This document shows positions 1 to 47,011 of a DNA stretch of 47,011 nucleotides, one piece after another; within the stretch, counting starts at the first letter, position 1; each line of letters starts with the position of its first letter. Source of the stretch: a virus. The notes beneath the pieces were generated by a model, which was not told the DNA's origin, made no database searches, and saw only the letters and a list, made by a program, of their open reading frames with translations. The stretch is taken from positions 1-47,011 of the IMG/VR virus record IMGVR_UViG_3300045996_001357; one strand, written 5' to 3'. The translations under genes and the position numbers were made by a program.

Positions 1-127
1 CGGGCGGCCGAGATGTCCTCCGGGTCGGTGGTCGTCGGCGTGTTGTCATAGGCGGGGATCCGCTGCGTCGCGGCGCTGATCTTGCCCTCGACCAGGGGGT
101 GGATCAGGTTCCGCGTCGTGCGCGGAC
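1..127. repeat. Terminal direct repeat, left copy (circular-contig overlap)
   Basis: These 127 bases are identical to the last 127 bases of the window. An exact overlap of 127, a common maximum assembly k-mer, is typical of an unresolved circular contig rather than a biological terminal repeat. The portal frame continues through the join, which supports circularity. It cannot be told from sequence whether the virion DNA is circularly permuted or has its own defined ends. Confidence 0.95.
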
Positions 128-317
128 GGTGGCTCGGCTTCTCACCAACCACCGTGCCGGTCTTGACCAGGTAGCCGTCGCCCGTCCGGTCCACGTACTG
201 ATCGCCGCGCCAGAAGGAGAGGCATTCGTTGCGCTGGTTCTGACCCTCGCGGATCTGGGCCTTGGCGCGCTCGATGCGCTCTGTGACTTCTCGGGGCGCC
301 TCAATGGGCTTAGCCAT
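1..317 (-). CDS. Portal protein, N-terminal part (continues at the right end)
   Basis: This is the first 105 codons of a 637-residue portal protein that crosses the contig join: 317 down to 1, then 46884 down to 45288 (638 codons including stop, in frame). The ATG at 317 overlaps the stop of the upstream membrane-protein gene by 8 nt. The portal is the dodecameric ring at the head vertex through which DNA is packaged and ejected. The call rests on size, on position in the head-gene run before protease, scaffold and capsid, and on overall resemblance to podovirus portals. Confidence 0.85.
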   Translation of the reverse strand, partial: MAKPIEAPREVTERIERAKAQIREGQNQRNECLSFWRGDQYVDRTGDGYLVKTGTVVGEKPSHRPRTTRNLIHPLVEGKISAATQRIPAYDNTPTTTDPEDISAA

Positions 318-591
318 TCACTTCCTGCTGCTGGTCTAGTGCGTCCATGAGGCTCTGCTGGTAGGAGATAAAGGCGCCGTCGTCCTCAAAGGGCAGGTAC
401 GGAGCGACATCGGTGGACTGCGCGGCGTGCATGGCGACGGCGGTCTCGGGGGCCTGAAGTCGCTGGTAGAGCTGCGCCCTCTCTGAGGCGTCTCTCGCGT
501 CGCGTGCGGCCACGTAGCGGGTGAAGACGAACAAGGAGCCCACGACCCCCGCAGGAAGGCTTAGAACGGCCAGGATGAGTGCGTAGGTCAA
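310..591 (-). CDS. Small membrane-anchored protein of the late operon
   Basis: A 93-residue protein with one hydrophobic N-terminal segment (about residues 3-28) followed by a polar, Gln/Ala-rich, probably helical tail. I chose a TTG start at 591 because it overlaps the LamG gene stop as TTGA and has GGAG seven bases upstream; no better in-frame start exists. It lies immediately before the portal gene and overlaps its start. I do not recognise the family. A membrane role in assembly or lysis is possible but not shown. Confidence 0.6.
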   Translation of the reverse strand: MTYALILAVLSLPAGVVGSLFVFTRYVAARDARDASERAQLYQRLQAPETAVAMHAAQSTDVAPYLPFEDDGAFISYQQSLMDALDQQQEVNG

Positions 592-1358
592 GATCCGACT
601 CCGAGGAGGCCGAGGGAGGGCTGGACGGCCGGCGTGCCACCGCCGCCAGTGAAAGCGCTGTAGTGGGCCGCGACGCGGGTGGCGCCGATGGCGTAGTCGA
701 ACGTGGCGCCGTACTGCACCTTGACCATCGCGCTCTGTCCATACGTCGTGCGCAGCAGGCCGCTCGTGGCAATCGTGTTGAACGTCGTCGTCGTCGCCCC
801 ATTGACCGCATACGTGCTCGCGAGCCCCGAGTTGACCGATGTGCCGTCCACGTAGTAAGTGACCGTCGTACCGTCGCTCTCCACGTGGAGGAGCCGCCAC
901 ACGTCACGGTAGTCCGCGTCGGGCGCGCGCAGTTCGTTGCTGCCGTTGTTGGCGTTGCGCATCCAGAACGACAAGCGCCCTGTGGTGCCCGATGTCTTGA
1001 ACCCGAACAGTGGCCCCGCCGATCCGTTGTTCGCCTCGGCGTACCACCACTGGTTATCCCCGGCCGCAGCGTTGACCTTGACGACACACATGATCGTGAA
1101 TGCGGGCTGGTTGCTGGTTCCGCTCGCGACGCCCGAACCTGTGCCAGTGTGTCCGTCGTTGTTGGTCCCGTCCTCGCCGAAGCTAATGGCCGTATCGGAC
1201 GAGCCGGTGAGTCCGCCGGTGACGCCGTAGGTGGGGGTCCCCTGCACGGTGCTGATACTGACGTTATCTGAACCAAGATCGGCGAGGCTGCCGCTTGACT
1301 CATTCATCTTGTAGAACCTGCGCGGGCTATCCGCCAGGATCTCTGACGCGAGACTCAC
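588..1358 (-). CDS. LamG/concanavalin-A-like jellyroll virion protein
   Basis: This 256-residue protein is rich in Gly, Ser and Thr and has the alternating pattern of a beta sandwich. It resembles LamG-type lectin/glucanase domains (Concanavalin A-like), with the segment FTIMCVVKVN and later RDVWRLLHVESDGTTVTYYVDG typical of the carbohydrate-binding jellyroll strands. Such domains occur on phage heads and fibres and can bind surface sugars. The GTG start overlaps the upstream stop as GTGA. Its place between head-decoration-like proteins and the portal suggests a virion surface protein; receptor binding is inferred. Confidence 0.65.
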   Translation of the reverse strand: MSLASEILADSPRRFYKMNESSGSLADLGSDNVSISTVQGTPTYGVTGGLTGSSDTAISFGEDGTNNDGHTGTGSGVASGTSNQPAFTIMCVVKVNAAAGDNQWWYAEANNGSAGPLFGFKTSGTTGRLSFWMRNANNGSNELRAPDADYRDVWRLLHVESDGTTVTYYVDGTSVNSGLASTYAVNGATTTTFNTIATSGLLRTTYGQSAMVKVQYGATFDYAIGATRVAAHYSAFTGGGGTPAVQPSLGLLGVGS

Positions 1359-1621
1359 GGAATATTGATCGTCGTGCCGACCGGGAAGTTCAGGTTCAGG
1401 TTCGTGACCCGCGTTACTGACGCCCTGGCCGTTCTGCCCTCGTCAGCGATCGTCTGCTGAATCTGGGCGTTCGTCGTCGTCGGCTCAAACTGGAACATCT
1501 TGGAATGCAGCTTGGCCTCAAACGCGGTGTCGGCCGAGTCGTAATAGCCGATTTCCGCCCACAAGCGGAGGCCGGACGGATCTTTCTGGACGGGGGATTC
1601 GAGTCGTGCGATCCAGGCCAT
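1355..1621 (-). CDS. Hypothetical late protein, 88 aa
   Basis: This small protein begins MAWIARLESPVQ, and the start is coupled to the upstream stop as TAATG. It has a mixed polar composition, no cysteine pairs and no membrane segment. The family is unknown. Tight coupling on both sides in the run of structural genes makes a minor virion or assembly protein the best inference. Confidence 0.7.
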   Translation of the reverse strand: MAWIARLESPVQKDPSGLRLWAEIGYYDSADTAFEAKLHSKMFQFEPTTTNAQIQQTIADEGRTARASVTRVTNLNLNFPVGTTINIP

Positions 1622-2397
1622 TACTTGTAAAGGAGGTTGATGACGAGTTCGTTGGCGGCGACGGCGCCCGTGTCCGAGTCAGCCACGCCAGTGGTGATCG
1701 CGAAGGCGATACCCGTACCGAAGGTCACACCGTTGGTGAACTCCACATTGGCGCCAGCGCCGGCCGTGTTCCCCGGGATGAGGACGGTCATTACCGGCGT
1801 GTCGGTGCCGACCGTGGGGGCCGAGGCCTTGTTGTAGAGCTTCAGGTAACGGGCCGCAGCGTTCGTGTTGGAGATGAACCACCCGAATACCTGGCCGGCG
1901 GAACCCTTCGCGCTCGTGGCGTTCGTGGAGGCGGCGGAGATCACGCGCGAGATAGACAAGCCCCCGGCCGTCTGCGGGTCGAGCCCCACCTTGCCCACCG
2001 TGTTCGTCCCGGAGGGGATCGCGGAGGCGATGTCCACGTCGCCGATGTTGTTCGTACCGGCCGGCAGTGCGGCGACCACGTCGACCTGAACCTCTGAGCC
2101 AGCGACGGCGCCGGCCAGCGTGCCCGTGTCACCGTCGATCGTCGTGAGAAGACCCTCCACGCCGTCCAGGTGGCCGATCACCGTGTCCTGCTTCGCGCTC
2201 GTGGACGCCCCCGTGGGAAGCGCCGAGCGGGTCACATCGACATCGAGACCGTTCGTGGCGTCAGCCGGGATGACCGTGGCTGAACCGTCCGCCGAGATCG
2301 CGAGCTTGATGATCTGGACGTGGCCGCCGGCCCCCGCGTCGTCGGTCGCAATGACCGCGCCGCCGGTACCTGGGTCGAGCGTGACTGTGTCAGCCAT
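1621..2397 (-). CDS. Beta-rich virion protein, probable head decoration or fibre component
   Basis: A 258-residue protein of low-complexity Ala/Gly/Thr/Val composition. The segment ALPTGASTSAKQDT and the later LPAGTNNIGDVD/IPSGTNTVGKVG form short degenerate repeats (about residues 60-150), a pattern common in phage structural proteins. The C-terminal half (from about residue 150) resembles the neighbouring 2793-3152 product in pattern, with a WF turn and a VTV-type strand series ending in ELVINLLYK. A Shine-Dalgarno-like AGGAAG precedes the ATG. The exact place in the virion is not determined. Confidence 0.7.
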   Translation of the reverse strand: MADTVTLDPGTGGAVIATDDAGAGGHVQIIKLAISADGSATVIPADATNGLDVDVTRSALPTGASTSAKQDTVIGHLDGVEGLLTTIDGDTGTLAGAVAGSEVQVDVVAALPAGTNNIGDVDIASAIPSGTNTVGKVGLDPQTAGGLSISRVISAASTNATSAKGSAGQVFGWFISNTNAAARYLKLYNKASAPTVGTDTPVMTVLIPGNTAGAGANVEFTNGVTFGTGIAFAITTGVADSDTGAVAANELVINLLYK

Positions 2398-2695
2398 TTA
2401 GGTGCTTCCTAATGTCAGGGTCACGGAGGAAGGCGTGCACCGACTCCTGGAGCTGGCGCGTGTCCTGAAGCGCGACCTGGCACTCCGCGCGCAATCGAGC
2501 TGCGTCCTCCCGGAGCGCGAGAGCCTCGCCGAACGTGACCTGGGCTTGGCGGGTGATGACCTTCGCCTGCTTGTCGATCGCCTTACGGCGCTGCTCGACC
2601 AGGGCGTCATGCTTGCGCTCGCGGGCCTCGTGGAGGCAGACATGCACGACGACGAGCGCGACGACGGCGACCAGGAGAACAGCTAGCTCGATCAC
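2390..2695 (-). CDS. Membrane-anchored coiled-coil protein, 101 aa
   Basis: It has one strongly hydrophobic N-terminal helix (about residues 3-22, ELAVLLVAVVALVVVHVCL) followed by a long charged helix rich in Arg, Gln, Glu and Ala that should form a coiled coil. The architecture is that of an inner-membrane spanin or another tethered phage protein, but a monoderm actinophage would not need a classical spanin, so the role is open. The GTG start at 2695 overlaps the upstream tiny gene as GTGA, and the end overlaps the next ATG by 8 nt. Confidence 0.65.
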   Translation of the reverse strand: MIELAVLLVAVVALVVVHVCLHEARERKHDALVEQRRKAIDKQAKVITRQAQVTFGEALALREDAARLRAECQVALQDTRQLQESVHAFLRDPDIRKHLNG

Positions 2696-2790
2696 TGGCC
2701 GGCGCCCATGATGGGGATGACCGGGATGATGACCGGAGCGTCGCTCGTGCTAGCCCCCATCAAGACACCCGGCACGAGCAGCAGCAGCAC
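2692..2790 (-). CDS. Very small hydrophobic peptide, 32 aa
   Basis: A GTG start at 2790 gives a peptide beginning MLLLLVPGVLMG, Pro/Ile/Val-rich throughout, ending with a GTGA overlap into the next gene. It fills the only gap between two genes, which is the main support. There is no clear Shine-Dalgarno; the upstream stop TAA is two bases away. It could be a coupled membrane peptide or a chance frame. Confidence 0.4.
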   Translation of the reverse strand: MLLLLVPGVLMGASTSDAPVIIPVIPIMGAGQ

Positions 2791-2792
2791 CT

Positions 2793-3152
2793 TTACGGAA
2801 CCGGGATCAGCTCGTAGACGACGACGATGGCCGAAGTCGAGCCCGCGCCCGTGGTGACCGTCAAGCCCTCGCCCGCGATCGTCTCGAACCAGCCGGTCGG
2901 GTTGTTGGGGGCGACGAAACCACCGTTGGCCGGACCCTTCAGGGCCGGGGAGATGGCCGTGCCGGCGCCCGCGCCCTTCGAGTTGAAGGTCACCGTCGAG
3001 GGCGTGGTGTCCCCCTGGTTGATGACAAAGCTCAGGACGCGGATCTTCTTGCCGGCGGCAGCAGCCACGAGCACCGAATCGGTCGCCGAGGCGGCGACGG
3101 AGTCATAGGCGTTGTGGACGCCCTTCCCACTGAGTGAAGTAGCTGTTGCCAT
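2793..3152 (-). CDS. Small beta-rich virion protein, probable decoration protein
   Basis: A 119-residue protein with alternating hydrophobic strands and Gly/Thr-rich turns, including the pair GWFETIAGEGLTV and SAIVVVYELIPVP. No catalytic motif is visible. The pattern resembles the C-terminal half of the 1621-2397 product, so the two may be related virion proteins. ATG at 3152 overlaps the upstream stop as TAATG. Confidence 0.65.
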   Translation of the reverse strand: MATATSLSGKGVHNAYDSVAASATDSVLVAAAAGKKIRVLSFVINQGDTTPSTVTFNSKGAGAGTAISPALKGPANGGFVAPNNPTGWFETIAGEGLTVTTGAGSTSAIVVVYELIPVP

Positions 3153-3502
3153 TACGTGGTCACCTTGGGCTTACGGCCCGGCTTGTTCTGGGGCTTGGCC
3201 TGAAACTTGCGCTCCAACGTCCACTCGGCGGCCTCAAGGTCACGGCGGAGATCGGTCAGCTCGTGCTCGGCCGCGTCCAGGTCCGCCTGGAGCGCCGTGA
3301 TGAGTTGAGCCTGCTCGGCGCACTCGGCCGGCGACGGGAACCCAAAGAAGCGGCCCATGTCGATGACGGCCTGGCGGCTGACGTAGACGCGCGGGTCGAC
3401 CAGGGCGCGGTCGCCGAGATCAAGGAACCCGCCCGGGTCCTCGTTCGAGTGGTTTACGATGCAGGTGCCCGGGGGAACTGTCGGGCGGTCAACGAGAAAC
3501 AA
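3152..3502 (-). CDS. Coiled-coil late protein, 116 aa
   Basis: The frame is open further upstream, but the start is placed at TTG 3502, which has AAAGGA six bases upstream; the longer form would be Pro/Ser-rich and overlap the terminase stop. After a compact N-terminal part, residues about 70-105 form a heptad-like coiled coil (ALQADLDAAEHELTDLRRDL), and the tail is Lys/Arg-rich. The family is unknown. It sits directly after large terminase, so a packaging accessory or minor head protein is possible. Confidence 0.6.
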   Translation of the reverse strand: MFLVDRPTVPPGTCIVNHSNEDPGGFLDLGDRALVDPRVYVSRQAVIDMGRFFGFPSPAECAEQAQLITALQADLDAAEHELTDLRRDLEAAEWTLERKFQAKPQNKPGRKPKVTT

Positions 3503-3599
3503 GGGAGTCCTTTCCCATGAAGGAGGAGTTCGTACTGGTCGTGCAGGTGTGGGGCTGGCACCGGGGGTTCGATCACCGGGTGCTTCTGCGCGAGGTTCG

Positions 3600-5069
3600 C
3601 TACAGGCCGGTGTCCCAGGGCCGGGGCTGCTCGGGCTCCCAGGGGTCCTCGTAGTGAGGGTTGTAGCCACCCTTACGGCGTCGATTGCCCTCGCCCTTGA
3701 ACACCCCCCAGGAGCGGGACATCAGCGCGTAGCGCATTGCGTCAAGGACGTGGTCATCGACCTTCACGACCTCGAAAGCGCTACTGTCCTTCTGACTCGC
3801 CTTGGGGTCGATACGGTAACGCCCGAACTCGTAGATCAGTTCCTTGCAGGCTGTTGAGACCAGCAGTGAAGGAGGATCGCTTTGGAGCCGCCGCTTGATG
3901 GTGAGGATGCCCGACTCACGGTCGTTCTGGCCGTGGACCGCAAAGATGCCATGGCGCTGGAACTCAGCCTCAACGGCATCCGCGTTGATCTGAGTACGGT
4001 TCCTGGCCGAGGGGTCGATTACATAGAAATCCGGCGTGACCCCCCAGGTAGCGAGTCGGGACCGTATCTCCTCCGCCACTTCAGGGACGGTCTTTTGTTC
4101 CAGGAAAAGCTCATCGAAGACTAGGGCGTAATTCTCATCATCGAAAGCGACGAAACAGATACCCGTCCAGCGAATGCCTGGGTCAATGCCTACCACGACC
4201 GACTGGTCACGTACCGTGCGCGGGTCGGGTGGATCAACCGTGTGGTACGAGTCCCTGAACTCAGGAAAGACCATGCCGGCGAAGTGGACGAACCGTCCCT
4301 CCTTGCGCGCCTTGCGCTCCTCCTCCGACAGACCCTCCAGTAGGCGCGTCTTGGCGTCCTGATTCAGGTGAGGGTTATCATCCATATCGACCTGGACGAC
4401 GGTGTATCCCTCAAGGTGCCGGCGCTCCCATACCTTGTCGAACATCCACGTCATGCCCATCAACGGGGTCATCGTGAAAAGCTCGTCGCCGCCGTAGTCG
4501 ATGAGACGCATCTGACACTCAGCCCGGATGTCCTCTGGCGGCTCCTCGTCAAAGTGCACGCGATGGAGCGCAGCACCGGAGTGTTTGTCAAGATCCTGCT
4601 CGAAGGTCAGGAACTGCCACCAGGAACCGTTCTCCCACCTGAGCAGTCTGCGCTGCTTGTCATACGCCGTCTCCCAGGACCCCCCCTTGAGCTGCGCCTT
4701 GGGCGCCCACTCTTTGATCTTCTGGAAGATGACGCCCTCCATGGTGGACACAAAGTCCGGAGCGACGATGCGACAGTAGAACGGCGGTTCCCACTTTTTG
4801 TAGGGCTTCAGGTGGTCGGGAAGTGAGTCCCGGTCAACCGTCTGGATGATGTCGTCAACGATCCCCGCCGTCGTCTTACCTGAACGGTTGCCGCCCAGGA
4901 AGGCCTTGAGGGGATCGAACGACGAGAGGTACTGAACCTGCTTCTCGTGTGGGTAAAAGAACTGGAGGGGGTCAAGGACCCGGATGGTGTCCAGTTCGGC
5001 GAGCGCCTTCTCGACCTCTCGTCTGTCTTCGGTTGAGAGGGAGGCGAGCGCCTCGGGGTTGATCTTCAA
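3600..5069 (-). CDS. terL: Terminase large subunit (packaging ATPase-nuclease)
   Basis: A 489-residue motor protein that pumps DNA through the portal and cuts it. The ATPase half has Walker A GGNRSGKTT (59-67) and Walker B VHFDEE (171-176) with the catalytic Glu. The RNase H-like nuclease half has VGIDPG (Asp296), IDPSARN (Asp352) and DDHVLDAMRY (438-447), giving the acidic triad. Length is usual for the family. The start is TTG at 5069; no strong Shine-Dalgarno is visible (an AAGGA lies about 15 bases upstream). It is the first large gene downstream of the promoter at 5144-5171. The candidate small subunit is far away at 29748-30296. Confidence 0.97.
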   Translation of the reverse strand: MKINPEALASLSTEDRREVEKALAELDTIRVLDPLQFFYPHEKQVQYLSSFDPLKAFLGGNRSGKTTAGIVDDIIQTVDRDSLPDHLKPYKKWEPPFYCRIVAPDFVSTMEGVIFQKIKEWAPKAQLKGGSWETAYDKQRRLLRWENGSWWQFLTFEQDLDKHSGAALHRVHFDEEPPEDIRAECQMRLIDYGGDELFTMTPLMGMTWMFDKVWERRHLEGYTVVQVDMDDNPHLNQDAKTRLLEGLSEEERKARKEGRFVHFAGMVFPEFRDSYHTVDPPDPRTVRDQSVVVGIDPGIRWTGICFVAFDDENYALVFDELFLEQKTVPEVAEEIRSRLATWGVTPDFYVIDPSARNRTQINADAVEAEFQRHGIFAVHGQNDRESGILTIKRRLQSDPPSLLVSTACKELIYEFGRYRIDPKASQKDSSAFEVVKVDDHVLDAMRYALMSRSWGVFKGEGNRRRKGGYNPHYEDPWEPEQPRPWDTGL

Positions 5070-5143
5070 AGGGGGTGGGCCGTCCTTGGCCCGTCAGCGT
5101 CAGTCCATGACTCCTGCGAGGCGTACCCTGCGCAGCGTTACCC

Positions 5144-5171
5144 TTTATAGAGATGTGTGCGGTACGTTATT
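5144..5171 (-). promoter_or_regulatory. Regulon promoter 1 with 15-bp element, reads into terL
   Basis: The plus strand at 5154-5168 reads TGTGTGCGGTACGTT. On the minus strand this becomes AACGTACCGCACACA, overlapping a -35-like AATAAC and followed after a 16-bp spacer by a -10 TATAAA (5144-5149). The stop codon of the upstream 52-aa gene lies inside the element. It is positioned to drive the late packaging and structural operon. Confidence 0.7.
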
Positions 5172-5325
5172 CGTGGAACCTTTGTATTAGCCGTGCTATC
5201 TCGAGGTTCGTTCGTGCGGCCTCCAGGTTCCGGTTTGCTATCCGCTTATTCACGAGCGCCTGGTAGAGGTTCCAGAAGGCGAGGCTCACGTTGAATACGG
5301 CGAGGCCAATAAGGAACCAGCTCAT
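5167..5325 (-). CDS. Small membrane/coiled-coil protein, 52 aa
   Basis: ATG at 5325 overlaps the upstream stop as ATGA. The N-terminal 20 residues (MSWFLIGLAVFNVSLAFWNL) are hydrophobic. The rest is a charged helix with repeated Asn-Leu-Glu-Ala/Ile-Ala motifs ending RLIQRFHE. The TAA stop falls within the regulatory element of promoter 1, so this gene is the last of the unit that starts near 7386. The function is unknown. Confidence 0.6.
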   Translation of the reverse strand: MSWFLIGLAVFNVSLAFWNLYQALVNKRIANRNLEAARTNLEIARLIQRFHE

Positions 5326-5672
5326 TGCTCGTCAGGTACCAGCCGGTGCCCCGAATAGGTGTGAATCTCCGCCATCGCCCGGTGGTAGCCGTTACGCTCC
5401 CCGCGCTCGTAGGCGAGATCCTTCGCCCCTGAGTCGAGTAGCTCCGTGATCGGCACCCCCAGCACGCCCGCCAGCAGCTCCAACTGGTCCAGGTAGATCC
5501 GCTCGCGTGTCTTCATCTGGTCGATCCGGTGGGCGAGAAAGACCGGTGTGCCGTGCTCCTCGGCGTACGCCTGGGCCTTCGCGTTGAAGTCCTTGTGACC
5601 GGGGCCGCCGTATCTCCCTTGGCCGTACTTGGCCGCGAACAGCTCGAAGAGTCTCTCCCTGTCCAGCGGCAC
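5322..5672 (-). CDS. Small protein with Xre-like C-terminal helices, 116 aa
   Basis: The middle segment YLDQLELLAGVLGVPITELLDSG resembles the last helices of Xre-type repressors (LxxLAxxLGVPxxELL). The preceding helix AHRIDQMKTRERIYL lacks a convincing recognition helix. The GTG start at 5672 abuts the upstream stop. It lies in the ParB-like/HTH group just upstream of promoter 1, so a regulatory or DNA-binding role is plausible but weakly supported. Confidence 0.6.
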   Translation of the reverse strand: MPLDRERLFELFAAKYGQGRYGGPGHKDFNAKAQAYAEEHGTPVFLAHRIDQMKTRERIYLDQLELLAGVLGVPITELLDSGAKDLAYERGERNGYHRAMAEIHTYSGHRLVPDEQ

Positions 5673-6584
5673 TCAGACCTCCAGGCCCTGCTTGCGGAGC
5701 TGGTCCCGAGCCGCCTTGGCCGAGCCGTCCCAGGTGGTCTTTGGCAGCGTGCCGATGTACTTGCCGTCCTTGTCGCGCACCTTCAGGTGCTTGCCGCCCC
5801 GGGCGCTTGAGCCCGTGTCGATGGTCCCGCCGGCCGCGATCACTTCACGAGCCAGTCGGCGAGCTGCCGAGCCCCGGGCCGCCGCGACCCGTGAGACCCC
5901 ATTCGCCTGCCCGCCGCTGACGCGCCTCTGGACCACCTGAACCTCGGCCGGCGTGAACCGGCGGCGGGCGTGGGTGCGCTGCTCCGGAGGCACGTACTCG
6001 TAGAGCTGGCGGCCGTCGACCGTCACCACCGTGAACCACTCACGCTGCGTGAACTCCTTGGCCCACCGGGAAGCGGTCGCGTAGGTGACGCCTGAATCGT
6101 CGGCCAGCTCGCGGACGGTGAACGCCCCCAGTTTGACGGCCGAATCACGCACCAGCTCCTCCGCCGAGCGCTTGATGGACTCCTCCGAGGTCTCGCCGCT
6201 GTCTGTCACCAGGCTCCAGCGCGTCCCCTTCCTTTGCCCGGTGCGGTAGACCAGGCCCAGCTCCTCCGCCCGCAGGCACCGCGCCCGCGCGACACCCTCA
6301 GAGACGGCCAGGTGCTCGGCGATGGTGGACATGGCGGCCGGCTGTGTCGCCTCGATCGCGTCCATGAGCGCCTCCAGCTCGCGGGCGTTGAAGTCCCGGG
6401 TCGGGAGCGACGCTACCTGCGGTCTCACCACCCTGACGTGGCGCTCCTCCTTGGTGGCCTCGATCCGGTACAAGGCGGCCTGCTCGCGCAGCGCCAGAAC
6501 CTCCGAGTACAGCTCCTCCGCGCGTTGCTCCAGCCGTTCGGCCAGCTCGGCGTGGTTCGTGATTTCAGGGCGTCGTGATGCCAC
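5673..6584 (-). CDS. Multi-domain winged-helix DNA-binding protein
   Basis: This 303-residue protein starts with a helical, Glu/Arg-rich segment. Two helix-turn-helix-like regions follow: one around residues 75-120 (TIAEHLAVSEGVARARCLRAEELGLV) and one around 155-185 (TVRELADDSGVTYATASRWAKE). The C-terminal 50 residues (GGKHLKVRDKDGKYIGTLPKT and following) resemble the small HicA/dsRBD-like fold often seen at the end of actinophage DNA-binding proteins. It overlaps the ParB-like gene by 20 nt, suggesting joint expression and perhaps joint action. Confidence 0.65.
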   Translation of the reverse strand: MASRRPEITNHAELAERLEQRAEELYSEVLALREQAALYRIEATKEERHVRVVRPQVASLPTRDFNARELEALMDAIEATQPAAMSTIAEHLAVSEGVARARCLRAEELGLVYRTGQRKGTRWSLVTDSGETSEESIKRSAEELVRDSAVKLGAFTVRELADDSGVTYATASRWAKEFTQREWFTVVTVDGRQLYEYVPPEQRTHARRRFTPAEVQVVQRRVSGGQANGVSRVAAARGSAARRLAREVIAAGGTIDTGSSARGGKHLKVRDKDGKYIGTLPKTTWDGSAKAARDQLRKQGLEV

Positions 6585-7386
6585 TGCGCCTCCTTCCGGC
6601 CTTGATGTACTCGCTGTAGATCGCGTCTGCGATCGCCTTGCCTCGGCTGCTCCCGCCGTTGGCGCTGGACGCCATGATGTTGGCCTGCGACTTGAGCACC
6701 TGAGGGTTCACGCTCTTGAGGGCGAGCACGAGGCGGTCGAGGTCGGGCTCGCGGTCCTGAATGAAGCGCGCGACACCCCGGACCATGTCCGAGGAGGTAA
6801 CGCCGGTCTCCTGGTCGCCCCAGGCGTCATAGAGCGTCTGCATCGTGGTCTCCAGCAGCCAGGGGCCATCGTCCTGCCTATAGACCGCGATCAGCGCGCC
6901 GACAGCCTGAACCGACCGGTAGCTGTCCGTGGAGTTCAGGACAAAGCCGGCCTCCTCCACGATGCGCTGTAGGTCGATGGCGACGGGGTCCTCCGCCTCC
7001 AGGCGAGCCTTGAACTTCTGCCACGAGGTCAGGTTGCGCCGCCGCTCCTGAAGCAGGTAGAAGATCAGCGCCTCATCCTTCGCGGTCAGGCCCGTGTAGA
7101 CGAGCGCCGGCAACATCAGAACGCCCGCCTCTTTCGCCCCCGTCCACCTGGTCTGCCCGTCGATGAGTGCGAGCTTCGGCTGGTTCTTGCGTGCGCGCTC
7201 GGAGACCACCAGGGTTCCCACCAACGGGGGCAGGAAGTCCTCCGCAATCTCCTTCCACAAGGTGGACAACGGGCGCTGGTACTTGTCGTCCACGAAGAAC
7301 TCCTCGACGGGGACGATTCGGTACTCGCTCTCGAACCCCTTTAGACGGCTCAGATCGAGCGCCACGGGTTGTTCGGCTACAGCCAT
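6565..7386 (-). CDS. ParB-like nuclease-domain protein
   Basis: A 273-residue protein with the ParB/Srx N-terminal pattern: a conserved 'vpvee' strand (25-31), then LIDGQTRWTGAKEAG (about 74-88) corresponding to the ParB DGxxR box, and a helical remainder. No ParA gene is present, so plasmid-style partition is not supported; phage ParB-like proteins often act as DNA-binding regulators or nucleases. A good GGAGGT precedes ATG 7386. Directly upstream lie two copies of CAGCCCGGKCT (7401-7425), possible binding sites. Confidence 0.8.
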   Translation of the reverse strand: MAVAEQPVALDLSRLKGFESEYRIVPVEEFFVDDKYQRPLSTLWKEIAEDFLPPLVGTLVVSERARKNQPKLALIDGQTRWTGAKEAGVLMLPALVYTGLTAKDEALIFYLLQERRRNLTSWQKFKARLEAEDPVAIDLQRIVEEAGFVLNSTDSYRSVQAVGALIAVYRQDDGPWLLETTMQTLYDAWGDQETGVTSSDMVRGVARFIQDREPDLDRLVLALKSVNPQVLKSQANIMASSANGGSSRGKAIADAIYSEYIKAGRRRSGITTP

Positions 7387-7400
7387 GCTACCTCCATTCG

Positions 7401-7425
7401 AGACCGGGCTGGGAAGCCCGGGCTG
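7401..7425. repeat. Pair of CAGCCCGGKCT repeats upstream of the ParB-like gene
   Basis: On the minus strand CAGCCCGGGCT (7415-7425) and CAGCCCGGTCT (7401-7411) lie a few bases apart, ending 15 bases before ATG 7386. The same two words recur at 26275-26340. Their position overlaps the presumed promoter or 5' leader of the ParB-like gene, so they are candidate operators. Confidence 0.5.
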
Positions 7426-7541
7426 AGGTTTTTGCTCCCTACGCGCATATTAGCTCCGTCGTCGGCGTAGAAAACCCTTTCTCCGTGTTTCGGCGGAAAC
7501 CTTCCGGGGCATGTCGCCCTGCGGGTGCTACCTTTGGCGCG

Positions 7542-7808
7542 ATGGGCGGTATCCAGATGCGGGAGGAGAAGGTCTTGGCGACGGCGAAGCGCAGCGGACA
7601 GGTCGTGACGTATTGCGCCTACTGCCGCGAGGAACGGGTCGCGACGCACGTGCTTGAGGTTGTTATGTCCCTGCGGCCCGAACCGGGAACCGGCGGCGGC
7701 CGGGGCAAGCGACAGCGGAGCGTTACGCGGCGGGTCTGTCAGATGCACGCAGAGCGCTTTCTGGAGGTTGCCGCGAGGGACACGCCGAGCCGGCAGGCTG
7801 CCGCATGA
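7542..7808 (+). CDS. Zinc-knuckle-like small protein, 88 aa, leaderless start
   Basis: First gene of the rightward run. It contains CAYC near residue 25 and a later C-X2-H (RVCQMHAERFLE), a possible four-ligand zinc site, with a basic Gly/Arg-rich linker. No Shine-Dalgarno precedes ATG 7542. A -10-like TACCTT (7529-7534) ends seven bases before the ATG, so the transcript would be leaderless. The end overlaps the next gene as ATGA. The function is unknown; similar small zinc proteins fill early regions of actinophages. Confidence 0.65.
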   Translation: MGGIQMREEKVLATAKRSGQVVTYCAYCREERVATHVLEVVMSLRPEPGTGGGRGKRQRSVTRRVCQMHAERFLEVAARDTPSRQAAA

Positions 7809-8011
7809 GCGGCAGGTTACCCGAACTGGAAGAAGCACGCGCCCGGGCAGACGAACGTCTCAGGGTCGGCGCCGAGCTGGCAGAACTCCAACGGAGGGTC
7901 CGGGTCGCCCTGGACGTGACCGAGATGCTCTTGACGTTCAGCCGGGACGCGAGGGAGCGAGCCGTGGCGGCGGCGGTCAGGCGGGCGCTTGAGGGAGAGG
8001 GAAAGGCGTGA
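7805..8011 (+). CDS. Small helical (coiled-coil) protein, 68 aa
   Basis: Almost wholly helical and rich in Arg, Ala, Glu and Leu, with heptad-like spacing from about residue 6 to 35 (LEEARARADERLRVGAELAE). ATG overlaps the upstream stop as ATGA and the end overlaps the next GTG. No family recognised. Confidence 0.6.
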   Translation: MSGRLPELEEARARADERLRVGAELAELQRRVRVALDVTEMLLTFSRDARERAVAAAVRRALEGEGKA

Positions 8012-8226
8012 GCCTGACGCTGGAAGCCATGGAGCGAGCCTATCCGTGGATCAAGTGGCGCGAGCCGTTGCCCGTGACCTCCGGTGGACGCACCGGTTTC
8101 GCCTGCCGTATCTGCATTGCCCGCAAGGGCCTGAAGGGTTGGGAGCCGCCGCCGTTCAGGACGTATCGAGACGCCGTCTACCATCTCCACGTAGCCCATG
8201 GCACCGGCACCGCGACCCCTGACTGA
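8008..8226 (+). CDS. Small C2H2-like zinc-finger protein, 72 aa
   Basis: The protein contains C-X2-C (FACRICIARKG) followed about 25 residues later by HLHVAH, giving a Cys2-His2 arrangement over a conserved YRDAVYHLHVAH helix. Small zinc-finger proteins of this form are frequent in actinophage early regions and may bind nucleic acid or host proteins. GTG overlaps the preceding stop as GTGA. Confidence 0.65.
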   Translation: MSLTLEAMERAYPWIKWREPLPVTSGGRTGFACRICIARKGLKGWEPPPFRTYRDAVYHLHVAHGTGTATPD

Positions 8227-8443
8227 AGCCGAGCACTACCGCCAGGCGTGGAAGGACGCCAACCGGCAGCTCACCAACGCCCGGATCCGTCTCGGCAAGG
8301 CCGAGGCATCGGCGGCGAAGTGGCAGCAGGCGTTCAACTCGCTTGAGAAGCCGGTCACCGATCACATCGAGAAGTGCATGGATTCCGACGATCTCGACAA
8401 GGCACACGCCGCTGTGATGAAGAGGTTCGGGCCTAGAACGTGA
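8198..8443 (+). CDS. Small helical protein, 81 aa
   Basis: It starts at ATG 8198, overlapping the zinc-finger gene by 29 nt. It is predicted helical (AEHYRQAWKDANRQLTNARI) and has one cysteine. The stop overlaps the next GTG. Nothing in it points to a function. Confidence 0.6.
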   Translation: MAPAPRPLTEAEHYRQAWKDANRQLTNARIRLGKAEASAAKWQQAFNSLEKPVTDHIEKCMDSDDLDKAHAAVMKRFGPRT

Positions 8444-8892
8444 GCGCCGTGTACCGCGTGAGCGCCGTGTACCGCGACGAGGGCATGTTCTACGACCGCT
8501 GCGGCAACGAGATCAACATGGGCCGCTGGATAGACCTCCACCATGACGTGGACTACGTCCGGGTGAGGCTCACCGAGCTGCACCAGCAGGATGCCTGCGT
8601 CTCCACGGTGTGGCTCGGGCTCGATCACTCCTTCGGCTTCGGGCAGCCCCTGATCTTTGAGACGATGATCCACAGCCTCACGCTCTACCCGCACAACTTT
8701 TTCGGCCGACTCCACCTTGGCCCCGAGTGGGATGACTACCAGGAGCGCTACTCGACCGAGACCGAGGCTGTCGCCGGCCACGAGCAGCTCGTCAGGACCC
8801 TCCTGAGAGCCCAGCACGAGCTGGGGCGCATGGGCAAAGAGATCGTGTTATCGCGAAGCCCCGTAGTGACGCACCCGAGCGCGGGGTCATAG
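8440..8892 (+). CDS. Hypothetical protein, 150 aa, with duplicated start region
   Basis: The first 18 bases (GTGAGCGCCGTGTACCGC, 8440-8457) are repeated perfectly in tandem at 8458-8475. The protein can therefore start at either GTG, giving an N-terminus MSAVYR-VSAVYR or just the second copy. The rest is aromatic- and His-rich (DLHHDVDYVRVRL, LGLDHSFGFGQP) and looks like an alpha/beta fold. The family is not recognised. It is the longest gene of this rightward run. Confidence 0.65.
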   Translation: MSAVYRVSAVYRDEGMFYDRCGNEINMGRWIDLHHDVDYVRVRLTELHQQDACVSTVWLGLDHSFGFGQPLIFETMIHSLTLYPHNFFGRLHLGPEWDDYQERYSTETEAVAGHEQLVRTLLRAQHELGRMGKEIVLSRSPVVTHPSAGS

Positions 8893-8930
8893 CGATGGCC
8901 GGATGGGAACCGGCTAGGGGCGGGTGAGTG

Positions 8931-9152
8931 ATGGATCAGGAGCGCCAGGTGCGGGTCCCCGATGAAGCTCCCCGCCCTCTCTACCTGTGGTGCCGCGTCT
9001 GCAAGGCCTGGAGGCCCGTACGGCGCCGAGGGGCCTATGCCTACTCGTGCCACCGCTGTGATTGGGACCTGAGGGCTCGGATCGTCACCAAGGGCGAGCT
9101 GTACCGCTACTGGAAGACCGGCGAAGAGCCCGAAGGTAAAGGCCCTTGGTGA
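8931..9152 (+). CDS. Small zinc-ribbon protein, 73 aa
   Basis: Two CxxC pairs, CRVC and CHRC, lie about 20 residues apart (about 20-45) in a basic, Trp-rich protein; this is a rubredoxin-like zinc ribbon. I chose ATG 8931 with GGCGGG upstream over a GTG at 8928. The stop overlaps the next GTG. Role unknown; RNA polymerase or DNA contact is typical for such ribbons but not shown. Confidence 0.65.
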   Translation: MDQERQVRVPDEAPRPLYLWCRVCKAWRPVRRRGAYAYSCHRCDWDLRARIVTKGELYRYWKTGEEPEGKGPW

Positions 9153-9379
9153 AGGCGGCCGGCGACATCATCGCCCTCTACGTGACCGTACGAGCGTTCA
9201 GGGCCGCCCTGAAGCGTCACAAGCTCCGCTACCAGCTCCAGGACGCAGCGCGGGTCCTCGAACGCTTCAGGGCCGGCTCCAGGCGGGCCGAATGGCAGTG
9301 GGTCCCTCACGAGCGCCGGCCGTCACCCGAGCTGTTCGCGCTCGAAGCCGAGCACCTGGCGATCCTCGAAGATGCCTGA
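9149..9379 (+). CDS. Small basic helical protein, 76 aa
   Basis: GTG at 9149 overlaps the previous stop as GTGA; a TTG one codon earlier is also possible. It is helical and Arg/Ala/Leu-rich (VRAFRAALKRHKLRYQLQDAARVLERF). The end overlaps the next ATG by 8 nt. No family recognised. Confidence 0.6.
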   Translation: MKAAGDIIALYVTVRAFRAALKRHKLRYQLQDAARVLERFRAGSRRAEWQWVPHERRPSPELFALEAEHLAILEDA

Positions 9380-9578
9380 GAACGCCGCCTGGAAGATGGT
9401 TACGTGTCGGAGCTGCGGCAAGAAGTGGCGCTGCACGCCCCAGCAGGACTACTACAACGCCACGACGCTCACAGACGGGCTTTGCTGGGACTGCCTGCTC
9501 AAGGAGGACGATCTGCCGGCTCAGCCTGAACCGTCGCCGCTCGTGGGTCCCCCGCATCTCAGGATCCCGCGAAGATAA
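9372..9578 (+). CDS. Small zinc-ribbon protein, 68 aa
   Basis: It begins MPENAAWKMVTCRSCGKKW and has a second pair CWDC about 27 residues later, the classical two-knuckle zinc ribbon. The tail is Pro-rich and basic. It is the last well-supported gene of the run before a stretch of about 1 kb with little coding potential. Confidence 0.65.
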   Translation: MPENAAWKMVTCRSCGKKWRCTPQQDYYNATTLTDGLCWDCLLKEDDLPAQPEPSPLVGPPHLRIPRR

Positions 9579-9612
9579 AGGGCCTGTGGGGTAGAAAATT
9601 TGGGAGGGCAGC

Positions 9613-9699
9613 ATGAAAAATGATTTCGCCCCCAGCCACGATCCCCACTCCCCCGCCCCCCGTCTTACGGTGAAACGCGGCATTCACGACACAGTCTGA
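9613..9699 (+). CDS. Possible 28-aa peptide
   Basis: ATG 9613 is preceded by GGGAGG at good spacing (six bases). The 28-residue product is His/Pro-rich (MKNDFAPSHDPHSPAP). The ribosome site is the only support; there is no coupling to neighbours and a TGA ends it at 9699. Confidence 0.35.
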   Translation: MKNDFAPSHDPHSPAPRLTVKRGIHDTV

Positions 9700-10650
9700 C
9701 TGTGAAGCGGGCACATTTGGCTCTGCGCCTAGCTTTGCGTGTCCAATAAACGGACGTTTCATGTACGGTGGAGGGTACTTCTTCACCATCGCCCATATAC
9801 ACGCACGTGCGGGGGCGAGGCGCCGTGAGTGTGAAGCGTTCAGTGTCAGTGCTCTCTCTCTCTCACCTATTCACCTGAGCTTCACTGTGCTTCCCCATCT
9901 TCGCTGACTCACATCTCACTGTGATGGGTTCTCTCCCAGAGGCTTACTACCGAGTTACTGGTTTGAGGTTAGCGAAGTGTGCGGTACGTACAAGGTGGCA
10001 CAGTGACTGTCCATCCTGGCATCTTGACTAGATTGGTGGAGAAACCTGGTCGCAGTGCTGGCAGCCGGTCCTGAACCGTCCCCGAACCGTCGAACGGCCT
10101 CGCGCGTGCGGCAATGGAGGCGTTTAGGGGTGCCAGCCAATTCCTACCTCGCGGTTCGTGGTCTGTTGCAGGGATATTTGACATCTGGCTTCCCGGCCGG
10201 GAAGGTTCGACCCGCCACCGATCCGTGATCGCCATAGGCAGCGAGCCGCCGACTAGGGTCGAGTCTCCACCGACAAGGTGTGAAGCCTCCCCATCGGGAC
10301 CGGCCATTGACAGCGTTACTGCGCAAGCGGTTCGCCATGAGACCAGCCACCCGGGCGGTCGCCACTACCCACCTAGCGAAGCGGAATGGTGGGCACACCG
10401 AGCTTGACGGGATACAAGCACTCAGCACGTAGCAAGGGTTACGAGTGAAGCGAAGCAAGTAGGCCACCAGTGTGTGACCGACTAAGGCTCAGCGCGAGCA
10501 TTGGTCGCACTCAGAGAGCACAGCCCAAAGCGGAGCTAGGCCGGACTGTTCACAGGGTTTCCCCCAACCAATCTTCACACTGTGTCAGTCGAGCGCTCGA
10601 TTCGCCGGTTCGATTCCGGGTGCTGAGAGTGCGGCGATCCTGCCGCAGTG
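9700..10650. other. Non-coding region of about 950 bp, candidate origin or control region
   Basis: No frame here has a plausible start, ribosome site or codon pattern. It holds a CT dinucleotide run (about 9851-9864), a regulon promoter (9966-9993), and five dispersed copies of GTGAAGC or its reverse (about 9702, 9831, 9879, 10279, 10445), plus related CACTGTG words (9883, 9917). Near the right end are a T-arm-like GGTTCGATTCC (10607-10617) and a small perfect hairpin (TGCGGC/GCCGCA, 10629-10646). The composition is less GC-rich than the neighbouring genes. A replication origin, an attachment site or a structured RNA are the options; none is shown. Confidence 0.5.
9966..9993 (-). promoter_or_regulatory. 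Regulon promoter 2 with imperfect 15-bp element
   Basis: The plus strand at 9976-9990 reads AGTGTGCGGTACGTA, two end mismatches from the consensus. On the minus strand a good -35 TTGTAC and -10 TAACCT flank it with a 16-bp spacer. Its transcript would run left through about 400 bp of non-coding DNA and antisense to the 7.5-9.6 kb genes, so an antisense or regulatory RNA is possible. Confidence 0.6.
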
Positions 10651-10674
10651 AACGGGGGTTCACCAATGCGCTGA
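10651..10674 (+). other. Two-codon minigene behind a start-associated box
   Basis: The sequence AACGGGGGTTCACCA is followed at 10666 by ATG CGC TGA, and the TGA begins the first stem-loop module of the array. The start signal is thus attached to a Met-Arg-stop frame. Either a cassette gene was deleted precisely between its start and stop, or this is a true minigene. Confidence 0.5.
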
Positions 10675-10675
10675 G

Positions 10676-10748
10676 CCGTCCGGGACATTCACCCTACGGT
10701 GAGTGTGCCGAACGGTAGGCATCCTGCTTACTGTTTCACCACGGGGGT
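10676..10748 (+). promoter_or_regulatory. Array module 1: stem-loop plus CCACGGGGGT box
   Basis: Stem-loop 10676-10715 (CCGT..GGGACATTCACC, loop CTAC, complementary arm), then the box CCACGGGGGT at 10739-10748, six bases before ATG 10755. GGGGG can pair with anti-Shine-Dalgarno CCUCC using one G-U pair. Confidence 0.75.
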
Positions 10749-10754
10749 TTCACG

Positions 10755-11075
10755 ATGGATACTGACGCACAGCGCCGTTACCTACTCAGGGACGGCAACC
10801 TGGGCGTGCCCTGTAGCCGTTACGGATTCGACACAGAGTCCTGTGTCCCGGTCGCGTTGTCACTCGCCGCACTCGTTACCGACGCTAACGGAGAGCCCGA
10901 TGACTGGTGCGAGCTACTCGATCACATGATGTCCCTGGTGGTAAACGATCACGACGATCCCGCCACCCTGATCCCCCACTGTGACGGGCTGGGGACGGGC
11001 ATCGGAGTCGACGGTTACTACCAATGCACGGGCTGCGCGGCCTGTGAGGATTGGGGAGAGGATTGGGGAGACTGA
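10755..11075 (+). CDS. Acidic cassette protein, 106 aa
   Basis: First full gene of the array. It is very acidic (many Asp/Glu), with six cysteines, four of them near the C-terminus or middle (CDG, CTGCAAC) that could bind metal. Small acidic early phage proteins often mimic DNA or inhibit host factors, but no family is recognised. The start is fixed by the CCACGGGGGT box, not by a classical AGGAGG. Confidence 0.65.
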   Translation: MDTDAQRRYLLRDGNLGVPCSRYGFDTESCVPVALSLAALVTDANGEPDDWCELLDHMMSLVVNDHDDPATLIPHCDGLGTGIGVDGYYQCTGCAACEDWGEDWGD

Positions 11076-11076
11076 G

Positions 11077-11149
11077 CCGTCCGGGTGTTCACTCGCAAGG
11101 GTGAGCAGCCGAACGGTAGGCATCCTGCCTACTGTGTCACCACGGGGGT
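11077..11149 (+). promoter_or_regulatory. Array module 2: stem-loop plus CCACGGGGGT box
   Basis: Stem-loop 11077-11116 with a GCAA (GNRA-type) loop and the same outer CCGTCCGG/CCGAACGG arms as modules 1 and 3 but different inner stem bases that still pair. Box at 11140-11149, six bases before ATG 11156. Confidence 0.75.
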
Positions 11150-11155
11150 TACACA

Positions 11156-11521
11156 ATGTCACTCAAGTCTCTCACGGCTGAGGTTGACTACTGCGGAACG
11201 TCACAGGGGACGCTGACTGTGGCATTCGACCGGTACGATATGGACCGCGTGCAGTACAACTACACCGTGAAGGATCACAGCGGAAACGTGCTCGCCGAGG
11301 GCGACGATCTAAGGGTGCCGGGAGACATCGCCCATATCAAGGCACTCTCAACACTGTGCACCTTCCTGGGCGCTGCCTCTGAGGCCGTGTCCTGGAACCG
11401 TCACAGTGAGCACAAGTCCGACAATTCCGACCTGTTCCCTGCCGCGTGCATGGAATGGGCCGATGCGGTCGGTTCGGACGTGTTCGCCATGATGGCTGAG
11501 GAGCTTGACGCCGAGCGCTGA
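11156..11521 (+). CDS. Cassette protein, 121 aa
   Basis: An acidic alpha/beta protein starting MSLKSLTAEVDYCGTSQGTLTV; the N-terminal half looks beta-rich and the C-terminal half helical. No catalytic motif is visible. It lies between the acidic cassette protein and ardC, each separated by a stem-loop and box. An anti-defence role is conceivable from the neighbourhood only. Confidence 0.65.
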   Translation: MSLKSLTAEVDYCGTSQGTLTVAFDRYDMDRVQYNYTVKDHSGNVLAEGDDLRVPGDIAHIKALSTLCTFLGAASEAVSWNRHSEHKSDNSDLFPAACMEWADAVGSDVFAMMAEELDAER

Positions 11522-11522
11522 G

Positions 11523-11597
11523 CCGTCCGGGACGGTACCTGTAACGGGTGCCGTGCCGAACGGTAAGCAATCCCGCTTCACCGTATTCCACGGGGGT
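11523..11597 (+). promoter_or_regulatory. Array module 3: stem-loop plus CCACGGGGG box
   Basis: Stem-loop 11523-11563 with inner stem ACGGTACC/GGGTGCCGT, differing from modules 1 and 2 by compensating changes. Box at 11588-11597 before ATG 11604. Confidence 0.75.
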
Positions 11598-11603
11598 GGA
11601 AAG

Positions 11604-12512
11604 ATGTCGAAGGTCGACATTTACCAGGAAGTCACCGACAGCATCATCGCTGAGCTAGAGGCCGGAACGGTGCCGTGGCGCAAGCCGTGGACCTTCACCG
11701 GAGAGGCCAACGCTCACCGTAACTACGGCACGCGGCGCCCCTATCGTGGGGTGAACGTCTGGCTGTTGGAGATGGTCGCGCAGCGGTGCCAGTACGAGTT
11801 CCCGTACTGGCTCACCTACAAGCAAGCCGACAAGATGGGCGGCAACGTCCGCAAGGGCGAGAAGTCGACCCTGGTCGTGTTCTGGAAGATGAACCGCTAC
11901 AGGGACAAGAACGACCCTGACAAGACCGTCACCATCCCGATGCTCCGCTACTTCCGGGTGTTCAACATCGCTCAGTGCGAGGGGCTTCCCGAACCTGAGC
12001 CGATCACGGAGCCTGAGGACCACGATCCCATCGCGGCGGCGCAAGCCATCATCGACGGGATGCCAAACGCTCCGACGATCACACACGACGGCCGCGACAG
12101 TGCACACTACGTGCCCGCTTGGGACTCAGTGCACCTGCCGAAGATGGCGACGTTCGCCACGGCCGAGCACTACTATCACACGGCGTTCCACGAACTCGGT
12201 CACTCGACCGGCCATGAGTCTCGGCTGAACCGTCCCATCGAAAACGGGTTCGGAACTCCCGAGTACGCCAAAGAGGAGCTGATCGCCGAGATGACGGCCG
12301 CGATGCTCTGCGGTCAGGCGGGTATCTTCCCGCCGCTGGTGAAGCACTCTGCCGCCTACATCGCCAATTGGCTCCAGGCGCTCAAGGATGACCGCAAGCT
12401 GGTCGTCACTGCCGCCGGGAAGGCGCAGAAGGCCGCTGACTACATCATCGGGGACGCGGCCGAGGATCACGCCGAGGAGACAGAGTCCGAGCAGGTTGCG
12501 GTCGCCGCCTGA
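11604..12512 (+). CDS. ardC: ArdC-family antirestriction protein
   Basis: A 302-residue protein with the two ArdC domains. The N-terminal ssDNA-binding domain (about 1-125) begins DIYQEVTDSIIAELEAG and contains VPWRKPW, followed by NYGTRRPYRGVN and WLTYKQADKMGGNVRKGEK. The C-terminal zincin-like domain has HELGH (196-200) and the downstream helix EELIAE (225-230) likely to supply the third metal ligand. ArdC proteins protect incoming DNA from restriction in plasmid transfer; phage copies are inferred to act similarly early in infection. The start at 11604 is fixed by the array box, trimming 33 codons of open frame upstream. Confidence 0.88.
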   Translation: MSKVDIYQEVTDSIIAELEAGTVPWRKPWTFTGEANAHRNYGTRRPYRGVNVWLLEMVAQRCQYEFPYWLTYKQADKMGGNVRKGEKSTLVVFWKMNRYRDKNDPDKTVTIPMLRYFRVFNIAQCEGLPEPEPITEPEDHDPIAAAQAIIDGMPNAPTITHDGRDSAHYVPAWDSVHLPKMATFATAEHYYHTAFHELGHSTGHESRLNRPIENGFGTPEYAKEELIAEMTAAMLCGQAGIFPPLVKHSAAYIANWLQALKDDRKLVVTAAGKAQKAADYIIGDAAEDHAEETESEQVAVAA

Positions 12513-12515
12513 CGA

Positions 12516-12578
12516 GTCACCGGAGAGGATCGGGGTCCGCCCCGGTCCTGTCCAGTGACAGTCAACTACCACGGGGGT
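12516..12578 (+). promoter_or_regulatory. Array module 4: long stem-loop plus CCACGGGGGT box
   Basis: Stem-loop 12516-12559 (outer GTCAC/GTGAC, inner AGGATCGGGG/CCCCGGTCCT, loop TCCG). Box at 12569-12578 before ATG 12586. Confidence 0.75.
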
Positions 12579-12585
12579 TTCACTA

Positions 12586-12750
12586 ATGAGTACCGACCGA
12601 CCAATCGGCCCTCTCGCAATCCGGCCTCGCCCGGCCCCTTCTAGGCCTGGCTACGAATGGGTCGCCGCATGGGCCGCGTACGACGCCGCAGGACGCATCG
12701 TGATCGCCCGACGCACCCGCGACGACGTGATCTCCGCGCTCGCGGCCTGA
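12586..12750 (+). CDS. Small cassette protein, 54 aa
   Basis: ATG 12586 follows the array box. The product starts MSTDRPIGPLAIRPRPAPS and ends GRIVIARRTRDDVISALAA, a Pro-rich leader followed by a short strand-helix. The flanking modules define both ends exactly, so it is a real cassette despite its size. Function unknown. Confidence 0.6.
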   Translation: MSTDRPIGPLAIRPRPAPSRPGYEWVAAWAAYDAAGRIVIARRTRDDVISALAA

Positions 12751-12760
12751 GCGAGTCAGC

Positions 12761-12815
12761 CACGGGTTCAGTCGAAAGGCTGAGCCTGTGAGTGACAGTC
12801 AACTACCACGGGGGT
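12761..12815 (+). promoter_or_regulatory. Array module 5: stem-loop with GAAA loop plus box
   Basis: Thirteen-pair stem 12761-12790 (CACGGGTTCAGTC / GGCTGAGCCTGTG with G-U pairs) closed by a GAAA tetraloop. Box CCACGGGGGT at 12806-12815 before ATG 12824. Confidence 0.78.
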
Positions 12816-12823
12816 TAGTCACT

Positions 12824-13030
12824 ATGGAACGGTACAGTCTCAGCGAGATCGAGCGTATCCCGACGATCCATCAGGGGCAGTACGACAACCTGAAGGTGGA
12901 CACCGGCCGCGTCCGTGTCTGGCTCTCGCGCCTCACCGTCGAGGATGGGCAGCCGTACAACAACCAGGTCACGGTCGAACGCCTGACGGACGGCCGTTGG
13001 GAAACGGTCGAGGAGTACGAGGCACGCTGA
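12824..13030 (+). CDS. Small cassette protein, 68 aa
   Basis: The start at ATG 12824 is set by the box; an upstream GTG in the same frame would read through the box and is rejected. The sequence MERYSLSEIERIPTI then a beta-rich part with QVTVERLTDGRWETVEEYEA. No known family recognised. Confidence 0.6.
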   Translation: MERYSLSEIERIPTIHQGQYDNLKVDTGRVRVWLSRLTVEDGQPYNNQVTVERLTDGRWETVEEYEAR

Positions 13031-13037
13031 CCTAGCC

Positions 13038-13092
13038 GGGAGGGTTCAGGTAACACTGAGCCCTGCCGAGTAGGAGGCTTCACCACGGGGGT
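13038..13092 (+). promoter_or_regulatory. Array module 6: stem-loop plus box leading to a degenerate cassette
   Basis: Stem 13038-13067 (GGGAGGGTTCAG / CTGAGCCCTGCC) and box CCACGGGGGT at 13083-13092. At the usual distance there is ATT, not ATG. Confidence 0.7.
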
Positions 13093-13099
13093 GATTACG

Positions 13100-13189
13100 A
13101 TTGGGGCACCGATGCACGGCCAACGATTCACGTTGAGCGGGCACCCGATTCATGCGGCCCTGGCAGATACATCTGGCCGTGACAGATAG
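13100..13189 (+). pseudogene. Degenerate or ATT-initiated cassette ORF, up to 29 aa
   Basis: The position of a normal start carries ATT (13100), in frame with ATG 13112 and TAG 13187. The product from the ATG would be 25 residues (MHGQRFTLSGHPIHAALAD...). There is no stem-loop after it, only a normal box for the next gene. It is probably a decayed or truncated cassette; rare ATT initiation is an alternative. Confidence 0.4.
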
Positions 13190-13232
13190 CCGGGGTCGCC
13201 CAATCTTCCTACTCTAGGCACACAACCAACAA

Positions 13233-13242
13233 TCACGGGGGT
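13233..13242 (+). promoter_or_regulatory. Start-associated box without a preceding stem-loop
   Basis: TCACGGGGGT at 13233-13242, eight bases before ATG 13251. No stem-loop is seen between the degenerate cassette and this box, making this the shortest module. Confidence 0.65.
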
Positions 13243-13250
13243 ATCACAAA

Positions 13251-13670
13251 ATGCCGATCATCGACAAGTGCCCGCAATGCGGGTCCGAGATCGAGGCCGG
13301 TCTCACCATCTGGCTCAACGACGTGTCAATCGACACGGACGACAGGGGCCACTGGAAGGGCTGTGAGGGCACCGTCAAGGACTTCACACCCTCAGGCTCG
13401 GCCGATGACGGAGGGACCGGCATCGTTCTGAGCGAGGGCACCGGCTGCTACGTGCAGTGCGTCGAGCACGGGCACTCGTTCTCCGTCAACCTGCCGAGCG
13501 AGTTCCTGAAGCGCTGGAGCTACGGCGCCACACCCGAGCCACCCGAGCCCCCCGCCGAACTGGCGGACGCCTGGGAGCGGTATCAGCGCGGCGACGAACT
13601 GACGGGACACGAACTGTCCAAGCTGGACGAGTGGCGCGCAGACGCCGCCTGGGAACAGACCTGGGGCTAG
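13251..13670 (+). CDS. Cassette protein with N-terminal zinc knuckle, 139 aa
   Basis: It starts MPIIDKCPQCGSEIEAG; the CPQC may pair with later cysteines (KGCEGT, GTGCYVQCVEHGHSF) to bind zinc. A Pro-rich linker (about 95-105) precedes an acidic helical C-terminus rich in Asp, Glu and Trp. Function unknown. It ends with TAG just before stem-loop module 7. Confidence 0.65.
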   Translation: MPIIDKCPQCGSEIEAGLTIWLNDVSIDTDDRGHWKGCEGTVKDFTPSGSADDGGTGIVLSEGTGCYVQCVEHGHSFSVNLPSEFLKRWSYGATPEPPEPPAELADAWERYQRGDELTGHELSKLDEWRADAAWEQTWG

Positions 13671-13680
13671 CCCACCCGGC

Positions 13681-13748
13681 CACGGCTTCACTCGAAAGGG
13701 TGAGGCTGTGAGCGGGAGGCAATAACGCCAACCGCGTACCACGGGGGT
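13681..13748 (+). promoter_or_regulatory. Array module 7: stem-loop with GAAA loop plus box
   Basis: Stem 13681-13710 (CACGGCTTCACTC / GGGTGAGGCTGTG) with a GAAA loop; compared with module 5, inner pairs change on both arms. The linker GAGCGGGAGGCAAT recurs in module 10 and, with one change, module 12. Box at 13739-13748. Confidence 0.78.
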
Positions 13749-13753
13749 TCAAG

Positions 13754-14092
13754 ATGTCTGAGGCAATCACTCAGGCTGAGCAGACGATGGGCTTCGAGGC
13801 CGACGTGACCGTCAACCTCAAGGCCGAGTACCGCCACTCCACGAGTCAAGACGGCACGCACTGGCACCGTCACGTGGCGCTCGAATGGGAGGGTGGAGTC
13901 CTGTGGCTCGACATGAGCGACCTGGGCGACCACTTCTGCATCGACGTGCGGCAGTTCCGGGGTAGGCGGATCGTCCCCACGGGCGTGTTCGGTATCCAGG
14001 ACGGCTTGCGCGTCGGGCTCGATGAGCAAGCGACCGCTGAGGCGCACGGGTGGCCTGCGCTTCACTCGCCAATCCTGCTTACCGACAAGTAG
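13754..14092 (+). CDS. Cassette protein, 112 aa
   Basis: An alpha/beta protein starting MSEAITQAEQTMGFEADVTV with a His-rich segment (HWHRHVALEWEGG) and a beta-rich centre. No known motif. Ends at TAG 14092 before module 8. Confidence 0.65.
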   Translation: MSEAITQAEQTMGFEADVTVNLKAEYRHSTSQDGTHWHRHVALEWEGGVLWLDMSDLGDHFCIDVRQFRGRRIVPTGVFGIQDGLRVGLDEQATAEAHGWPALHSPILLTDK

Positions 14093-14101
14093 CCGAGCCG
14101 G

Positions 14102-14171
14102 CCGGGAGCTTCACCTAAGCGGGTGGGGCTGCCGAGCGGCAGGAATACACCTGACGCTATCTCACGGGGGT
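14102..14171 (+). promoter_or_regulatory. Array module 8: stem-loop plus TCACGGGGGT box
   Basis: Stem about 14102-14132 (AGCTTCACC / GGTGGGGCT core, loop TAAGC) and box at 14162-14171, seven bases before ATG 14179. Confidence 0.7.
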
Positions 14172-14178
14172 GAGAAAC

Positions 14179-14268
14179 ATGAAGTCACAGCGTAAGCTGG
14201 TGATCGCCAGCCTGCTGAGGGTGGACGATCCGCGTCCGCCGAAGCCGCCGAGGGAGTGGTCCCGGTGA
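14179..14268 (+). CDS. Tiny basic cassette peptide, 29 aa
   Basis: MKSQRKLVIASLLRVDDP followed by a Pro/Lys/Arg tail. ATG is set by the array box and the stop overlaps the next GTG (GTGA), so it opens a four-gene coupled sub-operon within the array. Function unknown. Confidence 0.55.
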   Translation: MKSQRKLVIASLLRVDDPRPPKPPREWSR

Positions 14269-14426
14269 CGGTTCAGGCGCTGATCGAGCTGCTGACGAAC
14301 GAGGCCGACCCGGACTCGCACGTGGTCGTCGGCTCCTGGTGGATCACCGGGGCCAACCACGTCGGCGACAAGATCACGGTCCTGTCCACGTCGAGCACGC
14401 CCCCGGCCGAGTACCGGCCGGACTAG
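14265..14426 (+). CDS. Small protein, 53 aa
   Basis: GTG 14265 overlaps the upstream stop as GTGA. The sequence VQALIELLTNEADPDSHVVV then a beta-rich GSWWITGANHVGDKITVLST. Stop TAG shares a base with the next GTG. No family recognised, but coupling on both sides supports it. Confidence 0.6.
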   Translation: MTVQALIELLTNEADPDSHVVVGSWWITGANHVGDKITVLSTSSTPPAEYRPD

Positions 14427-14572
14427 TGCCCTACTACTGCCGAGGCTGCGCCAAGTTCGTCGGGGGTCCCCTGACGGACTGCCGTAGCTGCGGCCACACC
14501 CACGACCGCGACCATCGGGCAGCGGAGGAGCCGCCCCGCCTGAGGCGTCGCAAGACGAGGAGTCTCTGGTGA
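14426..14572 (+). CDS. Small zinc-ribbon protein, 48 aa
   Basis: GTG 14426 shares its first base with the TAG of the previous gene. Cysteine pairs CRGC (about 5-8) and CRSC (about 19-22), then HTHDRDH and an Arg-rich tail; a compact zinc ribbon with basic C-terminus, suggesting nucleic-acid contact. The stop overlaps the next GTG. Confidence 0.6.
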   Translation: MPYYCRGCAKFVGGPLTDCRSCGHTHDRDHRAAEEPPRLRRRKTRSLW

Positions 14573-14733
14573 CGGATCCGAGGATCAGCGAGCGCCTGGA
14601 GTACCTCCGGCGCGAGCTGCGCGCTGAGCGAATCAGCTACGGCGAACTGGCGGAGTTGCAGAACCTCGCCGAGCACATCGAGCCTGGTGACGTTGAGTTG
14701 CTTGAGGCCGCAGGCGTCCCCGAGCACGAATAG
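14569..14733 (+). CDS. Small helical acidic protein, 54 aa
   Basis: GTG 14569 overlaps as GTGA. MTDPRISERLEYLRRELRAE and then YGELAELQNLAEHIEPGDVELLEAAGVPEHE. The pattern is common in actinophage small proteins of unknown role. TAG at 14731 begins stem-loop module 9. Confidence 0.6.
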   Translation: MTDPRISERLEYLRRELRAERISYGELAELQNLAEHIEPGDVELLEAAGVPEHE

Positions 14734-14743
14734 CCGACCCGGC

Positions 14744-14777
14744 CACGGGTTCGATTCCTTCCGGGGTCGAGCCTGTG
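14744..14777 (+). promoter_or_regulatory. Array module 9: stem-loop without the CCACGGGGGT box
   Basis: Stem CACGGGTTCGATTCC / GGGGTCGAGCCTGTG around a short loop. The usual box is replaced downstream by a conventional GAGAGGAG ribosome site before TTG 14811. Confidence 0.7.
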
Positions 14778-14810
14778 AGCGGGAGGTACCCGCTGGAGAG
14801 GAGAACAGCA

Positions 14811-15032
14811 TTGGAGGATGTAAGAGCGGCGCTCGAACGCGCCGGGGGGCTGACCGACTCTGACGGCATGGCGGCGCGCTGGAAGGTGTCCCGTCGCCGC
14901 GTCAATCAGATCGCCCAGCTCCCGGGTTTCCCTGAACCGTTGCCGGTCGAAGGGGACCCGCAGACCCGAGTGTGGTTTACCGACGAGGTAGACACATGGC
15001 GCGCAGAAATGGTTTCTCGCCGTAGGGCGTGA
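14811..15032 (+). CDS. MerR/AlpA-like helix-turn-helix protein, 73 aa
   Basis: TTG 14811 has GAGAGGAG seven bases upstream; an earlier GTG in the stem-loop is rejected. The central SDGMAARWKVSRRRVNQIAQ is a MerR/AlpA-type HTH, followed by the typical PGFPEPLPV and the wing VWFTDEVDTWRAEM. Proteins of this size and fold include excisionases and recombination directionality factors, so it may control integrase direction or regulate transcription. It is the only array gene with a normal Shine-Dalgarno. Confidence 0.75.
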   Translation: MEDVRAALERAGGLTDSDGMAARWKVSRRRVNQIAQLPGFPEPLPVEGDPQTRVWFTDEVDTWRAEMVSRRRA

Positions 15033-15087
15033 TACGTTTCTTGCCGCTAAGTACACCCCTCGCTGTCCGGTGGGGGGTAAAAGCAAC

Positions 15088-15097
15088 CCACGGGGGT
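15088..15097 (+). promoter_or_regulatory. Array box before the coiled-coil gene
   Basis: CCACGGGGGT at 15088-15097, seven bases before ATG 15105. A short hairpin (ACCCC / GGGGT, about 15054-15078) precedes it but lacks the conserved arms of the other modules. Confidence 0.65.
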
Positions 15098-15104
15098 ACC
15101 TGTA

Positions 15105-15377
15105 ATGCCACGCGCACCGCGCACCACCACTAAGCAGCCCACCGGCAACGGGGCCAAGGAGGCCGCCGCCCGGAAGGTCGCGGACCACGCCACCGAGCAC
15201 GGCGGGCAGACCGAGGAGGAGCCCAAGATGGACTTCCTGGACCAGAAGCTCGCGGAGATCCGGGAGCGGCTGGCCGAGCTGGAGCCCCTGGTCACCGAGT
15301 ACACCCGCCTGGAGGCCGCCGAGAAGATCATGGCCGAGGGCGTACCCAACCGGGGCGGCCGTCCGCGCCGTTCCTAG
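15105..15377 (+). CDS. Basic-tailed coiled-coil protein, 90 aa
   Basis: An N-terminal basic, Thr/Pro-rich segment (MPRAPRTTTKQPTGNG) precedes a long amphipathic coiled coil (MDFLDQKLAEIRERLAELE, about 43-75) and a Gly/Arg-rich end (NRGGRPRRS). This composition suggests a DNA-binding oligomer. No family recognised. Confidence 0.62.
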   Translation: MPRAPRTTTKQPTGNGAKEAAARKVADHATEHGGQTEEEPKMDFLDQKLAEIRERLAELEPLVTEYTRLEAAEKIMAEGVPNRGGRPRRS

Positions 15378-15387
15378 CCGAGCCGGC

Positions 15388-15455
15388 CACGGCATCATCC
15401 TCACGGGTGGTGCTGTGAGCGGCAGGCAATCACGCCTCCGCTGAACCACGGGGGT
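15388..15455 (+). promoter_or_regulatory. Array module 12: stem-loop plus CCACGGGGGT box
   Basis: Stem 15388-15417 (CACGGCATCATCC / GGGTGGTGCTGTG, loop TCAC), linker GAGCGGCAGGCAATCACGCC, box at 15446-15455, ATG 15460. Confidence 0.76.
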
Positions 15456-15459
15456 TCCG

Positions 15460-15660
15460 ATGGAAACAGTGACGGTCGGGGCGGTGTATTCCGCGCTCGG
15501 CCAGCAGTCGAAGCCATACACGTACGGGGTCCGCTGGGCGGATCGTACGGACGTGTACCGCTTCGCCGACCCGAACGAGGCAGCGCGCGACCGGGCCGTG
15601 ACCGTCGAGTACCTGAAGTCTCAGGGCCACCAGGTCATCGAGCGGGTCAACGTCTCGTGA
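15460..15660 (+). CDS. Small cassette protein, 66 aa
   Basis: METVTVGAVYSALGQQSKPY and then YGVRWADRTDVYRFADPNEAARDRAVTVEYLKSQGH; a strand-strand-helix pattern resembling small proteins often encoded next to phage or Streptomyces resolvases. The stop overlaps the recombinase GTG (GTGA), so the two are co-translated and may act together. Confidence 0.62.
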   Translation: METVTVGAVYSALGQQSKPYTYGVRWADRTDVYRFADPNEAARDRAVTVEYLKSQGHQVIERVNVS

Positions 15661-16298
15661 GGCTGATCGAATACCACCGCGTCTCCACTGAGGAGCAGGC
15701 GGATAGCGGGTTGGGGCTCGCCGCGCAGCGGCGGGCTACCAGCTCGCAGATCATGGCCCACGAGTTCCGGGGCTGGAGTTCGGCCGGCGTCATCTCCGAC
15801 GAGGGGATTTCGACCCGGATTCCGATGGAAAAGCGCCCCGGTTTGGCTCAAGCCCTGGCTTCAGCCCGGGCTGGGGAAGTCGATGGGCTGATCGCCATGA
15901 AACTGGACCGGTTTACCCGGTCTGTCGCGGAGTTCGAGCGGTTGATGGTCATGGCCGCAGAGGGTTTCGCGCTGATCGCGATGGACGTGGGGCTTGACAC
16001 AACGACGGCCAACGGCAAACTCGTCGCTCGCCTCCTGGCGGTCATTGCCGAATGGGAACGAGATACGATCAGCGAAAGGACCAAGGTGGCGCTGGCCGAA
16101 AAGGCAGCGCAGGGCATCAAGCTCGGGCGCCCCCGCCTGGTCCCTGACTCGGTCGTAGAGCGATGCCGCGAGCTGAAAACGGGAGAACACCTGAGCACGC
16201 GGGCCATCGCCCGGCAGTTGAACGCGGAAGGGATCAAGCCCCCCCAGGGCGAGACCTGGTCGCATTCGACCGTCGCCTCTCTCCTCTCTCGTCGGTAG
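15657..16298 (+). CDS. Small serine recombinase (resolvase/invertase family)
   Basis: A 213-residue protein with the serine-recombinase catalytic domain: nucleophile Ser10 in YHRVSTEEQ, SGLGLAAQ motif, and KLDRFTRS (82-89) with active-site arginines. The C-terminal HTH (STRAIARQLNAEGIKPP...WSHSTVASLL) is Hin-like. Length is normal for resolvases. It is distinct from the 492-residue integrase at 19759. The GTG start is coupled to the 66-aa gene. It could resolve multimers, invert DNA or mediate exchange of cassettes in the array; no inverted target repeats were found. Confidence 0.85.
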   Translation: MRLIEYHRVSTEEQADSGLGLAAQRRATSSQIMAHEFRGWSSAGVISDEGISTRIPMEKRPGLAQALASARAGEVDGLIAMKLDRFTRSVAEFERLMVMAAEGFALIAMDVGLDTTTANGKLVARLLAVIAEWERDTISERTKVALAEKAAQGIKLGRPRLVPDSVVERCRELKTGEHLSTRAIARQLNAEGIKPPQGETWSHSTVASLLSRR

Positions 16299-16426
16299 TG
16301 GTGGTGCGGCAGGGGCGCCCGTCCGCCCTCTGCCGCATCTTCCGCCACTCCTGGCGCCGTTCAATCTTTCACCCGAACTCACGTCTGCGTTGCCGTCGCT
16401 GCGGCGCAGAGGCACTGGAGGCATGA
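16298..16426 (+). CDS. Tiny basic zinc-knuckle protein, 42 aa
   Basis: GTG 16298 shares a base with the recombinase TAG, and the TGA overlaps the next gene as ATGA. Very basic (SALCRIFRHSWRRS), ending LRCRRCGAEALEA with a CxxC. Coupling on both sides is the main support. Confidence 0.45.
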   Translation: MVVRQGRPSALCRIFRHSWRRSIFHPNSRLRCRRCGAEALEA

Positions 16427-16824
16427 TGGCCGTTCTCATGGAGCACAAGACGTTCGAGCACAAGCTGACACCCACAGCCCGCCTGGCGCCCACGGCCTTC
16501 ATGGTCCCGGCCAAGCTGCTCCCCCCGACCCCGGAACAGGTCCGCGAGCGCGCCCTGGAGGAGGTCAACGCCCTGCGCACGGAGTGGGGCCTGCCCGCGA
16601 TCGCCGCGCTTCCCCCAGGCCGCCAGGGTGACCCCAAGGACTGCTGCCTCCGTCGCGCGTTCGGCTCGGCGGTCGAGACGGTGGGCAAGCACCATATCCA
16701 GTTCACGCTCGGCCCCTCGATCGCGATGAGCGCCAACCTGCAGTGGTTCGTGCGCAACTTCGACCGGGGGCGCTACCCCGACCTGATCGACCCTTCGCCG
16801 GCCGGCGAGGAGATCAAGCTCTAG
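16423..16824 (+). CDS. Hypothetical protein, 133 aa
   Basis: ATG 16423 overlaps the previous stop as ATGA and is preceded by GGAGG; the next in-frame ATG at 16426 has better spacing. The protein starts MMAVLMEHKTFEH, has a Pro-rich stretch (about 25-40), then a helical part with DPKDCCLRRAF, and ends PDLIDPSPAGEEIKL. Several actinophages encode similar small proteins of unknown role. It converges with the next minus-strand gene, overlapping 4 nt. Confidence 0.62.
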   Translation: MMAVLMEHKTFEHKLTPTARLAPTAFMVPAKLLPPTPEQVRERALEEVNALRTEWGLPAIAALPPGRQGDPKDCCLRRAFGSAVETVGKHHIQFTLGPSIAMSANLQWFVRNFDRGRYPDLIDPSPAGEEIKL

Positions 16825-17180
16825 CTATCAGGCCAGAACACGTGCAGCTCACCGATGCAGTAGCGAGGGAAGTGATCCTCCACCATCCACGCCACGCCCA
16901 TCGCGTACCGCTGGGCCTCGTCAAGGCCCTCCGGGGGGATGTCCTCAGGCAGCTCGATGTACACCGGCAAGGAGGTCTCAGGCCGCCGGCCGTTCTCCTC
17001 GCACCACTGCTCAAACTCGATGAACCGCTGCTGTCGGATGAGGCGGTAGTCAGCTTCATCGCGCGGCACGGTGGGGTCCTCCTTGGACCTACGGCAACGA
17101 TCACTACACACCGGGCAGTCCTGAAACTTCATATTGTGCGGGTAGCGGTCAGCGCAGGTGTCGCACTCGAACGATGGCAT
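16821..17180 (-). CDS. Zinc-ribbon protein, 119 aa
   Basis: N-terminal cysteines CDTC (about 6-9) and CPVCSDRC (about 22-29) make a zinc ribbon, followed by an Arg-rich segment and an acidic alpha/beta C-terminus (SLPVYIELPEDIPPEGLDEAQ). ATG 17180 overlaps a short upstream frame as TAATG. It is expressed leftward from the regulon promoter at 17307-17334. Function unknown. Confidence 0.65.
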   Translation of the reverse strand: MPSFECDTCADRYPHNMKFQDCPVCSDRCRRSKEDPTVPRDEADYRLIRQQRFIEFEQWCEENGRRPETSLPVYIELPEDIPPEGLDEAQRYAMGVAWMVEDHFPRYCIGELHVFWPDS

Positions 17181-17299
17181 TAGACTTGTGCCGCGCGGGC
17201 GCCAGAGAGTGGTAGCGGACCCTGAGGCAGCCTGAGACTTACACCCGGAGCCCCGCCAGGGAGCGAGGGTCGAGGCAGGGGGTGAGTCACGCGCGGCAC
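17180..17299 (-). CDS. Possible leader peptide, 39 aa
   Basis: GTG 17299 lies exactly 17 nt after the 15-bp regulatory element, the same distance as the start codons of integrase and the 28418 gene. Its TAA overlaps the zinc-ribbon ATG (TAATG), which would couple translation. The product is Pro/Leu/Gly-rich (MPRVTHPLPRPSLPGG...) without a recognisable fold, so it may be a leader rather than a functional protein. Confidence 0.4.
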   Translation of the reverse strand: MPRVTHPLPRPSLPGGAPGVSLRLPQGPLPLSGARAAQV

Positions 17300-17306
17300 G
17301 GGGTGA

Positions 17307-17334
17307 TTGGTACAGGTGTGTGCGGTACGTTCAA
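17307..17334 (-). promoter_or_regulatory. Regulon promoter 3
   Basis: Perfect TGTGTGCGGTACGTT at 17317-17331 on the plus strand. Minus strand: -35 TTGAAC, 16-bp spacer, -10 TACCAA(T), predicted start at the GTG of the leader peptide. Confidence 0.7.
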
Positions 17335-17402
17335 CCGAGCTGGTCGGAGCACCCCCGGTAAGGGCAGAGGGGTAAGGGGGGTGCATGGCCTCTGCTACCA
17401 GC

Positions 17403-17849
17403 TCAGTAGCCAGTCTCCGGGTCTCGCTCATGCTTCAGGCGCACACGACGCAGCCACACTTCCTCACAGCCCTCTATGACGCACGCCTCCAGAGCCGTCA
17501 GACCCTCGTACTGCTCGATCACGCGACGCTCACGAGCCTCCACACCCTCGTGCGGGTCACGGTAGTCGGGCCGGCGCCGGGCCTGTGCAAGGTCGAGTTC
17601 CGCCAGGTAGAGAAAGTAGGTGAGCTTGGGGAGGTCGCCTCGCACCTTCTGGAAGCGGTCGTTCCAATACTCGGCGAGGGAAAGGTCCCTGAGGTCTCGA
17701 CGGTTCAGGCGCACTTTCGGGGGCGGCGCAGACTTTGACCCTCCCCCCTTGACGCGGTCGCCGTCATAGCGGATCGCGTCAGACTCTGAGAGGGTGGACA
17801 TCTCCCTAAGTACGAACCGGATCCGGTCCACCAGCTCAGTCGGTTGCAA
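17403..17849 (-). CDS. Hypothetical protein, 148 aa
   Basis: TTG 17849 has GGAGG six to seven bases upstream and overlaps the zinc-finger gene by 14 nt. The frame is open further but without a ribosome site. Mostly helical and charged: MQPTELVDRIRFVLREMS..., then a basic KVRLNRRDLRDLSLAEYW and ...KLTYFLYLAELDLAQARRR. No family recognised. Last gene of the unit headed by ssb. Confidence 0.6.
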   Translation of the reverse strand: MQPTELVDRIRFVLREMSTLSESDAIRYDGDRVKGGGSKSAPPPKVRLNRRDLRDLSLAEYWNDRFQKVRGDLPKLTYFLYLAELDLAQARRRPDYRDPHEGVEARERRVIEQYEGLTALEACVIEGCEEVWLRRVRLKHERDPETGY

Positions 17850-18000
17850 TGCCCACCCTCCGAGCGCACTCGTCGCAGGCCGTGACGGTGATCGCATAGC
17901 GCTTCTCTTTCGTGCCACGCTTCTCGACGGGGTACACCTGGGCGGGGGTCTTCCCGCACCAGGTGCACGTCTCCGTCGTCGTGTACTTGCCGTCAGTCAC
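17836..18000 (-). CDS. Small zinc-finger protein, 54 aa
   Basis: GTG 18000 overlaps the upstream membrane peptide by 8 nt. Two cysteine pairs, CTWC (12-15) and CDEC (42-45), separated by a Lys-rich loop with EKRGTKEKRYAITVTAC. This layout is common among small actinophage zinc proteins. It sits in the ssb unit. Confidence 0.62.
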   Translation of the reverse strand: MTDGKYTTTETCTWCGKTPAQVYPVEKRGTKEKRYAITVTACDECARRVGIATD

Positions 18001-18091
18001 GCTCGTTGAGGACTCGGTAACCGAGCCAGCAGCCCGCCGCGAAGTTCAGGCACTGGCCGAGCACGAACCCCGCGACGAACGCTCGCTTCAC
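17993..18091 (-). CDS. Tiny hydrophobic peptide, 32 aa
   Basis: GTG 18091 shares a base with the ssb stop (TAGTG). MKRAFVAGFVLGQCLNFAAG has one short hydrophobic helix followed by CWLGYRVLNERD. It fits tightly between ssb and the zinc-finger gene. Confidence 0.5.
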   Translation of the reverse strand: MKRAFVAGFVLGQCLNFAAGCWLGYRVLNERD

Positions 18092-18435
18092 TAGAAGAGG
18101 ATCTCGTCGTCGGGGGCGTTGCTCTGACCCTGGTTCTTCGGCGGGAGCTTCACGTCCCGGGCGACGATCTCGAACGCCGAACGCTGCTTGCCCTCCTTGT
18201 CGGTGTACTCCCGCGTCTGAAGCTCGCCCGTGAAGACGATCAGGTCGCCCTTGGAGTAGATGTCGGTGACCAGCTCGGCGAGCTTGTCCCAGGCAACCAC
18301 GTCGATGAAGTTCGACCGGTCGCCGAAACGCTTGTTGCCGATGCGCAGGCTGACGACGGGCTTACCGCTGGCGGTGGAGCGAAGCTCCGGGTCCCGGGTG
18401 AGGTTTCCCGAGAGCGTGACTGTATTGAGGTCCAT
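18091..18435 (-). CDS. ssb: Single-stranded DNA-binding protein
   Basis: A 114-residue OB-fold protein: MDLNTVTLSGNLTRDPELR, then PVVSLRIGNKRF, NFIDVVAWDKLAELV, and GDLIVFTGELQTREYTDKEGKQRSAFEI, all hallmark SSB segments. It ends with the acidic tip DDEILF used to recruit partner proteins, and is shorter than bacterial SSB because the linker is short. It protects ssDNA in replication and recombination. No Shine-Dalgarno precedes ATG; the -10 of promoter 4 ends six bases before it, consistent with a leaderless message. Confidence 0.93.
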   Translation of the reverse strand: MDLNTVTLSGNLTRDPELRSTASGKPVVSLRIGNKRFGDRSNFIDVVAWDKLAELVTDIYSKGDLIVFTGELQTREYTDKEGKQRSAFEIVARDVKLPPKNQGQSNAPDDEILF

Positions 18436-18441
18436 GCGCGC

Positions 18442-18469
18442 ATGGAACAGGTGTGTGCGGTACGTTATT
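18442..18469 (-). promoter_or_regulatory. Regulon promoter 4, between ssb and a divergent gene
   Basis: Perfect element at 18452-18466. Minus strand: AATAAC, 16-bp spacer, -10 TTCCAT ending six bases before the ssb ATG. On the plus strand TACGTT at the end of the element lies eight bases before ATG 18475, so it may serve both directions. Confidence 0.65.
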
Positions 18470-18474
18470 GCCCG

Positions 18475-18693
18475 ATGGCCCGCCTGCCCGACTACTGCGC
18501 CACCTGCGAACGCGAGACCACGGTCAGCGGCGCGGAGTACGCCTACGGCGACCCCAACCGATACGACGGGATCTCCGAGTGGGTCTGCCTGGTCTGTGGG
18601 CGCCGTGAGGGGCGCTGGACGGGCAAGGAGCTGAAGGATGGGGAGGCGGAGCCTCGCTTCGGCGGGCCGCCCTCAGGGGCCACGTACGAGTAG
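18475..18693 (+). CDS. Small zinc-ribbon protein, 72 aa
   Basis: ATG 18475 rather than 18442, because the longer form would run through the regulatory element. Cysteine pairs CATC (8-11) and CLVC (about 38-41) form a zinc ribbon; the tail is Gly/Pro-rich. Divergent from ssb and at the edge of the lysogeny module. Function unknown. Confidence 0.62.
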   Translation: MARLPDYCATCERETTVSGAEYAYGDPNRYDGISEWVCLVCGRREGRWTGKELKDGEAEPRFGGPPSGATYE

Positions 18694-18729
18694 GGCTTGA
18701 CGCGGGTGTAGGGTAGGTTCGTCACCAAC

Positions 18730-18739
18730 CCACGGGGGT
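18730..18739 (+). promoter_or_regulatory. Isolated start-associated box in the lysogeny module
   Basis: CCACGGGGGT at 18730-18739, six bases before ATG 18746, identical to the array boxes 3 kb away but without the conserved stem-loop. A TTGACG (18697-18702) and TAGGTT (18714-18719) lie upstream with a too-short spacing for a standard promoter. Confidence 0.7.
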
Positions 18740-18745
18740 TTCCTC

Positions 18746-19162
18746 ATGCGCAGGGTCGTACTCCTGGCCGTCACCGGCCTGCTCGCCCTACCCGTCGCCG
18801 CAGACGCCGCGCCGTGCTACTGCGGATCGTTCGCCCGCTGGTTCTCTTCCGACACCCGGATCGGACACGCCATGCGCGTCACCTGGGAGCAAGAGACCTT
18901 CGCCGCCGCGCCCATCGTCGGCCAAGCCCGCATCGACCGCACCCGGCGCCGCGTCACCCGCTACCAGAATTGGGACAGCGAGGAGGAGAAGAAGTGGTGC
19001 CGGCGCAACCCGAAGGTCTGTCGAGCGGCGAAGGCGTGCGTGATCGCAGCGTCCGGGACCCTGGCCGTGGCAGCCGTCGATGGGAAGTGGACCCGGACGG
19101 AGTTCAAGCAGGCGACGGCGGCGTGCGCTGCGGCGGCCTTGACCTCGCTAGTCTTCCCATGA
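18746..19162 (+). CDS. Exported protein next to the repressor, 138 aa
   Basis: A clear signal peptide: MRRVVLLAVTGLLALPVAADA with likely cleavage near residues 21-22, then a cysteine pair (APCYCGS). The mature part is basic and charged (IDRTRRRVTRYQNWDSEEEKK), with two more cysteines, and ends in an Ala-rich hydrophobic segment that could be a membrane anchor. Its position next to the repressor, its own start box and export suggest lysogenic expression, for example superinfection exclusion or host-surface change; this is inferred. Confidence 0.7.
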   Translation: MRRVVLLAVTGLLALPVAADAAPCYCGSFARWFSSDTRIGHAMRVTWEQETFAAAPIVGQARIDRTRRRVTRYQNWDSEEEKKWCRRNPKVCRAAKACVIAASGTLAVAAVDGKWTRTEFKQATAACAAAALTSLVFP

Positions 19163-19314
19163 TGCGCCAGTTCGTCGCTCTCCTCCTGGTCGCGGTCGTG
19201 CTGGCCGTGATGTTCGATGCGCTTGGCCTGGTCGGCCTGCTCGCGGGTGCGCTCACCGGGGTGCTCGTCGCCCTGGCGTTGGTCGCGCTGGAGCGGCGGC
19301 GTAACTCGGCCTAA
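19159..19314 (+). CDS. Small two-helix membrane protein, 51 aa
   Basis: ATG 19159 overlaps the exported-protein stop as ATGA. Two hydrophobic helices (about 4-22 and 24-43) with a short turn, ending ERRRNSA. Co-expressed with the exported protein and convergent with the repressor. Could anchor or assist the exported partner; no family recognised. Confidence 0.62.
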   Translation: MMRQFVALLLVAVVLAVMFDALGLVGLLAGALTGVLVALALVALERRRNSA

Positions 19315-19347
19315 GGTCGGGGGGTCCACCGTCGTCGTCCGGCGCTT

Positions 19348-19671
19348 TCAGGGCGCTGGGCGGCGGCGGTGCCGGGGGCTCTCCTCGGCGGCGATGTAAA
19401 GCCCGACCCAGGCGAGCGCCTTCTGCCCCGCCTCCGTCAGCCGGTAGTGGTGCTCGATCGCGCCCCGCGTCTGGGTCTCCTTGGCGACACAGAGCAGCTC
19501 GGCATCGCGCAGCACGCGGAAGTGATAGGCGACGTTCTCGACCTTGGAGCCATTCTGGGAGAACTGGACCGGACTGCGCTGGCCGTGCTCCTCGACCGCC
19601 CTCAGGATCTCGTAGCGGATCGGGTGCAGGACCATCCTGAGCCGCTTGAGCGCGTCGTCGCTCATTGACAT
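19348..19671 (-). CDS. ArsR-like winged-helix regulator, candidate immunity repressor
   Basis: A 107-residue protein with an ArsR/HTH_20-type winged helix: MVLHPIRYEILRAVEEHGQ, recognition helix region NGSKVENVAYHFRVLRDAEL and wing GAIEHHYRLTEAGQKAL. It lacks the metal cysteines of ArsR sensors. The start is ATG 19671 (ATG 19665 also possible); the frame stays open far upstream only as antisense of the integrase. It is divergent from the integrase with the 15-bp element between them, the classical position for an immunity repressor. That it binds the element is inferred. Confidence 0.75.
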   Translation of the reverse strand: MSMSDDALKRLRMVLHPIRYEILRAVEEHGQRSPVQFSQNGSKVENVAYHFRVLRDAELLCVAKETQTRGAIEHHYRLTEAGQKALAWVGLYIAAEESPRHRRRPAP

Positions 19672-19723
19672 GCCGCTAGAATACTGTTTCCCATTGGGTG
19701 CTTCATCCAGAGCAACCGTCCAT

Positions 19724-19751
19724 TGGAACGTACCGCACACAACGAAAGGAT
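19724..19751 (+). promoter_or_regulatory. Regulon promoter 5, repressor/integrase switch
   Basis: The element is in inverted orientation here (AACGTACCGCACACA on the plus strand, 19727-19741). Plus strand: TGGAAC, 16-bp spacer, AAGGAT, with ATG 19759 seven bases on. AAAGGA can also act as ribosome site. On the minus strand TACGTT points to the repressor candidate. Confidence 0.68.
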
Positions 19752-19758
19752 CAGCCGC

Positions 19759-21237
19759 ATGACCAGACCGCTCCGTCTCGCCGCCTACATGCGCGTCTCT
19801 CAGATGGGGGACCGCGAGGAGGGCTCCGAGAACTTCCACAGCACCAAGTTCCAGGACGAGGATGTCTACCGGCACGCCGAGAAGATCGGGGCCGAGATCG
19901 CCGTCGTCCGCCAGGAGCTGAACCTGTCCGGGGCCAATTGGGAGAAGCGCCAGGGCTTCCAGGAGTGCGTCGCGCTCGTGGAGTCGGGCGAAGTCGATGG
20001 GGTGATCGTGTCCTACCTGTCCCGCTTCGCTCGCGATATGCGCGTGGCCTACATGGCACTCGGGCGGATCGCCGATGCCGGCGGCGCCGTCTTCACGGTC
20101 TCTGAGGGCATCGACACCCGCACCCGCCAGGGCCGCATGAACTTCAACATCCGGATGGCGATGGCGCAGGACGAGTGGGAGCAGCGCCGCGACGAGATCA
20201 TGCGGGTGCACCGCACCAAGATCAGCCAGGGCAAGCCGATGCGGGCGCCGTTCGGATACATGAAGGACCCCGACACCGGCAAGCTCGTGCGAGACCCCGT
20301 GCAGGCTCCCTGGGTCGTGCGGATCTTCGAGTGGGCCGCCGAGGGTAAGGGCTTCCGCGAGATCGCCCGCCTCCTGAACTCGGACCCAGCGGCGCCCCCG
20401 CCCACCAAGAAGACGAGCCACTGGACGCCGACCACCGTCCGGGACCTGGTCAAGCGCCGCACCTACCTCGGGGAGGTCTGGCACGACAGGACGCGCAGCG
20501 TGGTCAAGAAGGGCGCCCACAAGGAGCTGGTCTCCGAGCTGCTCTACGCCCGGGCCAACATGCCCAAGGGCGAGCGCCGTGACCCCCGGGGGAAGCACAC
20601 CCTGGCCGGCCTGCTGCGCTGCGCGAACTGCCGCCACATGCTCAAGGCGATCCCGACGAGGGGCCGGGTCATGTACGGGTGCCGCCGACACAGCGCCGCC
20701 GGTCCCTGCCCGGAGCCCGTACTGGTCAATGAGGCCAACATCATCCCGCTGCTCCACCGCGAGGCGATCCGCCTCTGGAACGTGGAGGGCAAGGAGTTCG
20801 GGACCGTCAACCGCAACCCGCTGGTCGAGCGCGCCCGGGACGAGCTGACGATCCTCAAGGAGCGCTACAAGTCCTGGATGCACGACGACGAGACCCGCAC
20901 CTTCGACCGCGAGGCATGGGAGGAGGAGCGCAACGCGCGCAAGGCCGCCGTGGACGCGGCGAAGGAGCAGCTTCAGACGGCGATGCAGGCGGGGCTGGGA
21001 GCGGCCAACTCCACCGAGCCGGCCGCCATGCCCACCGATCCCGCCGAGCTGCGCGAGATGCTCCTCGCCGCCTTCGAGACCGTCTTCCTACGCCCCCGCG
21101 CGAAGGTCGCCAGCGACATGCTGGTCATCCCCAAGGGCGCGACGGTCCCGGAGGTCCCGCGCCGTGGCAAGGTCTTCAACCCGACCCCCGTCGTCTTCCC
21201 CCAGGACCGCCCATCGGGTGCCCGGGTGACGGGCTGA
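19759..21237 (+). CDS. int: Large serine integrase
   Basis: A 492-residue site-specific recombinase. The catalytic domain has Ser14 in YMRVSQMGDRE and YLSRFARD (86-93). The recombinase domain (about 165-250) contains APFGYMKDP. A zinc-ribbon domain has CANC (288-291) and two later cysteines (308, 317). A long coiled coil (about 345-420) and a C-terminal tail complete the usual large-serine-recombinase layout. ATG 19759 is chosen over an upstream ATG because that would lie in the regulatory element. Such enzymes integrate the phage at attB without host factors and need a directionality factor to excise. attP is probably nearby but was not identified. Confidence 0.95.
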   Translation: MTRPLRLAAYMRVSQMGDREEGSENFHSTKFQDEDVYRHAEKIGAEIAVVRQELNLSGANWEKRQGFQECVALVESGEVDGVIVSYLSRFARDMRVAYMALGRIADAGGAVFTVSEGIDTRTRQGRMNFNIRMAMAQDEWEQRRDEIMRVHRTKISQGKPMRAPFGYMKDPDTGKLVRDPVQAPWVVRIFEWAAEGKGFREIARLLNSDPAAPPPTKKTSHWTPTTVRDLVKRRTYLGEVWHDRTRSVVKKGAHKELVSELLYARANMPKGERRDPRGKHTLAGLLRCANCRHMLKAIPTRGRVMYGCRRHSAAGPCPEPVLVNEANIIPLLHREAIRLWNVEGKEFGTVNRNPLVERARDELTILKERYKSWMHDDETRTFDREAWEEERNARKAAVDAAKEQLQTAMQAGLGAANSTEPAAMPTDPAELREMLLAAFETVFLRPRAKVASDMLVIPKGATVPEVPRRGKVFNPTPVVFPQDRPSGARVTG

Positions 21238-21282
21238 GAGGATCTTGGCGTACGCCAGGTCCATCGACTGCTCGGGGTTCAT
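21088..21282 (-). CDS. Last gene of the replication operon, running into int antisense
   Basis: ATG 21282 has GGAGGAG upstream and overlaps the previous stop as ATGA. The first 20 or so residues (MNPEQSMDLAYAKILSARHP) look like a normal protein, but the rest is read through the 3' end of int on the opposite strand (150 nt overlap) and is Asp/Arg-rich like antisense of GC-rich DNA. It is probably a gene truncated where the lysogeny module joins. Confidence 0.5.
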   Translation of the reverse strand: MNPEQSMDLAYAKILSARHPGTRWAVLGEDDGGRVEDLATARDLRDRRALGDDQHVAGDLRAGA

Positions 21283-21455
21283 GTACTCTCCTCCTCGGTC
21301 CCTGCCTCACCCTCGATCACCGGTTTCCCGCTGATCCTGAGTGCGTCAGGGGCCACCCACTTGACGACGACGGGGCTCGGCTTCGGCCGGGCCTTCTTCT
21401 TGAAGGCGCTCCGCTTCCGCGTCGAGCCCCACCCCTTCCGGCGCTTTGCGCTCAC
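21279..21455 (-). CDS. Small very basic protein, 58 aa
   Basis: GTG 21455 overlaps the upstream stop as GTGA. The N-terminal half is Lys/Arg-rich (MSAKRRKGWGSTRKRSAFKK) and the C-terminus acidic (EGEAGTEEEST). Likely nucleic-acid binding; family unknown. Confidence 0.6.
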   Translation of the reverse strand: MSAKRRKGWGSTRKRSAFKKKARPKPSPVVVKWVAPDALRISGKPVIEGEAGTEEEST

Positions 21456-21838
21456 AGCCCGGCCTCGTGCGGATCCATCCCCAGCGCGCGCATGAGCCTC
21501 AGCCCCTGGTCGTAGGAGACGTGCTCCTGGTGCACCATGCAGTCCGGCCGGCGCCTGAGCCCCAGCACCCGGTTCGCACGTGACGTGTCCGCCTTGATCG
21601 CCCCAGGACGGCGCCGCTCAGCCTGAAGCCTCGACGGAGCCGGCCGGTAGACCCAGCCGACGTGAATACACAGCTCGGAGAGGGTCATCTCGCCTCGGGA
21701 CTGCATCTCCAGGAAGCGTTCGCGGAACGGCGCCACCGGCACCATCTCGCAGCTCTCTTCCCGGCGTCGGTGATAGTTGCGGCGCATTGCCGAGCGGCGT
21801 TGCGCACGTTCCAGCTTGCACCCCCGGCGTGGCTCCAC
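21452..21838 (-). CDS. HTH-like DNA-binding protein A, 128 aa
   Basis: Basic N-terminus, then a helix-turn-helix-like unit (RGEMTLSELCIHVGWVYRP), the block ANRVLGLRR and the C-terminal YDQGLRLMRALGMDPHEAGL. The same order of blocks occurs in the 23319-23822 product, so the two are paralogues. GTG 21838 is two bases from the previous stop. Probably a phage-encoded regulator of replication or transcription. Confidence 0.65.
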   Translation of the reverse strand: MEPRRGCKLERAQRRSAMRRNYHRRREESCEMVPVAPFRERFLEMQSRGEMTLSELCIHVGWVYRPAPSRLQAERRRPGAIKADTSRANRVLGLRRRPDCMVHQEHVSYDQGLRLMRALGMDPHEAGL

Positions 21839-21839
21839 T

Positions 21840-22064
21840 TCACAGCTCCAGCTCGGTCTGCGGGTGCATCTCCCCGGGCGCCCGGTCCACGTAGTGCTCC
21901 TCGTCGTCCTCGGACTTCACGTACACGCGCCAGCCGTCTTCGGTGTCGATGTAGATCGTCCGGGCGCTGCCCGCCATGTCGAGCTTCTGAAGCAGGACAC
22001 GGAGATTGCGGCGCGACAGCACCACGTCCACCTCCCGATCTGGGGCGTCCACGATCCCTCTCAT
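21840..22064 (-). CDS. Small protein, 74 aa
   Basis: ATG 22064 has AAGGAG five bases upstream and overlaps the helicase stop. The C-terminus resembles a small beta fold (ARTIYIDTEDGWRVYVKSEDDEEHYV) and is acidic. No family recognised. Confidence 0.62.
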   Translation of the reverse strand: MRGIVDAPDREVDVVLSRRNLRVLLQKLDMAGSARTIYIDTEDGWRVYVKSEDDEEHYVDRAPGEMHPQTELEL

Positions 22065-23230
22065 CACATCTCCTTTACGAACGTGGCCCTGGAGCCGTCG
22101 AAGATCACCGGGACCCCGCCCGGCACGTCCATGCGCTGCTTGAGCGTGTAGATGAGCCCGTGGTTCTGTGGCCGGCCTGAAACCTCGTCGTCCTGGCGCC
22201 AGACCATCCCGACCACGTCAGCGTCCTGCTCGAAGGCGGAGGCACCCTTGATGTCGGCCAGCGTCGGCTGGGGCCTGGCGGCTCCGACGATCCGGCCACG
22301 GTTCAGGTGCACGGTCGCGAGGACCACGCAACGCGCCAGTTTCGCCGTGTCCCCGAGTAGCTGAGAGATCCGCGCAAGGTCCCTCTCATCCCGATAAGGA
22401 ATGCGGTGGAGAATGTCGATGATCGCCACGTCAGGTTTGCGGACCCGAATATCTCGCGCAATGTCCTCAGCGTGCCAACCTGGGCACTCAACGACCCCAT
22501 ACGGAATTCCCTGGAGCGCAAGCAGCACCTTCGCTTTCTCGTGTTCGGTCAGTGAGTTCTCCTGCACCCGCCTGAGGTCCAGGCCGGTCGAGGCGGACGC
22601 GAAGCGGCACATGCGCTCCTCGGCCGTCATCTCGTTCAACCAGGCCCAGACCACGGCCCCCTGCCTATGGAGTTCGCGGGCGATCTGGTCAATCCAGACG
22701 GTCTTGCCGTGCGAGGTCCAGCCGCCCCACAGGTGCACCGTCCCGGGCTGCATCCGCCACGTGAAGAACGGCAGCCCCCAGCCCGGCACCACCGGGGCGT
22801 CCATCCGGTCGAGCATCAACATGCCGAGCCTCTCGGGGTCGTACACCCGGTCTGACTCGTGGCGGGTCAGCAGCTTCTGCTCGGCGGTGGCGAACTCGTC
22901 CTCGTCCTCATGGTCGGCGGCGTCGAGGATCTGCATGGCCGCGTGCCGGCGGGTGCGCCACAGCGCTGTCTCCACGATCCTGCGGGCGTACGCCCCGGCG
23001 TGCCCCAGGTTCGGGACCGGGCCGGCGTACTCGTTCAGCTCGGGGATGGTGACCGTGTCGATCGGTTCGCCCTGGTCGTGCTGGCGCAGTGCCCGCTTGA
23101 ACAGGTGCCCCCTGGTCGTGCTGTAGAAGTGCGGCGGCTTCAGACCGGCGTCGATGACCGAGGGAGGGATCAGCCCTGAGAGCGCTATCGCCCCCAGGAC
23201 CGCCTCCTCGGCCGCCAGGTCGTGGTTCAT
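22064..23230 (-). CDS. dnaB: DnaB-like replicative helicase
   Basis: A 388-residue helicase. The helical N-terminal domain (EEAVLGAIALSGLIP...) is followed by the RecA-like motor with Walker A GGWTSHGKT (169-177), Walker B PDVAIID (266-272), ATVHLNRGR sensor and the C-terminal GLIYTLKQR/ARVTFVKEM-type end. It unwinds DNA at phage forks. The start at ATG 23230 overlaps the tiny zinc gene as ATGA; the frame is open upstream but non-coding in style. It sits next to initiator-like and exonuclease genes. Confidence 0.92.
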   Translation of the reverse strand: MNHDLAAEEAVLGAIALSGLIPPSVIDAGLKPPHFYSTTRGHLFKRALRQHDQGEPIDTVTIPELNEYAGPVPNLGHAGAYARRIVETALWRTRRHAAMQILDAADHEDEDEFATAEQKLLTRHESDRVYDPERLGMLMLDRMDAPVVPGWGLPFFTWRMQPGTVHLWGGWTSHGKTVWIDQIARELHRQGAVVWAWLNEMTAEERMCRFASASTGLDLRRVQENSLTEHEKAKVLLALQGIPYGVVECPGWHAEDIARDIRVRKPDVAIIDILHRIPYRDERDLARISQLLGDTAKLARCVVLATVHLNRGRIVGAARPQPTLADIKGASAFEQDADVVGMVWRQDDEVSGRPQNHGLIYTLKQRMDVPGGVPVIFDGSRATFVKEM

Positions 23231-23322
23231 CGAGCGCCCTCGGCCGGCAGGATCATGTCGCAGTAGACGCACAGCATCGGGTTCGTTTGGCCGGTTGGTC
23301 GGCCGCATCGAGGGCACTTCAC
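23227..23322 (-). CDS. Tiny zinc-ribbon protein, 31 aa
   Basis: GTG 23322. MKCPRCGRPTGQTNPMLCVYC carries two CxxC pairs (3-6, 18-21) and ends ILPAEGAR. Overlaps both neighbours (4 nt each side), which strongly supports expression. May be an accessory to the helicase. Confidence 0.6.
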   Translation of the reverse strand: MKCPRCGRPTGQTNPMLCVYCDMILPAEGAR

Positions 23323-23822
23323 AGACCGATCTCCCACGGGAAGATGTGGCAGGCGTGGGCGATCCGCAGCGCCGTCTCCTCCCGGCACGTCCGACTGATC
23401 GCGATGGTGCCGTTCTTCTCCCTGCGAGCCTCCAGCCCCAGGGCGCGCTTGACCGTGGACGAGTCGCCGCCCGTCTTACTGCTGTCCTTACGAACCCAGC
23501 CGGCCCGCAGCGCGATCTCCTCAAAGCTCAGTTCAGGGTTCGCGCGCATCTCGCGCTCAACCGCCTCCCGCAGAGGACCGTTGGGGACCATGCCCCTCCG
23601 GCAGCCCTCCGGGCCTCGCCGCTCGCGGGCGTTCTGACGCCTGAGCCGGCCGAGACGCATCGCGCTGGCCCGGGCTCGGTTGTTCTGGTGGTAGCGGCGG
23701 TTGCGCTCGGCGCGGCAGGTACGGCACACAACCCGGCCATCCCGTCCCCGGTAGTAAGCGTCGTGCGGGTGCTCGGCGCGGCAGCGGTGGCCCCTGGGGA
23801 TGCCTAGCTCGACCGTCTCCAT
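23319..23822 (-). CDS. HTH-like DNA-binding protein B, 167 aa
   Basis: N-terminal zinc-knuckle-like residues (GHRCRAEHPHDAYYRG...VVCRTCRAERNRRYH), a basic linker, then the HTH block LSFEEIALRAGWVRKD, TVKRALGLE and the end ALRIAHACHIFPWEIGL. These blocks match the 21452-21838 protein in order and spacing. ATG 23822 overlaps the previous stop. Confidence 0.68.
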   Translation of the reverse strand: METVELGIPRGHRCRAEHPHDAYYRGRDGRVVCRTCRAERNRRYHQNNRARASAMRLGRLRRQNARERRGPEGCRRGMVPNGPLREAVEREMRANPELSFEEIALRAGWVRKDSSKTGGDSSTVKRALGLEARREKNGTIAISRTCREETALRIAHACHIFPWEIGL

Positions 23823-24310
23823 CACAGGAACGCCCCCCTCTTCTCCTCTCCGGTCAGGCCGGCCATGTCGTGGAACTCCTCGGTTTTCGTGTCGTTGCGG
23901 AAGATCAGGGTCAGGTCGTTGAAGCGCTTGCCCGTCGCGTCCCGCCCCCGGTTCATGTGGAAGTCGCTGGATGCGCAGCCGTCGATCGCCCGGCACAGGT
24001 ACTCGACCGTGTAGCCGGACTTCAGCCGCTGCTGGATCTTCTGCCGGCGCTCGGGTGTCATGCGGGTGTTCGGGCGCTTGCCCATGACCGTGCACCAGTG
24101 ATGGAAGACCTTGCGCACGTCGGTGGATTCCAGGTGGCGTTCGCCGAGCGGCTTCACCCCCGTGGCCGGCTGGGTGCGAGCGGCGCCGATACGACCCGGG
24201 GCTAGCGTCTTGTAGACGAGCTTCAGGTGCATGCGGTCCAGCTCGCGTGCGATCAGTTCCAGCTTGGCCTCCACCGTGGTCGCCGCCGCGACCTCCTCCT
24301 CACACCCCAT
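23822..24310 (-). CDS. Replication-initiator-like protein, 162 aa
   Basis: A helical N-terminus (AKLELIARELDRMHLKL) is followed by the conserved C-terminal block VFHHWCTVMGKRPNTRMTP...RLKSGYTVEYLCRAIDGCASSDFH...KRFNDLTLIFRN. That block is the phage replication domain usually found at the end of phage O/DnaD-like initiators or helicase loaders (Phg_2220_C type). The start is uncertain: ATG 24310 overlaps the preceding gene by 11 nt and lacks a Shine-Dalgarno; a longer frame exists but reads antisense-like. It would recruit the DnaB-like helicase two genes downstream. Confidence 0.72.
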   Translation of the reverse strand: MGCEEEVAAATTVEAKLELIARELDRMHLKLVYKTLAPGRIGAARTQPATGVKPLGERHLESTDVRKVFHHWCTVMGKRPNTRMTPERRQKIQQRLKSGYTVEYLCRAIDGCASSDFHMNRGRDATGKRFNDLTLIFRNDTKTEEFHDMAGLTGEEKRGAFL

Positions 24311-24473
24311 CGCCGTACACCGGGCAGTCGGGGCAGGCGTTCTCGCATCCGGGCTCGTCACAGAGGTCCATCAGAAGCTGGCCGGGGATCGGCTCCACCG
24401 CCATGTAGGTCTCCAACCTCTCCAGGATCTCCATGCGGTCGCGGTGACGGTTCAGTTGCGGGATGACGTTCAT
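24300..24473 (-). CDS. Small acidic cysteine-rich protein, 57 aa
   Basis: ATG 24473 overlaps the exonuclease stop as ATGA. MNVIPQLNRHRDRMEILERL, then an acidic end with four cysteines (LCDEPGCENACPDC), a compact metal site. Between exonuclease and initiator genes; role unknown. Confidence 0.6.
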   Translation of the reverse strand: MNVIPQLNRHRDRMEILERLETYMAVEPIPGQLLMDLCDEPGCENACPDCPVYGDGV

Positions 24474-25303
24474 GCGGCGGCCCTTCCTTCTTTCTTCAGC
24501 TCAACCCTCAGGGTCTGATCGAACTCGCGCTGTGCCCTGAACGAGGCGTGAAGCGCCAGGAACTGCTCGGGGGTCGCCAGTGAGTGCACGTACTCATACT
24601 CGCCGTCCTCGCCGGCCCGCAGGATCGCTCCGAAGCGGGGGACGCCGTAGCCGGACTCCTCGACTGCGATCTGGTAGCCGGCCGTCTGGTAGTGGTGGGA
24701 GTCGCGGACAGCCCTGCTGGTCTTCAGGTCGAGCACGCCCAGGACGCCGTCGACCTTCGCCAACAGGTCCATCCGGCCGGCGTACTGGTGCTCCCAGGAG
24801 GCGACCATCAACTCGGTATGCACCACGACCGGCTCAAATTCGACCCACCACCGGCACATCGCCTGGAGGTAGCCCCGGTGCTCGACCGGGAAGTCGGTGA
24901 GCTTGGGGACCTTGCCCTCGGCGAGCTGCTCGAACCCCTTGTGGACGCTGGTGCCCCGGCTCGCGGCGTCATCCCGGGCGTTCCAGTACCGCAGGCCCTG
25001 AGACTTCATCTCCTCCAGGATCGCCTCGGCGCCCATCCGCTCCACCGGCCGGCCACGCTGGCGCAGCTCGATAACCCCGGCGACCGTCTGCCGCTCAACC
25101 CAGCCGCTCAGGTTCTTCTGCACCGCCTTGTCGAGCACGGTCGAGACCGAGGGGACGTAGCGGAGCTTCAGGTCTTCCAGGTCGCTCGGCTGAAGGGGCG
25201 GCGGCTCCCGGCGGATGCGGCGCAGCTTGTAGCGGTGGGCCTTGTCCTGGTAGACGATCTGGACGCCGGACGGGGTGGTGCTGATCTCCTCACTCGCCGC
25301 CAT
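24470..25303 (-). CDS. RecB/Cas4-like PD-(D/E)XK exonuclease
   Basis: A 277-residue nuclease with the PD-(D/E)XK core: YAGRMDLLAKV (Asp), then LGVLDLKTS (D and K of the D-X-K box, about residues 195-203) and YQTAGYQIAVEE (QxxxY helix). A His in the early GTSVHKGFEQL belongs to the same family. Phage members degrade DNA ends to feed a single-strand annealing partner, probably the 25537-26112 product. ATG 25303 overlaps the 62-aa gene. Confidence 0.85.
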   Translation of the reverse strand: MAASEEISTTPSGVQIVYQDKAHRYKLRRIRREPPPLQPSDLEDLKLRYVPSVSTVLDKAVQKNLSGWVERQTVAGVIELRQRGRPVERMGAEAILEEMKSQGLRYWNARDDAASRGTSVHKGFEQLAEGKVPKLTDFPVEHRGYLQAMCRWWVEFEPVVVHTELMVASWEHQYAGRMDLLAKVDGVLGVLDLKTSRAVRDSHHYQTAGYQIAVEESGYGVPRFGAILRAGEDGEYEYVHSLATPEQFLALHASFRAQREFDQTLRVELKKEGRAAA

Positions 25304-25478
25304 CCCAGCTCCCCTCAGAGGACGCGGGCGCCAGCTCGAAGTTCGTGTGCGTGGTGACCGTCACGCCGACCAGGCCCAGGACTTCCGCCGCGTGCGCGAG
25401 CAGGTGGGCGGCGTCCTCCACGTCCTCCCGGGTCCAATCGGTGGGCGTGACGGCCGACACGTCGAGCTGCGCGATCAT
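25290..25478 (-). CDS. Small acidic protein, 62 aa
   Basis: ATG 25478 overlaps the 21-aa gene as ATGA. MIAQLDVSAVTPTDWTREDVEDAAHLLAHAAEV is a mostly helical acidic protein ending in a polar tail. No family recognised. Confidence 0.58.
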   Translation of the reverse strand: MIAQLDVSAVTPTDWTREDVEDAAHLLAHAAEVLGLVGVTVTTHTNFELAPASSEGSWDGGE

Positions 25479-25540
25479 TCCCAGGCTCCGATCAGGCTGA
25501 CCGCCATCGCCAGCACGAGCAGGACGTAGGTCGCGCTCAT
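25475..25540 (-). CDS. Membrane micropeptide, 21 aa
   Basis: MSATYVLLVLAMAVSLIGAW plus Glu: one complete transmembrane helix. ATG 25540 overlaps the preceding stop as ATGA and its stop overlaps the next ATG as ATGA. Coupling at both ends argues that this tiny frame is translated. Confidence 0.5.
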   Translation of the reverse strand: MSATYVLLVLAMAVSLIGAWE

Positions 25541-26112
25541 GCCGCCACCCTCTTCACGAGCGCGTTGGCCTGGGCCGTCGTCAGCTCCGGGAGGTCGGAG
25601 ACGCCGAGCGAGTTCAGGTAGACCTGGACCGTGCTCGGGTCGGCATCCTTTTCGGCCAGCTTCTTCTCCAGGGAGATGACCTGGTTGTCGGTGAGCGTCT
25701 TGCGCGCCGGCCCCTGCGCCTTGATCGGCGTCACCTTCGCCGAGGGTTCGGCCACGGCCTCCTGGTCGGCGATGCGGTTGCGGACCTCCTGGCGGGACGC
25801 CAGCTTGCGGTTCGCGACCAGGCCACACGCAACGATCGCGCGGCCCCACGCGGCAGTCTCGGCATTCATCAGCTCCGAATCGCGGGTGTAGGGCGTCTTG
25901 CCGGGCCACGGCTCCCAGGCGATCCCCTGCCCCGGCGTCAGGTCATCGGCGGTCCGGTAGGCGGCGGCCTGGTAGTAGACGTAGTATTGGTCCCCGACCT
26001 TCTCGATGCCCCAGGCCAGGGTCTGCAACGTGCCGTCCGGGTGAGCGTCCTTGAAGTCCTGGATGCGCTCCGCCACGTCGACGTAGTCGTCCAGCGAGGG
26101 ACGTTGGGCCAT
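25537..26112 (-). CDS. Probable phage recombination/annealing-associated protein, 191 aa
   Basis: The N-terminal 110 residues carry the block MNAETAAWGRAIVACGLVAN followed by KLASRQEVRNRIAD, a signature of actinophage proteins encoded beside RecB-like exonucleases and compared with ERF-like annealing proteins. The C-terminal helical part (TDNQVISLEKKLAEKDADPS) looks like a small subdomain. ATG 26112 has GAGGAGG. It follows a strong terminator at 26196. Annealing function is inferred from neighbourhood, not from a catalytic motif. Confidence 0.65.
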   Translation of the reverse strand: MAQRPSLDDYVDVAERIQDFKDAHPDGTLQTLAWGIEKVGDQYYVYYQAAAYRTADDLTPGQGIAWEPWPGKTPYTRDSELMNAETAAWGRAIVACGLVANRKLASRQEVRNRIADQEAVAEPSAKVTPIKAQGPARKTLTDNQVISLEKKLAEKDADPSTVQVYLNSLGVSDLPELTTAQANALVKRVAA

Positions 26113-26180
26113 GCTCGTACTCCTCCTCAGTATTGTTGCCTTGCCGTCCCGGTCCCTTGCGGCTCCCGGGGCGGTTCCTC

Positions 26181-26190
26181 ACCCCCGTGG
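26181..26190 (-). promoter_or_regulatory. Orphan CCACGGGGGT box on the minus strand
   Basis: The exact array box occurs here 69 bases before ATG 26112, with no start codon at the usual distance, and next to the terminator stem. Probably a remnant or chance; see findings. Confidence 0.35.
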
Positions 26191-26195
26191 GGAAA

Positions 26196-26221
26196 GGGGG
26201 CCGGCCTTCGGGCCGGCCCCC
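26196..26221 (-). terminator. Strong GC hairpin terminator
   Basis: Perfect 11-bp stem GGGGGCCGGCC / GGCCGGCCCCC closed by a TTCG loop on the plus strand. It lies between endonuclease VII and the recombination genes, so it probably separates or attenuates leftward transcription. The minus-strand downstream CTTTCCCC has only a short T run. Confidence 0.75.
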
Positions 26222-26274
26222 GCTCTTCCTCCGGGGCATTGGGATTCCTAATCCCTCGGCCAGCGGTCGTGTGC

Positions 26275-26351
26275 CAGCCCGGTCTGAGAAAAGGCGCCCG
26301 TTTCCAGCGGCTAAACCTTTTCTCGCTCACAGCCCGGGCTGACCCGGGCTA
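26275..26351. repeat. CAGCCCGGKCT repeats and a 9-bp inverted repeat
   Basis: CAGCCCGGTCT (26275-26285) and CAGCCCGGGCT (26330-26340) match the words before the ParB-like gene; GACCCGGGCTA follows at 26341. Between them GAGAAAAGG (26286-26294) and CCTTTTCTC (26316-26324) form an inverted repeat. No gene lies in 26222-26362. Confidence 0.5.
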
Positions 26352-26362
26352 AAGTTTTCGGA

Positions 26363-26755
26363 CTACTCCAAATGGGGGATGTCGCCCCAGCGGAGCATCA
26401 ACGGGAACGGCGGATCTTCGAGGTAGTCGGCGGCGCGGCGCAAAACCTCCGGGTCCTCTCGGGCGGCGCCGAGCATCCGGTGGTTGCATCGCGAACACAG
26501 CAGGCCACGGACGGCGCCCGTCTTGTGGTCGTGGTCGACGGCGAGCTTCCTCGACCTCGGACGGTTCAGGCAGATCGCGCAGCGGCCACCCTGCCACTCC
26601 AGCGCCTGCTCGTACTGCACCATCGTGATCCCGTACCGGCGCTCGATACCGTCCGCCTGCTTGCACGGTTTGCAATAGGCCTGTCTGCCGTCGCGCGTGC
26701 TTGTGCCGAACTCCGCCAGCGGCTTTTTCTCCGCACACCGTGAGCAGCGCTTCAC
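26363..26755 (-). CDS. Recombination endonuclease VII family (HNH) protein
   Basis: 130 residues. The N-terminal zinc pairs CSRC (4-7) and CKPC (28-31) are followed by the EndoVII core: YGITMVQYEQALEWQGGRCAIC, LAVDHDHKTGAVRGLLC and CSRCNHRMLG (87-96) with the DHDH catalytic/zinc region. T4-type EndoVII resolves branched DNA before packaging. GTG 26755 overlaps the upstream stop and has GGAGG; the longer open frame lacks a start signal. Confidence 0.88.
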   Translation of the reverse strand: MKRCSRCAEKKPLAEFGTSTRDGRQAYCKPCKQADGIERRYGITMVQYEQALEWQGGRCAICLNRPRSRKLAVDHDHKTGAVRGLLCSRCNHRMLGAAREDPEVLRRAADYLEDPPFPLMLRWGDIPHLE

Positions 26756-26925
26756 AGCCCCTCCAGGGCCGTCGTCAGCTCCACCCCGGTGATCCGCGAC
26801 CGCCAGTTGCCGGCCTCGTCCCACATGATGAGCCCCAGCCCGTGAAGGTCAGCGGCTTCTTCGGGACTGACGTAGATCGTGCCGGTCTCGGTCAAGATGG
26901 GCGCGGGGTCCTCGAAGAAGTTCAT
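26752..26925 (-). CDS. Small acidic protein, 57 aa
   Basis: ATG 26925, MNFFEDPAPILTETGTIYVS, then EEAADLHGLGLIMWDEAGNW. Overlaps both neighbours by 4 nt (ATGA, GTGA). No family recognised. Confidence 0.58.
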   Translation of the reverse strand: MNFFEDPAPILTETGTIYVSPEEAADLHGLGLIMWDEAGNWRSRITGVELTTALEGL

Positions 26926-27074
26926 GCCGGCCGCATCTCCTCGATGTCCTCCATCGGGAACCCGAGCCCGCCCACGATCACGTACGCCTCGGTGAAGTCC
27001 TCAAGCCAGCCGTCGAACACCTGCCCGTTGGGGACCACGATCTCCACGCGGTCGCCGATCTCGAAGAAGTCCAT
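26922..27074 (-). CDS. Small beta-rich protein, 50 aa
   Basis: ATG 27074 shares a base with the previous stop (TGATG). MDFFEIGDRVEIVVPNGQVF and DGWLEDFTEAYVIVGGLGFP suggest a small SH3-like barrel. Start MDFFE is preferred to an upstream GTG that would overlap the neighbour more. Confidence 0.58.
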   Translation of the reverse strand: MDFFEIGDRVEIVVPNGQVFDGWLEDFTEAYVIVGGLGFPMEDIEEMRPA

Positions 27075-27289
27075 CACCCACCCCGCTTCATGGACGAGAA
27101 GTCGTGGGTCTCGATCAGCTTGTCGAACCATAGGCCCTTGAGGGGAATGTGCAGCTCGCTGAAGTAACGATCCGCTCGGTACTCGACGTTCGAGATCGGG
27201 ACCTCAATGACCGTGCCGTTGCGGTGCTTCACCCTGGCGACGATCTCGGCGGGGTGGCCCCACATGAAGAATTCGCGGGTGGTCTCCAC
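27074..27289 (-). CDS. Small protein, 71 aa
   Basis: GTG 27289 overlaps the upstream stop (TAGTG) and has GAGGAG upstream. METTREFFMWGHPAEIVARV is followed by a beta-rich centre and a polar end. Possibly related in fold to the 50-aa neighbour. Function unknown. Confidence 0.58.
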   Translation of the reverse strand: METTREFFMWGHPAEIVARVKHRNGTVIEVPISNVEYRADRYFSELHIPLKGLWFDKLIETHDFSSMKRGG

Positions 27290-27795
27290 TACTCCTCACC
27301 CCTCAGAAGGAGCGAAGCCCGCTGAGCAAAATAGTCGGCAATGGCTCCATAGGCGGCAGCGGCCACCAGGTCCAGCCGAAGCTCCGCCAGAACCTCCGGG
27401 TTGAGGCCAAGACGCTGCTGCTTCTGGAGTTCCAGGACGGCGTAGGCGGCAATGTCGGGGGTCTCCTCTCGCACTTCCTGAAGGTTGTCCTTGGTGAGGT
27501 AGTTGCCGTCGCCGTAGCGCTCCCTGCCGATGTTCAACCGGTGGTAGACGGCCGCCGGGTAGGAGTAGTTCGAGATCCCCGAGACACGCAGCGCCATCTC
27601 CAGGGCGTCGGTGAGAAAGGCGTTCTCGTACTCCAGGTCGCGGGTCGGGTCAGGGGCCTGCGCGATCGGCAGACGGCGTCCACACTTCACACACAGGCCT
27701 GTCATGCGCGGGTCGTTGCCCGCGACGTGCTGCTCACAGCTCGGGTACCGCGTGATTGAACCGACCGTGGAAGGTGTGGACGCCACGCCGGTCAC
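27289..27795 (-). CDS. Hypothetical protein, 168 aa
   Basis: GTG 27795 overlaps as GTGA. The N-terminus carries a possible zinc site (CEQHVAG...GLCVKCGRRLP), followed by a helical body (LTDALEMALRVSGISNYSYP, then VLAELRLDLVAAAAYGAIADYF). No catalytic motif seen. One of the longest unknowns of the replication operon. Confidence 0.62.
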   Translation of the reverse strand: MTGVASTPSTVGSITRYPSCEQHVAGNDPRMTGLCVKCGRRLPIAQAPDPTRDLEYENAFLTDALEMALRVSGISNYSYPAAVYHRLNIGRERYGDGNYLTKDNLQEVREETPDIAAYAVLELQKQQRLGLNPEVLAELRLDLVAAAAYGAIADYFAQRASLLLRGEE

Positions 27796-27968
27796 AGGCC
27801 CAGCTCGTCCAGTTCGTTCTCGACCTCGTTAGCCAGCTCGTAGAGATCGGCGTCGGTCTCTTCAGGGTCGCCGCCGTAGTCGAGAATCGCCTGGTGCCCC
27901 CGGACGGCGTTGAGGAGGCGGTCGAGCAGGCCGACCAGGAACTCCTCCACGTTCACATCCTCGGTCAT
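27792..27968 (-). CDS. Small acidic protein, 58 aa
   Basis: ATG 27968; MTEDVNVEEFLVGLLDRLLN then AVRGHQAILDYGGDPEETDADLY..., very acidic at the C-terminus. Overlaps both neighbours (TGATG, GTGA), which supports it. Confidence 0.58.
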   Translation of the reverse strand: MTEDVNVEEFLVGLLDRLLNAVRGHQAILDYGGDPEETDADLYELANEVENELDELGL

Positions 27969-28189
27969 CACAGCGACTCCTTCAGCTTCTGGCGCCGGGT
28001 CACGTCAGCCCACGAGGCCATCGCCTTGCGCAGGCCGTCGAGGGCGGCGTCGATCTCCGCGTCGCGGACGGCCTCCCAGACCTTGGTGTCCTCCGGGAAG
28101 GAGTAGACGCAGAGCTGGCAGGCGAAGACCTCGGCCTCTCCACCGAGACTGCGGATGTGCTGCTTGGCGGCGGGCGGCAGGTTAGTCAT
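27968..28189 (-). CDS. Small protein, 73 aa
   Basis: ATG 28189 overlaps the upstream membrane-protein gene by 8 nt. MTNLPPAAKQHIRSLGGEAE, a single CQLC pair (about 24-27), then a helical end (AEIDAALDGLRKAMASWADV). No family recognised. Confidence 0.6.
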   Translation of the reverse strand: MTNLPPAAKQHIRSLGGEAEVFACQLCVYSFPEDTKVWEAVRDAEIDAALDGLRKAMASWADVTRRQKLKESL

Positions 28190-28418
28190 TGGCGTTCAGC
28201 TCCTGCGCGAACCGGCTGTGGTCCTGCCAGGAGGAGTCGGTCTCGTGCTGCTGCCAGCCGGTCAGCCACTTGACGACGACGACGACGACGCCAGCGAGAC
28301 CGGCGATGAGAGACGCGGTAGACGTGGTGTCCAGGTCCGCGACGGTGGGCGCGAGGGCGGTCAGAAGAGACGCCACCACCGTGAGGTAGACCGCAACGCG
28401 GTTGGGTGTGAGCTTCAT
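28182..28418 (-). CDS. Two-helix membrane protein, holin-like
   Basis: 78 residues with two transmembrane segments (about 8-27 VAVYLTVVASLLTALAPTVA and 35-55 LIAGLAGVVVVVVKWLTG) and a charged C-terminus, the size and layout of r1t-type phage holins. ATG 28418 lies 17 nt after the 15-bp element; a TTG 15 bases earlier is less likely. It sits just downstream of the endolysin block but is the first gene of the replication operon, so it might be a holin expressed with it or an early membrane protein. Confidence 0.65.
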   Translation of the reverse strand: MKLTPNRVAVYLTVVASLLTALAPTVADLDTTSTASLIAGLAGVVVVVVKWLTGWQQHETDSSWQDHSRFAQELNAND

Positions 28419-28425
28419 GCCCTGA

Positions 28426-28453
28426 AGCCTCAACCTGTGTGCGGTACGTTATG
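28426..28453 (-). promoter_or_regulatory. Regulon promoter 6, head of the replication operon
   Basis: Perfect element at 28436-28450. Minus strand: CATAAC, 16-bp spacer, weak -10 GAGGCT, ATG seven bases on. On the plus strand TACGTT ends directly before ATG 28451 and six bases before ATG 28457 of a divergent micropeptide. Confidence 0.62.
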
Positions 28454-28558
28454 CCGATGAACGAATGGCGAACGTGGGTTCAGGCCGGCATGTACGCGGT
28501 GGGCACGATCATCGTGCTCGCATGCGCGGCGATCTTCTTGATCGCGATATTCAGCTAA
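28451..28558 (+). CDS. Divergent membrane micropeptide, 35 aa
   Basis: ATG 28451 (or Met3 at 28457) gives MPMNEWRTWVQAGMYAVGTI and a hydrophobic helix (about 13-34) ending IFS. It is opposite to all neighbours, has no Shine-Dalgarno and would be leaderless from TACGTT in the regulatory element. A terminator hairpin follows five bases after the stop, which supports a real transcript. Confidence 0.5.
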   Translation: MPMNEWRTWVQAGMYAVGTIIVLACAAIFLIAIFS

Positions 28559-28562
28559 AAGA

Positions 28563-28607
28563 AAACCGCCCCCCCTAGCACCAGCGACGGTTCAGGGGAG
28601 GCGGTTT
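28563..28607. terminator. Bidirectional terminator hairpin
   Basis: Inverted repeat AAACCGCCCCCCC ... GGGGAGGCGGTTT with A and T runs at the ends, placed between the divergent micropeptide and the endolysin 3' end. Serves both strands. Confidence 0.7.
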
Positions 28608-28837
28608 CGCGATGACACACAGCCGGCCCGGAGACGTGAAGACCTCTCGTCGTGGTCCCTTCACCGGGGGCTGTGCTGGGCGGGTCAGACAGGCGGTTGG
28701 AACGAGTCCAGACCCTATGTCGTTCGAGCGGGAGGCACCCGACCGGAGGCGGCCCGTTGCTACCCCCGGCCGGGCGCACTGGAGGGCTCGGAACCACCCA
28801 GCGCGGGAACCGATGTCCGTCAGTCCCCTGCCGAGGG
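28608..28837. other. Untranslated 230-bp region after the endolysin gene
   Basis: No frame with start signal or coding style on either strand. It contains several GC-rich short inverted repeats (for example around GGTTCCCGCGCTGGGTGGTTCC on the minus strand) that suggest folded RNA in the 3' tail of the endolysin message. I see no recognisable RNA family. Confidence 0.4.
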
Positions 28838-29464
28838 CTAAGCGTAGCGGGGTCGGACCAAATAGGAAACGATAGCCCGGGCGCGAGACCGGGCGAAGAC
28901 TCCGCCGCCGTTGGCCTGAGAGCCGGCCGAGCCCGAAGAGGTATTGCCCTCGATGGTCGCGATCGTGCCGTCCGGGTTGTCGCGCACGTACATGCCGACA
29001 TGGTCCACGACGCCGCCATCGAAGTTGAAGATCACCAGGTCACCGGGGCGGCGGTCGTTCCAGGCCACGAGCTGCTTCATGCCGTTGCGGCCGAGCTTGG
29101 CGTCCTCGACGATGTAGGGCACGTAGCGCAGGCGCCAGGAGAGACCCTTCACCCCCACGTGCTTGAGCACGGCGAACATGAACGCACCGCACCAGGGGGC
29201 GCCACGCATCTCGCCGGGGAATGTCTCCACCAGCTTCTGCCACTGCTCGATCTTGGGGCCGGCGTTGTTGCCGACCTCGCGGATACCCACGTGCTTCTGG
29301 GCGAACTTGATCGCTTGGGCTTGTGGGGAAGGGCGCTTGTGGCGCTCGATGACCCGGTTGGCGTACGCGATGTCACGCTGCGCCTGCCAGACCTCCTCAA
29401 GGCCTTCCTTCTTCGCCTGTTGTGCATCGCGGCGCTTCTTGCGCCAACGGGAAAGAATCCCCAT
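28838..29464 (-). CDS. CHAP-domain endolysin
   Basis: A 208-residue lysin. A basic helical N-terminus (RWRKKRRDAQQAKKEGLEE) precedes the CHAP amidase/endopeptidase core: Cys92 in GAPWCGAF, GDLVIF (141-146), His155 in VVDHVGMYV and Asn174 in TIEGNTS, giving the Cys-His-Asn site. It cleaves peptidoglycan peptide links at lysis. Strong AAGGAGG precedes ATG 29464. It is read from regulon promoter 7 through a leader with two hairpins. There is no cell-wall-binding repeat, unlike many endolysins. Confidence 0.9.
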   Translation of the reverse strand: MGILSRWRKKRRDAQQAKKEGLEEVWQAQRDIAYANRVIERHKRPSPQAQAIKFAQKHVGIREVGNNAGPKIEQWQKLVETFPGEMRGAPWCGAFMFAVLKHVGVKGLSWRLRYVPYIVEDAKLGRNGMKQLVAWNDRRPGDLVIFNFDGGVVDHVGMYVRDNPDGTIATIEGNTSSGSAGSQANGGGVFARSRARAIVSYLVRPRYA

Positions 29465-29486
29465 TCGGTCCTCCTTGACCGTGCTC

Positions 29487-29531
29487 TTTCGCTTGCGAAA
29501 GTGGACGGAGTAAATGCGAAGCATTTACTCC
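29487..29531 (-). promoter_or_regulatory. Two hairpins in the endolysin leader
   Basis: A perfect 11-bp stem GGAGTAAATGC / GCATTTACTCC (29507-29531, loop GAA on plus strand) and TTTCGC/GCGAAA (29489-29500) lie between the promoter and the AAGGAGG. The AT-rich stem contrasts with the genome. Attenuation, RNase processing or translation control are possible. Confidence 0.6.
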
Positions 29532-29575
29532 CTGCTTTTGACGTTAGTTAGCTTCGTCTGCCGGCGCTACGGCAA

Positions 29576-29603
29576 ATCCTATTCGTGTGTGCGGTACGTT
29601 CAG
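29576..29603 (-). promoter_or_regulatory. Regulon promoter 7, endolysin
   Basis: Perfect element at 29586-29600. Minus strand: CTGAAC, 16-bp spacer, -10 TAGGAT (29576-29581). The TGA of the upstream 56-aa gene is part of CTGAAC. Predicted leader of about 105 nt before endolysin. Confidence 0.7.
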
Positions 29604-29770
29604 GACACGAGGTTGATGACGGCGCCGACGAGCGCGGCCGGGTCGGGTCCCCCGAGTTTCGGGCTCGCTACCGCGCAGGCCAGAACGATCATGTAGCGCT
29701 CCAGCTTGGTAACCCGGTCCACCAGCTTGTCCAGCCGGGTCTCGATCTCATGGTTCGACGCTGGGCTCAA
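29600..29770 (-). CDS. Small coiled-coil/membrane protein, 56 aa
   Basis: TTG 29770 overlaps the terS-like gene. MSPASNHEIETRLDKLVDRV is a charged coiled coil, followed by a hydrophobic stretch (MIVLACAVASPKLGG...ALVGAVINLVS). Ends inside the promoter element. Position just before endolysin makes a holin partner or antiholin possible. Confidence 0.5.
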   Translation of the reverse strand: MSPASNHEIETRLDKLVDRVTKLERYMIVLACAVASPKLGGPDPAALVGAVINLVS

Positions 29771-30296
29771 GCTCCAACACCCCCTTCGCGGCCAGCGCGC
29801 GGATCAGCTCCTGAGCGCTTCTGTGTTCGGTGATTGCCTGCGGGCGCCCGGTCAGGGCCAGCAGCTTGTCGATGTTGGACTGCTTGAGCTTCGCCATGTT
29901 GACCGCGATCTGGGAGGCCTCGGTCGGCCTGATCCGTCCGGCGTGGAGCCCCTCCACCGCCTGCTCGATCGCGAGTCTCTCGACGTGCGCGGCGGCCCGG
30001 GCGAGGTCTCGGGTGTCGCGGATGATGGCCTGCTCGATCTCGGCGCCGTGCTCGGCCTGGAGCTGGACGTAGCGCTCGGCGTAGACGGAGTCCCTCCACG
30101 CGCGCAGCGTGGTCGCCGGCACGTCGAGGTCGAATGCCTCGGCGAGCGCACGGGATGCCTGCGAGGGTGAGCCGCCGAAGGCGACGAGAGCGTTCAGGGA
30201 CTTGGCAACCTGCTCGTCGGTGTAGCTCGTGCGGATCCTCTCTGCACCACGCCTCTCCGCGTCACGCTGCGCGACGTAATCGGCCATGACGCTCAT
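29748..30296 (-). CDS. Terminase small-subunit-like HTH protein
   Basis: 182 residues. An N-terminal helix-turn-helix (VAKSLNALVAFGGSPSQASRAL, then VPATTLRAWRD) is followed by a long helical region and IDKLLALTGRPQAITEHRS, a pattern seen in phage DNA-binding packaging proteins related to small terminases. It would recognise the packaging site and stimulate terL. It is encoded at the far end of the late operon, about 22 kb of genome from terL. Alternative: another HTH regulator of lysis genes. Confidence 0.6.
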   Translation of the reverse strand: MSVMADYVAQRDAERRGAERIRTSYTDEQVAKSLNALVAFGGSPSQASRALAEAFDLDVPATTLRAWRDSVYAERYVQLQAEHGAEIEQAIIRDTRDLARAAAHVERLAIEQAVEGLHAGRIRPTEASQIAVNMAKLKQSNIDKLLALTGRPQAITEHRSAQELIRALAAKGVLELEPSVEP

Positions 30297-30427
30297 GTAA
30301 GGTCCCCCCTGGTCCCGGTATGCGACGGCTCATAACCGCCGCTGAAAAGGCAGCCCGTAGAGCCCGAAAGGGTCGCAACCCGCGTGATGCGCGCGGCCAC
30401 GGGTCGTAAGCCCAGCCGGGACCTCAT
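30293..30427 (-). CDS. Small basic protein, 44 aa
   Basis: ATG 30427 overlaps the transglycosylase stop and the TGA overlaps the next ATG, both as ATGA. MRSRLGLRPVAARITRVATL, then GSTGCLFSGGYEPSHTGTRG. Composition is atypical for this operon, so it is only moderately supported. Confidence 0.42.
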   Translation of the reverse strand: MRSRLGLRPVAARITRVATLSGSTGCLFSGGYEPSHTGTRGDLT

Positions 30428-31365
30428 CGGTTCTTCCTCCTGCGGGCGACGCGGCGGGCGAACTGGCGCATCAGCTCGGGGTCGCCTGAAACGTCGATCG
30501 CCCGGTCGGAGTCGTGGTAGGACCCTTCGGCGTGTACCGGGTCGACGGGGTCGAAGTGGCTTTGCTCGCGCACGGTGAGCCCCAGGCGTTCGGCCAGCTC
30601 GCCGAGTCTGATCGCTCCGCGCCGGCTCTGGGTGGCAACGTGGACGTGGTCGGTGTGGCCGTCAACGAACCCCTTGCCGACCCGCTTGCCGTCCTTGATG
30701 TTCACGCCGCCGGGGCCGTTGTAGAACAGCTCGCGGATCGTGGCCCTGTCAGGCCCGTTAGCGCGCCTCTGACGCCCTCCGCCGGGTGTCCGAATGGTGC
30801 GGCCTGGGGTGTCCTTGAGCCCGCGCAGAGAGAGCGCTAGCTGGATCAGGGCATCCGGCGAGTGGTTACTGAAGTAGTCGATCTTCGCCTGCTGGCGCTC
30901 CGCCGACCGGTCAACGCCTGGTAGCGTTCGAGTGGTGCTGCCGTTCTGGGCACGGGGGGCGGCTCCGTCAACGTCGCGAGGCGTGTCGGGAGGGCGCCGC
31001 CCCCCCTTCCCCAGGATCGCCTCCACGTAGTGGTTGGTCTCCGGGAAAGACTTGGAGCGCTCGACGTTGCCCGGGCCGGCGTTGTACCCCCGCAGCGCCT
31101 TCTCGTACGAACCCCCGAACTGCTTGAGGAGCTGCGCCATCAGGCGGGCCGCCCCGTCGATGTCGTCCGCTGCGCGGCCGTCGTGGAGGTTGACCCCCAT
31201 CGACTTCGCCGTGCCGGGCATGAACTGAGCGATCCCCCGGGCGCCGGCCCGACTGACCGCGTTCGGGTTCAGGCCCGACTCCTGGCGGAGCTGGGCGAGC
31301 AGGATTCTGGGATCTACGCCGTGGCGGCGAGCTGCGCGCTCGATGGCGCGGGAGTAATCCGGCAA
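30424..31365 (-). CDS. Virion transglycosylase with C-terminal peptidase-like domain
   Basis: 313 residues. The N-terminal SLT/GH23 domain has catalytic Glu29 (LRQESGLNPNAVS), GIAQFMPGTA (44-53) and RGYNAGPGN (92-100). A Pro/Arg-rich linker follows. The C-terminal 80 residues carry HTDHVHV (237-243) and later HAEGSYHDSDRAIDVSGD, the metal-ligand motifs of an M15-like peptidoglycan peptidase, in reversed order. It likely makes a local opening in the wall during DNA ejection. Next to the giant internal protein. Confidence 0.85.
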   Translation of the reverse strand: MPDYSRAIERAARRHGVDPRILLAQLRQESGLNPNAVSRAGARGIAQFMPGTAKSMGVNLHDGRAADDIDGAARLMAQLLKQFGGSYEKALRGYNAGPGNVERSKSFPETNHYVEAILGKGGRRPPDTPRDVDGAAPRAQNGSTTRTLPGVDRSAERQQAKIDYFSNHSPDALIQLALSLRGLKDTPGRTIRTPGGGRQRRANGPDRATIRELFYNGPGGVNIKDGKRVGKGFVDGHTDHVHVATQSRRGAIRLGELAERLGLTVREQSHFDPVDPVHAEGSYHDSDRAIDVSGDPELMRQFARRVARRRKNR

Positions 31366-31400
31366 TGGTCGTCCTTGACGCGGGGGGTTACGATGCGTCC

Positions 31401-31520
31401 ATGCATCGCGTGGGTTCGATCTTATGGCTGGTCGTGCGGCTCGTCGCCGCTGCGCTGCTGATCTATTACCTCGGGTGGGTGGCGGGCACCGGCCCGTTCA
31501 CCGACTACACCGGCCTCTAG
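31401..31520 (+). CDS. Counter-oriented membrane micropeptide, 39 aa
   Basis: ATG 31401 gives MHRVGSILWLVVRLVAAALL then IYYLGWVAGTGPFTDYTGL: one transmembrane helix. It fills the only gap in the late operon, is opposite to it and converges with the giant gene with a 4-nt overlap. TACGAT (31389-31394) ends six bases before the ATG, as expected for a leaderless transcript. Reality is inferred from these features. Confidence 0.5.
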   Translation: MHRVGSILWLVVRLVAAALLIYYLGWVAGTGPFTDYTGL

Positions 31521-34500
31521 GGCTGGCGCAGGAACTGGCGCTTCGCGCGCTCGCGAGCCCGCTTCCGGCGGAACTCCTCCAGGCGGCTCGTCCCACGCTG
31601 GCGCTCGCGGCGCTCGCGGAACTCCTCTAGGCGGGTCTTCGGCTGACGCTCCAGCGGCGCCTTCTCCACCTTCTTCGTGACCTCGTCCAGGCGCTTCTGG
31701 CGGGCGTTGCGCTGGTCCAGGCGGCGCTCGTACTCCTTGGTCATCACCCGGTACTCGGGGACGCTGCGCGGGTCGTCGGCCTCCAGCAGTTCGCGCCGCT
31801 TCTCCAGCCACAGGTCATCGTCGGCGATGGCGTTGCGCAGGCGCTCGGCCTCAGCCTTGGCGGAGTCGATCGAGGCGACACGGAAACCGGTAAGCCAGGT
31901 CTGGACTCGGTCCTGAGTCGTCTGCCCGCGTGAGTTCTCAACCGAGGTCGGGAGGTTCAGGTTGGCGACCAGGCCGAACTGCGGGCCGATGTTGCGGACG
32001 GTGTAGTCCAGCCACGACGGCCACGCCGGGATCTTCTGGCCCGACTTCACGTCCGGGTAGTTCAGGCGGATATCGAGCGACTTGCGCACACCCTCGGGCA
32101 GGCTCTTCACCCAGCCGGGCGCCGGCCGATAGAACGGCTGGGTCTTGTTATCCGCGTCGGGGTAGATCGCCGAACGGAAGAAGAAGGAGTGATTACCGCC
32201 CATCTCTACCCCGAACTTCGGGAGCGGGTGCGTGATCTGCATGAATAGGTCGAACTGGCGCCGGCTCGCCTCGGCCGGGAACTTGCCCTTCGTCAGCTCG
32301 GGGATCGCGTCGATGGGGAGACGGTTCAGGTCTGTGGGTGACAGGCCCATGTAGATCGCCTTCACTTCGTCACCCGAGCGGATCGGTACCGGCAGGGCAC
32401 GGCGCTGAACCTCAGTGAGATCCTTGTCCCAATCCGGGGGCACGTCGGCGAGCTTCGCCATCTCCTCCCGGAACGCCTGCACCATCATCGTCTTGCCGGG
32501 CTTCTGAAACAGCGTCTTGACCTGAAGCGCCGTGTTACGGGACGTGAACGTGTAGAACGGGATCAGCCGGCGGATGGCCCTCTCGGCGTCCGTCAGCTCC
32601 GTGTAGTCGAAGTGGTAGACCCGCACGTGTGTGCGAGCCTGCTTGCGGGTCATGCCACGGCGCCGGGCGGCCAGATAGGTAGCAACGCGGGGGATGTCCT
32701 CACCGAAGGCGCCGGCCTCGCGCAGCCCCTTGAACACCGTGCCCTTGCCCTGGGCGTCCAGCGCGGTCTCTGCCAGCTCGCCGCCGAAGTGACCCGAGCG
32801 CAGAATCCCGTCCTCCTCGGCCTCCCTCAGGAACTGCTGGCGGGGGACGTTGACCTTGCCGATCTTGATGGCCCCCTGCACATCCTTGGGGTTCAGCTCG
32901 TGGCCTTCCCTGATCTCCCAGCGGCGGTGCTGCGGCACCAGCTTCATCGCCTGGGCGAACGACGTGGCGTCCGTGTCGGCGAACCACGCTCGGAGTGAAT
33001 CGTCGTAAAAGTTGCGCTCCTGGTAGAAGGGCGCGTTGTAGGTGGTAACCATCGTCTTCCACGCGGAAGTCATCCGGTCCCAACCCTGCCCAAACGAGGC
33101 GAGCGCGCGCACGGCCCTGCCCCTCCCCTTCGGGAAGCGGTCTGCCATCTCCGCGTCGCCGATCGCCTTCGGGAGGATCACCAGGTTGTGGTCGCCACCC
33201 TTCTTGAGAACCGCCTCGACCTCGTCCAGTGACAGCTCCTGGCGCTGGTCCTCCAGTGCGCGAATCGCAGGACCCTTGTCGGCGGCGGTCGGGTTGACCT
33301 CGTAGACGGAGTGGGTGTCCTTGTTCAGGCCGCGCACCTGGCGCATGTCCTTGACGGGCTCGCCGGCCCGGCGGATCTCGCGCAGATAGTCGGCGTCATT
33401 GACCGCCTTCTTCGCCCGGGCGATGTAGGTAGACATCACGTGCTGGAGGTCGGTGGCGAACTTCTCTCCCTCCTTGCCGGCCTGCGTCCACTGGAGATTC
33501 TGCGAGTCGATAGAGCGCGGGTCCGTGCGGTGCTTGGCGTGCTGCGGTCGGGAGGGCGTCGCCTTCTTACCCAGCATCTTCGAGACCCGGCCAATCTCCT
33601 CGGGCTTGGGCTCCATGTGCGGGACGTAGTCGGGGAGCTTCGAGAGCGGGATACCGGCGGCGGCCTGAAGCTCGTGGAGTTCGTCAAGCTCCCGGCGGAT
33701 CGTGCGCGCGACCTCCTGGATATGCGGCGGGAAGTCCTCGACGCTGTACCTGTCCGCCCGCTCGATCGCCTCCTTGACGGAGACATCGGGCTCGCCCTTC
33801 TTGGTCGGGATGGCGAGTATGACCTGGTTGCGCTTGACGCCCTTGGCCTTCTCCTCCGCCGCCGCCTTCTCCGCCTTGGCCGCCTGAAGCTCGCCCTTGG
33901 ACTTCTCCAGGTTCCCCACGTGCCGGGTGGACTTGCGGTCGTGCATCGCCAGCTTCGAGGAGGGGATCCCCCGGGCGGCCCGGCCAGCGTGAAGTTCACC
34001 GACGCGACGCAACTCAGCCTCGGCAGCCTCCAGGCGAACCTTCGCAGCGTCCAGCCGGCCCTCGGCGCCCATGACGCGATCGGTCTTCCGCTCGCGCTCC
34101 TTGTTCGAGTACAGCTTGGGGGCACCGATGTGGGCGTTGCGTTCACCCTTGCGGGCCTTCGCCAGCTCCTGGGACGCGCGGATGCGCTCGGCACGCGCGG
34201 CCCTGTACTCGGCGGCGACCTTGCCGGCGTGGCGCTCGGCGGCGTTCGTGCCCGTGGGGGTTTCTGTGCGCAGTCGCGCCTCGGTGCGCTTGTGCTTCAG
34301 GGCGGCGCCGGCCTCTGTCAGTCCATGCTTCCCGGAGGCGGCCTCGACCGCGTACCCGCGCCGCTCGGCCTCCGCGTACAGGCGCGTGCCAATGCCCCGG
34401 CCTCGGGATGCCTCGGCGACGGCGACCTCGACGTGAGTGGCCTTCCCGGCGTCGTCAAGCAACATGCGCAGGGCGCCAACCGGCCGACCCTTGCGGTCAC

Positions 34501-36403
34501 GGGCCACGATCACCTTGGAGCGCGGAATCTCCCCGCCCCAGCCGGCGCTCACACCGTCGCGGAACCGGCGCTTCATGTATTCGGACTCGACGCTGAAACT
34601 CACCTGCCCGGGCTTGACGGAACTCGGCTTGCCGGGCTTGAGGTTGTTGGTCAGGCTTTCCAGCGTGGGCGTCGGGCTGGCGGCCGCCGGCTTCACCCGG
34701 TTGGCGATTGCCTCCTCGCGCGTCCCGCCCAGCTCGTCCCGGATCTTGCGCTCACGCCTGGCCTCCGCCTGCTCGACGCGCCTTAGGGTCTCCTGGACCG
34801 TCCGCTTGGACTGCTGCGGAACGTCGATGTCCGTGCGGCCGGTGTGGCGCTGAACCCTCAGCTCCAGTCGGCGCACCTTGCGCTTGGCGGCAGAGACGGC
34901 CTTGTGCTCAGGGGTGACGCGAGAGATCCGCTTCACCTGGGTGATCGGCTCCTTGGTGGCACGCTCGGCGGCCTTGATGGCGTCGGCGGACTCACCCTTC
35001 TTCAGGCGCCGCTCATTGCGATACGCCTTCCCACCCGTACCCTTGACGCTCACCCTCTTGGTGACATACGCCTGGCCCCGGCGCTTCGCCGAGCGGTCGG
35101 CCGCCGCATCCTTGTGCCGCTTCTGGGACTTCGCCTCCGTGACGATGTCGCTCTGCTCGTGCGTGAGATCAGGGTGGCGGTAGCGGGGCATGAAGGTGGA
35201 GCCCACCGCCTGGCCGGCCTTGGAGTCGTGAACCTTCTTCGCCGCCGCCGGCACCACCTTGGTCTTCTTCGACGCCTTGGCCGTCACCTGAACGCCGAGC
35301 TTCGCCGTGCCGCGCTTGCTCGTGAACGGGATACCTCCGTGCACGCCGACGTAGACACCCCTGTTCTCGGGCGCCCTCTTGGCCTTCTCGCGGAGCCGAT
35401 CGGCCTTCTTGGTGTCACCCTTGCGGGCGGCACGAGCGGCCTTCTCCTCCAGCTCCTGGCGGGCCTTCTTCACACCGAATCGGACGGAACCACCGCCCGC
35501 GTAGTAGTCCAGGAAGAGGCCACCGGCAGCCGCCACACCCTTAGACGCGCCAGCGTCCTTGAGCACGTCGGACATCGTGTCCGAGCCCTTCTTGAACTCC
35601 TTGACGACGTTCTTGCCGCGCAGGCCGCCGGCCGTCGCGTGGAGCACGCGGGTCGACTGCTTGTTGATGAAGTCCGCCGGGGCGTTGATGTCCTTGAGCG
35701 GGTTACCGGCGACGGGCTTGGGGTGAAACACCTTCTTCGGGCGCTTGCCGTCCTTGAGGAACTTGCGCATCTCCGAATCCGAGCGCGGGCGATCCTCGAC
35801 GGGCTTGGGGCCTTTCTGCTTCTTCGGCTTCGCCGGTTCGTTGCGCTGGAGCTTCTTCATGCCGGCCTCGATCTTCCGCCGCACGGCGGGGTCGAGATCC
35901 TTGCGCTCCAGGGTGGTGGCCTGCGCCTTGATCTTTCTGTCGAGTGACGCGAAGTCTGTCTTCGGCTTCTTGCCCTCGCCATCGGGGACCCGGTCGAACC
36001 AGGCGCGGTCTGTGGCGTCTGCCTTCTTTACCGCCTCGCGGGGGGAGAGAACGTGACGGTTCAGGATTGTGCCGCCGCGCAGTCTGGTCTTCGGGTTGCG
36101 CTGGATTCGCTCGCCGCGAGTGACCTTCAGCTTGTCGATGTAGTCCTGAGACTGCTTATGCTTGTCGCCCTTGTGATAGTCCTTGCGATCGGCGGAGCCA
36201 CGGTCACGGACGGGTTCGCGGCGCGGCTGCTTACGGGTCGGGCGGCCGGTGAGCTGCGGGGACGGCGGGCCGGCCTTGGCGGTTCCCTTCCTGGTGGTCG
36301 CCTCGGGCTTGTGCGTCTTCGGGAGGGTGAACTTCGGCTTGGGCTTCTTCTTAGTCTTCCGTGAAACCGGGACGCGCTTGCCCGGGTTGTCACCGTATGC
36401 CAC
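31517..36403 (-). CDS. Giant internal virion protein with embedded GNAT acetyltransferase domain
   Basis: 1628 residues. The first 560 are very Lys/Arg-rich with coiled-coil stretches. Residues about 598-695 form a GNAT acetyltransferase domain: VIVARDRKGRPVGALRMLLDD, then HVEVAVAEASRGRGIGTRLYAEAERRGY with the acetyl-CoA loop RGRGIG. Long helical arms follow (about 700-1000), then a conserved body including RRLIPFYTFTSRNTALQVKT, typical of podovirus ejection-core proteins. The C-terminus is Arg-rich coiled coil. Such proteins are packaged and ejected with DNA; the GNAT may modify a host target. It is the largest gene of the genome. Confidence 0.75.
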   Translation of the reverse strand: MAYGDNPGKRVPVSRKTKKKPKPKFTLPKTHKPEATTRKGTAKAGPPSPQLTGRPTRKQPRREPVRDRGSADRKDYHKGDKHKQSQDYIDKLKVTRGERIQRNPKTRLRGGTILNRHVLSPREAVKKADATDRAWFDRVPDGEGKKPKTDFASLDRKIKAQATTLERKDLDPAVRRKIEAGMKKLQRNEPAKPKKQKGPKPVEDRPRSDSEMRKFLKDGKRPKKVFHPKPVAGNPLKDINAPADFINKQSTRVLHATAGGLRGKNVVKEFKKGSDTMSDVLKDAGASKGVAAAGGLFLDYYAGGGSVRFGVKKARQELEEKAARAARKGDTKKADRLREKAKRAPENRGVYVGVHGGIPFTSKRGTAKLGVQVTAKASKKTKVVPAAAKKVHDSKAGQAVGSTFMPRYRHPDLTHEQSDIVTEAKSQKRHKDAAADRSAKRRGQAYVTKRVSVKGTGGKAYRNERRLKKGESADAIKAAERATKEPITQVKRISRVTPEHKAVSAAKRKVRRLELRVQRHTGRTDIDVPQQSKRTVQETLRRVEQAEARRERKIRDELGGTREEAIANRVKPAAASPTPTLESLTNNLKPGKPSSVKPGQVSFSVESEYMKRRFRDGVSAGWGGEIPRSKVIVARDRKGRPVGALRMLLDDAGKATHVEVAVAEASRGRGIGTRLYAEAERRGYAVEAASGKHGLTEAGAALKHKRTEARLRTETPTGTNAAERHAGKVAAEYRAARAERIRASQELAKARKGERNAHIGAPKLYSNKERERKTDRVMGAEGRLDAAKVRLEAAEAELRRVGELHAGRAARGIPSSKLAMHDRKSTRHVGNLEKSKGELQAAKAEKAAAEEKAKGVKRNQVILAIPTKKGEPDVSVKEAIERADRYSVEDFPPHIQEVARTIRRELDELHELQAAAGIPLSKLPDYVPHMEPKPEEIGRVSKMLGKKATPSRPQHAKHRTDPRSIDSQNLQWTQAGKEGEKFATDLQHVMSTYIARAKKAVNDADYLREIRRAGEPVKDMRQVRGLNKDTHSVYEVNPTAADKGPAIRALEDQRQELSLDEVEAVLKKGGDHNLVILPKAIGDAEMADRFPKGRGRAVRALASFGQGWDRMTSAWKTMVTTYNAPFYQERNFYDDSLRAWFADTDATSFAQAMKLVPQHRRWEIREGHELNPKDVQGAIKIGKVNVPRQQFLREAEEDGILRSGHFGGELAETALDAQGKGTVFKGLREAGAFGEDIPRVATYLAARRRGMTRKQARTHVRVYHFDYTELTDAERAIRRLIPFYTFTSRNTALQVKTLFQKPGKTMMVQAFREEMAKLADVPPDWDKDLTEVQRRALPVPIRSGDEVKAIYMGLSPTDLNRLPIDAIPELTKGKFPAEASRRQFDLFMQITHPLPKFGVEMGGNHSFFFRSAIYPDADNKTQPFYRPAPGWVKSLPEGVRKSLDIRLNYPDVKSGQKIPAWPSWLDYTVRNIGPQFGLVANLNLPTSVENSRGQTTQDRVQTWLTGFRVASIDSAKAEAERLRNAIADDDLWLEKRRELLEADDPRSVPEYRVMTKEYERRLDQRNARQKRLDEVTKKVEKAPLERQPKTRLEEFRERRERQRGTSRLEEFRRKRARERAKRQFLRQP

Positions 36404-37708
36404 TTAGAGGGTTCCGTTCCCGTTGGGGCCGCCGCCGCTGCCGCTCGACGTGCCGGGCTTCTTGCCCACCGCACCCGGCTTGATCCTGACTCCCGCGTCG
36501 CGCAGGCGCTTGGCCTCGGCGGGCGTGAGCTTCCCACGGGCGCGCTTGACCAACAGCTTCGCCATCCAGAACGGGGCGCCGGTCGCGTCCTGCACGGCCT
36601 GGTAAGAGTCCGCAGCCACCAGGTCGCCCGGGTTCCACTGGCTCAGCTCGTCGCGGCCGTCCTGCCAGTAGTCGTTATTGCGCTTGGCCTCGGCGTCCGA
36701 GACCCCGCCCTTCTTCCCGCCCTTACGGGCCTCGCGCACCAGGCGGTCCTTGGTGGACTGCGGCAGTGCGCGCACCTGTGACTCCGTGTAGCCCGCGAAC
36801 GGCCCGGAGGTAATCACCTTGCCCGGCTTCTTGTCCTTGTTGGCCTTCTTGTAGTCGGCGCGCTCCTTGGGCGACATGCCCCGGAACTCACCCTTGGTCA
36901 GACCGGCGAACGGGCCGGACGTGATCGGGGTGTTGCGCTCTCCCCGGGACTCGGCCCTGGCCGCCGCCGCGTCAGACTGAGCCTCCAGGCCAACCGCATA
37001 CTCCTCGGCCGCCTGGTGACGGGTCGCGAGCTTGTTGTCGAACTTCTGCTGCTTCAGCTCCTGACGCTTGCCGGCCGTGTAGGCGCCCTTGTCCTGGAGG
37101 AGACCCAGGAGCTGCTTGCGCAGGGCGTCCGTGGCCTTGTCCTCCTCCATGTGCCAGCCGACCTCGGCGAGCCCGGCGTTGGCCTTCATGTCGTCATAGC
37201 GCGTCGTGTTATTCACACCCTGCGCCTCGATCATCTTGCCGAAGGCTCCCGAGAGGTTCTGCTGGTTGGCGAAGGCTTGCTGCGCTTCAGGTGAAAGGCC
37301 GGCCTGCGCCTGACCCTGAACCATCGGGGTGGCCGCCGCCTGGTAGGCCTGAGCGGATGCGTCACGGGCCGCCTGGAGACGGGTCAGGTAGGTCTGGTAG
37401 TAGCCGCCGATGTTCGCCTGGCGCTGAGCGGTGCCGGCGATCTGGGTCCGAAGGTCACGGACGGGCTCACCGTATTCCACCTGTGCGTAGGCGCGGGCGG
37501 CGTCCCACAGCGGGGTCTTCTTCTTCGGCTCCGTGGTCGGTTGTGCGTCCCCACCCGTGGTCAGCGGCCCGTGTGGGCTCGTGCTGATCTTCTTCGTCTT
37601 CGTCTTCTTCTTCTTGCCACGGTTGGCGCGGGCACGCGACAGCGCCTCCGCCGCAGCGGAGTTGGTGCCTGCCAAGTCGGCCTCATAGTCGAACTGTGCC
37701 TGGTTCAT
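36404..37708 (-). CDS. Internal virion protein, 434 aa
   Basis: ATG 37708 with GGAGGGTGAC; the open frame upstream is not used. Lys-rich N-terminal segment, then a long Ala/Gln-rich helical region (RLQAARDASAQAYQAAATPM). Residues about 285-350 contain two related repeats starting ITSGPFAGLTKGEFRGM and ITSGPFAGYTESQVRAL. The end is basic and Gly/Ser-rich. By position and composition it is an ejection-core or head-internal protein. Confidence 0.68.
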   Translation of the reverse strand: MNQAQFDYEADLAGTNSAAAEALSRARANRGKKKKTKTKKISTSPHGPLTTGGDAQPTTEPKKKTPLWDAARAYAQVEYGEPVRDLRTQIAGTAQRQANIGGYYQTYLTRLQAARDASAQAYQAAATPMVQGQAQAGLSPEAQQAFANQQNLSGAFGKMIEAQGVNNTTRYDDMKANAGLAEVGWHMEEDKATDALRKQLLGLLQDKGAYTAGKRQELKQQKFDNKLATRHQAAEEYAVGLEAQSDAAAARAESRGERNTPITSGPFAGLTKGEFRGMSPKERADYKKANKDKKPGKVITSGPFAGYTESQVRALPQSTKDRLVREARKGGKKGGVSDAEAKRNNDYWQDGRDELSQWNPGDLVAADSYQAVQDATGAPFWMAKLLVKRARGKLTPAEAKRLRDAGVRIKPGAVGKKPGTSSGSGGGPNGNGTL

Positions 37709-37709
37709 G

Positions 37710-38402
37710 TCACCCTCCGAGGGCGAGTCTGAGCGCGTCCGCGCTGGCCGAAGAGATCGAGCTGGAGTAGTCGTCGGCCGCACCCTGGCGCCCGCGCCTA
37801 GCCTGTTCGAGCAGCGCCCGGAACGCCTCCTGGAGACTGTTCACTGAGCTGTCCTGCTGGAACTGGTTTTCCTTCGCCATGCGCTCGTAGGCGCTCGAAC
37901 GGAGCTGCCCCTGCGCCGCGTAGGAGTTCTGGGTGCCGGCCTTGGTCTGCTCGTAGGAGCGCTGAAGCAGCGCCATCTTCGAGAACGGGTTGGCGGGGTC
38001 GACGCCCATGTCCGTGGTGTAGGTCCCGTCCGGGTTGGCCGAGTAGGAGAACCCGAGCTGGTTGGCACCCGAGCGAACGTCGTAACCGATGTCTCCGTAG
38101 GTGTTGTCACGCGCGGTGGAGGCGTCCTTGACGGACTGCTGGTACATCGCCGTGATGCGCGGATCCTCGGGGGCGCCGGATGGGCCGGCTGTGGGTCCAC
38201 CGATACCTCCCCCGATGCCGAGGCCTCCCCCGATCTGCGCGCCGATGTCGCCGAGGGTGCCGCCCTGGGGGCGAGTCACACCCTTGGCCGGCCCCTTGGG
38301 ACCAGACGCGGCGTACGCGGCGGCCTGTGACTTCTGCTGGTTCCTGCGCTGCTGAGCCTGAAACGCCGACTGCGCAGCGGCTCGCTTGGTTCTGTTCGCC
38401 AT
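37710..38402 (-). CDS. Internal virion protein, 230 aa
   Basis: A Gln/Ala-rich N-terminus (AAAQSAFQAQQRRNQQKSQA), a Gly-rich linker (about 50-75) and a helical C-terminus with SSAYERMAKENQFQQDSSV. ATG overlaps the previous stop. No enzyme motif. Its size and neighbours match the small ejection protein of short-tailed phages. Confidence 0.65.
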   Translation of the reverse strand: MANRTKRAAAQSAFQAQQRRNQQKSQAAAYAASGPKGPAKGVTRPQGGTLGDIGAQIGGGLGIGGGIGGPTAGPSGAPEDPRITAMYQQSVKDASTARDNTYGDIGYDVRSGANQLGFSYSANPDGTYTTDMGVDPANPFSKMALLQRSYEQTKAGTQNSYAAQGQLRSSAYERMAKENQFQQDSSVNSLQEAFRALLEQARRGRQGAADDYSSSISSASADALRLALGG

Positions 38403-38620
38403 TACTTACCCACCCAGGATGCGCCTTCGTAGACGTACAATGTGGTGCCGGCCCCGCCGTCCGTCCGGATGTAGAGCGCGCGGCCCGGAGGAGTGAACGA
38501 GGGGGCGCCCGCGCCGAAGTAGAAGAACTGGCCGATCGCGTTCAGGCCGTTGATAAGCGCGTCGAAGTTGTCCCGTGCCTGGAAGTCATCGAGACGGTGC
38601 GGGAGGCGGGTGGTGCTCAT
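38402..38620 (-). CDS. Small virion protein, 72 aa
   Basis: MSTTRLPHRLDDFQARDNFD then ALINGLNAIGQFFYFGAGAP and a beta hairpin with LYIRTDGGAGTTLYVYEGASW, a short segment common in phage fibre or tail-tip proteins. Overlaps both neighbours. Confidence 0.6.
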   Translation of the reverse strand: MSTTRLPHRLDDFQARDNFDALINGLNAIGQFFYFGAGAPSFTPPGRALYIRTDGGAGTTLYVYEGASWVGK

Positions 38621-39981
38621 CGAGCCCTCGCGTCACGCGGGTGGAACACGAGCCGGTTCACGGTGCCCGATCCTGAGCCCGATAGCCGGTAGGAAAAGAA
38701 CGTTCCTCGGCGGGCGGTGCGCTGGCGGGCGGTATCGCTGGTAGTGACGCCGAGGGTGAGCGCGCTGCCCGTGTCGACGGCGTCATGGTCGGTGGCGATC
38801 TGAAGCGTGACCGAGCCGGTACCCCACAGCTCCAGGTCGCGCACGACCTTCTCCACCGGCTGGCCGAGGTCATCGAACCCTGACTGGTAGTACCAGGCGA
38901 TCGCGGTCCCGTTGTCGGTGGTCAGCTCGGGGTGGAAGTAGCCGATGTGCTTGACGGAGCCCTGCGGGAAGTAGAGCCGATCATCCTCGCCAGCCAAAAG
39001 GTCCACCGCGTCCGATGACCACTGAAACCACTGGCGGCTCTCAAGGTGATAGGCGAGTACCCGGTCGGTGTCATAGAGGCAGAACAGCACCCCGCCTGCG
39101 TAGGCCATCGCGCTCACGCTGTCCTCGTCGCCGGTGTAGTAACTCGGGACGGTCCCGTCGTTGTCGAACAGTGGACCGAGGTCTTGGGTCACCTTCACGG
39201 GCGGCCCGCCGGAAGTGAGGTAGATGCCGTCCGGGCCGGCGAAGTACACGCCCTCGGGGGTGGCAACCGCCCGCACGCGCTCCGGGTTCCCGGGCACGCC
39301 GATACCGGTGTTTACGGTTCGGTAGTTGAAGACAGTGCCGCCGGTCGAGTCGGTGCTGTTGCCGTAGAAGACGTAGAAGCGGTCAGCGATGAACACGTAG
39401 AGGCTGTTATCCCAGGCGCATATCTCGGTGATGATGTTGCCGTCGACCGTTACCGAGTCCGCCCCGCTGAAGTCCTCCGGGTCGTTGGGGGCGGAGAAGT
39501 ACAGCGTCGTGTCCAGCGTGGTCACGAGCCGGTTGTCGACCGGCTGCATGGCGATGAGGGGTCGTGCCGTGATCGCGGCGAGCCCGGCCGGTGCCGTGAA
39601 CGTGCTGCCCGAACACTTCTGCACCTGGTCCACGCCGTTGGTGAAGTAGACCGCCGACCCGTAGCGCTGGAACCGGAACGGGAAAGTCGGCGCACTCAGG
39701 GTGGTGGAGCTGGTCACGGCCCCGGTGGACTTGTTGATGGCTTCCACTCTCGTGCCCGCGCCGGCCACGATGTGGGTGGTGTTCTCGCCGAGCCCGGTGT
39801 AGAGGTTGGTCCCCAGCGTCGTCGTCAGCCGCGCCCAACCACGTCGCTTGCGCAGCGGGGTGCCGGGCCGGTCGGGCTCCACGTTCGACATGTCGATCGC
39901 GCCAGCGAAGCCCAGCTCCAGCGGGTCCGTCGCCAGGTTCAGGCCCGGGAATGCGCCGTTGACGGGGTGGGGCTCGTTCAC
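38617..39981 (-). CDS. Tail nozzle-like (tubular B/stabilisation) protein, 454 aa
   Basis: GTG 39981 overlaps the adaptor stop as GTGA. An N-terminal NGAFPGLNLATDPLELG and RKRRGW segment typical of podovirus tail stabilisation proteins is followed by repeated beta units (VYFTNGVDQVQKC, LYFSAPNDPEDFSG, LYVFIADRFYVFYG, VYFAGPDGIYLTSGG) that look like propeller blades. It would form the tail tube below the adaptor. Length is close to family members. Confidence 0.72.
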   Translation of the reverse strand: MNEPHPVNGAFPGLNLATDPLELGFAGAIDMSNVEPDRPGTPLRKRRGWARLTTTLGTNLYTGLGENTTHIVAGAGTRVEAINKSTGAVTSSTTLSAPTFPFRFQRYGSAVYFTNGVDQVQKCSGSTFTAPAGLAAITARPLIAMQPVDNRLVTTLDTTLYFSAPNDPEDFSGADSVTVDGNIITEICAWDNSLYVFIADRFYVFYGNSTDSTGGTVFNYRTVNTGIGVPGNPERVRAVATPEGVYFAGPDGIYLTSGGPPVKVTQDLGPLFDNDGTVPSYYTGDEDSVSAMAYAGGVLFCLYDTDRVLAYHLESRQWFQWSSDAVDLLAGEDDRLYFPQGSVKHIGYFHPELTTDNGTAIAWYYQSGFDDLGQPVEKVVRDLELWGTGSVTLQIATDHDAVDTGSALTLGVTTSDTARQRTARRGTFFSYRLSGSGSGTVNRLVFHPRDARAR

Positions 39982-40577
39982 CAGCGCTCCGTGATCTGAA
40001 TGTGTGACTGCGGACCCTGGGTGGTCTGCACAAGCAGCGCCTCGCGCATCCGCCACAAGTCACGGTCAATCTGCACCTGAAGCGCCTCGGCGGCCTCGTG
40101 GTTGTCAGCGTCGCGGTAGCACTCGCGCACCGCCATGTCCACGATCAGCTTGTGAAAGCGGGTCGGCGCCAGCGGTGTGTCGGAGGAGAGAGACAGGTCG
40201 GGCGTGACCTCCCAATACTGCACCTGGATGGTCTCAGACGAGGTCGGGTAAGTCGCCACCTGAAGCGTGCCGGACGGGTTGGCGATGTAGTAGTGCGTGG
40301 GCGTGCCGGCCGTGGAGATGTCACCGAAGACGCTCACCAGGTCCCGGTACTCGCCGGGGATCAACGGCTGGTCACGTTCGTCCAGTACGGCCTCGATCGT
40401 CCCCAGGTCTGAGATTGACAGCGGCGCCGCCCCGGTGGTGAACTCCTCGCGGTAGGGCCACAGGTCTGTGTCGTCCAGCTCGGCGCGAGCGTTGTTGATA
40501 TAGCGCCCCAGGCGCGTGTCCGAGAGATACGAGAAGCCGCGATCCGACAGCTCGGTCTTCAGCTCGGAGAAGTTCAC
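39978..40577 (-). CDS. Head-tail adaptor (gp11-like tail tubular A), 199 aa
   Basis: The N-terminus NFSELKTELSDRGFSYLSDT then RLGRYINNARAELDDTDLWP is the hallmark of podovirus adaptor proteins (T7 gp11/P22 gp4-like), and the middle YYIANPSGTLQVATYP and LSLSSDTPLAPTRFHKLIVD fit the family. GTG 40577 overlaps the 36-aa gene. It joins the portal to the tail nozzle and is key evidence for a short-tailed virion. Confidence 0.8.
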   Translation of the reverse strand: MNFSELKTELSDRGFSYLSDTRLGRYINNARAELDDTDLWPYREEFTTGAAPLSISDLGTIEAVLDERDQPLIPGEYRDLVSVFGDISTAGTPTHYYIANPSGTLQVATYPTSSETIQVQYWEVTPDLSLSSDTPLAPTRFHKLIVDMAVRECYRDADNHEAAEALQVQIDRDLWRMREALLVQTTQGPQSHIQITERW

Positions 40578-40684
40578 TTCTTGTCTGCCTTCGTCTCGGC
40601 TTCCAGCGCGCGGATACGCGCCTCGGCGGCGACGAGCTGCTGGTAGAGGTCAAGGATCAGGGCGAGGGCGGGGTCAAGGCTCAT
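40574..40684 (-). CDS. Small coiled-coil protein, 36 aa
   Basis: ATG 40684 overlaps the fibre stop as ATGA and its stop overlaps the adaptor GTG as GTGA. MSLDPALALILDLYQQLVAA then a charged helix EARIRALEAETKADKK: a short trimeric-coil candidate next to the fibre gene. Confidence 0.55.
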   Translation of the reverse strand: MSLDPALALILDLYQQLVAAEARIRALEAETKADKK

Positions 40685-41799
40685 GCGGCGAGTCCCAGGT
40701 TGATGAGAGCGGAGCGGAGGCTGTTGGCGAGTGACTGCGTGGTCGCGGCGTCGGTCGCGGCGGCATTCACTGACGGGCGCACGACCGGAGTCGACCCGTA
40801 GAACCCGAGCTTCTGCGTGGAGTTCGTCAGGATCTTCATGCCGGTGGTCGTGTCGGCCGAGATGTTCTGACCGGCGAAGTGAACCGCCGACGTGGAGAAC
40901 GTGTTGGAGCTGGCGAAGTTGATCCCGATGGGCGTCGTCAGTGACGAGAACGAGATGCCGCTGCCTGAGTAGTTCCCCGAGGAGAAAACGATCCCGTTCG
41001 TCAGCGTGCAGGACTCCATTGAGATCCCGCGCTCGGCGGTGGCCGATGCGAACCGGATGACTCGTCCGTCTGAGCGGATGCCGCTGGCGCTGACGTTCAG
41101 GACCCGCGCGTAGCTCGCGTCGGTGTCATAGGCCTGTACCTGGATCGCGGCGGACGTGTCGTCACCCTCGCCGTTGGCGGTAATCAGCAGGCCGATCTGC
41201 TCGGGGTTCACCGGGGAACAGGTGACCGTCCCGGACCCTGTGCTCGTGGCGTTGGCTGACAGGGTGATCGAATCGGGGGCGCCCGCGTCACCCTCCACCG
41301 ACAGGATCGTGGTGGCGCCGGGGATACCGGTGCCGGTGATCGGCATGGTGGCCTCGAAGCGCATTCCCTCCTCGTCGGGCGTGATGCCGGTGAGGGTGGG
41401 GCTGCCGTTGGTGCGGGTCGCCGTGGCCGTGCTCTCGAAGACGCCCGTGGTGATCTCCACGCCGTGGATCTGTGAGTCCACCCCGTACGCGCGTCCACTG
41501 GAGGAGATCGTGTAGACGGAGTGACCCCGGGCGCGGCCGGCGAGGGCGGTCACGGGCGCTGTGCCGGTGTTCACCTGATAGGCGAAGACCCCCCACTTGT
41601 AGATCCCCGGGTCCGGGGACACGAGCCGGTCAACGGCGCAGTAGCGGGAGACCAGGAACTGTGCGCTCTCCGGAGTGGTGAGATCCGTGTCGAGCGTGGG
41701 GAGCGGGTCGTCGCCGTCCTCGGAGATCCAGATGCCGCCCCGGAACTCGGCCCGCGTGTATTCAGGCTCGTTGGGGTCCAGGGGCGGCTTCAGTGTCAC
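40681..41799 (-). CDS. Fibre-like virion protein, 372 aa
   Basis: A Ser/Thr/Gly-rich protein with an N-terminal capsid/tail-attachment-like part, a central beta-rich stretch and a C-terminal repeat region (GIVFSSGNYSGSGISFSSL, GINFASSNTFSTSAVHFAG) resembling a beta helix, ending TQKLGFYGSTPVVRPSV and ANSLRSALINLGLAA as in many phage fibres. Likely a receptor-binding fibre or spike. Confidence 0.72.
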   Translation of the reverse strand: MTLKPPLDPNEPEYTRAEFRGGIWISEDGDDPLPTLDTDLTTPESAQFLVSRYCAVDRLVSPDPGIYKWGVFAYQVNTGTAPVTALAGRARGHSVYTISSSGRAYGVDSQIHGVEITTGVFESTATATRTNGSPTLTGITPDEEGMRFEATMPITGTGIPGATTILSVEGDAGAPDSITLSANATSTGSGTVTCSPVNPEQIGLLITANGEGDDTSAAIQVQAYDTDASYARVLNVSASGIRSDGRVIRFASATAERGISMESCTLTNGIVFSSGNYSGSGISFSSLTTPIGINFASSNTFSTSAVHFAGQNISADTTTGMKILTNSTQKLGFYGSTPVVRPSVNAAATDAATTQSLANSLRSALINLGLAA

Positions 41800-42287
41800 T
41801 TACTGCGCTCCTGGCGATACCGCCACGGCTTCGCGTTAGAGAACGAGACGCCCGGGTTGGCCTTCGCCTTGTAGCGGAGCGCGAACTCCTCCCTGAAGTC
41901 AGCGCGTTCGGCCGCAAGGCGAGCCTGGCGCTCGTCCTCCTCGCGGTCGTGCCAGCGGATCATCTCCTCCCACGCCCCGGGGCGCTGCATGTCTCGCTCG
42001 CGCAGGCGGTCGAGCACACCGGAGTGTGGCTCCATGAACTCACCATTCGGCCCCTTGATGGGCAGGTAGGAGTCCGCCATGCCGTGCTGAGAGTTGTCGC
42101 GCTTGATGTGCCAGTAACCAGGAATCAGGTCCCGGTCGACGGCGCCATCGTGGGCACGCACCAGCGACAGACGCCAGTCGATGCGCTTCAGCTCCGCGTC
42201 AAACCACTTCAGGTGCTCGTGGCGATGTGAGAGCTTCTCACGCTCGGCGTTGTACAGGGCGATGGGAGGGAGAATGATCTGTGACAT
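41796..42287 (-). CDS. Hypothetical head protein, 163 aa
   Basis: Helical, Arg/Asp/Glu-rich, with many Trp and His (KWFDAELKRIDWRLSLVRAH, PGAWEEMIRWHDREEDERQA). Overlaps the fibre start. Placed between capsid and fibre genes, a connector or minor head protein is likely; no family recognised. Confidence 0.62.
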   Translation of the reverse strand: MSQIILPPIALYNAEREKLSHRHEHLKWFDAELKRIDWRLSLVRAHDGAVDRDLIPGYWHIKRDNSQHGMADSYLPIKGPNGEFMEPHSGVLDRLRERDMQRPGAWEEMIRWHDREEDERQARLAAERADFREEFALRYKAKANPGVSFSNAKPWRYRQERSK

Positions 42288-42293
42288 GTGTCC

Positions 42294-42599
42294 TTACTTG
42301 CCGAAGGCGACGATCTGGGCGGTGACGGCCGAGAGGTCCGTGGCGTTCGCAACCTCAGCGGCGGCGGTGTACGCCTTCAGCAGGCCCGTGCTCGTGACGT
42401 AGAACGCCTCAGTGACAGAGCCCGTGCCGGCGGTCTTGATGGACGTGATGGCGAACGTGACGGAAGTAAGACCAAGATCGGCCGCCGTCACAGACTCACC
42501 ACCCGTGGGATAGGACGAGTCGAACGTGACATCCGTAACCGTGACGCGCTCGGCGCCAGGGACGAACGGCACGACAACTCGCGAGTTGGTAGTAGCCAT
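42294..42599 (-). CDS. Small head decoration-like protein, 101 aa
   Basis: All-beta pattern starting MATTNSRVVVPFVPGAERVT and ending VANATDLSAVTAQIVAFGK. The position right after the major capsid gene and behind its own short spacer suits a decoration protein made in many copies. A ribosome site AAAGGACTTC precedes ATG. Confidence 0.65.
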   Translation of the reverse strand: MATTNSRVVVPFVPGAERVTVTDVTFDSSYPTGGESVTAADLGLTSVTFAITSIKTAGTGSVTEAFYVTSTGLLKAYTAAAEVANATDLSAVTAQIVAFGK

Positions 42600-42622
42600 T
42601 GAAGTCCTTTCCAGGCATGGGG

Positions 42623-42663
42623 AAACCCCCCGGCCGTGGGTTTGCTGCCCAGGCCGAGGGGTT
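42623..42663 (-). terminator. Terminator-like hairpin after the capsid gene
   Basis: AACCCCTCGGCC / GGCCGGGGGGTT on the minus strand, with a loop of about 16, then TTTCCCC. Partial termination here would give more capsid than downstream proteins. Confidence 0.6.
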
Positions 42664-42679
42664 ATCCGTTACCTATGGA

Positions 42680-43885
42680 TCAGGTCAGGCCCTTGAGGGC
42701 GGAGTGCGAGTTGCGGCGGCGCGCGCCGAGGTTCAGGCGCACCGTGATCTTCGCGCCGTAGGCGTCCTCACCCTGGACCCACTGGAGGATGTTGGCGCCG
42801 GCGATCTTGTTCTGCCAGAACGGGTCACCCGCCGTGACGAGGAGGAGATCCTCCACCGTCAGGAAGTACATGTGAGCGTTCTTGCAGTCCGGCTGGCGGT
42901 ACATCTTCATGCCCATGATGTCCGTGCCCTCGACGTTGCCGAAGGAGACGGAGTCGGAGCCGAAGCGGACCTGTGCCTGGGCCAGCGCGTACGCAGCCTG
43001 GAGCTGCTTCGGCGAGGTCAGGACGTAGTTCGGGTCCTTGCCGGTCTTCTGGAAGACCTTGCGGCACCGGTCGTACATCAGGGGCAGGGTCAGCGCCTGC
43101 GACGTGGAGTCCACATCGGACTGCCAGGTCGGGGCCGTCGCCGTGGTGAGACCGCCGAGGGTGGACGTGGAGACCACGTTGCCCAGGCCGTTCATCTCGT
43201 AGGTGGAGCCGTCCGAGCCGGAACGCGAGCCGAGCAGTGACACGAACGTGGTGGTCGCCACCGTCCGCGAGTTGCCGATCGTGATGGTCGGGGCCGTGCT
43301 CGACTCAGCGATCGCGGAGATGGTCTCCGTCGCGGACACCGAGTCGCCATCGGCGGCGGTGCCCAGCATGATCTTCGAGCCGATCGCCAGCCAGCCACGC
43401 TCCAGCGCGTCGAAGCCATCGGCCACGTTGAGCGGGAGGGTCGCGGAGGTCGCGGAGGTGCACGCGGTGATGAGGCCATCGCCAGCCAGGAAGAGCTGAC
43501 GGGTGAGCTGGCGGTTGAGGTCTTGCAGAGCGCCCTCGACCTCCAGGTCCACGACCTCGGCGACCGAAAGCGCGTCGCCGCGCGTGCCGTCGATGGCGGA
43601 GCCCTGGATCTTCACCTGCGTGTGGTGATGGGTGTACTGCCACGTCGCCTGCTTCAGCTCCTGCTGGCCGGCCGCGTTCAGCGAACCACCAGCGGCGGGA
43701 AGGGCGGTGTAGCCCCAGTTGCGACCCGTATGGATCGGGGTGACGGCCTGCTGGCCGACCTGGGTGGACTTCAGCTTCTTGACTCGGTCAAGAAGGGGGT
43801 TGCTCTGGTAAAGCTGCTCAGCGAGGCGGGACTCGGTCCACGTTTCCTTGAGAGCAGCGTCAACAGACGTAAGGTCTGCGGGCAT
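42680..43885 (-). CDS. Major capsid protein
   Basis: A 401-residue HK97-fold-type capsid protein. Supporting segments are the helical N-terminus (LTSVDAALKETWTESRLAEQ), DLEVEGALQDLNRQLTRQLF (spine-helix-like), the MYDRCRKVFQKTGKDPNYVL region, and a C-terminal beta part with QWVQGEDAYGAKITVRLNLG. It follows scaffold directly and has the expected size. AGGATGAG precedes ATG 43885. Confidence 0.85.
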   Translation of the reverse strand: MPADLTSVDAALKETWTESRLAEQLYQSNPLLDRVKKLKSTQVGQQAVTPIHTGRNWGYTALPAAGGSLNAAGQQELKQATWQYTHHHTQVKIQGSAIDGTRGDALSVAEVVDLEVEGALQDLNRQLTRQLFLAGDGLITACTSATSATLPLNVADGFDALERGWLAIGSKIMLGTAADGDSVSATETISAIAESSTAPTITIGNSRTVATTTFVSLLGSRSGSDGSTYEMNGLGNVVSTSTLGGLTTATAPTWQSDVDSTSQALTLPLMYDRCRKVFQKTGKDPNYVLTSPKQLQAAYALAQAQVRFGSDSVSFGNVEGTDIMGMKMYRQPDCKNAHMYFLTVEDLLLVTAGDPFWQNKIAGANILQWVQGEDAYGAKITVRLNLGARRRNSHSALKGLT

Positions 43886-43903
43886 ATCTCATCCTTGAGT
43901 GTG

Positions 43904-44656
43904 TTACGACCGCCCGCCGTTGATGATTGCCGCCATGTGAGCGCGACGCACGTCGGGGTCGGACAGGTCAGGTTTGTCGGTCGCGGACTGGCCGGCGGGA
44001 AGCGGGGTGGGCGCCTGCTTGGAGGCCAGGTAATCCTTCTGCCACTTGTCGTGAAGCGCCTTGCGACGCTCCTGCCATGCCTTGAAGGCGTTAGCGGTGG
44101 AGTCGGCATTCACCTGCTCACCTGCGATGGCGCCGTCGAACAGTTCCTTTAGGTCCTGATCGTCCAGCTCCACGTTCGCGTCCTTGGCGAGCTGCTCGAT
44201 GTGAGAGACGACGTTCTTCGCGAGGGCGGCAGCTTGACGCTCCTCCTCGGCGGCCTGAAGCTCACGCACGGTGCGCTCAAGCTCGGACGGCTCCTCGGAA
44301 CCCTCGGAACCCTCCTCGGTCTCTTCACCATCGGACTCGGCGAGGATCTCCAGAAGCTGCTCATAGACAGCCTGCTGGGTCTCACGGTCAGTCCTCAGCG
44401 ATTCCAGGAACTCCAGTTCCTCGGCACGCTGCTTGGCGGCTTCCGCGTCGGCCTGCCGCTTACGGGTGTAGTCGGCCTGCATCTGCTTGTACCGCTCCTG
44501 AAGCCACTCCTGGGTAACCTCACCCTCGGGGGCCTCGTTCGGGTCAACCTCGGTGAAGGCTTCCGCCTCCGGGGTGACCTCAGGCGTCGTCTCCGGCGCC
44601 TCTACTGTGGGGTCGGGCTGGTCCGCTGCTGGGGTGCCCTCGGCCACTTCACTCAT
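43904..44656 (-). CDS. Capsid scaffolding protein
   Basis: 250 residues, very acidic, Pro/Glu-rich N-terminus (TPAADQPDPTVEAPETTPEV) followed by a long coiled coil (about 55-165), a short helical domain and a basic C-terminal segment ending MAAIINGGRS. This is the classical scaffold design; the basic C-terminus usually contacts the capsid protein. It is 18 nt upstream of the capsid gene. Confidence 0.8.
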   Translation of the reverse strand: MSEVAEGTPAADQPDPTVEAPETTPEVTPEAEAFTEVDPNEAPEGEVTQEWLQERYKQMQADYTRKRQADAEAAKQRAEELEFLESLRTDRETQQAVYEQLLEILAESDGEETEEGSEGSEEPSELERTVRELQAAEEERQAAALAKNVVSHIEQLAKDANVELDDQDLKELFDGAIAGEQVNADSTANAFKAWQERRKALHDKWQKDYLASKQAPTPLPAGQSATDKPDLSDPDVRRAHMAAIINGGRS

Positions 44657-44705
44657 ATGTACCTCTCAGGAAACGCCGAGTCCCGTCCGTGGGTGGTTCG
44701 GCTGC

Positions 44706-44792
44706 GAGATGTCTAACGTCTCGAATCGAGATGTTGAACATCTATGGCGGGGTCCAGTTCTGCCCTGGACGGGCCGAGGTAATGAGCCTCGG
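44706..44792 (-). promoter_or_regulatory. Dyads and hairpins in the leader of scaffold/capsid
   Basis: Two similar dyads, GAGATGTctaACGTCTC (44706-44722) and AGATGTtgaACATCT (44729-44743), lie side by side, followed by hairpins GTCCAG/CTGGAC (44752-44770) and CCGAGG/CCTCGG (44774-44792). No gene occupies 44657-44821. The dyads may be an operator and the hairpins an attenuator or mRNA stabiliser. Confidence 0.6.
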
Positions 44793-44821
44793 TTGGGCCT
44801 AGCCCCCCCCGCTTGGTGTTA

Positions 44822-45286
44822 CTAACCCTCGACCGTCAGCCGGCGCGGCGATCGGTCATGGGCGTTCGGCTTCTTGTTCCTTGGGATCAGCCGGCGCACG
44901 AGAGACTGAAGATCGGCGGGAGCGTTGTTGCCCAGCGCACTGGACGGTCCCATCAAGCCCGTGTCCGTATGGTCGAGCCCGTAGGCGTGGCCTGCCTCGT
45001 GGGAGATCAGCTCGCCGAGACGGTTCAGGTTGCGGCGCCGGCCCCTCACCGAATACTTGCCGTTGCGCGCGTTCGCGAGCAGGGTGCCGGCCAGGTGTGA
45101 ATTCAGGACGGCCTTACCTCCCCCGAGTACAGCCGAGCCGGCGTAGGACTCATCCCCGATGTCGTCGGCAACGTCCACGCTCAGGCCGGGTCCGTTCACG
45201 TTACGCGAGCGCCAGAACTCCTCTGCGGCCCGCTGCAACGCTGTGATCCACGGGTCACCGTTTGGCCGTTGCCCCGGCAGGCTCAC
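44822..45286 (-). CDS. Metzincin-type zinc metalloprotease
   Basis: 154 residues starting at GTG 45286, two bases after the portal stop. It contains the full metzincin motif HEAGHAYGLDH (96-106, HExxHxxGxxH) followed by a Met-turn LMGP (111-114) and a basic tail. A longer start would produce a signal-like N-terminus from inside the portal gene, which I reject. The slot between portal and scaffold normally holds the prohead protease, so it may mature the capsid; alternatively it acts on the host. Such a protease fold is unusual there. Confidence 0.72.
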   Translation of the reverse strand: MSLPGQRPNGDPWITALQRAAEEFWRSRNVNGPGLSVDVADDIGDESYAGSAVLGGGKAVLNSHLAGTLLANARNGKYSVRGRRRNLNRLGELISHEAGHAYGLDHTDTGLMGPSSALGNNAPADLQSLVRRLIPRNKKPNAHDRSPRRLTVEG

Positions 45287-45287
45287 G

Positions 45288-47011
45288 TTACTCGCCGCCA
45301 GGTGAAGGCAGAGAAGGCATAGGCTTAGCCCCCTGCGGTGCGCCAGCATTCGCCATCCCCAGGCCCTGCGCCATCGCCTCCTGCTGCATCGCCTCGCGGA
45401 TCTGCGCCTGCTCCTTCAGGAACCGGCAGCCGTCGTAGTACAGCCGCAGCGCCTCCTGAATGTCGGGTGGCTGCGCGTCGTAGTCCGGGGTCTTCATGTA
45501 GTCGCCGAACACCTGCATGTGAACGGCCGTGTTGTCGAACTCGCGCGGCGCCCACGACGGGGGCATGAGCGGATCGGTGATCGGTTCGGCGAACAGGATC
45601 TCCGGGCCGGCGAGGATCTTCTGGAGCATGAGGTTCGCCCTCGCCACGTCCAGCTCGTAACCCTCGATCAGCTTTTCACCAATACCACCGTCAATCGCGG
45701 CCATCGCAGCCTCAGGTGAAACATGACCTGGGAAAGTCTGGACGATCCACTGAACACGCCGCTCGACGCCCTCCCGGGTCCTCGGCTCAATAGAACCAGG
45801 TAGCACCCGCACATCAATCTGATCGCGAAGATCCGCGCCACGGAAGTCCTCGATGTTCTCCCAGCCGTGCCGGCCGCGAATCGAAATCAGCCGGGGCTCG
45901 GTGTAGTAGTGCTGGACAAGCTGGAGGCAGTGACGCATCAGCGAGCTGTGCCAGTCCACGAGATCCATCAGGAACGACTGCCAGCGCTGACGTGACTGCT
46001 CGACGCTAGCGGTGATCGCCTTGGCGGACTCCACCCCTTCGGGCAGCTCGTCGGCGGCGGCAATCACCTGCATGTCGCGAAGGGCCTCTTCCTTCATCTG
46101 CGACAGCTCGGGCGGGATCGGTGGCACGTCGCGCCACTGCGGGACCATGCCGTTGATCGGGATGACCGTGTAATAAGCCCCGGGCTCGTCGGTGAACTTG
46201 ACCTTGTTCGCCATCGGCGGGCCGATGATCTGAGGGTTCAGGGCAAGCTGAGCCCACGCGATCTGCTGGTTCGTCGCCCGGTTGTACGTACGCTGCGCGT
46301 CGAGCATGTGAACCACCATGCCCCGGTCGCGGTCGCCGTCCGGGTCGATCGTGAACGTCAGCGGGTGAAGCGCCAGCCCGTCATAGCCGTAGGTGGCACA
46401 GGGGTAGGGCTCCTCCGGGAGAATGACCCGAGTGTTAGCGATCACCAGGCGCCGGCCCTGCTCGTACTTCGCAGAGGGGCGCTCCAGGTACTCGGTCACC
46501 ATCACCAGGTTCGAGGAGGCCGGCTTGGCGGAGCCTGAGCCCAGAGTCTCGAAGGAGGCTGCGTCAGGCTGAAGCGGGTGCTTGTCGTCCCGGATGAACC
46601 CGGGCATCGCCATGACCTCGTCAATCGAGCGCGCCTGCACGATCACGTGCCACTTGGACTCGAAGAAGTCCACGCCCTGCTCCCAGCCAACTTCGTTGCC
46701 GGTGAAGGTGCGGACCTTCACGTCGCCGACGCCCATACCGTTCTCCAGGTACGGACCCACCGTCGCGTCCCAATACGGCATCGCAAACCCGCCGTCCATC
46801 ACGAGGGCACTGGTGACCACCTTCTTGGCGGTCCGGCGGAACAGCCACTTGTGAAAGCCGTACAACGCCACCTTGGTGGACAGCCGGGCGGCCGAGATGT
46901 CCTCCGGGTCGGTGGTCGTCGGCGTGTTGTCATAGGCGGGGATCCGCTGCGTCGCGGCGCTGATCTTGCCCTCGACCAGGGGGTGGATCAGGTTCCGCGT
47001 CGTGCGCGGAC
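45288..47011 (-). CDS. Portal protein, main part (N-terminus at the left end)
   Basis: Continuation of the portal gene starting at base 317; the reading frame is intact through the join. Segments include YKWLFRR-like charged helices at the N-terminal side, the long EALRDMQVIAAADELPEGVE and QSRQRWQSFLMDLVDWHSSL stem helices and a Gln/Ala-rich, acidic-to-polar C-terminus ending SLPSPGGE. The last 127 bases repeat the left end of the window, so the gene appears interrupted only because of the linear representation. Confidence 0.85.
   Translation of the reverse strand, partial: PRTTRNLIHPLVEGKISAATQRIPAYDNTPTTTDPEDISAARLSTKVALYGFHKWLFRRTAKKVVTSALVMDGGFAMPYWDATVGPYLENGMGVGDVKVRTFTGNEVGWEQGVDFFESKWHVIVQARSIDEVMAMPGFIRDDKHPLQPDAASFETLGSGSAKPASSNLVMVTEYLERPSAKYEQGRRLVIANTRVILPEEPYPCATYGYDGLALHPLTFTIDPDGDRDRGMVVHMLDAQRTYNRATNQQIAWAQLALNPQIIGPPMANKVKFTDEPGAYYTVIPINGMVPQWRDVPPIPPELSQMKEEALRDMQVIAAADELPEGVESAKAITASVEQSRQRWQSFLMDLVDWHSSLMRHCLQLVQHYYTEPRLISIRGRHGWENIEDFRGADLRDQIDVRVLPGSIEPRTREGVERRVQWIVQTFPGHVSPEAAMAAIDGGIGEKLIEGYELDVARANLMLQKILAGPEILFAEPITDPLMPPSWAPREFDNTAVHMQVFGDYMKTPDYDAQPPDIQEALRLYYDGCRFLKEQAQIREAMQQEAMAQGLGMANAGAPQGAKPMPSLPSPGGE
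46885..47011. repeat. Terminal direct repeat, right copy
   Basis: Identical to bases 1-127; see the left copy. One of the two should be removed to obtain the true circular sequence. Confidence 0.95.

Follow-up and report, generated by a model that had tools for sequence, protein, structure and literature searches.

Start-associated repeats have been known in actinophages since 2011 and have no function assigned to them. The window analysed here, a whole stretch of 47,011 nt from an uncultivated phage (IMG/VR record IMGVR_UViG_3300045996_001357), raises the question of why nearly all genes of an early operon should be followed by a hairpin that differs in sequence from copy to copy and then by a nearly identical start box. 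This genome is a cleaner case than those described earlier in that the upstream element behaves as an RNA by covariation, with ten natural variants that share one structure and differ in sequence.

Organisation of the array

Ten intercistronic gaps of the early operon at 10.65-15.46 kb have an RNA element in common, P1, which begins 0-4 nt past the upstream stop codon in all ten copies. A second hairpin, P2, is found in seven modules; the linker between P1 and the start box measures 21-23 nt where P2 is present and 8-9 nt where it is not. The features are as follows.

10648..10674, + strand: M0, diverged box GGGGGT (10654-10659) within a perfect GTGAAC-GGGG-GTTCAC hairpin, then minigene ATG CGC TGA (10666-10674)
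10675..10716, + strand: M1 P1 hairpin; P2 (about 10711-10735) overlaps the last P1 bases
10739..10754, + strand: M1 box CCACGGGGGT and spacer; start ATG 10755
11076..11117, + strand: M2 P1 hairpin, then P2; box 11140-11149; gene 11156
11522..11564, + strand: M3 P1 hairpin, then P2; box 11588-11597 as a TTCCAC-GGGG-GTGGAA hairpin; ArdC gene 11604-12512
12516..12559, + strand: M4 P1 hairpin, the most diverged, without P2; box 12569-12578; gene 12586
12755..12796, + strand: M5 P1 hairpin, GAAA loop, without P2; box 12806-12815; gene 12824
13031..13074, + strand: M6 P1 hairpin, without P2; box 13083-13092; small ORF from TTG 13101 or ATG 13112
13233..13242, + strand: M7, degenerate, TCACGGGGGT box only, without hairpin; gene 13251
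13675..13716, + strand: M8 P1 hairpin, GAAA loop, then P2; box 13739-13748; gene 13754
14097..14140, + strand: M9 P1 hairpin, then P2; TCACGGGGGT box 14162-14171 in a TCTCAC-GGGG-GTGAGA hairpin; gene 14179
14738..14783, + strand: M10 P1 hairpin with 11-bp inner helix, then P2; no box, ordinary Shine-Dalgarno (SD) GGAGAGGAG; gene 14811
15088..15097, + strand: M11 box without P1; gene 15105
15382..15423, + strand: M12 P1 hairpin, then P2; box 15446-15455; gene 15460
18730..18739, + strand: M13 stand-alone box, without stable hairpin; gene 18746

The sequence-only reading of this DNA had placed a module between nearly every gene, which is slightly generous even with P1 in ten gaps; modules are missing from the overlapping genes at 14265-14733 and from gene 15657, and gene 14811 combines P1 and P2 with an ordinary SD. 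The two-codon minigene to which it gave a box is present in M0, but the box there is GAACGGGGGT, with two mismatches.

Conservation of P1 as an RNA structure

P1 consists of an outer helix of 4 bp, an internal loop with a C·A mismatch, 3 bp, a G·G or G·U, an inner helix of 9-11 bp and a short loop. GNRA loops, previously described as frequent, are present but in only three of the ten copies (GAAA, GAAA and GCAA). When 13 modules were folded against dinucleotide shuffles, ten folded far better than expected (z -3.1 to -5.0, with 0 of 300 shuffles as good) and M7, M11 and M13 gave no fold. The sense strand folds better than the antisense strand in all ten P1 modules.

The sequence of P1 differs between copies and its pairing is kept. 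It had been claimed that the stems continue to pair while bases change on both arms, with the arms of M5 and M8 quoted, correctly, as examples, and that a lack of covariation would refute selection for RNA structure. In the alignment of ten copies by 16 pairs, all 160 pair cells are standard and two-sided changes are seen at all 16 pairs, each in at least one copy. The covariation score across these paralogous copies is 1.05, compared with 0.33 in shuffles (0 of 500 reach it) and at most 0.17 after sliding, and the claim is borne out. Among 162 cells there are 21 G·U and no A·C, and the C·A mismatch of the internal loop is invariant (10/10). A model built on five copies finds M9 (E 6e-9), M10 (1e-8), M3 (4.5e-7) and M6 (6e-3). 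Because the array copies are paralogues from one genome only, the base changes are not fully independent. The two-sided changes, the covariation, the G·U to A·C count, the invariant mismatch and the recovery by the model nevertheless lead to the conclusion that the motif is a + strand RNA and not a DNA site, and that P1 is under selection for RNA structure is supported.

These properties bear on three other views of the element. In the layout of PMC3203893, inverted repeats adjoin the start boxes of phage early genes, and P1 might by that token be a DNA operator or promoter ahead of each gene, as proposed for the ESAS of cluster K; free sequence with kept pairing, and G·U without A·C, are the opposite of a DNA site, and a promoter scan of 9600-19200, covering the sigma-70 type, found no match beyond chance, so that we give this view next to no weight. 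A GC-rich hairpin past each stop codon might equally be an intrinsic terminator or attenuator. An intrinsic terminator has a U-run directly past its hairpin, whereas none lies 3' of P1, and 9600-19200 holds three terminator-like sites against 3.8 in shuffles, the sole + strand site in the array being P2 of M1; this is very improbable. Together P1 and P2 form an early-operon element of two hairpins, which recalls the two adjacent hairpins of the HK022 put type, an antitermination RNA that binds polymerase. However, put sites occur once, close to an early promoter, whereas P1 follows one gene after another, and Rfam gave no match at the gathering score and only chance matches at E up to 10, leaving the put explanation highly unlikely.

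The start box

Over the 47 kb the box CCACGGGGGT has 12 exact copies, 10 of them forward and 2 reverse, against 0.26 expected in shuffles. Nine exact copies lie in the array (M1-M6, M8, M11, M12) and two TCAC variants, TCACGGGGGT, in M7 and M9, which agrees with an earlier count of eleven array starts including a degenerate one; the tenth forward copy precedes gene 18746, also as described. The reverse copies at 24156 and 26181 have no start within reach. Between GGGGGT and the start codon lie 4-8 nt. The gene that follows the box at 13083 is doubtful because it would start either at a TTG, giving 11 codons, or at an ATG that lies 19 nt past the box.

The box combines a Shine-Dalgarno sequence, GGGGGU against ACCUCC with one G·U, much as the pairing of GGGGG with CCUCC had been foreseen, with CCAC beyond that pairing. 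The conservation of CCAC is what speaks for a factor besides the ribosome, as had been suggested, but the factor is not established. The box flanks were considered as a general SD-sequestering hairpin and rejected, such a hairpin being strong only in M0, M2, M3 and M9 and failing the swap test (p 0.08-0.22). The box occurs without P1 in M7, M11 and M13.

The modules appear to recombine, in line with the cassette shuffling proposed for them: 26 nt of linker and box are the same in M4 and M5, whose P1 inner helices differ. The same pair could be taken to mean that the modules are recombination seeds only, a common sequence promoting the shuffling; homology would favour identical sequence, whereas P1 keeps structure instead, and the chance of this being the whole explanation is slight.

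Related phages

Across 58 loci from relatives by capsid or by ArdC, the P1 model had no match, and none of the capsid relatives (G001-G015) has the box at an array of gene starts. In IMG/VR the exact class-B stem was not found, and the 14-base box pattern gave, among the matches listed, only single scattered occurrences, the one multiple being a tandem repeat (L115). GenBank phages included no nucleotide relatives; in distant mode the matches were weak, and all of those listed lay in genes of the ArdC type. Homologues of gene 12824 were found in Paenibacillus only. Two ArdC loci, L032 and L033, were discarded; their start boxes repeat, but with promoter-like repeats and not P1. G014 contains three scattered CACGGGGGT. 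A distant phage (L278) has one lone P1 copy between two genes, with an unrelated inner helix.

Around the homologous ArdC gene of G003, the same intercistronic positions hold tRNA-like elements, each an acceptor stem plus a T-arm with a TTCRA loop. The tRNA finder reported nothing in the window or in G001-G003. These elements, and not P1, are similar in both parts to the mascRNA-type tRNA-like RNA (RF01684), but they fall below the Rfam threshold (E 0.9-1.8) and are intercistronic in a bacterial virus. That G003 fills these intercistronic slots with tRNA-like elements suggests that conservation lies in the slot and not in the sequence.

Comparison with known systems

The SAS/ESAS of cluster K mycobacteriophages (TM4, Anaya, Pixie, Adephagia) resemble the array in having a repeated SD-containing box a few nt before many early starts, conserved past its 16S pairing and preceded in some cases by an inverted repeat. 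A SAS lies 3-9 nt from starts, contains an SD and is conserved beyond 16S; the box here does the same (12 exact copies, 4-8 nt, CCAC unpaired), although the SAS consensus GGGATAGGAGCCC (PMC12699233) is unrelated to it. The 17-bp ESAS inverted repeats, with arms that follow a sequence consensus, were judged to give no support for RNA pairing (PMC3203893) and later found to hold SigA-like promoters (PMC11373665), whereas P1 pairs with full compensation and the array region has no sigma-70-type match. The previously noted resemblance to SAS/ESAS with an unrelated sequence therefore extends to the box but not to P1.

E. coli REP hairpins that lie no more than 15 nt from a stop codon are reported to stall ribosomes (PMC12306157), and P1 is in all ten copies well inside that distance. 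REP elements are chromosomal, of high copy number and defined by sequence; P1, in contrast, is present in ten phage copies, free in sequence and with a start box after it.

Possible role of the intercistronic RNAs

The genes look like interchangeable cassettes because almost every one ends in a hairpin kept in shape and then a near-identical box. We put at about even the likelihood that the array is one early operon in which repeated structured RNA punctuation, acting post-transcriptionally, separates cistrons that are exchangeable cassettes. P1 would close the cistron behind it, and the uniform box would give each cistron strong initiation of its own. A double-strand-specific factor, whether RNase III-like or an RNA-binding protein, may bind or cut the inner helix, in which the mismatches are fixed, or this helix may simply protect the 3' end. 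Every gene would thus be a self-contained, exchangeable expression cassette within a single transcript. The kept pairing of P1, the swap test on P2, the spacing of P1 from stop codon and box, the absence of promoter or terminator matches beyond chance, the tRNA-like elements of G003 and the lone P1 of L278 count for such punctuation; its absence as a P1/box array from the relatives searched, the boxes without P1 and the length of P1, which at about 16 bp plus mismatches falls short of an ideal RNase III site, count against it.

In T7 early mRNA the RNase III sites are imperfect intercistronic hairpins with internal loops. P1, whose arms measure about 20 nt and whose internal mismatches are conserved, likewise lies between early-operon genes, and endonuclease processing in the T7 style, freeing separate mRNAs with protected 3' ends, is possible though doubtful; the tRNA-like elements found instead in G003 would suit RNase P/Z. 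At 16 bp plus 2-3 mismatched positions, under two helical turns, the P1 stem is short for RNase III and shorter than the T7 sites, and P1, a candidate known from its sequence, also differs from them in its fixed C·A mismatch and its association with a repeated start box.

P2 and the outer helix

P2 reuses one strand of the P1 outer helix, and the two compete for that strand. Both covary, and in the swap test P2's own partner beats a swapped partner (p 0.001 to 0.0001). On the punctuation reading P1, given its position, must be touched by a terminating ribosome, which would therefore open the outer helix, so that P2 can form. Masking the outer strand raised predicted SD accessibility in M1 (0.16 to 0.60), M3 (0.39 to 0.67), M8 (0.05 to 0.57) and M12 (0.04 to 0.50). 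This was only four of the nine boxed modules, and counts against punctuation as well; M2 and M9 were unchanged, and M4, M5 and M6, which are without P2, showed a small fall.

The shared strand and these four rises are what favour a translation-coupled switch, in which the outer helix is opened by the ribosome ending one gene, P2 folds and the otherwise sequestered SD of the next gene becomes free. Against it stand the five other modules, the lack of a general hairpin of the box itself and the balance between outer helix and P2 in the free ensemble, which varies widely between modules; we consider it unlikely. A broader speculation, to which we give a still smaller chance, is that each cassette ends in an RNA switch that senses the terminating ribosome through the outer helix and P2 and passes control on to the start box that follows, and that related phages have repeatedly swapped the punctuation RNA (mismatch hairpins here, tRNA-like elements in G003). 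If true, RNA punctuation between cistrons would be a general layer of phage gene expression, and an exchangeable one. Natural variants with and without P2 make possible a direct test of whether RNA punctuation turns each small early gene into a separate expression unit.

In Gordonia cluster DR phages (PMC9302106, ON108644) the CaiB-type repeats, which we read as a promoter/operator-like stretch, hairpin and SD with no convincing P1, place before several genes an SD and a small GCGGG/CCCGC hairpin that resembles P2 of M10.

A hairpin at the end of cistrons

The object under selection is an RNA, placed between cistrons, set against the stop codon and coupled to a uniform initiation signal. Ten of the modules found at gene starts (M0-M13; the array occupies 10.65-15.46 kb and M13 precedes gene 18746) carry this hairpin, P1, and all ten copies share one architecture: an outer helix of 4 bp, an N/N' position, a C·A mismatch, 3 bp, G·G or G·U, and an inner helix of 9-11 bp closed by a loop of 4-6 nt. 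When the arms were aligned without gaps, leaving out the loops and the top two pairs of M10, 160 of 160 cells were paired, a percentage that is favoured by aligning the arms by structure. Two-sided changes occur in 16 of 16 pairs, 51 cells are changed on both sides (shuffles give 16), and the covariation score reaches 1.05, compared with 0.33 when shuffled and 0.07-0.17 for slid structures; the copies are paralogues, some of them close (M1/M2/M3; M5/M8/M10/M12), and these counts are not independent events. Several positions show three or four pair types, which a consensus sequence cannot give.

The sequence-only reading had described covarying stem-loops with a start box and proposed that RNA structure is selected. 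The first is borne out by the covariation together with the box counts given below, and the second is supported by the covariation, by the non-Watson-Crick cells (21 G·U, no A·C) and by folding, the reverse strand being the worse in all ten modules with P1. The restriction to G·U makes P1 unlike a double-stranded DNA site. None of the ten copies departs from the C·A mismatch, suggesting a feature of recognition or flexibility rather than decay. With M1, M2, M5, M8 and M12 as its training set, a covariance model recovered the held-out M9 (E 6.4e-9), M10 (1.4e-8), M3 (4.5e-7) and M6 (5.6e-3), with M4 marginal (0.78).

The start box

The box, CCACGGGGGT, a Shine-Dalgarno (SD) motif, has 12 exact copies in the window where 0.26 would be expected. 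Eleven array starts have nine exact boxes and two TCAC variants, 4-8 nt from the start codon, and one further exact copy lies upstream of gene 18746, which alone among 53 candidate starts checked beyond the array has GGGGGT. GGGGGU pairs with ACCUCC of 16S rRNA through one G·U, and duplex energies of the box upstream regions (-9.8 to -16.8 kcal/mol) fall in the range of the better SDs of this phage. CCAC is constant, though unpaired with the 16S tail, and the flanks vary; a factor besides the ribosome, as suggested earlier, is plausible. That the box is generally sequestered in its own hairpin was unsupported when right flanks were swapped between modules. M11 and M13 have box-only starts and M10 combines P1 and a second hairpin, P2, with an ordinary SD, so that P1/P2 and the box are separable parts.

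M0 (10648-10674) is a two-codon minigene, ATG CGC TGA; a perfect 6-bp hairpin presents the GGGG of its SD as the loop. It is perhaps the remnant of a cassette that lost its coding part.

Position of P1 and possible switching

P1 begins 0-4 nt past the stop codon in 10 of 10 modules, and a terminating ribosome must therefore touch it. P2 is present in M1, M2, M3, M8, M9, M10 and M12; the linker from P1 to the box is 21-23 nt with P2 (six boxed modules) and 8-9 nt without it (three modules). The 5' strand of P2 is the 3' strand of the P1 outer helix, and because one strand serves both, the two helices are mutually exclusive. Each module's own P2 partner folds better than swapped ones (p 0.001 for the seven modules, 0.0001 for all ten), and the final base of this common strand is U, C or G, each time with a fitting partner in either helix (M1-3, M9, M10). 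Masking the outer strand, as a mimic of the ribosome, strongly raised predicted SD accessibility in M1, M8 and M12, gave a moderate rise in M3, left it the same in M2 and M9, and lowered it slightly in M4-M6. Since the effect differs among modules, folding predictions allow a possible ribosome-driven switch in some of them and do not support its generality.

The most likely role of P1 and the box is the punctuation of cistrons. P1 would close the upstream cistron, whether by releasing ribosomes, protecting the 3' end or being cut by a double-strand-specific factor, and the box would start the next one independently. Protein binding, RNase III-type cleavage and ribosome-driven switching are candidate mechanisms for P1, and confidence in each overlaps with that in the general statement. 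Regulation of the cassettes is plausible.

Relatives and known systems

Of the fifteen virus records whose capsid protein is related, not one carries the box at a series of starts; no P1 turned up in those whose loci were read. One of the records compared, G003 (capsid 49% and ArdC 50% identical to the window's), has its own array around ArdC, with one element after each stop codon. The elements have a 7-bp acceptor-like stem (ATCGGCG/CGCCGAY) and a T-arm with a TTCRA loop, and three of the four also have a variable middle arm; a linker then leads to a long SD (AGAAAGCAGGTGAGTAG in E1 and E3).

tRNA-like elements between early genes of G003
Locus L071, 962-1056
Locus L071, 1930-2040
Locus L071, 2223-2328
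Locus L072, 16612-16719

Their top Rfam match, the tRNA-like mascRNA, is below threshold, and ARAGORN called no tRNA there; punctuation by RNase P/Z is possible. Start boxes in records G008 and G011 are plain, with no hairpin in common.

In IMG/VR, a pattern fixing only the base of class-B P1 gave 22 matches. One of them is a single P1-type hairpin between two genes of a 46-kb phage (G016; locus L278, 3758-3802), its inner helix fully complementary and unrelated in sequence; its E-value is inflated by the pattern selection, and inner pairing was not selected for. The upstream stop is 40 nt away from this copy, as against 0-4 nt in the window, and its P2 is not significant. Two starts downstream share CACCACGARCGAAA, whose CACCACG recurs in three window boxes, a likeness that is only suggestive.

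The nearest layout match for the box is the SAS of cluster K mycobacteriophages (PMC3203893, PMC12699233), and to that extent the proposed SAS/ESAS likeness stands. Membership of ESAS as the counterpart of P1 was rejected: ESAS arms do not generally support RNA pairing, according to their authors (PMC3203893), and later work located SigA-like promoters in them (PMC11373665). Scanning of the array region turned up no promoter-like match. For REP hairpins located 15 nt or less from a stop codon, ribosome stalling has been reported (PMC12306157); their position fits P1, but their sequence logic does not. No Rfam family matches the window elements. The CaiB repeats (PMC9302106), by our own reading, join a recurring promoter/operator-like stretch to a small hairpin and an SD, with no convincing P1. 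In this Gordonia phage (ON108644) the published repeats lie upstream of genes 42, 71, 77, 80, 81 and 85, and several fold as a GCGGG/CCCGC-type hairpin before the SD, with the promoter/operator-like stretch 5' of the hairpin.

The phage and other features

The window is an entire IMG/VR virus record of 47,011 bases with 66% GC, for which no nucleotide relatives were found among GenBank phages. Microbacterium phage Shocker has a major capsid protein with 28% identity to the window's, and that of Arthrobacter phage Jasmine is a weaker relative; on this protein kinship the virus is probably an actinobacterial phage. The array genes are for the most part orphans; one encodes an ArdC anti-restriction protein (PF08401 + PF18818), and a serine recombinase gene (phrog_95) follows the last cassette. 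From the genes present and their orientation, we infer that this region is an early operon.

About 1 kb upstream of the array (9580-10640) is without convincing genes and contains a T-arm-like CCGGTTCGATTCCGG at about 10607-10621; it may be a leader, origin or attachment region. An asymmetric 13-mer has seven exact copies, where 0.09 would be expected even with one mismatch allowed.

Exact copies of the 13-mer GTGTGCGGTACGT
5155, plus strand
9977, plus strand
17318, plus strand
18453, plus strand
19728, minus strand
28437, plus strand
29587, plus strand

Several copies lie in gene-free or start-proximal places, and the 13-mer probably serves as a phage promoter element or as a site of the repressor/stoperator type.
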